A DNA stretch of 38,714 nt, taken from NCBI RefSeq assembly GCF_001418575.1, contig NZ_LIQR01000025.1, forward strand, positions 358 to 39,071, written 5' to 3'. The notes under the pieces were generated by a model that was given only the letters and a program-made list of their open reading frames with translations, had not been told where the DNA came from and searched no databases. The position numbers and the translations under genes were made by a program. Positions within the stretch are counted from its first letter, which is position 1. Each line of letters opens with the position of its first letter. This document shows, one piece after another, positions 1-38,714 of this stretch. This DNA is from Peterkaempfera griseoplana (lineage in GTDB: Bacteria > Actinomycetota > Actinomycetes > Streptomycetales > Streptomycetaceae).

Positions 1-2
1 CG

Positions 3-432
3 CCGAGCGGCCACGGCACCACCCTGGACGGCCTCACCGAGATCGGCACCCTGCTGCACCTGCTGAAGCCGGTGGACGACCTGCTGAACACCACCTTCCC
101 GGCCCTGGTCGACCAACAGGTCGGCTCGCCCTTCGTCACCAGGCTCAACCAGGGCGGCGACACCGTGCCGGGCATCAGCTACACCACCGTGGTCACCAGC
201 TACGACGAGGTGGTCACCCCCTATCGGACGGCCTATCTCAGCGGCCCCGACGTCACCAACATCACCGTGCAGGACCAGTGCGGGGTGGACTTCACCGACC
301 ACCTCGAGATCGCCTACGACCCGGTGGCCCTGACCGACGTGCTCAACGCCCTGGACCCGGCGCACCCCCGCAGCGTCCCCTGCGAGGTGGTGCTGCCGCT
401 CACCGGCCCGGCCGCCCCGGGCACGCGGCATC
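3..432 (+). CDS. Secreted-type lipase/esterase, C-terminal part (5' end outside window, no stop codon in frame)
   Basis: The open frame enters from the left edge and reads as the C-terminal part of an alpha/beta-hydrolase lipase of the Streptomyces class-2 type. Seen: an SGHGTTLDGL-like segment at the edge, then SYDEVVTPY, where the Asp is the likely triad acid, and FTDHLEIAYDP, where the His is the likely triad base; two Cys (QDQCGVD and VPCEVV) probably form a disulphide. Such enzymes are exported and cleave ester bonds of lipids. Oddity: family similarity stops near VLPLTGPAAPG (about base 420) but the frame has no stop there and stays open to 1583, over the whole next gene. No stop is close in the other two frames either. 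I give the end of the recognisable part; the true end is unknown. An indel or a lost stop codon is possible. Confidence 0.7.
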
Positions 433-441
433 ATGGACTGC

Positions 442-1272
442 GTGCCCGAAGGCGACTCTGTTTTCCTGGCCGCCACCCGGCTCCGCGAGGCGCTCGCGGG
501 CCGGGTGCTGACCCTGACCGACCTGCGCGTCCCCAGGCTGGCCACGGTGGACCTCAGCGGACGGCGGGTCGTCGACGTCGTCCCGCGGGGCAAGCACCTG
601 CTGACCCGGATCGAGGGCGGCTGGACCCTGCACACCCATCTGCGGATGGACGGCCGCTGGCAGGTCCACCCCGTCGGTCAGCCCTGGAACGGCGGCCCCG
701 ACTGGCAGATCAGAGCCGTCCTGGCCACCGAGGCCGGCGCCGCCGTCGGCTATCGGCTGCCGGTGGTGGAGCTGCTGCGCACCGACGCCGAGGACCAGGC
801 CGTCGGCCATCTGGGACCGGATCTGCTGGGCCCCGACTGGGACCCGGCCGAGGCGCTGCGCCGTCTGCTGGCCGATCCCGGCCGCCCGGTCGGGGAGGCG
901 CTGCTGGACCAGCGCGTCATGGCCGGGGTCGGCAATGTCTACCGCTGCGAGCTGTGCTTTCTGCGGGGGGTGACCCCCTGGACCCCGGTCGGCGAGCTGA
1001 CCCGGCCGGAGCGGCTGGTCGATCTGGCGCAGCGGGCGCTGAACGCCAACAAGCTGCGCCACGGGCACATCACCACCGGCGACACCCGGCCGGGGCGGCA
1101 GCACTGGGTGTACGGCCGGGCCGGGCGGCCCTGTCTGCGCTGCGGCACCCAGGTCTGTGTCGCCGAACGCAGCGACGCCTCCCAGGAGCGGGTCGGCTAC
1201 TGGTGCCCGTCCTGCCAGCGCGGACCGTCCCCACCGGCCCGCAGGCGCCCTGCCGGGTCCTCGCGTCGCTGA
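442..1272 (+). CDS. Fpg/Nei-family DNA glycosylase/AP lyase (Nei2-like)
   Basis: A base-excision repair enzyme that removes oxidised bases and nicks the abasic site. The start is set at GTG 442 because it gives M-PEGDSVF: after Met removal Pro2 is the catalytic nucleophile and Glu3 the helper acid of the family. An ATG three codons upstream (433) would bury this proline and is rejected. Also seen: PRGKHLL with the conserved Lys51, the helix-two-turn-helix region around LLDQRVMAGVGNVY, and a C-terminal zinc finger CLRCG...WCPSC. The length, 276 aa, is normal. There is no clear ribosome binding site and no gap after the lipase frame, so translation may be coupled to it. In S. coelicolor a glycosylase of this kind lies in the same neighbourhood. 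Nei versus Fpg specificity cannot be decided here. Confidence 0.9.
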   Translation: MPEGDSVFLAATRLREALAGRVLTLTDLRVPRLATVDLSGRRVVDVVPRGKHLLTRIEGGWTLHTHLRMDGRWQVHPVGQPWNGGPDWQIRAVLATEAGAAVGYRLPVVELLRTDAEDQAVGHLGPDLLGPDWDPAEALRRLLADPGRPVGEALLDQRVMAGVGNVYRCELCFLRGVTPWTPVGELTRPERLVDLAQRALNANKLRHGHITTGDTRPGRQHWVYGRAGRPCLRCGTQVCVAERSDASQERVGYWCPSCQRGPSPPARRRPAGSSRR

Positions 1273-1619
1273 ACCGCTCCGCCGGGCGCCCCGGCCCCGC
1301 CCGCGCGGCCGTGACGTCCCGGGGAGGACCGCCGGCCAGGGCCGCGGTGCGGGCCGGTACGCCGGCGAGTGCAGTGCACGGGCAGCAGACTGATCCCCCA
1401 GCCGCCGGCCAGGGCCCCCAGCAGCAGCTGATGGCCTCCGGGGAGGCCCGGGCCGGCCAGCAGTGCCCACCAGCACAGGGCCGAGAGGGCGGCCGCCAGC
1501 GCCCAGCGGGCCGGGCTGCGCTGCGGCAGCACCGGGCCTCCCCGGAGCGGACGGCGAACGGCCGAGGTGATCGGCCTCGGTAGGCCCCGTAGCAGGGCGC
1601 CGGGGCGGATCCGGATCAC
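1197..1619 (-). CDS. Putative small membrane protein, unrecognised family
   Basis: A 140-aa frame with GTG start. Seen: a basic N-terminus, two likely membrane segments (about residues 40-60 and 64-80: WALAAALSALCWWALLAGP and HQLLLGALAGGWGISLLP), then a basic, Gly/Arg-rich tail. Third codon positions are almost all G or C, as in the real genes nearby, which supports coding, but no ribosome binding site is visible before 1619 and the tail overlaps the 3' end of the glycosylase gene (1197-1272) on the opposite strand. It lies 40 bp downstream of dps and could be read from the dps transcript. No function is assigned. Start and even existence are uncertain; the membrane part is the most credible piece. 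Confidence 0.42.
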   Translation of the reverse strand: MIRIRPGALLRGLPRPITSAVRRPLRGGPVLPQRSPARWALAAALSALCWWALLAGPGLPGGHQLLLGALAGGWGISLLPVHCTRRRTGPHRGPGRRSSPGRHGRAGGAGAPGGAVQRREDPAGRLRAGGDGPRWQDGHQ

Positions 1620-1659
1620 GGACGGAGCACCGCGGGGCGCCGGTGGCGGAGCGGCCGGC

Positions 1660-2133
1660 TCACCCCTGGTTCTCGGCCTGGAACATCCAGGCCTCCTTCT
1701 CCAGCTCGGCGGCGATGCCGATGAAGAGGTCCTGGGTGACCGGATCGGGCTGCTCGGTGGCGGCGATGCGCTCGCGCATCCGGCCGATCACCACCGCGAA
1801 GGCCTCCACCAGCGAGTCGATGACATCGGAGTCGCGCACCCAGCCCGCGGGGAAGTCCGGCAGTCCGCTGGTCTTGGCCACGGTGCCCGCCCGTCCGTCG
1901 GGGCTCACCCCGATCGCCGCCGCCCGCTCCGCGACGGTGTCGGAGTAGGTCCGGGCGGTGGCGACGACCTCGTCGAGCTGCAGATGGACGGAGCGGAAAC
2001 GGGGACCGATCAGATTCCAGTGCGCCTGCTTCGCCACCAGTGAGAGGTCGAGCAGATCCACCAGGGCGCTCTGCAGGGCGTTTCCGGTGACTTCGCGGTC
2101 ACTGTCGGAGAGCGGGCTCTTGACGACGGTCAT
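1660..2133 (-). CDS. dps: Dps-family ferritin-like DNA-protection protein
   Basis: Mini-ferritin that oxidises Fe(II) with peroxide at inter-subunit sites and stores the iron, protecting DNA under stress; Dps proteins form dodecamers. Seen: 157 aa; ferroxidase residues His38, His50, Asp54, Asp65 and Glu69 in KQAHWN, SVHLQLDE and SDTVAER, with the same spacing as E. coli Dps (H51, H63, D67, D78, E82). The start at 2133 (MTVVKSPLSD) is preceded by GGAGGAGC 8 bases away; the longer frame to 2223 is rejected because it would read through that site and the hairpin at 2154-2179. It matches DpsB of S. coelicolor by neighbourhood (next to clgR). The N-terminal tail is short, so direct DNA binding is not obvious. 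Confidence 0.95.
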   Translation of the reverse strand: MTVVKSPLSDSDREVTGNALQSALVDLLDLSLVAKQAHWNLIGPRFRSVHLQLDEVVATARTYSDTVAERAAAIGVSPDGRAGTVAKTSGLPDFPAGWVRDSDVIDSLVEAFAVVIGRMRERIAATEQPDPVTQDLFIGIAAELEKEAWMFQAENQG

Positions 2134-2153
2134 CTCTGGGTAGCTCCTCCCGC

Positions 2154-2179
2154 CCCGGGCGGCCACGGGCCGCCCCGGG
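2154..2179 (-). promoter_or_regulatory. Stable hairpin in the dps 5' leader
   Basis: CCCGGGCGGCC (2154-2164), loop ACG, and GGCCGCCCCGGG (2168-2179) form an 11-bp stem with one bulged C, ending about 20 bases before the dps start codon. There is no T run. It could end clgR transcripts or act in the dps leader; function is inferred only. Confidence 0.4.
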
Positions 2180-2204
2180 CAACCGGGGACTCGTTCACAC
2201 CGGC

Positions 2205-2217
2205 GGGGGGCTTCCCC
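2205..2217 (-). terminator. Short hairpin downstream of clgR
   Basis: GGGGG-CTT-CCCCC lies about 80 bases after the clgR stop. It is a 5-bp all-GC stem with a 3-base loop and no T run. It is a weak candidate for the end of the clgR transcript. Confidence 0.25.
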
Positions 2218-2296
2218 CAGCACGGCACGGAGCTTCTGCCCACCATCCCGCGGAGCATTCGGGCCGGTCTGCGGCGGCCCTGAAGGAGGAGCGCCG

Positions 2297-2656
2297 TCAG
2301 GCGGCGACCACGTCGACGGCCGACTGAGCGGTCTTCTGGGTGATGGAACTCATCCGGTCGGCGGCGGGGCCGGGGACCGGTACGGGCTCCAGCACCGGAC
2401 GCACGGGCTCGGCGGCGGCCAGCTCGGCGAGCGACAGCTCGTCGCTGACCTCCCGCATGACCTCCGACATCCGCACGTCGAGCGCGTCGCAGATCGCGGA
2501 GAGCAGCTCGGAGGAGGCCTCCTTCTGCCCGCGCTCGACCTCGGAGAGATACCCGAGCGACACCCGTGCTGCGGCGGACACCTCACGGAGGGTACGGCCC
2601 TGACGCTGGCGCTGCCGACGCAGCACGTCACCCAGCAGGCGACGGAGCAGGATCAT
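2297..2656 (-). CDS. clgR: ClgR, XRE-family activator of clp/lon protease genes
   Basis: Helix-turn-helix regulator of 119 aa. Seen: HTH around residues 20-62 ([23 protein letters not shown]), then a Glu/Pro-rich linker and the C-terminus DVVAA. The start ATG 2656 ([10 protein letters not shown]) follows GGAGGGAG by about 6 bases; the in-frame extension to 2860 has no such site. Known: in Streptomyces ClgR activates clpP1clpP2, clpC and lon, and is itself degraded by ClpP1P2 with the terminal Ala-Ala as the degradation signal; the two terminal Ala are present here. Context (cinA-clgR-dps on one strand) is the Streptomyces order. Feedback control is therefore likely: active protease removes its own activator. 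Confidence 0.95.
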
Positions 2657-2817
2657 CGGTGGCTCCCTCCTCGGACCGCGGATCGAGACGTCACGTCCCC
2701 ACCGTACCGCCTTGCCCGCTTCACGTGCGGGGACCAAGGTCGTGTTCACTCTCGGCTGTACGCATGGTCCCTCCCCTGTGGTTCCCGGTATGGGCGGGCG
2801 GTCGCCCGCGCCATGCA

Positions 2818-2831
2818 CTTCGCTCGACGCT
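2818..2831 (+). promoter_or_regulatory. Weak candidate ClgR operator upstream of clgR
   Basis: CTTCGC-N5-GCT lies 160-175 bases upstream of the clgR start. It matches the Streptomyces ClgR box as I remember it (GTTCGC-N5-GCG) with two mismatches. Autoregulation of clgR makes a site here plausible, but the match is weak. Confidence 0.2.
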
Positions 2832-2908
2832 CTGTCACTCGGCGCCGTACCGCCCGGCACTGCGCCTCTCTCTCGCTACCTGGCTTCTTCCCGGTGACAC
2901 CACCGGAA

Positions 2909-3448
2909 CTAACGTCCGGAGGCGGCGTCCCCCGGCGGTGACAGCTGCTGCCGGAGCAGTTCCAGCGCGGCCGTCACCGTCCTGCGTCGGATTGTGACAC
3001 GCCCACCCGACAACAGGGGCGAAGAGACGGTACTTCCCTGCGGGCCCGCCACCGCGATGTGTACCGTGCCCACCGGCTTGCCGTCCTGTGGTTCAGGACC
3101 GGCCACTCCGGTGGTGGCGACCCCGTAGGAGGCGCCCATCAGCCGCCGCACGCCCTCCGCCATCTGCAGCGCCACCTGCGGATGGACAGCGCCCTCGGCG
3201 GCCAGCAGTCCGGTGTCCACCCCCAGCACCGACGCCTTGAGGTCGGTGGCATAGGCGGTCACCGAGCCCCGGAAGGTGCCGGAGGCCCCCGGGGCGGCCA
3301 CCAGCTCGGCGGCGAGCAGGCCTCCGGTGAGGGACTCCGCCACCGCGACAGTGTCTCCTGCCGCACTCAAGGCGGAGTGGAGCTGCTGGGCGAGGGCGGA
3401 ACCCTCCCCGTCCCCGTGGGCGTCTGCGGTGCTCATGGGCTGGATCAT
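2909..3448 (-). CDS. cinA: CinA C-terminal-domain protein (nicotinamide-nucleotide amidohydrolase, PncC-type)
   Basis: Stand-alone CinA/PncC domain, 179 aa. The family deamidates nicotinamide mononucleotide to nicotinate mononucleotide in pyridine-nucleotide salvage. Seen: VAVAESLTGGLLAAELV, GSVTAYATDLKASVLGV, and GVATTGVAGPEPQDGKPVGTVHIA, the three conserved blocks. The N-terminal molybdopterin-binding domain of full-length CinA is absent, as is usual in Streptomyces. The start at 3448 is chosen because ATGA overlaps the pgsA stop by 4 bp; an internal ATG at 3436 (MSTADAHG) is possible. It is the last gene of rimO-pgsA-cinA. The competence-linked name is historical; no competence role is implied. 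Confidence 0.9.
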   Translation of the reverse strand: MIQPMSTADAHGDGEGSALAQQLHSALSAAGDTVAVAESLTGGLLAAELVAAPGASGTFRGSVTAYATDLKASVLGVDTGLLAAEGAVHPQVALQMAEGVRRLMGASYGVATTGVAGPEPQDGKPVGTVHIAVAGPQGSTVSSPLLSGGRVTIRRRTVTAALELLRQQLSPPGDAASGR

Positions 3449-4227
3449 GCCCCGGCGCGGGCCCTGGCAAGCCCCGCACGCCGCAGCTGCACCGCCTGCC
3501 GTACATAGTCCGCCCCGGTGCCGACGGTGAGCAGCACCGCCACCCCCATCAGCACCGCCCGTGCGGTCGCCAGCCAGCCGGTGAGTTCCAGGACGTACAT
3601 GCCGACCGCGATGCCCTGGGTGAGCGTCTTCAGCTTGCCGCCGCGGCTGGCCGGGATCACGCCGTGCCGGATCACCCAGAAGCGCATCAGGGTGATGCCC
3701 AGTTCGCGGACCAGGATCACCACGGTCACCCACCACGGCAGGTCACCGAGGGCGGAGAGGCCGATCAGTGCCGCTCCCATGATCGCCTTGTCCGCGATCG
3801 GGTCGGCGATCTTGCCGAAGTCCGTCACCAGCCCCATGCGGCGGGCCAGCTCGCCGTCGAAGAGGTCGGTGATCATCGCGATGGCGAAGGACGCCCAGGC
3901 CACCGAACGCCACTTGGGGTCATGACCGCCGGCCGCGAAGAGCAGTGCCACGAAGACCGGCACCAGCAGCAGCCGCAGCATGGTGAGCATATTGGCGATG
4001 TTCCAGATGCCCGGGGGCGCCGCAGCCTGCCCCACGGGCCCGCCCGGGGACACCGCGACAGGCTCCGCACCCCCGCCCGGCCGCGGTGGCGCATGGGCCG
4101 GAGCGTGCTGCCCGGCCACGGCCTCGGCCTCCGCCACGGCCTCCGCCGCCGCGTCGGCCGCGGCGGCGCCCGCGGCTGACTCCTCCAGCCGGGCGCCTCT
4201 GCCGCCGGCCTCCGCTGCGTCGGTCAC
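3445..4227 (-). CDS. pgsA: CDP-diacylglycerol-glycerol-3-phosphate 3-phosphatidyltransferase
   Basis: Membrane enzyme that makes phosphatidylglycerol phosphate from CDP-diacylglycerol, the first step to phosphatidylglycerol and cardiolipin. Seen: the full CDP-alcohol phosphotransferase motif, D121-x2-D124-G125-x2-A128-R129-x8-G138-x3-D142-x3-D146, within [11 protein letters not shown] and [11 protein letters not shown], and several hydrophobic segments from residue 80 on. The first 75 residues are an Ala/Glu/Pro-rich extension ahead of [14 protein letters not shown], where most homologues begin. The start GTG 4227 overlaps the rimO stop (GTGA), which supports it. It overlaps cinA by 4 bp downstream. 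The related phosphatidylinositol-phosphate synthase is an alternative, but the rimO-cinA context favours PgsA. Confidence 0.92.
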
Positions 4228-5696
4228 GCGCCCTCCCCCTGACAGCCGTCTCCCGAGGTGGCGGCGACCGGCTCGGCGACCAGGTCGACACCCTCGGCGG
4301 CGACGACCCTGGCCCGGACGAACTGCCCCGGCCTGGCGTCCTGCGCGCCGAGCAGCGTGGTCAGCCCGTCGGTCTCCGGCGCCTGGTGGGCGGCGCGACC
4401 CTCGACCACGCCGTCCTCCACCGACTCCACCAGCACCTCGATCTCGCTGCCGATCCGCTCCTCGGCACGCTGGGCGGTCATCTCCTCGGCCAGCCGGGTC
4501 AGCCGCGCCAGCCGTTCGGCGACCTCGTCCTCGGGCAGCTTGCCGTCGTAGCCGGCCGCCTCGGTGCCGTCCTCGTCGGAGTAGCCGAAGACGCCGACGG
4601 CGTCCAGGCGGGCGTGGGTGATGAAACGCTCCAGCTCGGCCAGGTCCGCCTCGGTCTCACCCGGGAAGCCGACGATGAAGTTGGACCGCGCGCCCGCCTC
4701 CGGTGCCTTGCCGCGGATGCCCTCCAGCAGCTCCAGGAAGCGGTCCGTGTCACCGAACCGGCGCATCCGCCGCAGCACGTTGGGCGCGGAGTGCTGGAAG
4801 GAGAGGTCGAAGTAGGGCACCACGCCCGGTGTGCCGGTCATCACATCGATCAGGCCGGGACGCATCTCCGCGGGCTGCAGATAGCTCACCCGCACCCGCT
4901 CGATGCCGTCCACCGCCGCCAGCTCCGGCAGCAGGGTCTCCAGCAGCCTGATGTCGCCCAGGTCCTTGCCGTACGAGGTGTTGTTCTCGCTCACCAGCAT
5001 CACCTCGCGGACGCCCTGCTCGGCCAGCCAGCGGGTCTCGGAGAGCACATCGGCGGGGCGGCGGGAGAGGAAGGAGCCGCGGAAGGCGGGGATGGCGCAG
5101 AAGGAGCACCGCCGGTCGCAGCCGGAGGCCAGCTTCACCGAGGCCACCGGGGAGTCGTCCAGCCGCCTGCGCAGGGTGCGCGGGCCGGAGGCGGGGGCGA
5201 GGCCCTCGGGGAGGTCCTCGGGGGCTCCGTGGCCGGGGACGGCCACCTCGGCCGCGGCCGACTGGCGCTCGACCGGGGTCAGCGGCAGCAGCTTGCGGCG
5301 GTCGCGGGGGGCGTGCGAGACATGGTGGCCGCCCGCGAGGATGGTCTGCAGGCGGTCGGTGATGTCGGCGTAGTCGTCGAAGCCGAGGACGGCGTCGGCC
5401 TCGGGCAGCGCCTCGGCGAGCTCCTTGCCGTAGCGCTCGGCCATGCAGCCGACCGCCACCACGGCCTGGGTGCGCCCGTGGCCCTTGAGGTCGTTGGCCT
5501 CCAGCAGGGCGTCCACGGAGTCCTTCTTGGCGGCTTCGACGAAGCCACAGGTGTTGACCACGGCGACGTCGGCGTCGGCGGCGTCCTGGACGAGCTGCCA
5601 GCCGTCGGCCTCCAGTCGCCCGGCGAGTTCCTCGGAATCGACCTCGTTGCGGGCGCATCCGAGCGTGACAAGGGCGACAGTGCGGCGTTCTGGCAT
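4224..5696 (-). CDS. rimO: Ribosomal protein S12 methylthiotransferase RimO (radical SAM)
   Basis: Adds a methylthio group to the conserved Asp of ribosomal protein S12 using two [4Fe-4S] clusters. Seen: N-terminal UPF0004 domain with Cys14, Cys50 and Cys84 ([26 protein letters not shown]); radical-SAM motif C193-x3-C197-x2-C200 ([13 protein letters not shown]); GEPGE-type segment [10 protein letters not shown]-terminal TRAM domain from about residue 420. The length, 490 aa, is typical of actinobacteria, with an insert around residues 135-180. The start [10 protein letters not shown] at 5696 has no clear ribosome binding site and lies 14 bases after a perfect 15-bp hairpin (5711-5746). It is first gene of the rimO-pgsA-cinA operon. 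MiaB is excluded by operon context and the absence of MiaB-specific extensions. Confidence 0.93.
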
Positions 5697-5710
5697 GCCG
5701 CAAGATTAAC

Positions 5711-5746
5711 GCGCGGCCACCGGAGGTGTGTCTCCGGTGGCCGCGC
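5711..5746 (-). terminator. Perfect 15-bp hairpin between the RodZ-like gene and rimO
   Basis: GCGCGGCCACCGGAG (5711-5725) and its exact complement (5732-5746) enclose a 6-base loop GTGTGT. On the minus strand it follows the RodZ-like stop (5769) by 22 bases and precedes the rimO ATG by 14 bases. It fits a terminator for the upstream gene, or an attenuator for rimO. Confidence 0.75.
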
Positions 5747-5768
5747 GGCGGTCGTGGGCGGGGGCGCC

Positions 5769-6701
5769 TCAGGCGGCCTCGGGGTCGCCGGGGGTGTAGG
5801 TGAGCCGGACGACCTGGCCGTTCTGACCGGCCGGGCCGAGGTCCTTGCCGTTGACGTACAGGTGGACGGCGCCCGCGTTCCCCAGCACCAGCTTGATCTT
5901 CTTGGGGTCCGTGAAGGTCTGGTTCTCGCCGGACTGCAGGTTCTTCTGGAAGAGCGTGTTGCCCTGGCTGTCGATGGCGGAGACCCAGCTGTCCCCGTCC
6001 TGGGCGACCAGCTTGACCGTGACCTTGTCGGCAGGGGCGGCCGCGATCGGGGACTCCGAGTGCGGGGTGGGGTTCGGGGTCGGCCGCACCGTGGCCGGCG
6101 CCGTCGCCCGGTGGCTGGGCAGCGGGGTGGAGGCGACCCGGTTGTCCGGGGTGTGGTTCCGGCCACTCACCAGGTTGAAGCCGATCAGCGCCACCACGGC
6201 GACGATCGCGGCCACCATCGCCGCCGTCCAGTTGGGCCGCCGCCGCTCGGCGCGCAGCCTGCTGCCCGCCTCGAAGATCTCCACCGGCCGGGCCGCGGCG
6301 GGGGAGCCGCCGTGCTCGGCGTCGTACCGGGCGACCAGCGCGTCGCCGTCGACACCGACCGCCTTGGCGATCGCCCTGATGTGGCCCCGGGCGTAGAAGT
6401 CGCCGCCGCAGCGGTCGTAGTCGTCGTCCTCGATGGCGTGCACTATGGGCACCCGGACCCGGGTGGCGGTGCTGACCTGGTCGACCGTCAGTGCGGCATC
6501 GATCCGGGCCGCGGCCAGGATGCGGCCGATCGTGGGGAGCGGCTGCGCTGCGGGCACGACGTCGGCAGGCGGCTGGAAGGCGGCGGGCACGGGCGGTCTG
6601 CGCCGCCCGAGCGCTGAGGCCCCGGACATGGTCGGGGCCGATCCGGGCGAGGCCGGGTCGGACCGGCGGTTGTCGCCGAGCGGGGACTTGCCGATGGTCA
6701 C
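5769..6701 (-). CDS. HTH domain membrane protein, RodZ-like
   Basis: A 310-aa protein. Seen: an N-terminal Pro-rich stretch; an HTH_25/XRE domain at about residues 57-127 (IGRILAAARIDAALTVDQVSTATRVRVPIVHAIE, conserved YARGHIRAIAKAVGVD); one membrane segment at about 160-179; a Thr/Pro-rich linker; and a C-terminal beta-rich DUF4115-like domain (residues 225-305, KVTVKLVAQDGDSWVSAID). This is the RodZ architecture: the cytoplasmic HTH binds MreB in other bacteria and the outer domain faces the wall. The homologue next to ftsK is conserved in Streptomyces. GTG 6701 is used as start; ATG 6629 (MSGASALG) is an alternative. A DNA-binding role is not shown. Confidence 0.85.
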   Translation of the reverse strand: MTIGKSPLGDNRRSDPASPGSAPTMSGASALGRRRPPVPAAFQPPADVVPAAQPLPTIGRILAAARIDAALTVDQVSTATRVRVPIVHAIEDDDYDRCGGDFYARGHIRAIAKAVGVDGDALVARYDAEHGGSPAAARPVEIFEAGSRLRAERRRPNWTAAMVAAIVAVVALIGFNLVSGRNHTPDNRVASTPLPSHRATAPATVRPTPNPTPHSESPIAAAPADKVTVKLVAQDGDSWVSAIDSQGNTLFQKNLQSGENQTFTDPKKIKLVLGNAGAVHLYVNGKDLGPAGQNGQVVRLTYTPGDPEAA

Positions 6702-6893
6702 TGGGGCGCCTTTCGAGCGTTGGCCACCTGCTGGAAGATCAGTCTAGAGGGGGTGGGAAAGCCTTTATCAACCCGGGCGGGACCGAATGCGCAGAGCCTC
6801 AGGAGCAGGCCGCCCGGCAGGTCGTCCCAACCGGTTGACGCAACAGCCCGCCCTGCGGTTCCCCGTCCCCCGAACGAGTTCCGGGGCCCTCGG

Positions 6894-9548
6894 TCACCCC
6901 CGGAGTTCGAGCAGAACCGCATCCAGTTCGTCCGGTTTGATGAGTACGTCGCGGGCCTTGGACCCCTCGCTCGGGCCCACGATCCCGCGCGACTCCATCA
7001 GGTCCATCAGCCTTCCCGCCTTGGCGAATCCCACACGCAGTTTGCGCTGCAGCATCGAAGTCGACCCGAACTGGGTGGAGACCACCAGCTCGGCGGCCTG
7101 GCACAGCAGGTCCAGGTCGTCGCCGATCTCCTCGTCGATCTCCTTCTTCTGCCCGGAGCCCACCGTGACGTCGTCGCGGTAAGCGGGCGTCAACTGGTCC
7201 TTGCAGTGCTGCACCACGGCCGCGATCTCGGCCTCGGTGACGAAGGCGCCCTGCATCCGGATGGGCTTGCCGGCGCCCATCGGCAGGAAGAGGGCATCGC
7301 CCTTGCCGATCAGCTTCTCGGCGCCGGGCTGGTCCAGGATGACCCGGGAGTCGGCCAGCGAGGAGGTGGCGAAGGCCAGCCGGGAGGGCACATTGGCCTT
7401 GATCAGACCGGTCACCACATCCACCGAGGGACGCTGGGTGGCCAGCACCAGGTGGATGCCGGCCGCCCGGGCCAGCTGGGTGATCCGGACGACCGAGTCC
7501 TCCACGTCCCGGGGGGCGATCATCATCAGGTCGGCCAGCTCGTCCACGATCACCAGCAGATACGGATAGGGCGCCAGCTCCCGCTCGCTGCCCGGCGGCG
7601 GCTGCACCTTCCCCGCACGCACCGCGGCGTTGAAGTCGTCGACATGGCGGAAGCCGTAGGCGGCCAGGTCGTCGTAGCGCAGGTCCATCTCGCGGACCAC
7701 CCACTGCAGCGCCTCGGCGGCCTTCTTGGGGTTGGTGATGATCGGGGTGATCAGATGTGGGATGCCCTCGTAGGCGGTGAGCTCCACCCGCTTGGGGTCG
7801 ACCAGCACCATCCGCACCTCGTCGGGGGTGGCACGGGCGAGCACCGAGGTGATCAGACAGTTGATGCAGGAGGACTTGCCCGCCCCGGTCGCGCCCGCGA
7901 CCAGGATGTGGGGCATCTTTGCCAGATTGGCCATCACCGTGTGGCCCTCGACGTCCTTGCCCATGCCGACCAGCATCGGGTGGTCGTCCTCCGCCGCGGC
8001 ACGGGACCTCAGCAGGTCGCCGAGGTTGACCATCTCCCGGTCGCGGTTGGGGATCTCGATGCCCACCGCGGACTTGCCCGGGATGGGGCTGATGATCCTG
8101 ACGTCGGGACTGGCGACCGCATAGGCGATGTTCTTGGCCAGCGCGGTGATCCGCTCCACCTTGACGGCCTGGCCGAGTTCCACCTCGTAGCGGGTGACCG
8201 TCGGTCCACGGGTGAAGCCGGTGACCGCGGCGTCCACCTTGAACTCGGAGAAGACACCGGTGAGCTGGGCCACCACATCGTCGTTGACCTTGCTGCGGGC
8301 CTTGGCCGGGCCGCCGCGCTCCAGCAGGTCCAGGGACGGCAGCGCATAGGTGATGTCCCCGGAGAGCTGCAGCTGCTCCATCCGCACCGGGGACGGGCCG
8401 TGCTCGGGGGCCTCGCCCTCCTCCCCGGCGCCGCTGCGGGCGGCGGGCACCACGGGTTCCTCGGGCGGTGCGGTGCGGTCCACCACCTTGGGCACCATGC
8501 CCGCCAGGGTGGACGACCCCGGCACTCCGAACTCCACGGCGCCCTGCAGGTCGGCCGCCACCCCCCGGGCCAGGTCCCGGGTGGCGAAGGGGGCGTCGTC
8601 CGCCGGCTCGGGCAGCGGCTCCTGCGGCTTGCGGCGGGTGCGGCGGCGCTTGGCGGGCGGCAGCTCTCCCGGGCCGTCCACCGTGTAGGGCAGTGCGGCG
8701 GGGTCGGCGTCCTCCGGCGGCTCGGTGGAGTGTTCCCGCTCGGGCCCACCCGGCAGGCCGGCGGCGGCGACGGGGGGCCGCTCCACCACACCGAGCCGCC
8801 GGCCGAGCAGCATCAGCCGCTCGGGGATCTTGTTGACCGGGGTGGCGGTCACCACCAGCAGGCCGAAGAAGGCGAGCAGCAGCAGCAGCGGCACCGCGAG
8901 CGCCGGTCCCGCCGCCGCCATCATCGGGCGGGAGGCGGCCCAGCCGATGATGCCCCCGGCCTGCCGGATCCTGGTCGCACCGGTCTGCATACCGGGCGCC
9001 CCGCAGCCGATGTGCACCAGGCCGAGCACGCCCACCGTGAGCGCGCCGAGACCGATGACGATCCGTCCGTTGGCCTCCGGACGCTCCGGGTGACGCAGCA
9101 GACGCCAGGCGATCGCGGCCAGCGGCACCGCCACCAGGACGTCCAGGCGGCCGAAGGCACCGCTGACCACGGCGGTGGTGGCGACCCCCAGCCAGCCCTG
9201 CGGGGAGAACCAGGTGCCCGCCGCGGTCACCAGGGAGAGGCCCAGCAGCAGCAGGCCCACGCCGTCCCTGCGGTGTGCGGGGTCGAGGCCCTTGGCGCCG
9301 TCCCCGAAACCGCGGAACAGGGCGCCCACCGCGTGCGCCAGCCCCAGCCAGCAGATCCGTACCAGGCGGAACAGCACGGGCCGGGGAGGAGGAGGCGGCG
9401 GCGGGGCCGCCTTCCTGGCCGGGGCCTTCGCGGCGGCCTTCTTCGCCGCGGGCTTGGCCGCCGCCTTGCCCGACGCTCCGGAGGCACTCTTCTTCTGCGG
9501 CCCCGACGCTGGGGGGCGCGGGGCGCTTCCGGACGTACGAGTGGCCAT
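6894..9548 (-). CDS. ftsK: DNA translocase FtsK
   Basis: Septum-anchored ATPase that pumps chromosomal DNA during division; in Streptomyces it acts in sporulation septa. Seen: a basic Ala/Lys/Pro N-terminus (residues 1-57), several membrane segments between 58 and 240, a charged/Pro-rich linker, then the motor: Walker A at 552-559 (GATGAGKS) and Walker B at 664-670 (LLVIVDE), the segment LATQRPSVDVVTGLIKANVPSR, and a C-terminal gamma winged helix (QFGSTSMLQRKLRVGFAKAGRLMDLME) that reads orienting DNA sites. 884 aa. Start ATG 9548 (MATRTSGSAP); the open frame to 10196 is a high-GC extension that would overlap osaB and is rejected. Confidence 0.96.
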   Translation of the reverse strand: MATRTSGSAPRPPASGPQKKSASGASGKAAAKPAAKKAAAKAPARKAAPPPPPPPRPVLFRLVRICWLGLAHAVGALFRGFGDGAKGLDPAHRRDGVGLLLLGLSLVTAAGTWFSPQGWLGVATTAVVSGAFGRLDVLVAVPLAAIAWRLLRHPERPEANGRIVIGLGALTVGVLGLVHIGCGAPGMQTGATRIRQAGGIIGWAASRPMMAAAGPALAVPLLLLLAFFGLLVVTATPVNKIPERLMLLGRRLGVVERPPVAAAGLPGGPEREHSTEPPEDADPAALPYTVDGPGELPPAKRRRTRRKPQEPLPEPADDAPFATRDLARGVAADLQGAVEFGVPGSSTLAGMVPKVVDRTAPPEEPVVPAARSGAGEEGEAPEHGPSPVRMEQLQLSGDITYALPSLDLLERGGPAKARSKVNDDVVAQLTGVFSEFKVDAAVTGFTRGPTVTRYEVELGQAVKVERITALAKNIAYAVASPDVRIISPIPGKSAVGIEIPNRDREMVNLGDLLRSRAAAEDDHPMLVGMGKDVEGHTVMANLAKMPHILVAGATGAGKSSCINCLITSVLARATPDEVRMVLVDPKRVELTAYEGIPHLITPIITNPKKAAEALQWVVREMDLRYDDLAAYGFRHVDDFNAAVRAGKVQPPPGSERELAPYPYLLVIVDELADLMMIAPRDVEDSVVRITQLARAAGIHLVLATQRPSVDVVTGLIKANVPSRLAFATSSLADSRVILDQPGAEKLIGKGDALFLPMGAGKPIRMQGAFVTEAEIAAVVQHCKDQLTPAYRDDVTVGSGQKKEIDEEIGDDLDLLCQAAELVVSTQFGSTSMLQRKLRVGFAKAGRLMDLMESRGIVGPSEGSKARDVLIKPDELDAVLLELRG

Positions 9549-9963
9549 GGTGGAGAGAGTACCGGGGGCGTCACCTGGGGAACATGCGTCGCCTCCCGGT
9601 CCGGACGGCGTGTCGCCCGGACGACATGTCACCCGAATGGCCGTCACCCGTTCGGAGGAGAGGCCGGACCGGGTGACCAGGTCCGCGCGGGACGACGCCC
9701 GCCGCGCCGGTCGAGGGGGGGGTGGACGGCGCGCCCTGCCTGCCGCCGTCAGAAGACGGAACGGGAGGGGCCGCACCGACGAGGTCCGAGAGCGGGCACT
9801 CACCCCTGACGGAGCGCTGCCGCGCCCGGGAGCACCCAGCCGGGCACCGGCCCGCCACGGCGGCACCGGGGCAGCAGTGTGGCGGCGGGAGCAGGGCGGC
9901 CGGGGGAGGCGCTGCGTCCGCCGGAGACACCCGCGCCACCGGCGCGGGCCGGCTGAGAGGTGG
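9549..9963. other. 415-bp gap between ftsK and osaB
   Basis: No convincing gene. The best minus-strand frame (9571-9939) lacks a ribosome binding site and has a Pro/Arg/Cys-rich composition typical of a high-GC shadow. The gap must hold the ftsK promoter. It contains one clear hairpin next to osaB (9930-9948) and an imperfect inverted repeat CCGAA...TTCGG at 9634-9656. Confidence 0.6.
9930..9948 (-). terminator. Hairpin downstream of osaB
   Basis: CCCGCGCC-ACC-GGCGCGGG is a perfect 8-bp stem with a 3-base loop, 16-34 bases after the osaB stop on the minus strand. There is no T run, as is common for Streptomyces terminators. Confidence 0.5.
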
Positions 9964-10653
9964 TCAGTCGGACATCGGGAAGGCCACCGGACCTGCGGAC
10001 CCGGGCTCCAGGGCGTCCAGCGCACGCCGCAGGCCGGCGAGCTTGCGCTCCAGGTGCGCCGCGGTGGCGGCGGCTGCGGCGTCCGAGGAGTCGTCCAGCT
10101 GCTTGGTGAGCGCCTCCGCCTGCTCCTCCACCGCGGCCAGCCGCGCGGAGAGCTCGGCCAGCAGGCCGCCGTTGACCGGCTCCTTGTGGACCGCATCGCC
10201 CTCGGCCGACGGGCGGCCGGACTCCAGCTGCAGACGCAGCAGCGCCGCCTGCTCCTTGAGCTGGCAGTTCTTCATGTAGAGCTCGACGAAAACCGAGACC
10301 TTGGCCCGCAGCACCCAGGGGTCGAAGGGCTTGGAGATGTAGTCGACCGCCCCGGCCGCGTAACCGCGGAAGGTGTGGTGCGGGCCGTGGTTGATCGCGG
10401 TGAGGAAGATGATCGGGATGTCCCGGGTGCGCTCCCGCCGCTTGATGTGGGCGGCGGTCTCGAAACCGTCCATGCCGGGCATCTGGACGTCCAGCAGGAT
10501 GACCGCGAAGTCGTCGGTCAGCAGCGCCTTGAGCGCCTCCTCCCCGGACGATGCCCGCACCAGGGTCTGGTCGAGCGCCGAGAGGATGGCCTCCAGCGCC
10601 AGCAGATTCTCCGGCCGGTCATCGACCAGGAGGATCTTGGCCTTCTGCACCAT
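9964..10653 (-). CDS. osaB: Response regulator OsaB (REC plus coiled coil)
   Basis: Single-domain response regulator of 229 aa. Seen: receiver domain with acidic pocket Asp11/Asp12, phosphoacceptor Asp55 (VILLDVQMPGMDG), Thr in FLTA and Lys108 (YISKPFDPW); then, from about residue 135, a long charged coiled coil (LLAELSARLAAVEEQAEALTKQLDD). There is no DNA-binding domain, so output is likely by protein contact. The start ATG 10653 follows GAGGAGGGCGG. Known: OsaB of S. coelicolor is needed for aerial growth at high osmolarity and affects antibiotic yield; its gene lies just downstream of osaA, as here. The phosphodonor is presumably OsaA. Confidence 0.92.
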   Translation of the reverse strand: MVQKAKILLVDDRPENLLALEAILSALDQTLVRASSGEEALKALLTDDFAVILLDVQMPGMDGFETAAHIKRRERTRDIPIIFLTAINHGPHHTFRGYAAGAVDYISKPFDPWVLRAKVSVFVELYMKNCQLKEQAALLRLQLESGRPSAEGDAVHKEPVNGGLLAELSARLAAVEEQAEALTKQLDDSSDAAAAATAAHLERKLAGLRRALDALEPGSAGPVAFPMSD

Positions 10654-10902
10654 GGCCCGCCCTCCTCGTCCCGGAAGTGTCCCGGGCACCGCCCCCACCG
10701 GCGGCACCTGTGCGCCGCCTGCCCTCGTGCCGGTCATGGTAGTCGCACCTTTTCGTCGGCCACAGCACACGGTCGCATCGCATCGCGGCGGCGGTTCACC
10801 TGCCGGGCCCCGCACCCGGCATGTTCTGGCAACGCCGAGCGACCATATCTGGTTCCCGTCCCGGGCGGCCACCACGCCTTCGGGTGACACCGCGGGGCTC
10901 GC

Positions 10903-16518
<5,616 letters not shown>

Positions 16519-16582
16519 CGACACCGTGCGCGGATCCCCCAGTGTTGCATCACGCGCAACCCACGCACACGGGCACGAGCGC

Positions 16583-16609
16583 GGTTGTGCAAGGCTGATC
16601 CAGGGGTAT
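16583..16609 (+). promoter_or_regulatory. Candidate SigB-type promoter for osaC
   Basis: GGTT at 16583-16586, a 17-base spacer, and GGGTAT at 16604-16609. The SigB consensus as I know it is GNNT-N14-16-GGGTAC/T, so the -10 fits and the spacer is one base long. OsaC is a known modulator of SigB in S. coelicolor, which makes feedback plausible. Confidence 0.33.
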
Positions 16610-16779
16610 CGCATTCTCGACCGGCCCCGCACCGGTTCGGACGGGTACCGCGAAAGAGGCCCCCTGCGCCCATGACATAGGCGACAGAGCCCCACGGCGG
16701 CCCGGCCGGAAAGTAACCTGTCGGCCGGGGCCGCCCCTGGGGAAACGGGCGGCGGACGAGACGAAGGAGCCGGGCAACA

Positions 16780-19434
16780 GTGGTCACCGCGCGGGCAGCC
16801 GCCACCTTCGAACCGGTCGGCCGCTCGGTCGCCGCCGCCCGCGGCTTCGTCCGCGACACCCTCCAGGGGTGGGGTTTCGCGGAGCTGGTGGACGACGCGG
16901 TGGTGCTGGCCAGCGAACTGGTCACCAACGCCGTGGTGCACGCCGGCACGGCCGCCGAGGTGACCTGCCTGCGGGAGGAGGACGCGGTACGCGTCGAGGT
17001 GGCCGACCGCTACCCCGAGCGGGAGCTCCCGCTGCACGGGATCGGCCCGGCCGGCTCCCCCGCGCAGGGGCGGCTGGGCGACCCGGAGCGCGAGGGCGGC
17101 CGGGGGCTGCTGCTGTGCTCCGCACTGGCACCGCGCTGGGGTGTGGAGTACGACGCCACCCACAAACTGGTCTGGTTCCGGCTGGCGCTGCCCACCCGTG
17201 GCGCGGGCACCCGCTTCGCCGCCCCCGCCGGTCCCGACGGCTCCCTGCCGTCGGCCGGGGACGGGGTGCTGGTGGCCGTGGTGCAGGTGGACGCCGAGGG
17301 CCGCATCCGCTCCTGGAACGCCGACGCCGAGGCCCTGTTCCTGCTGCCCGCGGCGCGCGTCACCGGGGAGCCGCTGGCGGAGTACGCCGCCTGGCCGCAG
17401 ACCCCGGGCACCGGCCTCGGTCTGCAGGAGGCGCTGGCGCTCTCCCGCTGGGAGGGCAGCTACGGCATCCGCTGCGGGGACGGCCGGGTCGCCGGGGTGT
17501 ACGGCTCGCACCTGCGGATGCGGGACGCCCACGGCGCCCCCTCCACCGTCTGCCTGCTGGTGCGCGACCAGGACCGCGCCGTGCTCCAGTCCCCGTTCCG
17601 GGTGCCCGCCGCGGAGGGCGGCGCCGGCTCCCGGGTGGACGGCCGCGACCGCAGGCCCGCCGACGCCTTCGACGCGCTGCTGGGCCGCCCCACCGCCGAC
17701 GATCTGGACGGTCTGCTGCAGCGCACCGTGGAGCGGGCCCGCGACATGCTCGACGGGGACGCCTCCTATCTGCTGCTGGCCACCGACGACGAGACCGAAC
17801 TGGAGGTGCGCGCCAGCGCGGGGCTGCCCTCGGGCCGGCAGCGGTTCGCCCGCGTCCCGGTGGAGGCCGGCACCGGGCGGTACGGCTCGGCGCGGATGCC
17901 CGCCGTGCACGACGACCTCACCGCGCAGCCCGGCGCCGTACCGCTGCTCTCCGGCACCGGCATGCGGTCGGTGGTCACCGTGCCGCTCAAGGTCGAGGGG
18001 CGCCTGACCGGTTCGCTGGGCGTGGCCGCGCAGGCGCCGGCCCGCTACAGCAACGACGACGCGCTGCGGCTGCAGTTCGCCGCCGACCGGATCGCCCTGG
18101 CGGTGGAGAGCGCCCGGCTCACCGAGCTGGAGCGGCTGCGCCGGGGCTCGCTCTCGTTCCTGGTGGAGGCGTCCGACCTGCTGGCGGGCACCCTGGAGCG
18201 GGACCAGACGCTGGCGCTGATGGCGCAGATGACGGTACCCACGCTGGCCGCCTGGTGCGCCGTCTACACCACCGCCGACCAGTCCGCGCCCAAGCTCGCC
18301 TTCGTCCTGCACGAGGACGAGGACCGGATCGACGGGCTGCGGGCCCTGCTGGAGCGGGTCCCGGCACCGGACCCGGCCCCCAGCCCCGGCGCCCGCCCCT
18401 GGAAGGCGCCCGCCGAGGCGGCGCACGCCTCCGCGCTGCGCGCCTCGCTGCGCTCCCTGGGCCTCGGCGACGCCGCCCGGCCGTCCGCCGGCCCCGGGAC
18501 CGCGCTGGCGACGGCCGCCGCGGTGGGCGGGGAGACCGTGGTGCTGCCGCTGGTGGCCCGCAACCGGGTCATCGGCCTGCTGGCGCTCGGCAAGTCGGCC
18601 GACGAGCGGTTCCGCCGGGAGATCCTGGAGCTGGCCGAGGACCTCTCCCGGCGGGCCGCCCTGGCCCTGGACAACGCCCGGCTGTACTCGGAGCGCACCG
18701 CGATCAGCCGCGCCCTGCAGCGCTCGCTGCTGCCGCCGGAGCTTCCCCCGGTGCCCGGGGTGGAGGTGGAGGTGATCTACCGGGCGGCGGGCGAGGGCAA
18801 CGAGGTCGGCGGCGACTTCTACGACGTCTTCCCCATCCGGGAGGGCACCTACGGCTTCGCCATCGGCGACGTCTGCGGCACCGGCCCGGAGGCGGCCTCG
18901 GTGACCGGCCTGGCCCGGCACTCGCTGCGGCTGCTGGCCCGCGAGGGCCTGCCGGCCCCGGAGGTGCTCCAGCGGCTCAACGCCGCCATCCTGGACGAGG
19001 GGGCCCGCAGCCGCTTCCTCACGCTGCTCTACGGCGAGATGACGCCCCATCAGGACGGGACGGTGGAGCTGCGGGTGGTCTGCGCCGGGCATCCGCTGCC
19101 GCTGCGGCTGCGTCCGGACGGGCAGGTCTCCCCCGCGACCGAACCGCAGCCGCTGCTCGGCGTGATGGAGGAGCTGGACCTCCGGGAGGAGACCGTCGTC
19201 CTGGAGCCGGGCGATGTGCTGCTCTGCGTCACCGACGGGGTCACCGAGCGCCGCGAGGGCACCCGGATGCTGGGCGACGACGGCCTCGCCGAGGTGCTGG
19301 CCGGCTGCACGGGCCTGACCGCGGGAGCGGTCGCCGCCCGGGTGCAGCGGGCCGTGGAGCGTTTCGCCGCCGATCCGCCGTCCGACGACATGGCGATCCT
19401 GGCGCTGCGGATCCCCGCACAGCGCCAGAACTGA
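16780..19434 (+). CDS. osaC: OsaC, multidomain anti-sigma-factor kinase/PAS/GAF/PP2C phosphatase
   Basis: 884-aa cytoplasmic regulator. Domains: an RsbW/SpoIIAB-like ATPase fold at about residues 1-135 (N-box ASELVTNAVVHA at 44-55, GGRGLLL); PAS at about 160-280; GAF at about 300-455 and a second GAF-like region at about 465-695; and a SpoIIE-type PP2C phosphatase to the end (LQRSLLPPELPP, GGDFYDV, IGDVCGTG, VTDGVTE, DDMAIL, metal-binding Asp residues present). GTG 16780 follows GGAGC by about 9 bases. Known: in S. coelicolor OsaC is divergent from osaA and is needed to return SigB activity to normal after osmotic shock, probably by binding SigB. It shares a 261-bp intergenic region with osaA. 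Confidence 0.93.
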   Translation: MVTARAAATFEPVGRSVAAARGFVRDTLQGWGFAELVDDAVVLASELVTNAVVHAGTAAEVTCLREEDAVRVEVADRYPERELPLHGIGPAGSPAQGRLGDPEREGGRGLLLCSALAPRWGVEYDATHKLVWFRLALPTRGAGTRFAAPAGPDGSLPSAGDGVLVAVVQVDAEGRIRSWNADAEALFLLPAARVTGEPLAEYAAWPQTPGTGLGLQEALALSRWEGSYGIRCGDGRVAGVYGSHLRMRDAHGAPSTVCLLVRDQDRAVLQSPFRVPAAEGGAGSRVDGRDRRPADAFDALLGRPTADDLDGLLQRTVERARDMLDGDASYLLLATDDETELEVRASAGLPSGRQRFARVPVEAGTGRYGSARMPAVHDDLTAQPGAVPLLSGTGMRSVVTVPLKVEGRLTGSLGVAAQAPARYSNDDALRLQFAADRIALAVESARLTELERLRRGSLSFLVEASDLLAGTLERDQTLALMAQMTVPTLAAWCAVYTTADQSAPKLAFVLHEDEDRIDGLRALLERVPAPDPAPSPGARPWKAPAEAAHASALRASLRSLGLGDAARPSAGPGTALATAAAVGGETVVLPLVARNRVIGLLALGKSADERFRREILELAEDLSRRAALALDNARLYSERTAISRALQRSLLPPELPPVPGVEVEVIYRAAGEGNEVGGDFYDVFPIREGTYGFAIGDVCGTGPEAASVTGLARHSLRLLAREGLPAPEVLQRLNAAILDEGARSRFLTLLYGEMTPHQDGTVELRVVCAGHPLPLRLRPDGQVSPATEPQPLLGVMEELDLREETVVLEPGDVLLCVTDGVTERREGTRMLGDDGLAEVLAGCTGLTAGAVAARVQRAVERFAADPPSDDMAILALRIPAQRQN

Positions 19435-19668
19435 ACCGGCGCGGCGCTCCGGCCGACGGGGCGTCAACGCTGGTCAACCGCAATGTCTTTGATGCCGTAA
19501 TGATGCATTCACAAGGGTACAAGCGCGGTCGCGCCGGGTACATCCCCTGCGCCGGGGCCTGATCGCCCCGGCACCGCGGACCGAGCCGCCAGCGCCGCAC
19601 CCCGACGCAGCCCACGACCCGGCACCGCCCACTCAACGCAACCACGCAACGAGTGAAAGGAGCCTCCG

Positions 19669-20235
19669 GTGAGCAAAGACGCTGCCGGGGCAGCCAACGC
19701 CCGACCCGCCGCCGTCGACGCGGGTCCCCTCGGATATCTCGCCCTCGGCCTCACCCTCCTCGCCTTCGGGCTGCTGCGCACCGGCGTCGTCTCCGGCGCC
19801 GGGACCAAGGACGCCGCCTCCCTCGCGCTGCTCGTCGGCGGCGTCACCCTGTTCCTCGCCGGGATGTGGCAGCTCCGCCGGGGCGACGCCTTCACCGGCA
19901 CCGCCTTCGCCGGCCTGGGCGCCTTCTGGGCCACCTGGTCGTCCGCGGGCGGCACGGCGGACAAGAACGCGGCAGGCCTCTTCCTGCTGCTCTGGGCGCT
20001 GCTGGCACTGACCCTGACCGCCGCAAGCTGGCACGCCGGCCGTCTCGGCCAGGGGGTCTTCGGACTGCTCACCGTCGCCCTGGTCCTGCTGGCCGTCTCC
20101 ACCTGGGCCGGCTCCGACGGCCTCGGCAAGGTGGCGGGCTGGGTCGCCGCGGTCTCCGGCCTGCTCTCCTGGTACGGCGCCACCGCCACCCTCACCAACA
20201 GCACCTGGGGCCGCCAGGCCCTGCCCCTCAGGTAG
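19669..20235 (+). CDS. GPR1/FUN34/YaaH (AceTr) family acetate/succinate uptake protein
   Basis: 188-aa integral membrane protein with six predicted hydrophobic segments. Seen: AGPLGYLALGLTLLAFGLL near the N-terminus, equivalent to the NPAPLGL signature that opens the family, then GMWQLRRGDAFTGTAFAGLGAFW, a conserved block of the family, and the third family block around LLLWALLALTLTAASW. Family members (SatP of E. coli, Ato/Ady2 of yeast) carry acetate and succinate with protons. GTG 19669 follows AAAGGAG. It stands alone as a rightward unit; the 234-bp upstream gap has no other gene. Substrate is inferred from family only. Confidence 0.85.
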   Translation: MSKDAAGAANARPAAVDAGPLGYLALGLTLLAFGLLRTGVVSGAGTKDAASLALLVGGVTLFLAGMWQLRRGDAFTGTAFAGLGAFWATWSSAGGTADKNAAGLFLLLWALLALTLTAASWHAGRLGQGVFGLLTVALVLLAVSTWAGSDGLGKVAGWVAAVSGLLSWYGATATLTNSTWGRQALPLR

Positions 20236-20273
20236 GGAGCCGGGCTCGCCGCACGGCCGGTCCGGCAGTGCGT

Positions 20274-20321
20274 CCCGGGGCGTGGGGAACGGGCGGGAGA
20301 CCCGGTTCCCCGCGCCCCGGG
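20274..20321. terminator. Bidirectional terminator hairpin between convergent genes
   Basis: Arms 20274-20290 and 20305-20321 pair over 17 positions with a single G-T type mismatch, enclosing a 14-base loop that can pair further (GGG/CCC). The hairpin sits between the YaaH-family gene and the convergent PAP2 gene and can end both transcripts. Confidence 0.8.
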
Positions 20322-20337
20322 GCGGTTCGGCGCCCGG

Positions 20338-21177
20338 TCAGGAGACGGGCACGGGCTGTTCCGCGGGGAGCGGCTCGACGGCCGCCGGGCGGCGCCGGGA
20401 GCGCAGCAGGGTGGCGGTCCCCCACTGGGCGCCGTACGCCAGCAGCAGCAGGGCCACCGCCACCAGGCCGTCGGCCCAGAAGTGGTTGGCCGTCACCACC
20501 ACCACCGCGATCGTGACCAGCGCATGGAGCACGGCGACCCAGCGCCAGCGGCTGTCCGAGACCCGCACCGCGGCCACCGCCACCAGGACGCACCAGGCCA
20601 CGTGCACCGACGGCATGGCAGAGAGCTGGTCGGCGACCATGCCGCCCACCCCCGCGCCGTACACCGACTGGCCGTACTGCACGGCGACGTCCACAAAGCC
20701 GCTGTCCGTCAGCATCCGGGGCGGCGCCACCGGGACGAACTGCACCAGCAGACATGCGGCGGTGACCAGGACCACACTGGTCCGCACCCAGGCGTAGCGC
20801 TCCCGGTGCCGTACGAAGACCCAGAGCAGCAGCACCAGCATCACGGTGAAGTGCATCACCGCGTAGTAGTAGTTGGCGGCCTTCACCAGCCAGGGGTGCG
20901 GCAGCACGGCCCGCTGCCAGGAGGCCTCGTCGGGCAGGCCCAGCTCACGCTCGGTGCGGTGGATCCACTCCGCCCGGTCCAGCGCGTGGTCGGAGCCCAT
21001 CAGGGAGAGGTGCCCGGCGAGCTGCCAGAGCGCGAAGAGCGCCAGCAGCGTTCCCGCCTCCCGCAGCAGCGCGGACACCGACGGCCGTGCCGTGGTGCGC
21101 CGCACCGCGTAGGAGGCGGCGAGGAGGACGGCGGAGGTGCCGCCCGCGCTCTGCCACGACAGGGTGAGGTTCTGCAC
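20338..21177 (-). CDS. PAP2-superfamily integral membrane phosphatase/phosphotransferase
   Basis: 279 aa with about six membrane segments. Seen: the PAP2 second motif MPSVHVAW (Ser190, His192) and third motif TANHFWADG (His232, Asp236), both catalytic; the first motif is replaced by PVAPPRML, as in the AUR1/inositol-phosphorylceramide-synthase-like subgroup. The family hydrolyses lipid phosphates or moves phospho-alcohol groups between lipids on the outer membrane face. GTG 21177 is preceded by GGAAGGGA. It lies downstream of the UDP-sugar dehydrogenase on the same strand (132-bp gap), at the edge of the glycan locus, so polyprenyl-phosphate recycling or polymer modification is possible. Substrate unknown. 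Confidence 0.8.
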   Translation of the reverse strand: MQNLTLSWQSAGGTSAVLLAASYAVRRTTARPSVSALLREAGTLLALFALWQLAGHLSLMGSDHALDRAEWIHRTERELGLPDEASWQRAVLPHPWLVKAANYYYAVMHFTVMLVLLLWVFVRHRERYAWVRTSVVLVTAACLLVQFVPVAPPRMLTDSGFVDVAVQYGQSVYGAGVGGMVADQLSAMPSVHVAWCVLVAVAAVRVSDSRWRWVAVLHALVTIAVVVVTANHFWADGLVAVALLLLAYGAQWGTATLLRSRRRPAAVEPLPAEQPVPVS

Positions 21178-21309
21178 CGGCCACGTCCCTTCCGGGGGGC
21201 GCCGGACCGGCCCCGCCCCGGCCGGGCGGGGAGCGCAACCGGACGGGCTCCCGCGTGGAAGGAACGGTAGACCCCGCGCGCCGCGGCTGCGCAGGGGGCT
21301 CCCGGCCGG

Positions 21310-22593
21310 TCAGCCTCCGATCACCAGCCGCTGCACCCCGACCCAGCGCCCCGGGTCCGTCACCCGGCGGCCGTCCACCAGCACCCGGACCCCCGGCAGA
21401 TCCGCCGCCGACAGGACCCGGTAGTCGGCGTGGTCGGCCTGCACCACGGCGGCGTCCAGCGGCTCGCCCCGGTGCACCGGCAGTCCCAGGTCCGTCAGCT
21501 CCGCCTCGCTGTAGAGGGGGTCGGTGACATACGGCCGGGCGCCGTGGGCGCGCAGCGCCTCCACCACCGGGAAGACCCCGGAGAAGGCGGTCTCCTTCAC
21601 CCCGCCCCGGTAGGCGGCGCCGAGGACCAGCACCCCCGCCCCGGTGAGCGGTCCGTACGCCTCCGCCAGCAGCGCCACCGCGTACTGCGGCATCCGCTCG
21701 TTGGCCTCCCGGGCGGCCCGCACCACGGTGGCCTCGGGGTCGTTCCACAGGTACATCCGCGGGTAGACCGGGATGCAGTGGCCGCCGACGGCGATCCCCG
21801 GCTGGTGGATGTGGCTGTAGGGGTGGGTGTTGCACGCCTCGATCACCCGCAGCACGTCCACCCCCGCGGTGTCGGCGTACCGGGCGAACTGGTTGGCCAG
21901 GCCGATGTTGACGTCCCGGTAGGTGGTCTCGGCGAGCTTGGCCAGTTCGGCGGCCTCCGCCGAGCCCAGGTCCCACACCCCGTTGGGCCGCGGCAGGTCG
22001 TCCCGGGCGTCGAAGTCCAGCACCGCGCGGTAGAACTCCGCCCCGCGCCGGGCCGAGGCCTCGTCGATGCCGCCGAGGAGTTTGGGGTAGCGCCGCAGGT
22101 CGGCGAAGACCCGCCCGGTCAGCACCCGTTCCGGGCTGAACACCACGGCGAAGTCCCGTCCCGCGGTCAGCCCCGAGCCCCGCTCCAGCATCGGCACCCA
22201 GCGGCCCCGGGTGGTGCCCACCGGCAGGGTGGTCTCATAGCTGACCAGGGTGCCCGGCCGCAGTCCCGCCGCCACCGCCCGGGTCGCCGCGTCCATCCAG
22301 CCGAAGTCCGGCTCCCCCGCCGTGTCCACGAAGAGGGGGACGACCACCACCACGGCCTCGGCGTCCGACACCGCGGCGGTGGTGTCGGTGGTCGCCCGCA
22401 GCCGTCCCGCGGTCACCGCCTCCTTGAGCCGGACCTCCAGATCGGCCTCTCCGGGGAAGGGCGCCGTGCCCTCACCGACGAGCCGCACCACCCGCTCGTC
22501 GACGTCGGCGCCCACCACCTGGTGCCCCTTGCCGGCGAACTGCACCGCCAGCGGCAGTCCGATCTTGCCCAGTGCCACCACACAGATCCGCAC
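21310..22593 (-). CDS. UDP-N-acetylhexosamine 6-dehydrogenase (nucleotide-sugar dehydrogenase)
   Basis: 427 aa, UDP-Glc/ManNAc dehydrogenase family; oxidises C6 of a UDP-HexNAc to the uronic acid with two NAD+. Seen: N-terminal Rossmann fold (VVALGKIGLPLAVQFAGKGH, Asp30 for NAD ribose), YETTLPVGTT, FSPERVLTGRV, substrate helix with KLAETTYRDVNIGLANQFA, catalytic Cys273 in GGHCIPVYP, and a C-terminal Rossmann domain (VLVLGAAYRGGVKE). GTG 22593 follows GGGAGGGC by about 9 bases. It is divergent from the 2-epimerase gene with a shared 228-bp region. Either UDP-ManNAc (WecC-like) or UDP-GlcNAc (WbpA-like) is possible; the aminotransferase and 3-dehydrogenase nearby favour the WbpA-like role. Confidence 0.88.
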   Translation of the reverse strand: MRICVVALGKIGLPLAVQFAGKGHQVVGADVDERVVRLVGEGTAPFPGEADLEVRLKEAVTAGRLRATTDTTAAVSDAEAVVVVVPLFVDTAGEPDFGWMDAATRAVAAGLRPGTLVSYETTLPVGTTRGRWVPMLERGSGLTAGRDFAVVFSPERVLTGRVFADLRRYPKLLGGIDEASARRGAEFYRAVLDFDARDDLPRPNGVWDLGSAEAAELAKLAETTYRDVNIGLANQFARYADTAGVDVLRVIEACNTHPYSHIHQPGIAVGGHCIPVYPRMYLWNDPEATVVRAAREANERMPQYAVALLAEAYGPLTGAGVLVLGAAYRGGVKETAFSGVFPVVEALRAHGARPYVTDPLYSEAELTDLGLPVHRGEPLDAAVVQADHADYRVLSAADLPGVRVLVDGRRVTDPGRWVGVQRLVIGG

Positions 22594-22746
22594 GGCTGCT
22601 GCCCTCCCGAAGTGCACGGGCTCCCGATGGCCCGTTTTCTCCTGGATTGTCGCCTCGACCGCCACTCCCGGCCTCCCGGGAGCGGCGTCCGGGGGAAGGC
22701 CGCAGGCCCCCGGCGCGCCCGTACGGGAGGGCCGCCGGGCCGTGCC

Positions 22747-22752
22747 TAGGGT
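22747..22752 (+). promoter_or_regulatory. Candidate -10 box of the 2-epimerase gene
   Basis: TAGGGT matches the Streptomyces vegetative -10 pattern (TAGRRT) about 70 bases before the ATG. No good TTGACR is found 17-18 bases upstream, so this is tentative. Confidence 0.3.
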
Positions 22753-22821
22753 CGGACGGGGCCGCCCGGGGCGGGGGAGCCGGCGCGGCCGGCCCGCCGT
22801 CCACCCCGAGGAGCAACCGCC

Positions 22822-23904
22822 ATGAAGGTCGTCAGCATCGTGGGCGCCCGCCCCCAGCTGGTGAAGCTCGCCCCCGTTGCCGAGGCGCTCGGCGCAGCCG
22901 GGCACCGCCATGTCATCGTGCACACGGGACAGCACTACGACGCCGGCCTCTCCGATGTCTTCTTCAGCGGCCTGGGCATCCCCGCACCCGACGTGCACCT
23001 GGGGATCGGCTCGGGCAGCCACGGGGTGCAGACCGGCGGGGTGCTGGCCGCCCTTGACCCGGTGCTGGCGGCGGAGGGACCGGACTGGGTGCTGGTGTAC
23101 GGCGACACCAACTCGACGCTCGCCGGGGCGGTGGCCGCGGTCAAACTGCAGCTGCCGGTCGCCCATCTGGAGGCCGGACTGCGCTCGTTCAACCGGCGGA
23201 TGCCCGAGGAACACAACCGGGTGCTCACCGACCACGCCGCCGATCTGCTGCTGGCCCCCACCGAGGAGGCGGTGCGCCATCTCACCGAGGAGGGGCTGGC
23301 CGAACGGGCCGAGCTGGTGGGCGATGTGATGGTGGACGTCTGCCTGCGGGTGCGGGACGCGGTCCGGCGCGAGGGCCTTGCCCCCGAACTGCCCGACGGG
23401 GTCGACCCGGCGCGGCCGTATCTGCTGGCGACCGTGCACCGGGCGGAGAACACCGACGACCCCAAGCGGCTGGCGGCGATCGCGGACGCGCTGGCCGGGC
23501 TGCCGCTGCCGGTGGTGCTGCCGGCCCATCCCCGGCTGCTGGCCCGGGCCGGGCAGCACGGTGTGCAGCTGGCCCGGGGGGCGGTGCGGGTGGCGCGTCC
23601 GCTCCCGTATGCGCAGCTGGTCTCGGCCGTGCTGGGCGCCGCCGCCGTGGTCACCGACTCGGGGGGACTGCAGAAGGAGGCCTATCTGCTGGGCCGTCCC
23701 TGCACCACGCTGCGCCCGGAGACCGAGTGGCCGGAGACCCTGGCCGGCGGGTGGAACGTGCTGGTCCCGGACCCGCAGCTGCTGACCGCCGCCGCCTGGG
23801 CGGCCGTCGCGGCCCGCCCGGCCCCCGAGGGGCCGCGCGCCGCCCCGTACGGGGACGGGCGCGCGGCCGGTCGGGTGGCCCGGGTCCTGGCGGAGCGGGC
23901 CTGA
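22822..23904 (+). CDS. Non-hydrolysing UDP-N-acetylglucosamine-type 2-epimerase
   Basis: 360 aa, UDP-GlcNAc 2-epimerase fold (GT-B). Seen: GARPQLVKLAPV at residues 8-19, HTGQHYDAGLSDVFF, VYGDTNSTLAG, AHLEAGLRS, MPEEHNRVLTDH with active-site Glu, ATVHRAEN with the UDP-binding His, and TDSGGLQKEAY. The GARPQ form rather than GTRPE is, as I recall, typical of WbpI/WlbD-type enzymes that epimerise UDP-2,3-diacetamido-glucuronic acid to the mannuronic form, while WecB has GTRPE. ATG 22822 follows GAGGAG. It is divergent from the dehydrogenase and convergent with the Gfo/Idh gene; both stop codons lie in one inverted repeat. Confidence 0.92.
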   Translation: MKVVSIVGARPQLVKLAPVAEALGAAGHRHVIVHTGQHYDAGLSDVFFSGLGIPAPDVHLGIGSGSHGVQTGGVLAALDPVLAAEGPDWVLVYGDTNSTLAGAVAAVKLQLPVAHLEAGLRSFNRRMPEEHNRVLTDHAADLLLAPTEEAVRHLTEEGLAERAELVGDVMVDVCLRVRDAVRREGLAPELPDGVDPARPYLLATVHRAENTDDPKRLAAIADALAGLPLPVVLPAHPRLLARAGQHGVQLARGAVRVARPLPYAQLVSAVLGAAAVVTDSGGLQKEAYLLGRPCTTLRPETEWPETLAGGWNVLVPDPQLLTAAAWAAVAARPAPEGPRAAPYGDGRAAGRVARVLAERA

Positions 23905-23916
23905 CCCGGTCAGGCC
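23898..23916. terminator. Inverted repeat holding both convergent stop codons
   Basis: GGCCTGAC-CCG-GTCAGGCC: perfect 8-bp arms and a 3-base loop. The epimerase TGA (23902-23904) is in the left arm and the 3-dehydrogenase stop (23910-23912, minus) is in the right arm. It is the only structure between the two genes and could end both transcripts. Confidence 0.5.
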
Positions 23917-24956
23917 GGCTGCGGCTCGTCGAGGAGCCGCGGCCGTACCGGCACCGTGGCCCGCCGCTGCGCCGACTCCAGGACCGCCGCCGACACCTCC
24001 ACCGTACGCAGTCCCTGACGGAGCGTCACAATGTCTCCGGGTTTGCCCTCGACGGCGTCCCGGAACCGTTCGTGCTCCACCAGCAGCGGTTCCCGTTTGG
24101 GGATGGCGAAGCGGACCATGTCGCCCTCCGCGACTCCGCGGAAGGCCCGCAGCGCCTCCCACTCGGTGGTCACCGCGCCGTTGGCGTAGAAGGTGAGGTC
24201 GGCGGTGAGGGTGTCCGCCACGAAGCAGCCCCGGGAGCCGGTGACCGCGGCGAAGCGCTCCTTGAGCGGGCTCAGCCAGTTGACCAGGTGGCTGACCACG
24301 GTGCCGTCGGAGAGCTCCCCGACCACCGCCACCATGTCCTCGTGCGGTCGGCCGCTCTTGCTGACCGTACGGGCCGCCACCGAGCTGTAGTCCTGGCCGG
24401 TGACCCAGGCGGTGAGGTCGATGTCGTGGGTGGCCAGGTCCTTGACCACCCCGACGTCCGCGATGCGGTGCGGGAACGGCCCCTGGCGGCGGGTCACCAC
24501 CTGGAAGACCTCACCCAGCTCCCCCGCCTCCAGCCGGGCCCGCAGCGACTGCAGCGCGGGGTTGAACCGCTCGATGTGCCCCACGCCCGCGACCAGCCCG
24601 CGTGCCTCGAAGGCGTCCACCAGCCGCTCCGCGGCCGCCACCGAGTGGGCCAGCGGCTTCTCGATCAGCGCGCAGACCCCGTTGGCGGCCAGCTCCAGGC
24701 CGACCGCCTCATGGTGCGCGGTGGGGCAGGCCACCACCGCGTAGTCGATGCCCAGCGCGACCAGCTCGGCGACGCTGTGCAGCACCGGCACGCCGCGGGC
24801 GGCCCCACTGCGGTCACCGGCCGGGTCGACGGCCGCGACCAGCTGCACACCGTCGAGGCCACTGAGCACCCGGGCGTGGTTGCGGCCCATGGCGCCCAGC
24901 CCCACCAGGCCGACCCGCAGCGTTCGGCGCCCGGCGGTCCGGGCGGGGCCGGTCAT
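23910..24956 (-). CDS. Gfo/Idh/MocA-family NAD-dependent oxidoreductase, probable UDP-sugar 3-dehydrogenase
   Basis: 348 aa. Seen: N-terminal Rossmann fold (VGLVGLGAMGRNHARVLS), Asp of VAAVDP, the family EKP motif in ALIEKPLAHS with Lys for catalysis, GHIERFNPALQ, and a C-terminal alpha/beta domain with VVKDLATHDIDL (conserved D and H). Members of this kind next to DegT aminotransferases (GnnA, WlbA/WbpB, the archaeal UDP-GlcNAc 3-dehydrogenases) oxidise the 3-OH of UDP-GlcNAc or UDP-GlcNAcA. ATG 24956 overlaps the stop of a 25-codon ORF by ATGA, so it is likely translated by coupling. It is separated from the upstream glycosyltransferase by a 12-bp-stem hairpin. Exact substrate is inferred. 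Confidence 0.88.
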   Translation of the reverse strand: MTGPARTAGRRTLRVGLVGLGAMGRNHARVLSGLDGVQLVAAVDPAGDRSGAARGVPVLHSVAELVALGIDYAVVACPTAHHEAVGLELAANGVCALIEKPLAHSVAAAERLVDAFEARGLVAGVGHIERFNPALQSLRARLEAGELGEVFQVVTRRQGPFPHRIADVGVVKDLATHDIDLTAWVTGQDYSSVAARTVSKSGRPHEDMVAVVGELSDGTVVSHLVNWLSPLKERFAAVTGSRGCFVADTLTADLTFYANGAVTTEWEALRAFRGVAEGDMVRFAIPKREPLLVEHERFRDAVEGKPGDIVTLRQGLRTVEVSAAVLESAQRRATVPVRPRLLDEPQPA

Positions 24957-25030
24957 CGCAGGCCCGTTCTCGGGGCGGCGCCGGGGCCTCCGCGCGCCGC
25001 GGGGATCAGGTGCCGTTCTCGCCCGCGCAT
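24953..25030 (-). CDS. 25-codon ORF copying the aminotransferase N-terminus, coupled to the 3-dehydrogenase gene
   Basis: Too short for ordinary gene calling. It starts MRGRERHLIPAAR and ends PRTGLR; GGAGGAGG lies 5-6 bases before the ATG, better than most sites here. The first 13 codons match the DegT protein at 32164-33291 (MRGRNEELIPAAR), and the DNA match extends through the ribosome binding site (24992-25047 against 33253-33307). After codon 13 the two differ completely. The stop overlaps the next ATG (ATGA). It is either the remnant of a second aminotransferase gene fused or deleted at its 5' end, or a leader ORF that drives translation of the oxidoreductase. No protein function is proposed. 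Confidence 0.55.
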   Translation of the reverse strand: MRGRERHLIPAARGGPGAAPRTGLR

Positions 25031-25076
25031 CGTTGCCTCCTCCATCGGTCGTGGACGGTGCTTGTCGAAGATCTGC

Positions 25077-25104
25077 GGCCGTACGGGCGGGCGCCCGTAC
25101 GGCC
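25077..25104 (-). terminator. 12-bp perfect hairpin after the glycosyltransferase gene
   Basis: GGCCGTACGGGC (25077-25088) and its exact complement (25093-25104) with a 4-base loop lie 12-40 bases after the 25117 stop on the minus strand. There is no T run. It separates this gene from the 25-codon ORF/3-dehydrogenase unit. Both arms contain CCGTACGG. Confidence 0.6.
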
Positions 25105-25116
25105 ACCGCGGCAGGC

Positions 25117-26310
25117 TCAGGCCGCCTCCGCGGGGTCGGGCAGCGGATGCAGGCGGGCGGCGGCGAGCAGCGCGGCGACCGCCCCGGCCAGCCGGTCGTA
25201 GGGGCTGGCGTGCCCGCGGTGGTCGTCCGACCAGCGCACGGCCCCCGCGCGGCAGCGCTCGTACGCCGCGCGGCGCTCGCCCGCCCAGCCGGACAGGATG
25301 CGGGCGGCCTGCTCGGCGCCCTCCGCCACGGTGCCCGCGCCGCAGCCCCGCACCAGCTCGGCCGCCCGGGGCAGCGGGCTGGTGAGCACCGGCAGTCCGC
25401 AGGCCAGGTACTCGTAGACCTTGGACGGTATGGAGTCGACGAAGGCCGGGGTGGTCTCCAGCAGGGCCAGTCCCACCCAGGCCCCGGCCGCCAGCTGCCA
25501 GGCCGCCTGCGGCGGCATCCGGCCGTGCAGCCGGACCCGGGCCGCGGCGGGGCTGCCGCGCTGCCACTCCCGCAGCCGGTCCCGGTCGGCCGCCGCCACC
25601 GGGCCGACCAGGTCCAGCTGCCAGTCGGGCGCCGCCTCCACGGCGGCGAGCATGGTCCACAGTCCGCGGCTGCCGCGGATGTCCCCGACGTACAGGGCGC
25701 GGGGCACCGGGCCCGGCGGCTGCGGGGCGGGCAGCAGCCGGAACTCGGGCAGGTTGCGGACGACCATGCGGCGGGCGGCGGTGTGCGGCGGCACATGCTC
25801 GTCGGCGACCACGGTCAGGTCGGCGTGCCTGCTGAGCCGGGTCGCGGTGTGGGTCCAGACGCGGGCGGCGGCGCCGGCGGGGCCGCGGGCCCAGCTGCGG
25901 TCGCGCAGCAGCGCCTGGTAGTCCTCGTGGACGTCCACCACCAGCAGCCGGCGGCCGCCCGGCAGGGTGCGGTGCAGGGCGCGGCGCAGCCGGGCGGCGG
26001 GCACCAGGTCCGGGTCCAGGGTGAGCAGGACCCGGCCGCGGGCCCTGGCGGGCAGCAGCAGTGCGTGCAGGCCGCGGCGGGTCAGGCCGCCGGCCTCCAG
26101 CGGCCGGAAGTCCACTCCGGGAGGCGCGTCGGCCGCTGTGCCGCGGGCCAGTACCTCCACGGTGAGTCCGGCCCGGCGCAGGGCGGCGCAGTGCCGGTGC
26201 AGCCGGGCGTCGGCGACATGGTGGCCGCTGGTGATCAGGGAGACGTCGACGGGGGCGGGCAGGACGGCGGGCCGTCCGCCGGGGACCGGGGGCTCTGCGG
26301 TAGGGCTCAT
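25117..26310 (-). CDS. Family-4-type (GT-B) glycosyltransferase
   Basis: 397 aa. Seen: an N-terminal Rossmann half with VDVHEDYQALLRD (residues 125-137) and TVVADEHVP; a C-terminal half with ALYVGDIRGSRGLWTMLAAVE, LDLVGPV, LHGRMP and the donor-site helix PSKVYEYLACGLPV (295-308, Glu300), the GT4 retaining signature. It should add a sugar from a nucleotide donor at the cytoplasmic membrane face. ATG 26310 (MSPTAEPPVP) is used, with only a weak AGGCGG upstream. It is 92 bp downstream of the ABC ATPase gene and probably in its operon. The sugar and acceptor cannot be told. Confidence 0.85.
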   Translation of the reverse strand: MSPTAEPPVPGGRPAVLPAPVDVSLITSGHHVADARLHRHCAALRRAGLTVEVLARGTAADAPPGVDFRPLEAGGLTRRGLHALLLPARARGRVLLTLDPDLVPAARLRRALHRTLPGGRRLLVVDVHEDYQALLRDRSWARGPAGAAARVWTHTATRLSRHADLTVVADEHVPPHTAARRMVVRNLPEFRLLPAPQPPGPVPRALYVGDIRGSRGLWTMLAAVEAAPDWQLDLVGPVAAADRDRLREWQRGSPAAARVRLHGRMPPQAAWQLAAGAWVGLALLETTPAFVDSIPSKVYEYLACGLPVLTSPLPRAAELVRGCGAGTVAEGAEQAARILSGWAGERRAAYERCRAGAVRWSDDHRGHASPYDRLAGAVAALLAAARLHPLPDPAEAA

Positions 26311-26402
26311 GGGTGTCGCACCGCCTGGACTCGCTACTGCGCTGACTCCCGTGGGACCGGCTGGTGCCGGGCCGCGCCGGGGCGGGCTCGGGGGTGGTCG
26401 GG

Positions 26403-27248
26403 TCAGACGTCCTCCAGGACCACGGCGTCCTCGCCGACCTCCTGGAAGCGGATGTAGGCGGCGGTGACCTCCTCGGGGTCGCCGCGCATCATCACCCGGC
26501 CCCGGTGCAGCCAGACGCAGTCGTCGCACAGCTCTCTGATGGTGGCCACGGCATGGCTGACCAGGAAGATCGTGCGGGCCTGGGCGACCAGCTCCTGGAT
26601 CTTGTCGTAGGACTTGCGCTTGAACTTGGCGTCGCCGGCCGACAGTGCCTCGTCGATCAGCAGCACATCCGGCTCCATATGGGTGGAGACGGCGAAAGCC
26701 AGCCGTCCGTACATGCCGGAGGAGTAGGTCTTCATGGGCATGTCGATGAAGTCGCCGAGGTCGGCCCAGTCGGCGATCTGCTGGTAGCGCTTCGCGATCT
26801 GACGGCGACTCAGGCCTGCGGCGAGTCCGCCGAGGACGACGTTCTCCCGTCCGCTGAGGTTGCCGTTGAAGCCCACGCCCAGGGCGAGCAGGGTGCTGAT
26901 CCGGCCGTGGACCTCGATCTCCCCCGAACTCGGCGGCAGGATCCCGGCGACCGCCCGCATCAGGGTGGACTTGCCCGCCCCGTTGGCGCCCACCACGCCC
27001 AGCACGCTGCCGTGCGCCACCTCGATGCTGACGCCGCGCAGCGCCTTGACCTCGCGTACCAGGTCGCGCCGCCCGGAGGGCCTGGTCAGCCGGTAGCGCA
27101 GGGTGTTGGCCCTGGGGTCGCGCGGTACCCGGTAGGTGATGTGGACGTCGCGGACCTGCACCGCCCAGGTTCCCCCCGCTCCGGGGGGAGGCGGGGCGGC
27201 CGGTCCGGTTCCGGCGGCGACCGTCTCAGAGGCGGACAGCGAACTCAC
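26403..27248 (-). CDS. ABC transporter ATPase of polysaccharide exporter (Wzt/TagH type)
   Basis: 281 aa. Seen: Walker A GANGAGKS (residues 87-94), GVGFNGNLSGREN after the Q-loop region, signature YSSGM (175-179), Walker B VLLIDE (195-200) and H-loop LVSHA. The N-terminal segment TYRVPRDPRANTLRYRL and the spacing are those of the polysaccharide exporter subgroup (Wzt, TagH, mycobacterial Rv3781-like). The C-terminal carbohydrate-binding domain of long Wzt proteins is absent, so chain-end recognition by Wzt is unlikely. GTG 27248 lies inside the end of the permease gene (23-bp overlap) and follows GGAGGGA. It drives export of a lipid-linked glycan with the 27226-28116 permease. Confidence 0.94.
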   Translation of the reverse strand: MSSLSASETVAAGTGPAAPPPPGAGGTWAVQVRDVHITYRVPRDPRANTLRYRLTRPSGRRDLVREVKALRGVSIEVAHGSVLGVVGANGAGKSTLMRAVAGILPPSSGEIEVHGRISTLLALGVGFNGNLSGRENVVLGGLAAGLSRRQIAKRYQQIADWADLGDFIDMPMKTYSSGMYGRLAFAVSTHMEPDVLLIDEALSAGDAKFKRKSYDKIQELVAQARTIFLVSHAVATIRELCDDCVWLHRGRVMMRGDPEEVTAAYIRFQEVGEDAVVLEDV

Positions 27249-28116
27249 GCTCCCTCCACAGGAAGACCAGGATCCCGACGAGGAACGCGCCGGCTCCCCA
27301 GCAGCCGCCCGTCACCAGCCAGCCCGGGTGGGCGAAGCGGCCGCGTACCAGGGCGTCTCCCCAGGTGCCGAGCATCGGGGACAGCGGGTTGAGGGAGATC
27401 AGCAGCGCCTTGTTGCCGCCCCTGGCCTGCTGGTCCTCCAGGGCCCAGAGCACCGGCGACAGAAAGAGCCAGATCCTGATCACATAGGGCAGGAAGTTGG
27501 CGAAGTCCCGAAAGTAGACCTGCACCGTGGCGGTCAGGAACCCCAGCCCCGCCCCGAACAGCGCCAGGCACACGAAGGCCGGCAGCGCCGCCAGCATCGG
27601 CCAGCTCCAGGGCAGCCCCTCGACCTCGTGCACCACCAGGAAGACCACCATCGAGGGCAGGAACCGCATGAAGGCGATGACGATCTGGGTGATCGGCAGC
27701 AGCAGCCGGGGAAAGGAGCTGTTCATGATCAGCCGGCTGCTGCCGATCACCGACCCGGCGCACTGGCCCAGGCACGCGGAGAAGAAGTTGAAGGCGAAGA
27801 GTCCCGCCAGCAGCTTGGCGAAGTAGTCGGGCTGGCGGGCGCCGGTGCCCAGGATGTCCACCAGCACGTAGTAGACACAGCCCAGCAGCAGCGGGTTGAG
27901 CACCAGCCACAGCTGCCCGAAGAAACTGGTGTAGTTCTGCGCCCGCAGCGTGCTGCGGGCCATCTCGTGGACGAACTGCCTGCGCTCCCACAGCTGGCGC
28001 AGATACGCCGGGACATGCGGCAGCCCCGCCCGCCGGGCCTGGAAGAGGTGGTGCTCCAGCGGACGGTCCGGCACCACCCGCGCGGCCGCCCGCCGGTCCG
28101 CCGTGGTGTCACTCAT
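27226..28116 (-). CDS. ABC-2 type permease of polysaccharide exporter (Wzm/TagG type)
   Basis: 296 aa with six predicted membrane segments. Seen: the ABC-2 entry region RSTLRAQNYTSFFGQLWLVLNPLLLGCVYY (in homologues R..Y..S.LG..W..L.P), NSSFPRLLLPI and VYFRDFANFLPYVIRIWLFLSPV, all typical of TagG/Wzm/RfbD permeases. ATG 28116 (MSDTTADRR) follows GGGAGGG by about 8 bases and overlaps the preceding gene by 8 bp; an ATG at 28149 is less likely. It pairs with the ATPase gene. Together they would carry a polyprenyl-linked polymer across the membrane. Confidence 0.94.
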   Translation of the reverse strand: MSDTTADRRAAARVVPDRPLEHHLFQARRAGLPHVPAYLRQLWERRQFVHEMARSTLRAQNYTSFFGQLWLVLNPLLLGCVYYVLVDILGTGARQPDYFAKLLAGLFAFNFFSACLGQCAGSVIGSSRLIMNSSFPRLLLPITQIVIAFMRFLPSMVVFLVVHEVEGLPWSWPMLAALPAFVCLALFGAGLGFLTATVQVYFRDFANFLPYVIRIWLFLSPVLWALEDQQARGGNKALLISLNPLSPMLGTWGDALVRGRFAHPGWLVTGGCWGAGAFLVGILVFLWREREFAVRL

Positions 28117-28756
28117 CGCGTCGCCCTCCCCCGCCGGAAGCCGCCGCAACCGGCTGATCCTCGTACAGCGCCCGGTCCAGGCCCAGCGAGACCGCCAGCC
28201 GGGGGTGGCGGCGGCCCAGGTGCCACGCCGTCGGCACGGCGTGGGTGTCGTACGCCACCACCCGCTCGGTGGTCTCCGACACCAGCTGCTCCCCGAAGTG
28301 ACGACGGGCCACCCGCCACATCAGCCAGGGACGCACCACCCGGTAGCCGCGGATGAAGAACCGGTGGTGGAAGGTGTCGGCCAGCCGGGTGTGCAGCCGG
28401 GTCACCAGCCCGACCCCGAGCTCCAGGGCCCGCCCGCCGTCGGGCCGGCGGTAGTGCGGCTCGGCCGCGGCCCGCAGCAGGCCCAGCGCCTTGCGCGGGG
28501 CCCGGTAGACCAGCAGCCGCTCACCGCGCGGCAGCGGATGCCGCCCCTCGCCCTCGCGCAGCGACCACCGGCGCACTTCCGCGGGAAGCCCGGCGGCCTC
28601 CCAGGGCTGCGGGTTGACAGTCAGCAGGTCCACCGCCACGCCCCTGGCCAGCAGGAACTCCGCGTCCTGGCATACCCCGGCCACCCCTCGGGTGTTCAGC
28701 GCCAGCAGCAGCACCCGCCGGGGGGCCGCGGCCGGCTGCCTCCTCCCCGCGCTCAT
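28109..28756 (-). CDS. Unrecognised 215-aa protein, paralogue of the C-terminal domain of the preceding glycosyltransferase
   Basis: Not a family I recognise. Seen: a basic N-terminus, RRVLLLALNTRGVAGVCQDA (about residues 13-32), FLLARGVAVDLLTVN, a central region with FIRGYRVVRPWLMWRVARRHFG, RVVAYDTHAVPTAWHLGRRHP (about 165-185) and a Gly-rich tail. The order of blocks VLLLAL / LxxRGVxV / PWLxWRxARR / VVxxDxxAVxxAWHL is the same as in residues 460-582 of the upstream protein, so the two are paralogous. The alternating strand/helix pattern and HA-like blocks recall half of a GT-B fold, an inference only. ATGA overlap with the upstream stop; 8-bp overlap with the permease. Confidence 0.8.
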   Translation of the reverse strand: MSAGRRQPAAAPRRVLLLALNTRGVAGVCQDAEFLLARGVAVDLLTVNPQPWEAAGLPAEVRRWSLREGEGRHPLPRGERLLVYRAPRKALGLLRAAAEPHYRRPDGGRALELGVGLVTRLHTRLADTFHHRFFIRGYRVVRPWLMWRVARRHFGEQLVSETTERVVAYDTHAVPTAWHLGRRHPRLAVSLGLDRALYEDQPVAAASGGGGRRDE

Positions 28757-30570
28757 CGGACCGCCTCCCGCACCCCGGCCCCCGCCGGGGGCTCCACCGG
28801 CCGTCCGGACGACGGCCCCTCCGGCTGCGCGTACGCGCCCCGCTCCACGCACCACCGCATCGGCAGCTGCGGCTCGGACCGGGCCAGATGCCAGGCGAAG
28901 GCCACGGCGGGAGCGTCGCAGACCACCACCCGGCCGATCACCGGGTGGGGGCCGCCGCCCAGCAGCCCGCGCAGTCCGCGGCGGGCCAGCCGCCACAGCA
29001 GCCACGGACCGAGCGGACCGTCACCCGAAGGCAGCCGCAGCACCCCCACCCGGGGGTCGGCCGCGGCCGCCTCCGCCACCTCCCGGCGTGCGGCGGCGAC
29101 GACCACCGGTACGCCACGCTCCGCCAGCCAGGCGGCGTCCGCCACCACGGCCCGCAGCCGGGTACCGCCCAGGGCCAGCAGCAGCACCGTACCTTCCCCG
29201 GACGGGCCGGACGCGCCGCCGGGAACGGCCCGGGAGGAGAGCCCCGGCCAGGCGTCAGGGCCCGCGCCACCCGGCCGTCCGCGGGACACGGCGGCAGCGC
29301 TGGGGACCGCAGGGGCCGGCCCCGGGGCGGTGGGCCCGTAGACCTCCGCCAGCTCCGCACCGACCTGGGCCAGGCCGAAGCGCTGCTCCACCGCGGCGCG
29401 GGCCCGCACCGGGTCCAGCCTCTCCACCCCGGCCACCAGCTGCCGGTAGCCCTCCAGCAGCGGCCCGGGTCCGTCGGCGACGTCCACCAGCCGGCCCGCC
29501 ACCCCCTCCAGTCCGGCCATCGTCTGCTCCGGTCCGCCGCAGCGGGTGACCAGCACCGGCATACCGCTGGCGACCGCCTCCACGACCGTCATACCGAAGG
29601 TCTCGAAGCTGCTCGGGTGCACCAGCAGATCGTGCTGGTGCATGATCGGGAAGACCTCGTCCGGATCCACCGGCCCGCGCACCACGACCTGTCCGGCCAC
29701 CCCCAGCTCGGCGGCGCGCCGGCGGACCGCGTCCGCGTCACCCGGCCCCACCAGGGTGAGTTCCAGCGCGGGGTCGTCGGCCACCGCCGCGGCGAAGGCG
29801 GTGAGCAGCAGTGGCACCCCCTTGGCCGCGACCAGGTTTCCGACGAAGAGCCAGCGGCGCAGCTCCCGCACCCGGGCCGGCCGCCGGGGGATCGCCGCCA
29901 CATCCACCGCGTTGGGCACGACCCTGAACTTCTCCGCGTGCTCGGGGAAGGACTGGGCCAGCCGCTCCCGGAGCCACGGGCTGACGCACAGAAAGGCGTC
30001 CGCCCGCTCCACGACCTCGCCGTAGAGCCCGCGGGAGGCCGGCTGGCGCAGCACGGCGGGCAGGAAGGAGGCGTGTTCGGTCACCACGACCCGCGCCCCC
30101 GGCCTGGCCAGCCGGCACGCCGCCCAGCCCCCGTAGATGCCGGTGTGCCCATGGACGACGTCGGCGTCGATGCGTCCGCCGGGGAGCACCGCCCGCAGCG
30201 CGCTCTCATGAGCCCGCGCCCACTCTGCGTACTGCGCGGGCGGCCGTACCGGCACCGGCACCCTGGTCAGCCGCCAGCCCTCGGCGGTGGTCTCGGGCAC
30301 CACCGGCACCCGTCCGCCGCCGGGCGGCCCGGCCATCCGCTCATAGGCGGTGCGCACCAGGTCGTGCCGGAACTCCCCGCCCGCCGACGGCCAGTCCTCC
30401 CCGTTGAGGACCTCCACCTCGGCGAAGCGCGCCGCCACCGCGGCGGTGGCGGTCCGCACAAACGATCCTGCATGCGGACGCTGCGGACACGGGTACCAGG
30501 GCGTCACCACGGCCAGCCGTGCGGCCGGCTGCCGCCGGTGCGGTCTGCGATCCCTGCGGTCAGCGGCCAC
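28753..30570 (-). CDS. GT4-type glycosyltransferase with extra C-terminal domain
   Basis: 605 aa. Residues 18-410 are a GT-B glycosyltransferase: VVTPWYPCPQRPHAGSFVR, VVHGHTGIYGGWAA, VVTEHASFLPAVLRQ, VVPNAVDVAAIPRR, LFVGNLVAAKGVPLLL, LTLVGPGDADAVRR and the donor signature HPSSFETFGMTVVEAVASGMPVLVTRCGG (E-x7-E). A Pro/Ala/Gly linker (about 412-458) joins this to a second domain (460-582) that starts VLLLALGGTRLR and is paralogous to the 28109-28756 protein. GTG 30570 overlaps the upstream gene by 11 bp. It probably adds a sugar during polymer synthesis; the role of the extra domain is unknown. Confidence 0.88.
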   Translation of the reverse strand: MAADRRDRRPHRRQPAARLAVVTPWYPCPQRPHAGSFVRTATAAVAARFAEVEVLNGEDWPSAGGEFRHDLVRTAYERMAGPPGGGRVPVVPETTAEGWRLTRVPVPVRPPAQYAEWARAHESALRAVLPGGRIDADVVHGHTGIYGGWAACRLARPGARVVVTEHASFLPAVLRQPASRGLYGEVVERADAFLCVSPWLRERLAQSFPEHAEKFRVVPNAVDVAAIPRRPARVRELRRWLFVGNLVAAKGVPLLLTAFAAAVADDPALELTLVGPGDADAVRRRAAELGVAGQVVVRGPVDPDEVFPIMHQHDLLVHPSSFETFGMTVVEAVASGMPVLVTRCGGPEQTMAGLEGVAGRLVDVADGPGPLLEGYRQLVAGVERLDPVRARAAVEQRFGLAQVGAELAEVYGPTAPGPAPAVPSAAAVSRGRPGGAGPDAWPGLSSRAVPGGASGPSGEGTVLLLALGGTRLRAVVADAAWLAERGVPVVVAAARREVAEAAAADPRVGVLRLPSGDGPLGPWLLWRLARRGLRGLLGGGPHPVIGRVVVCDAPAVAFAWHLARSEPQLPMRWCVERGAYAQPEGPSSGRPVEPPAGAGVREAVR

Positions 30571-32020
30571 CTGCGATCCTCCTCAACCGCTCCTCGAACG
30601 GCGCCAGCGTCGCCTCCCGGGTGAACCGCTCGGCGTGCGCCGCCGCCCGCTCCACCTGCTCCGGCCGCAGCTCCAGCGCCGCCCGCCCGGCCGCGACGAA
30701 CGCCCCCGCCACCGACCGCGCGTCCAGCCTGCCGCCGGAGAACCAGAGCGGATGGCCGCGCAGCACATCCACAGCGGCATGGTCCGGCCGGTGCACCGAC
30801 ACGATCGGTTTCCCGGTGGCCATGTACTCGAAGACCTTGCCGGAGGTGACATAACGCGCACCCCCCGCCAGGAACACCACCGCGTCCATCTCCCCGTACG
30901 CGGCCGCGACCTCCGCCTTGGCCACCGGGCCCCGGTAGTGCACCCCGGACCGCTCACCGCGCTCCGGCATCCGCTCCAGCAGCGGACGGGCGCTGTGGGC
31001 GAAGAACCCCAGATGGCCGTGGAGATGCAGTTGGGCACCGGCCAGCAGCGGGTCCCTGCGGGCCAGCTCCCAGGCGTCGAACAGCACCTCCAGCGGCAAC
31101 TGGTCGGTGAGGGTCCCGAGGTAGCCGAACCTCAGCGGACGCCCGGCCGGGCGCTCCCGCCAGCGCGGCCGTCCCAGGATCTCCGGCTCCCAGCCGTTGT
31201 AGACCACCCGGGAGCGCCCCGCCGCGAACGGGTAACGGTCCGCGTACCACTGCCGGATGGGCTCGTTGACGTGCACCACCTCGGCCGCACCGCGCAGCAC
31301 CCGGCGCTCCCACGCCCAGGCGCTGCTCCCCGGTTCGAAGCCCGGCTCGCCGGTGAGCGGACTGAACGCCCAGGGGTCGCGGTAGTCCAACACATAGGGG
31401 ACGCGCAGGGCACGGCCCAGCGCCCACGCCCCCGCGAAGGACGCGAACGGATTGCCGGTCGCCAGCACCAGGTCGAACGGCCGGGCCAGGTGCAGCCGCA
31501 CCGCCCGGGCCAGCAGATGCGGCAGCCAGGTCGCGTAGTGCTCGGGGAAGACCCGGCGCTGCGCCCACCTGTGCCCCGCGCTCACCAGGGTGGGGAAGTG
31601 CGCCCGCAGCGGACCGAACCGGCGGATGTCGCGCTCCCAGCGGAAGTAGCCCATCCGGGGCCGCTCCACCGCGACCGCCGGATGGATCCGGGCCTCCAGC
31701 GAGGGGTCGTGGGAGCGGAGGTAGTCCGAGAAGAACTCACGCGGCGCCGTCGCCACCGTCACCTCCCACTCCCGCTCGGCCAGCAGGTTCGCGGTGGCGA
31801 GCGCCCGGTAGACGCCGCTGGCCCGGGTGGGCGGGAAGAAGAACGCCAGATACAGCACCCGGGGCCGGTCCCGGGCGGTGCGGCCCAGCGGGCCGCGCCG
31901 GTCCGCCGCGCGGACGACGGCCAGGTCGGGCGGCTGCTTCCGGAGGGTGCCACAGGGTGCCGAGGTCACATCTGAACCGTAGGCAGACCTCCCGCCCGGC
32001 CGCCTGTCGAGCACCGCCAT
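30560..32020 (-). CDS. GT4-type glycosyltransferase
   Basis: 486 aa. Seen: VLYLAFFFPPTRASGVYRAL near residue 55, the FDLVLATGNPFASFAGAWALGR and YVLDYRDPWAFSP blocks of GT4 enzymes that read the acceptor, VVYNGWEPEI, FGYLGTLTDQLPLEVLFDA, LHLHGHLG and the donor site SGKVFEYMATGKPIVSV. The first 50 residues are an Arg-rich extension of doubtful use. ATG 32020 follows GGAG by about 6 bases. It is first gene of the unit 32020 to 26403 (this gene, the fusion glycosyltransferase, the 215-aa protein, permease, ATPase), with each junction overlapping. Sugar specificity cannot be told. Confidence 0.85.
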   Translation of the reverse strand: MAVLDRRPGGRSAYGSDVTSAPCGTLRKQPPDLAVVRAADRRGPLGRTARDRPRVLYLAFFFPPTRASGVYRALATANLLAEREWEVTVATAPREFFSDYLRSHDPSLEARIHPAVAVERPRMGYFRWERDIRRFGPLRAHFPTLVSAGHRWAQRRVFPEHYATWLPHLLARAVRLHLARPFDLVLATGNPFASFAGAWALGRALRVPYVLDYRDPWAFSPLTGEPGFEPGSSAWAWERRVLRGAAEVVHVNEPIRQWYADRYPFAAGRSRVVYNGWEPEILGRPRWRERPAGRPLRFGYLGTLTDQLPLEVLFDAWELARRDPLLAGAQLHLHGHLGFFAHSARPLLERMPERGERSGVHYRGPVAKAEVAAAYGEMDAVVFLAGGARYVTSGKVFEYMATGKPIVSVHRPDHAAVDVLRGHPLWFSGGRLDARSVAGAFVAAGRAALELRPEQVERAAAHAERFTREATLAPFEERLRRIAGGR

Positions 32021-32089
32021 CCGGGCTCCGCCCCGCCCCGGCCGGCCGCACCCGCCCGCAGGCGCGACGCGCCGGCGTACGGGGAGGCC

Positions 32090-32119
32090 GTACGGCCGGC
32101 CGGGGACCGGAGGCCGTAC
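32090..32119 (-). terminator. Candidate hairpin downstream of the aminotransferase gene
   Basis: GTACGGCC (32090-32097) and GGCCGTAC (32112-32119) form an 8-bp stem with a 14-base loop, 45-75 bases after the 32164 stop on the minus strand. The left arm is part of a 12-bp palindrome GGCCGTACGGCC (32086-32097). Confidence 0.35.
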
Positions 32120-32163
32120 CGGACCTGGCGCGAGGCCCTGCGGGCCGGCCAGTCCGGTGGCGG

Positions 32164-33291
32164 CTAGCCGAGCAGCCCGCCCAGGGAGTTGGCGGCGGCG
32201 ATGATGCGCTCCAGCTCGGCGGCGGTGAGCGTCGGGTACACCGGCAGCGACAGCACCTCGGCGGACGCCCGCTCGGTCTCCGGCAGGTCCCAGCGCTTCA
32301 GCTGCTCACCGTCGTCCCCGCGGTAGGACTTCAGCCGGTGGATCGGCGTGGGGTAGTAGACCGCACTGCCCACCCCCCGGTTGGCCAGTGCCTTCTGCAC
32401 GCAGTCACGGTCGGGTCGGCCGTTGCCCGGTACCCGCACCGTGTACTGGTGGTAGACGTGGTGGGCTCCGTCGGCCACCTCCGGGGTGTGCAGCCCGGTC
32501 AGCCGGGAGTCCAGCAGCTTGGCGTTGGCCCGGCGCTGCTCCGTCCACACCGCCAGGCGGCCCAGCTGCACCCGTCCCACCGCCGCCGCCACATCGGTGA
32601 GCCGCATGTTGGCGCCCACCACCTCGTTGACGTAGCGCTGCTCCATGCCCTGGTTGCGCAGCAGCCGCAGGCGGCGGGCGAGTTCGGCGTCCGCGGTGGT
32701 GATCATGCCTCCCTCCAGGGAGTGCATGTTCTTCGTCGGGTAGAAGCTGAAGCAGCCCGCGGCACCGAAGGTGCCCACCGGCCGGCCGCCGAGCGCGGCC
32801 GCGTGCGCCTGACAGGCGTCCTCGACGACGGCCAGCCCGTGACGTTCGGCGATCGGCATCAGCCCGTCCATGGCCGCGGGATGACCGTAGAGGTGCACCG
32901 GCAGCAGCGCGGCGGTACGGGGGCCGACAGCTGCGGCGACGGCCTCCGGGTCCAGGCAGAAGCTGCCGGGCTCGATGTCGGCGAAGACCGGCTCGGCGCC
33001 CACCAGCCGTACGGCGTTGGCGGTCGCGGCGAAGGAGAAGGACGGCACCACGACCTCGTCGCCGGGACCGATGCCCAGCGCCATCAGGGTGAGCTGCAGC
33101 GCGGATGTGCCCGAGTTGACGGCCACGCAGTGACTGCCGTCGACCAGGGCCGAGAACTCCGCCTCGAACGCCGCCACCTCCGGCCCCTGCACCACGGCGC
33201 CGCTGCGCAGCACCCGTACCGCGGCCTCGATCTCGTCATCACCGATCACGGGACGCGCTGCGGGGATCAGCTCTTCGTTCCGCCCGCGCAT
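32164..33291 (-). CDS. DegT/DnrJ/EryC1-family PLP-dependent sugar aminotransferase
   Basis: 375 aa, fold-type I aminotransferase that puts an amino group on a keto-sugar nucleotide, usually from glutamate. Seen: IPAARPVIGDDEIEAAVRVLRSG at the N-terminus, NSGTSALQLTL (PLP phosphate binding), VVVPSFSFAATANAV, VEDACQAHAA (Asp for the pyridine N) and the Schiff-base Lys187 in FSFYPTKNMHSLEGG. The start ATG 33291 (MRGRNEELIP) follows GGAGGTGG; the frame to 33384 is rejected. It would act on the 3-keto product of the Gfo/Idh enzyme at 23910-24956, although the two genes are 8 kb apart. It has about 130-170 bp gaps on both sides and so may be a separate unit. Confidence 0.93.
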   Translation of the reverse strand: MRGRNEELIPAARPVIGDDEIEAAVRVLRSGAVVQGPEVAAFEAEFSALVDGSHCVAVNSGTSALQLTLMALGIGPGDEVVVPSFSFAATANAVRLVGAEPVFADIEPGSFCLDPEAVAAAVGPRTAALLPVHLYGHPAAMDGLMPIAERHGLAVVEDACQAHAAALGGRPVGTFGAAGCFSFYPTKNMHSLEGGMITTADAELARRLRLLRNQGMEQRYVNEVVGANMRLTDVAAAVGRVQLGRLAVWTEQRRANAKLLDSRLTGLHTPEVADGAHHVYHQYTVRVPGNGRPDRDCVQKALANRGVGSAVYYPTPIHRLKSYRGDDGEQLKRWDLPETERASAEVLSLPVYPTLTAAELERIIAAANSLGGLLG

Positions 33292-33461
33292 GCGGCCACC
33301 TCCATCGTCGCTGCATGGTCGCGCCGCCGTGGTGCACCGGGACGGCGGGTCGAGGGCGTCCGGTGACGCCTGCGGCGCCGCCACCAGGTTTCCGGACGCC
33401 GTTGAACAGGGGGCACTCTCCAGGTGAACGCTCGGCAGCGGGCATCAGGGCCCCGAGGCGG

Positions 33462-35090
33462 TCACCCCTGCACGGTAGGCAGATCACTCCCCGGTCCGCG
33501 CGCGGTGCAGGGCCGTACGGGGCCCGCGCCCCCCGCCCGCCGCCGCTCCCCCTCGGCGGGCAGCGGCCTCAGCCGCAACGCACCGGCGGGCTGCCGGGCG
33601 CGGTCCGGACGACGGCCGGTCAGCTCGGCGTAGAGGTCGTCCAGGACGTCCGCCTGGCCGCCCCAAGCGAGACCGGGCAGCGCCAGGTCCGCCGCCCCGC
33701 CGGGGGCGTAGGAGCGGCGGTGGCGCACGGGGTCGGCGAGCAGCGCACGGGCGGCCGCCTGGAAGGAGGCGGTGTCACCGGCCCGGAAGACCTCGCCGAC
33801 GCCCAGGGACCGGGTGGTGCGGGCCATCTCCGCGACATCGCTGCAGAGCACCGGCAGCCGGGCGTGCAGATACTCCAGGTACTTGGTGATCAGCGACAGC
33901 TCGTGGTTGGGGCGGTGCAGGATCGGCACCAGCCCCGCGGTGCAGGAGGCGATGTAGGGGACCACCCGGTCGGGTGCGACATAGTCCGCGAGATGCAGCC
34001 GCTCACCGACCCCCAGCCGCCGGGCCAGTCCGAGCAGCCCCTCCGCGTCCGGGTCGCCGCGCCGTACCACCAGCACCAGATGGACCCCGGGCAGGCCGGG
34101 CAGCGCCCGCACCGCCGTGGCCACCCCGCGCCGGGGTGCCAGACCGCCGCTGTAGAGCAGCAGCGGGACCTCCGGCGGCAGGCCCACGGCCCGGCGCACG
34201 TCGGGGCCGCCGCCGGCCGCCGCCGGCTCGGCGCGTACCACGGGTGCGTTGAGCACCACACGGGGGCGCCGGGCCAGTCCGTGGTCCGCCTGCAGGCGCT
34301 CGGAGATCGCGGCGGACACGGTGACCACGGCGTCGGCCCGGCGGATGTACTCCCGTTCCACCCCGAGCAGCATCCGGCGGCGCAGCCGGCCTCTGACATC
34401 CCAGCGGCCGGGTGCCTCGACCCCTGCCAGGTACTCATGGGCGTCGTACAGCCAGCGCACCGGTTGTGCGGGGGTGCCGAGTCTGGCGGCGGCGCGGGCC
34501 CCGATGCCCACCGTGTGGAAGTCATGGGCGTGGATCAGCTCGGGGCGCAGGTCGGCCAGGACGGGGGCGAAGGCCAGTTCCAGGTCGCGGAACCACGGGT
34601 TGAGGGCCCGCCAGCCGCCGTTCCGGTCCACCGCGCCACGCAGTCCGTCGGCAGCCGTCCGCAGCGGTCCGGCGAGCCGTCCCGCGCCCAGCGGCACCAG
34701 CAGACCGTCCAGCCGCGGGTGGGCCGCCAGCCGTTCACGTGCCCGGGCCGTCCGGCTCAGTCGTCCGCTGTGGGGGGCGTCCAGCGCGTCCCAGCGCGCG
34801 ACGGCGGCCCGCGCGACGGCGTACGCGCGGCGACGCGACCGTGCCCGCCGCAGCGGACCGGCCCGGCCGCGTTCATAGCCGGAGACCGCCGCGCCGACCG
34901 GGACCAGCACCACCGTCGCGCCTCCCAGCCGGTAGGCCAGCCGTTCCGCGCCCGGCGCCCGGCCCAGCAGTGTCACCTCCCAGCCCGCCGCCGCCATCGA
35001 CCAGGCGGCCTTCTGCACCCGGGAGTCGCCCTCCACTCCGTTGGCGACCAGCATCACCACCCGTCCGGGCACCGGACCGCCGCCGCTCAC
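33462..35090 (-). CDS. GT4-type glycosyltransferase
   Basis: 542 aa. Seen: MLVANGVEGDSRVQKAAWSM (residues about 13-32), an inserted Arg/Ala-rich region at about 75-150, LIHAHDFHTVGIGARAAARL, LYDAHEYLAGV, VVTVSAAISERL, LLLYSGGLAPRRGVATAVRAL and the donor site TKYLEYLHARLPVLCSDVAEM. GTG 35090 overlaps the preceding gene by GTGA and follows GGGGGAG. It is a divergent tandem paralogue of the 35087-36391 enzyme (shared HAHDF and YDAHE blocks). The C-terminal 55 residues are Arg/Ala-rich and of low complexity. Confidence 0.86.
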   Translation of the reverse strand: MSGGGPVPGRVVMLVANGVEGDSRVQKAAWSMAAAGWEVTLLGRAPGAERLAYRLGGATVVLVPVGAAVSGYERGRAGPLRRARSRRRAYAVARAAVARWDALDAPHSGRLSRTARARERLAAHPRLDGLLVPLGAGRLAGPLRTAADGLRGAVDRNGGWRALNPWFRDLELAFAPVLADLRPELIHAHDFHTVGIGARAAARLGTPAQPVRWLYDAHEYLAGVEAPGRWDVRGRLRRRMLLGVEREYIRRADAVVTVSAAISERLQADHGLARRPRVVLNAPVVRAEPAAAGGGPDVRRAVGLPPEVPLLLYSGGLAPRRGVATAVRALPGLPGVHLVLVVRRGDPDAEGLLGLARRLGVGERLHLADYVAPDRVVPYIASCTAGLVPILHRPNHELSLITKYLEYLHARLPVLCSDVAEMARTTRSLGVGEVFRAGDTASFQAAARALLADPVRHRRSYAPGGAADLALPGLAWGGQADVLDDLYAELTGRRPDRARQPAGALRLRPLPAEGERRRAGGAGPVRPCTARGPGSDLPTVQG

Positions 35091-36391
35091 ACCGGCTCCC
35101 CCGCCGTACGGCGGACCCCGCTGCCCGGGTCTGCGGCCCCGCCGCCGGGGCGGCGCCGCTTCGCCAGCTCCCCGTACAGCGACACCAGGCGCCGGGCGTC
35201 CTGCTCCCAGAGCAGCTCGGGCCGGGCGGCCGCGACCGACCGCAACAGGTCCGGGTAGCGTGACCGGGCCCGGTCCAGCGCCGCCGCGAAGGAGGCCGGG
35301 TCGCCGGGCCGGTAGAGCTCGCCCAGGTCGTACCGCCGGACCGTGCGCCGCAGCTCCGGCAGGTCGGCGGCGATCACCGGCACGCCGGCGCGGACGGCGT
35401 GGAAGAGCTTGTTGGGCAGCGCGAGCCGGTGGTTGTCGCAGCTGTCGGTCAGGGTCACCACCGCCAGGCCGTGGCGGCGCAGCAGCGCGTCCACGGCATC
35501 CACCGGGCGGGGTGGGAGCAGCTCCGCCGGTCTGCCGCGACGCCTGGTGAGCCGGGCCGTCCACGACTCGTCGGCCGGGCCCACCAGCACCACCGCCGCC
35601 CGGCCTTCGGCTCCGGCCAGCACCGTCTCCAGATCCCGTGCCGCACCGATCCGCCCGGCATACACCACCCCGCCGGGGACTGCGGGCAGCGGTACCTGCA
35701 CGGGGCCCGGAGCGGGCGGGTTGCCGGGGTCGCCCGCGGCAGCCGGTCCGGCGGGGTGCGCTTCAACGGGTTCCGCCGGTTCAGCCGGTTCAGCCGGAAA
35801 GGTGTTGCGGACCACCGTCACCGGTCCGGCCGACCAGCGCTCCAGCCGGTCCGCGATGCCCTCCGCAACGGTCACCACCCCGTCGGCCCGGCGGGTCAGC
35901 GCCGCCTCCAGACGGCGTTCGCGCCACCGCTCCAAGGGCACCGGGCGGCCGTGCCGCTGACGGCCAGACCACCACTCATGGGCGTCGTAGACCAGCAGCG
36001 CCCCCTGCTCCCCGGCCAGCCGGGCCCCGGCCGGCAAGGTGTTGAAGTCATGCGCATGGACCACGTCGAAGCGCCGGTCCCGCAGCTCCGTCCGTACGGC
36101 CGCGGCCCATGCCGACCACACCCGGCGGCGGTGCCGGGGCAGCAGCCACCAACGCGCCACCCGCCACACCCACTCGGGCCGCCGGGCGGGCGACGGCCCG
36201 TGGGAGGAGCGCAGGCCCCGTCCCCCCGACGAGGAGCCCACGGTGAACAGAGCCCCGGGCGGCCGCCAGCCGCCGGGCACATCGCGCCCCTGCACATGGA
36301 CCACATGCCCGGCCGCAGCCAGCGCCCCCGCCTCGCGCACCACCCTGCTGTCATGGGCCACATCCGAGGTGACCAGCATCAGCACCCTCAC
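35087..36391 (-). CDS. GT4-type glycosyltransferase
   Basis: 434 aa. Seen: LMLVTSDVAHDSRVVREAGALAA at the N-terminus, FDVVHAHDFNTLPAGARLA, VYDAHEWWSGRQR, VVTVAEGIADRL, VVRNTFP, then a linker with a short Pro-Ala-Glu tandem repeat (9-bp DNA unit, about 35768-35798), GVVYAGRIGAARDLETVL, VVLVGPADESW and the donor site LPNKLFHAVRAGVPVIAADLPELR. GTG 36391 overlaps the ligase stop by GTGA and overlaps the next gene by 4 bp. So three genes, ligase and two glycosyltransferases, form one coupled unit. Sugar unknown. Confidence 0.86.
   Translation of the reverse strand: MRVLMLVTSDVAHDSRVVREAGALAAAGHVVHVQGRDVPGGWRPPGALFTVGSSSGGRGLRSSHGPSPARRPEWVWRVARWWLLPRHRRRVWSAWAAAVRTELRDRRFDVVHAHDFNTLPAGARLAGEQGALLVYDAHEWWSGRQRHGRPVPLERWRERRLEAALTRRADGVVTVAEGIADRLERWSAGPVTVVRNTFPAEPAEPAEPVEAHPAGPAAAGDPGNPPAPGPVQVPLPAVPGGVVYAGRIGAARDLETVLAGAEGRAAVVLVGPADESWTARLTRRRGRPAELLPPRPVDAVDALLRRHGLAVVTLTDSCDNHRLALPNKLFHAVRAGVPVIAADLPELRRTVRRYDLGELYRPGDPASFAAALDRARSRYPDLLRSVAAARPELLWEQDARRLVSLYGELAKRRRPGGGAADPGSGVRRTAGEPV
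35768..35798 (-). repeat. Short 9-bp tandem repeat in a glycosyltransferase linker
   Basis: About three copies of a CCGGTTCAG-type unit encode repeated Pro-Ala-Glu in the linker between the two lobes. The frame is kept, so copy-number changes would alter only linker length. Confidence 0.6.
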
Positions 36392-37485
36392 CGGGCCGCC
36401 GCCTGCCCACCGGACCCGGACGGTCCCGCCAGCACGTCCGCCAGATCGAAACCCACCGGTTCCTCGAGCTGGGCGTAGGTGCAGCTGCCCGGCTCGCGGT
36501 CCGGCCGCCAGCGGCGGAACTGCGCCGTGTGACGGAACCGGTCGCCCTGCATGTGGTCGTACGCCACCTCGCACACCCGCTCCGGCCTCAGCGGGACCCA
36601 GGAGAGATCCTTCTTGCCCGTCCAGCGGCTCGGGGCGCCCGGCATCCGACCGGCCGCGGCGGCCGCCTCGTCGGCCCAGGACGCCCACGGGTGGCCCTCC
36701 ACCGACTCCATCCGCAGCGGCTCCAGTTCGGCCACCAGCTCCTGTCTGCGGCGCATCGGGAAGGAGGCGCAGACGCCGACGTGCTGCAGTCGCCCCGAAC
36801 CGTCGTACAGGCCCAGCAGCAACGAGCCGACGACAGGGCCGGTCTTGTGGAAGCGGAAGCCGGCGAGGACACAGTCCGCCGTGCGTTCGTGCTTCACCTT
36901 CACCATCACCCGCTCGTCCGGCCGGTATCCCAGATCGAGGGGCTTGGCGACCACCCCGTCGAGTCCCGCCCCCTCGTACTGCTCGAACCAGCGCCCGGCG
37001 ACGTCGAGGTCGGTGGTGGCGGGCGCCACATGGACCGGCCCGGGAGGGTTGGCGCCCAGCGCCTCCAGCAGCAGACGCCTGCGCTCCACCAGCGGCGAGG
37101 CCAGCAGGGACTCGTCGCCCAGGGCCAGCAGGTCGAAGACGACCAGCAGTGCCGGGGTACGCTCCGCGAGCAGACGCACCCGGGAATCGGCTGGATGGAT
37201 CCGCTCCAGCAGGGCGTCGAAGTCCAGCCGGCCCTCACGGGCGATGACGATCTCCCCGTCCACCACGCAGCGCGGCGGCAGCGCCTCCCGCACCGCCTGG
37301 ACCACCTCGGGGAAGTAGCGGGTCAGCGGCTTGCCCGTCCGGCTGCCCACCTCCACCTCGTCACCGTCACGGAAGACGATCGCCCGGAAGCCGTCCCACT
37401 TGCCCTCGTACTGCATACCGGGCGGGATCCGCGCGGCCGACTTGGCGAGCATCGGCTTCACAGGCGGCATCACCGGGAGGTCCAT
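36388..37485 (-). CDS. ATP-dependent DNA ligase (LigC/LigD-ligase type)
   Basis: 365 aa. Seals DNA nicks through a ligase-AMP intermediate. Seen: motif I EGKWDGFRAI with adenylated Lys29; motif III region LLVVFDLLAL; motif IV GLDGVVAKP; motif V ERVMVKVKHE; then an OB domain (GSLLLGLYDGSGRLQHVGVCASF). Size and lack of an attached polymerase fit actinobacterial LigC or the split LigD ligase. ATG 37485 (MDLPVMPPVK). It is divergent from a LigD-type polymerase gene 76 bp away, the usual pairing in Streptomyces non-homologous end joining and repair. Its stop is overlapped by the first glycosyltransferase gene (GTGA). Confidence 0.93.
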   Translation of the reverse strand: MDLPVMPPVKPMLAKSAARIPPGMQYEGKWDGFRAIVFRDGDEVEVGSRTGKPLTRYFPEVVQAVREALPPRCVVDGEIVIAREGRLDFDALLERIHPADSRVRLLAERTPALLVVFDLLALGDESLLASPLVERRRLLLEALGANPPGPVHVAPATTDLDVAGRWFEQYEGAGLDGVVAKPLDLGYRPDERVMVKVKHERTADCVLAGFRFHKTGPVVGSLLLGLYDGSGRLQHVGVCASFPMRRRQELVAELEPLRMESVEGHPWASWADEAAAAAGRMPGAPSRWTGKKDLSWVPLRPERVCEVAYDHMQGDRFRHTAQFRRWRPDREPGSCTYAQLEEPVGFDLADVLAGPSGSGGQAAAR

Positions 37486-37549
37486 ACCGCGATTCTGGCT
37501 CCGGACACTCCGGCACGCTCGTCGACGCGCGCCGGACGGCGGGCCGTCC

Positions 37550-37555
37550 TACCGT
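37550..37555 (+). promoter_or_regulatory. Candidate -10 box giving a leaderless polymerase mRNA
   Basis: TACCGT (TAnnnT) ends six bases before the ATG at 37562, so transcription would start at or next to the start codon. No ribosome binding site is seen before this ATG. On the other strand CAGAAT sits six bases before the ligase ATG in the same way. No -35 match is visible for either. Confidence 0.3.
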
Positions 37556-37561
37556 GGCTGG

Positions 37562-38581
37562 ATGGCAGAAGCGCTGCAGCTGACCGTAGGCGAACGGACC
37601 GTCCGGCTGTCCAACCCCGACAAGGTCTACTTCCCCGAACGCGGCTGGACCAAGCGGGACGTCGCGCAGTACTACCTGGCCGTGGCGGACGGCATCCTGC
37701 GCGCCCTACGGGACCGGCCCACCACTCTGGAGCGCTACCCCGACGGCGTCACCGGGGAGTCCTTCTTCCAGAAGCGGGCGCCGGCCAATCTGCCCGACTG
37801 GATCCCGACCGGGCGCATCCGCTTCCCCAGCGGCCGGCACGCCGACGAAATCTGCCCCACCGAGCCGGCCGCCGTCATCTGGGCGGCCAATCTCGGCTGT
37901 CTCACCTTCCACCCGTGGCCCGTACGCCGCAGCGACCTGGAACACCCCGACGAGCTGCGCATCGACCTGGACCCACAGCCCGGAACCGACTACACGGACG
38001 CCGTGCGCGCGGCGCAGGAACTCCGCGGCCTGCTGGACGAACTGCAGCTGCGCGGCTGGCCCAAGACCTCCGGAGGGCGCGGGCTGCATGTCTTCGTGCC
38101 CATCGCGCCGGAGTGGACCTTCGTCCAGGTGAGGCGTTCCGCCATCGCCATCGCCCGTGAACTGGAGCGGCGCATGCCCGACCAGGTCACCTCCGCCTGG
38201 TGGAAGGAGGAACGCGGCTCCAAGATCTTCGTGGACTACAACCAGACGGCGCGCGACCGCACGATCGCCTGTGCCTACTCGCTGCGTCCCACCCCGCACG
38301 GATCGGTCTCGGCGCCGCTGCGCTGGGACGAACTCGAGGACGCAAGACCACAGGACTTCGACCTGATGACGATGCAGCAGCGCTTCGCGGAAATGGGGGA
38401 CGTCCATGCCGACATGGAGCGGCACTCCTCCCGGCTGGACCTTGCGCTGGAGCACGCCGCCCGTGACGAGAGCGAGCACGGTCTGGGTGACCTGCCCTAT
38501 CCGCCGGACCATCCGAAGATGGAGGGCGAGCCGCTGCGTGTCCAGCCGAGCCGTGCGAAACGGAAGCCGTCCACGTCCTGA
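37562..38581 (+). CDS. LigD-type polymerase/primase domain protein (NHEJ PrimPol)
   Basis: 339 aa, the archaeo-eukaryotic primase-fold polymerase that fills gaps, preferring ribonucleotides, at double-strand breaks. Seen: LTNPDKVYFPE-like start (LSNPDKVYFPERGWTKRD), SFFQKRAP, the metal-binding DLD of ELRIDLDPQPG (Asp135, Asp137), KTSGGRGLHVFVPI, and DYNQTARDRTIACAYSLR. No ligase or nuclease domain is attached, so this is the split form. ATG 37562 lacks an evident ribosome binding site. It is divergent from the ligase gene. Ku is not in the window. Confidence 0.94.
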   Translation: MAEALQLTVGERTVRLSNPDKVYFPERGWTKRDVAQYYLAVADGILRALRDRPTTLERYPDGVTGESFFQKRAPANLPDWIPTGRIRFPSGRHADEICPTEPAAVIWAANLGCLTFHPWPVRRSDLEHPDELRIDLDPQPGTDYTDAVRAAQELRGLLDELQLRGWPKTSGGRGLHVFVPIAPEWTFVQVRRSAIAIARELERRMPDQVTSAWWKEERGSKIFVDYNQTARDRTIACAYSLRPTPHGSVSAPLRWDELEDARPQDFDLMTMQQRFAEMGDVHADMERHSSRLDLALEHAARDESEHGLGDLPYPPDHPKMEGEPLRVQPSRAKRKPSTS

Positions 38582-38641
38582 CACTGCCGGGACTGGGCGG
38601 GCCGGCGCGACCGCGGTCCTGCAACAGAGCTGAAATGCAGA

Positions 38642-38681
38642 AAGCCCCGCCCCGGGACCTCACGGTCCCGGAACGGGGCTT
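38642..38681. terminator. rRNA operon terminator hairpin (also ends the polymerase gene)
   Basis: AAGCCCCG (38642-38649) pairs with CGGGGCTT (38674-38681), and inside it CCGGGACC (38652-38659) pairs with GGTCCCGG (38664-38671) with loop TCAC; two 2-base mismatches lie between the stems. It lies 13 bases beyond the 5S rRNA 3' end and is followed on the minus strand by a T-rich stretch. It also lies 61 bases after the polymerase stop on the plus strand. Confidence 0.85.
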
Positions 38682-38693
38682 CCATCAAAAATC

Positions 38694-38714
38694 GTTCGGC
38701 GGCGTCCTACTCTC
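38694..38714 (-). rRNA. rrf: 5S rRNA, 3' end only (rest outside window)
   Basis: The reverse complement of the last 21 bases, GAGAGTAGGACGCCGCCGAAC, is what I know as the 3' end of actinobacterial 5S rRNA. The gene is read leftward into the window and is cut by the edge. An rRNA operon should therefore lie just outside to the right. Confidence 0.85.

Follow-up and report, generated by a model that had tools for sequence, protein, structure and literature searches.

Helper proteins of glycosyltransferases (GTs) of the EryCII/DesVIII and GtfB types have P450-like or complete GT-B folds. EryCII itself is a P450 homologue acting as a GT helper. In Alg14/EpsE, which belong to split GT1/GT28-type enzymes, the N-terminal half of a GT-B enzyme is a protein of its own, and PMC8993221 presents Alg14 as the acceptor-binding, membrane-associated N-half. 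According to a recent report, umbrella toxins use teichuronic-acid-like polymers of Streptomyces as receptors; PMC13274773 describes a utr route, the polymer of which contains ManNAc3NAcA, with assembly enzymes assigned mostly through structure modelling.

Here we analyse a domain, called D, that is common to a 215-aa protein (D215) and to the C-terminal domain (CTD) of a 605-aa GT4 enzyme (GT605), both encoded in a window of 38,714 nt from Peterkaempfera griseoplana, the whole stretch of DNA analysed. D is not described in the literature found, which includes PMC13274773 without its supplements, where D-like proteins may appear. It is like the EryCII/DesVIII-type and GtfB-type proteins in its proposed role of GT helper, but those are not half-domains. 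It resembles Alg14 as the N-half of a GT-B enzyme made separately, but Alg14 pairs with an orphan donor half, whereas D accompanies complete GT4 enzymes.

The two D copies and their gene neighbourhood

The first-pass annotation had proposed that one domain is present both fused to a GT and as the next, separate gene, and this was borne out. Four blocks follow each other in the same order: VLLLAL (D215 15-20, GT605 462-467), RGV (39-41 and 485-487), PWL(M/L)WR(V/L)ARR (143-152 and 522-531) and VV..D..AV..AWHL (166-179 and 548-561). BLASTP aligned D215 and CTD with 41% over 69 aa (E 2e-7) and a second piece of 50% over 26 aa; their local score was 102, compared to a mean of 34 and a maximum of 71 in 1000 shuffles. 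When profiles of D215-type and CTD-type sequences with their relatives were aligned by hhalign, 99.2% (E 1.8e-19, A1 vs A2) was obtained, and 99.8% (E 1.3e-29) with the alignments A5 and A6. We conclude from these sequence comparisons that D215 and CTD are homologous. AlphaFold2 models (pLDDT 90.7 and pTM 0.80 for D215) had an identical order of strands and helices. The copies are unequal in size, the helical hairpin of D215 (aa 74-157) being absent from CTD.

Both ORFs lie on the minus strand where the annotation had placed them, and the ATGA that it reported is indeed the overlap of the D215 start with the GT605 end (28753-28756). At its other end, D215 runs 8 nt into the start of the Wzm gene (start codon 28114-28116). 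The count of two copies is right for the window, not as a general rule: related genomes hold one to three D copies per locus, either short (~120 aa) or long (~190 aa, with a cationic hairpin).

Table 1. Features of the window relevant to D
Feature	Position	Strand	Basis
Wzt-like ATPase	26403..27161	-	named from sequence and gene order
Wzm-like ABC-2 exporter membrane protein	27226..28116	-	Pfam, gene list
D215, standalone long D domain, 215 aa, five-stranded Rossmann-like core plus helical hairpin	28109..28756	-	sequence and AlphaFold2
Asp170, conserved, end of strand 4 of D215; Asp in 36/37 rows	28247..28249	-	alignment
Helical hairpin insert of D215, aa 74-157, net charge +12	28286..28537	-	AlphaFold2 model and charge count
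CTD, short D domain fused to GT605, aa 460-585	28816..29193	-	sequence comparison, AlphaFold2, Pfam run
Ala/Gly/Pro-rich linker joining GT4 part to CTD, aa ~416-459 of GT605	29194..29325	-	sequence
GT4 (GT-B) part of GT605, complete, with ETFGMTVVE (EX7E)	29326..30519	-	Pfam PF13439/PF13692/PF00534
GT_30560, GT4; nearest profile relative of D via its N-half	30560..32020	-	Pfam, profile comparison
DegT/UtrA-like sugar aminotransferase, UDP-ManNAc3NAcA pathway	32164..33291	-	function by analogy with utrA (PMC13274773)
Gfo/Idh-like oxidase, UtrB-like	23910..24956	-	function by analogy
WecB-like UDP-GlcNAc 2-epimerase, UtrH-like	22822..23904	+	function by analogy

Homologues of UDP-ManNAc3NAcA genes (dehydrogenase, oxidase, aminotransferase and 2-epimerase) are present in the window and in the clusters of its relatives. 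The product of the window cluster is probably an acidic sugar polymer of the cell wall, and the gene content of D-bearing actinomycete clusters likewise points to an acidic cell-wall polysaccharide. The match to the utr genes rests on described function and gene order, not on S. griseus sequence. Judging by gene order, a distant homologue of GT_30560 would occupy the UtrG position in utr-type clusters, and GTs of ~711 aa would be UtrF. Neither UtrC, the GT2 linking polymer to teichoic acid, nor the N-acetyltransferase UtrJ was recognised in the gene list of the window, and the window or the assembly may be incomplete. Wzm and Wzt are found in this same window.

Relationship of D to the N-terminal half of GT4 enzymes

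Among 14 families tested against a combined D profile, the best match was the N-half of GT_30560 (90.7%, E 1.2e-6), followed by UtrG-like proteins (88.5%, E 2.7e-6), the N-terminus of UtrF-like proteins (81%, E 1.2e-5) and GT_35087 (75%, E 2.5e-5). The controls (Gfo/Idh, UDP-sugar dehydrogenase, GalE, WecB, DegT, Wzt and GT2) all gave E≥0.06. Pfam PF13579 (Glyco_trans_4_4) was reached at E≤1 by 7 of the 23 D members, with a best value of 6.9e-7, and PF13439 (Glyco_transf_4) was matched in 6. Taken alone, D215 and CTD fall below the Pfam cut-offs and belong to no named Pfam or NCBIfam family; the earlier statement that D has no named family is correct for these two copies, although the 7 members just mentioned do reach PF13579. 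A UreE_C match on D215 (Pfam, E 0.16) was dismissed as due to chance.

D is alike to the GT4 N-half (PF13579, PF13439) in sequence profile over strands 1-5 and in its Rossmann-like core. Compared to a GT4 enzyme, it lacks the C-terminal donor half, the EX7E motif and the last third of the N-half, while long copies add the cationic hairpin. The alignment spans positions 3-166 of the 263-position GT_30560 N profile and 7-115 of the 158 of PF13579, the models of D215 and CTD stop after strand 5, and neither PF00534 nor PF13692 was found in D215, in CTD or among the families listed for the 23 members. Structure comparison with CTD returned GTs in 28 of 50 VIA rows (top 2iya, Z 9.0, 119 aligned, 3.2 Å), and with D215 in 18 of 50 (the top row being MurC, Z 9.0, 98 aligned, 3.4 Å), both with ties to other Rossmann folds. 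Foldseek found no match below 1e-3 with either model (E≥7.6e-3), the hairpin blurring the D215 comparison; a fold missing from these lists is not thereby excluded. Sequence searches of solved structures with profiles A3 and A2 had no convincing outcome, the lowest E being 0.04-0.05, for a designed protein. That D forms a family of distant, truncated GT4 N-terminal, i.e. acceptor-side, half-domains is well supported by the profile matches, and one guess of the annotation, an unusual GT half, fits this picture.

The commonest partner of D is GT605, the N-half of which did not match the D profile (E 0.64); a derivation of D from GT605's own N-half was rejected for this reason. The UtrF-like match of D given above lies on the ~711-aa GT at the UtrF position of Streptomyces teichuronic-acid clusters, where the N-terminal aa 1-150 precede the GT on one chain. 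This region occurs in the same kind of cluster as D, but is only distantly similar; it has no Pfam match, and is absent from 4 of the 15 UtrF-like proteins found.

As an acceptor-side domain, D might associate with the donor half of the GT4 beside it; a single donor domain would then serve two acceptor domains, for instance for primer and for growing chain. Besides its relationship to the GT4 N-half, this would agree with the complete GT4 parts adjoining the fused copies and with an Asp that is conserved where strand 4 ends and is Asp552 in CTD (14/14 rows of alignment A6; see Table 1 for D215). We consider such pairing very doubtful, as the absence of the last third of the N-half deprives D of the linker side of the cleft.

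Occurrence of D and its GT4 partners

In a genome contig scan, D215 alone as query gave no relative, and the D alignment A4 gave 22 loci. D was detected in at least 12 of 297 genomes of the host's family, most D searches covering 8-10 candidates per genome and one of them 28, 22 and 17. GT605-type GT4s were detected in at least 11 of the 297, with the 5-6 best candidates per genome scored; all 11 were D-positive, and none was found in the other 285. In the single D-positive genome without a GT605-type match, D lies at a contig edge. D is present in several actinomycete families. A search of the phylum gave 2 of 396 genomes, one being the source genome and the other a weak partial match of 44 residues treated as noise; a plasmid search gave no match.

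For 31 standalone D genes the upstream gene is visible, and in every case it is a GT4 gene immediately preceding D on the same strand (22 GT605, 7 GT_30560, 1 GT_35087 and, across a 444-nt gap, 1 GT_33462), with a 4-nt overlap in 9 cases. The annotation had envisaged a helper of either the GT or the exporter. The first fits, as D travels with GT605-type and GT_30560-type GT4s. The second was rejected as a general role: Wzm was a neighbour of D at no more than 6 of the 22 named loci (L030, L031, L032, L037, L038 and L049), and in genome G005 the D genes and Wzm/Wzt are at two separate loci (L023 and L096). It is well supported that the constant partner of D is a GT4, as direct neighbour or fusion partner, and not the exporter.

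A tree was built with 66 D copies from loci L019-L051, minus the duplicates L020, L022 and L024, the window copies being represented by their orthologues in L019 and L030. Half of the copies (33/66) are fused to a GT605-type enzyme. The tree contains several weak forks and long branches that meet; it groups copies by position, with 10 label changes against a shuffled mean of 36 and none of 200 shuffles as low. These position-specific clades, the co-occurrence with GT605 and the tight coupling of D and GT4 genes would also be expected if D were a structural or regulatory glue, stabilising a multi-GT complex (GT605 with GT_30560 and UtrC or Wzm/Wzt) without binding a ligand. We find this quite improbable, as the conserved Asp and a uniformly cationic hairpin exceed the needs of a plain scaffold.

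D is absent from many teichuronic-type clusters (74 genomes were DegT-positive; 40 regions were compared, 39 from D-negative genomes and one from G005). Together with its truncation and variable copy number, this could suggest a non-functional remnant of a duplicated GT4. Such an origin without function is hardly credible, given the 31 genes out of 31 placed behind GT4 genes, the spread over several families, and dN/dS ratios of 0.25-0.41 for D copies (0.32-0.41 for D215; three pairwise comparisons, three orthologues), by which D is under purifying selection.

Proposed role of D

The hairpin has a net charge of +10 to +20 in all 37 rows of long D (mean +15.2, the remainder of D being around 0), where a 75-aa stretch of net +15 or more occurs somewhere in 11% of the 901 proteins of the set. 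The matching region of GT_30560 is itself fairly basic (+8.5). Short copies, CTD among them, lack the cationic hairpin (net +2 to +7 in the corresponding region), so that charge-based chain binding cannot account for all that D does.

With 4-9 aromatic residues in 37/37 rows, the cationic hairpin might bind anionic lipids, and D might, in the manner of Alg14, bring the GT4 to the membrane face holding a lipid-linked acceptor, positioning the enzyme rather than the chain. This is possible, though on balance unlikely. Alg14 requires a separate donor half, Alg13, whereas the partners of D are complete: GT605 holds both halves (PF13439 plus PF13692/PF00534), the E-x-F-G-x4-E motif is present in 43 of 44 GT605-like proteins (loci L019-L051), and no lone donor-half gene was seen in the gene list of the window. 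The hairpin is missing in short copies, and no transmembrane segment was apparent on reading the D215 sequence. No Alg14 family appears among the Pfam matches of D215, CTD and the 23 members, although a missing match is not an exclusion.

Because D is fused to, or directly behind, complete GT4 enzymes, we suggest that it is a helper handling the growing sugar chain. Our tentative reading, with a probability of roughly 0.45, is that D is a non-catalytic accessory module of polymerising GT4s, which would hold the acceptor or chain by binding the anionic chain or its carrier. Points against it are the missing match of D to the N-half of GT605, the ties in the structure comparison, the short copies without hairpin, the basic character of GT_30560 in the same region and the many teichuronic-type clusters that do without this type of D. 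D would be what remained of a GT_30560/UtrG-type enzyme, its acceptor half, once the donor half was lost. Its Rossmann face and cationic hairpin would bind the growing ManNAc3NAcA-containing chain or the carrier, and thereby keep the chain on the enzyme, or pass it between GTs adding alternating sugars, catalysis being left to the adjoining complete GT4.

A more speculative reading, in our estimate rather unlikely, is that D is the first recognised member of a class of half-glycosyltransferases acting as detachable acceptor domains. By binding the growing anionic polymer, or even by joining the donor half of a neighbour, such domains would let several complete GT4s share, exchange or retain a single chain while teichuronic-type wall polymers are assembled by alternating polymerisation. 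Linked as it is to a single GT4 type in several actinomycete families, this half-GT family would be an unlisted component of the teichuronic-type machinery. Should D indeed hold or pass the chain, this would show how a regular polymer can be made by two GT-B enzymes acting in alternation, with no polymerase dedicated to the task.

The domain shared by GT605 and the next gene

The first-pass annotation had proposed that the C-terminus of the 605-aa GT4 enzyme GT605 and the next gene share a domain. Homology of the fused copy (CTD) with the standalone one (D215) was borne out: BLASTP gave an E value of 2e-7 over 69 aa, the local score was 102 for a maximum of 71 in 1000 shuffles, and hhalign profile comparisons yielded 99.2% and 99.8%. 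The ATGA overlap of the two genes, ahead of the exporter, was also found as described, and the D215 gene overlaps the Wzm start as well. The domain had been given no named family, and indeed neither copy is named by Pfam or NCBIfam, but CTD has a weak PF13579 match (E 0.019).

Positions of the two genes, of CTD and of the elements predicted in D215
Feature	Position	Strand	Basis
GT605 gene (605-aa GT4)	28753-30570	-	
D215 gene (215 aa)	28109-28756	-	
CTD	aa 460-585 of GT605	-	
D215 strands	14-18, 41-46, 62-65, 163-168, 188-190		AlphaFold2
D215 helices	25-37, 74-102, 108-157, 171-183		AlphaFold2

Structure prediction of both copies, called for at first pass, returned a common order of elements, CTD lacking only the long helical hairpin of D215 (AlphaFold2; D215, pLDDT 90.7, pTM 0.80; CTD, pLDDT 80.7, pTM 0.74). 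Foldseek found no match below 1e-3 for either model. Among the VIA-align rows listed, GT-B N-halves made up 28 of 50 for CTD and 18 of 50 for D215 (Z 7-9, hand count), and they tie with other Rossmann folds, so that the fold search by itself is not decisive.

Kinship with GT4 N-halves

Copies of the domain, hereafter D, were gathered from 11 loci of related genomes and 22 named loci, and fall into a long form of ~190 aa and a short one of ~120 aa. At E≤1, PF13579 was found in 7 of 23 members (best 6.9e-7) and PF13439 in 6. The family has no name in Pfam, NCBIfam or the literature searched. A profile combining 48 rows was tested against 14 local families (GT genes are named by start coordinate) and the N-terminus of proteins like UtrF, from the Streptomyces teichuronic-acid cluster. 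It matched the GT_30560 N-half (90.7%, E 1.2e-6), UtrG-like enzymes (88.5%, E 2.7e-6), the UtrF-like N-terminus (81%, E 1.2e-5) and GT_35087 (75%, E 2.5e-5); GT_25117 gave E 3.5e-3, and E stayed at 0.06 or above for seven controls outside GT4 (Gfo/Idh, UDP-sugar DH, GalE, WecB, DegT, Wzt, UtrC-like GT2). Given these values, D resembles in sequence a neighbouring GT4's acceptor-side half, minus the last third of that half and without the donor half. The earlier idea of an unusual glycosyltransferase half fits this. The profile did not match GT605's own N-half; nor did it match the GT part of UtrF, or GT_33462, whose shortened range makes a weak test.

Distribution, partners and clusters

D was detected in at least 12 of 297 family (Streptomycetaceae) genomes and 7 of 394 class genomes at least; among the candidates scored in 396 phylum genomes, none was convincing apart from the own genome. 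Named hosts include Streptomyces, Streptacidiphilus, Mangrovactinospora, Actinospica, Actinocrinis, Plantactinospora, Actinomadura, Actinoplanes and a Frankiaceae MAG. Co-occurrence with GT4 genes, another check suggested initially, was found: at least 11 of the 297 family genomes have a GT605-type GT4, and each is D-positive. The twelfth D genome has no such match, its D lying at a contig edge. GT_30560 homologues occur in at least 22 genomes, 11 D-positive (47-100% identity) and 11 D-negative (37-41%); the genomes being related, none of these counts are independent.

Standalone D lies directly behind a same-strand GT4 in all 31 genes with a visible upstream gene, two more being at contig edges. 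Outside Streptomycetaceae, D is flanked by GT_35087 and Wzm in three contigs (L136-L138), follows GT_30560 in two (L140, L141), and in L139 is fused with a GT605-like protein. GT605-like genes (39-44% identity) at L138:418-1965 and L140:3-1166, the latter cut by the stretch end, show no D directly behind, so the GT605-D adjacency is not constant outside the family; both are class-level genomes with D elsewhere. In Actinomadura sp. K4S16 (L045:70-6534), GT_30560, GT605 and a second GT_30560 each have one D gene behind them. A Plantactinospora D-GT-D protein (L040:4330-6549) is the sole one of 44 GT605-like proteins without E-x-F-G-x4-E, and may have an inactive GT part.

A tree built from 66 copies groups them strongly by where they sit with respect to the GT (10 changes, against a mean of 36.1 after shuffling). 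N-terminal fusions make up a single group (100/95), D215 orthologues fall with C-terminally fused and after-GT_30560 copies (80/93), and CTD falls, weakly, with standalone Actinospicaceae copies (93/39).

For the S. griseus teichuronic-acid-like polymer, a dehydrogenase, an oxidase, an aminotransferase and a 2-epimerase are assigned to UDP-ManNAc3NAcA in PMC13274773; homologues of all four are in the window. GT605-like genes were absent from 40 of 40 DegT regions examined (39 from D-negative genomes). Where a region has both WecB and a GT_30560-like gene (~38-40%), it usually holds a ~711-aa GT too; by gene order, the two GTs would be UtrG and UtrF. A D-like region starts the ~711-aa GT in 11 of the 15 UtrF-like proteins found; as the other four lack it (L110:3818-5347, L111:7173-8738, L115:14817-16352, L124:8332-9954), it looks detachable there too. 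No UtrC was recognised in the window and Wzm/Wzt are present, which makes export of its polymer on a lipid carrier probable. The window's cluster (22822-36391) shows no recognisable N-acetyltransferase (UtrJ/WbpD-like); one adjoins the equivalent genes in most related clusters, and the host's may lie elsewhere in its genome. In genome G005, the D, GT605 and GT_30560 genes are apart from Wzm/Wzt and the UDP-ManNAc3NAcA genes (L023 and L096).

Charge and possible role of D

Over 37 long rows, the hairpin-aligned region has a net charge of +10 to +20 (mean +15.2; +15 is attained somewhere by 11% of the 901 proteins in the set), the remainder of the domain being about -0.3. Over the equivalent 75 aa, GT_30560 has +8.5 and UtrG-like enzymes have -4; the hairpin-equivalent region of short copies has +2 to +7. 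Where strand 4 ends, an Asp is conserved in 36 of the 37 long rows and in 14 of 14 rows of the CTD alignment. Among three congeneric genomes, dN/dS was 0.32-0.41 for D215, 0.25-0.39 for CTD and 0.21 for the GT4 part.

Next to the observed homology, truncation, partner, coupling and charge of D, the most economical reading is that D would be a catalytically empty acceptor-side half acting with a complete GT4, presumably in complex with it. It would hold or pass the anionic chain or the chain's carrier, and could thereby affect polymerisation. D may instead anchor to the membrane, serve as an alternative acceptor half, or be a pure scaffold. Whichever its role, D is a real half-glycosyltransferase family, tightly partnered with GT4, and neither a new fold nor a new enzyme class.
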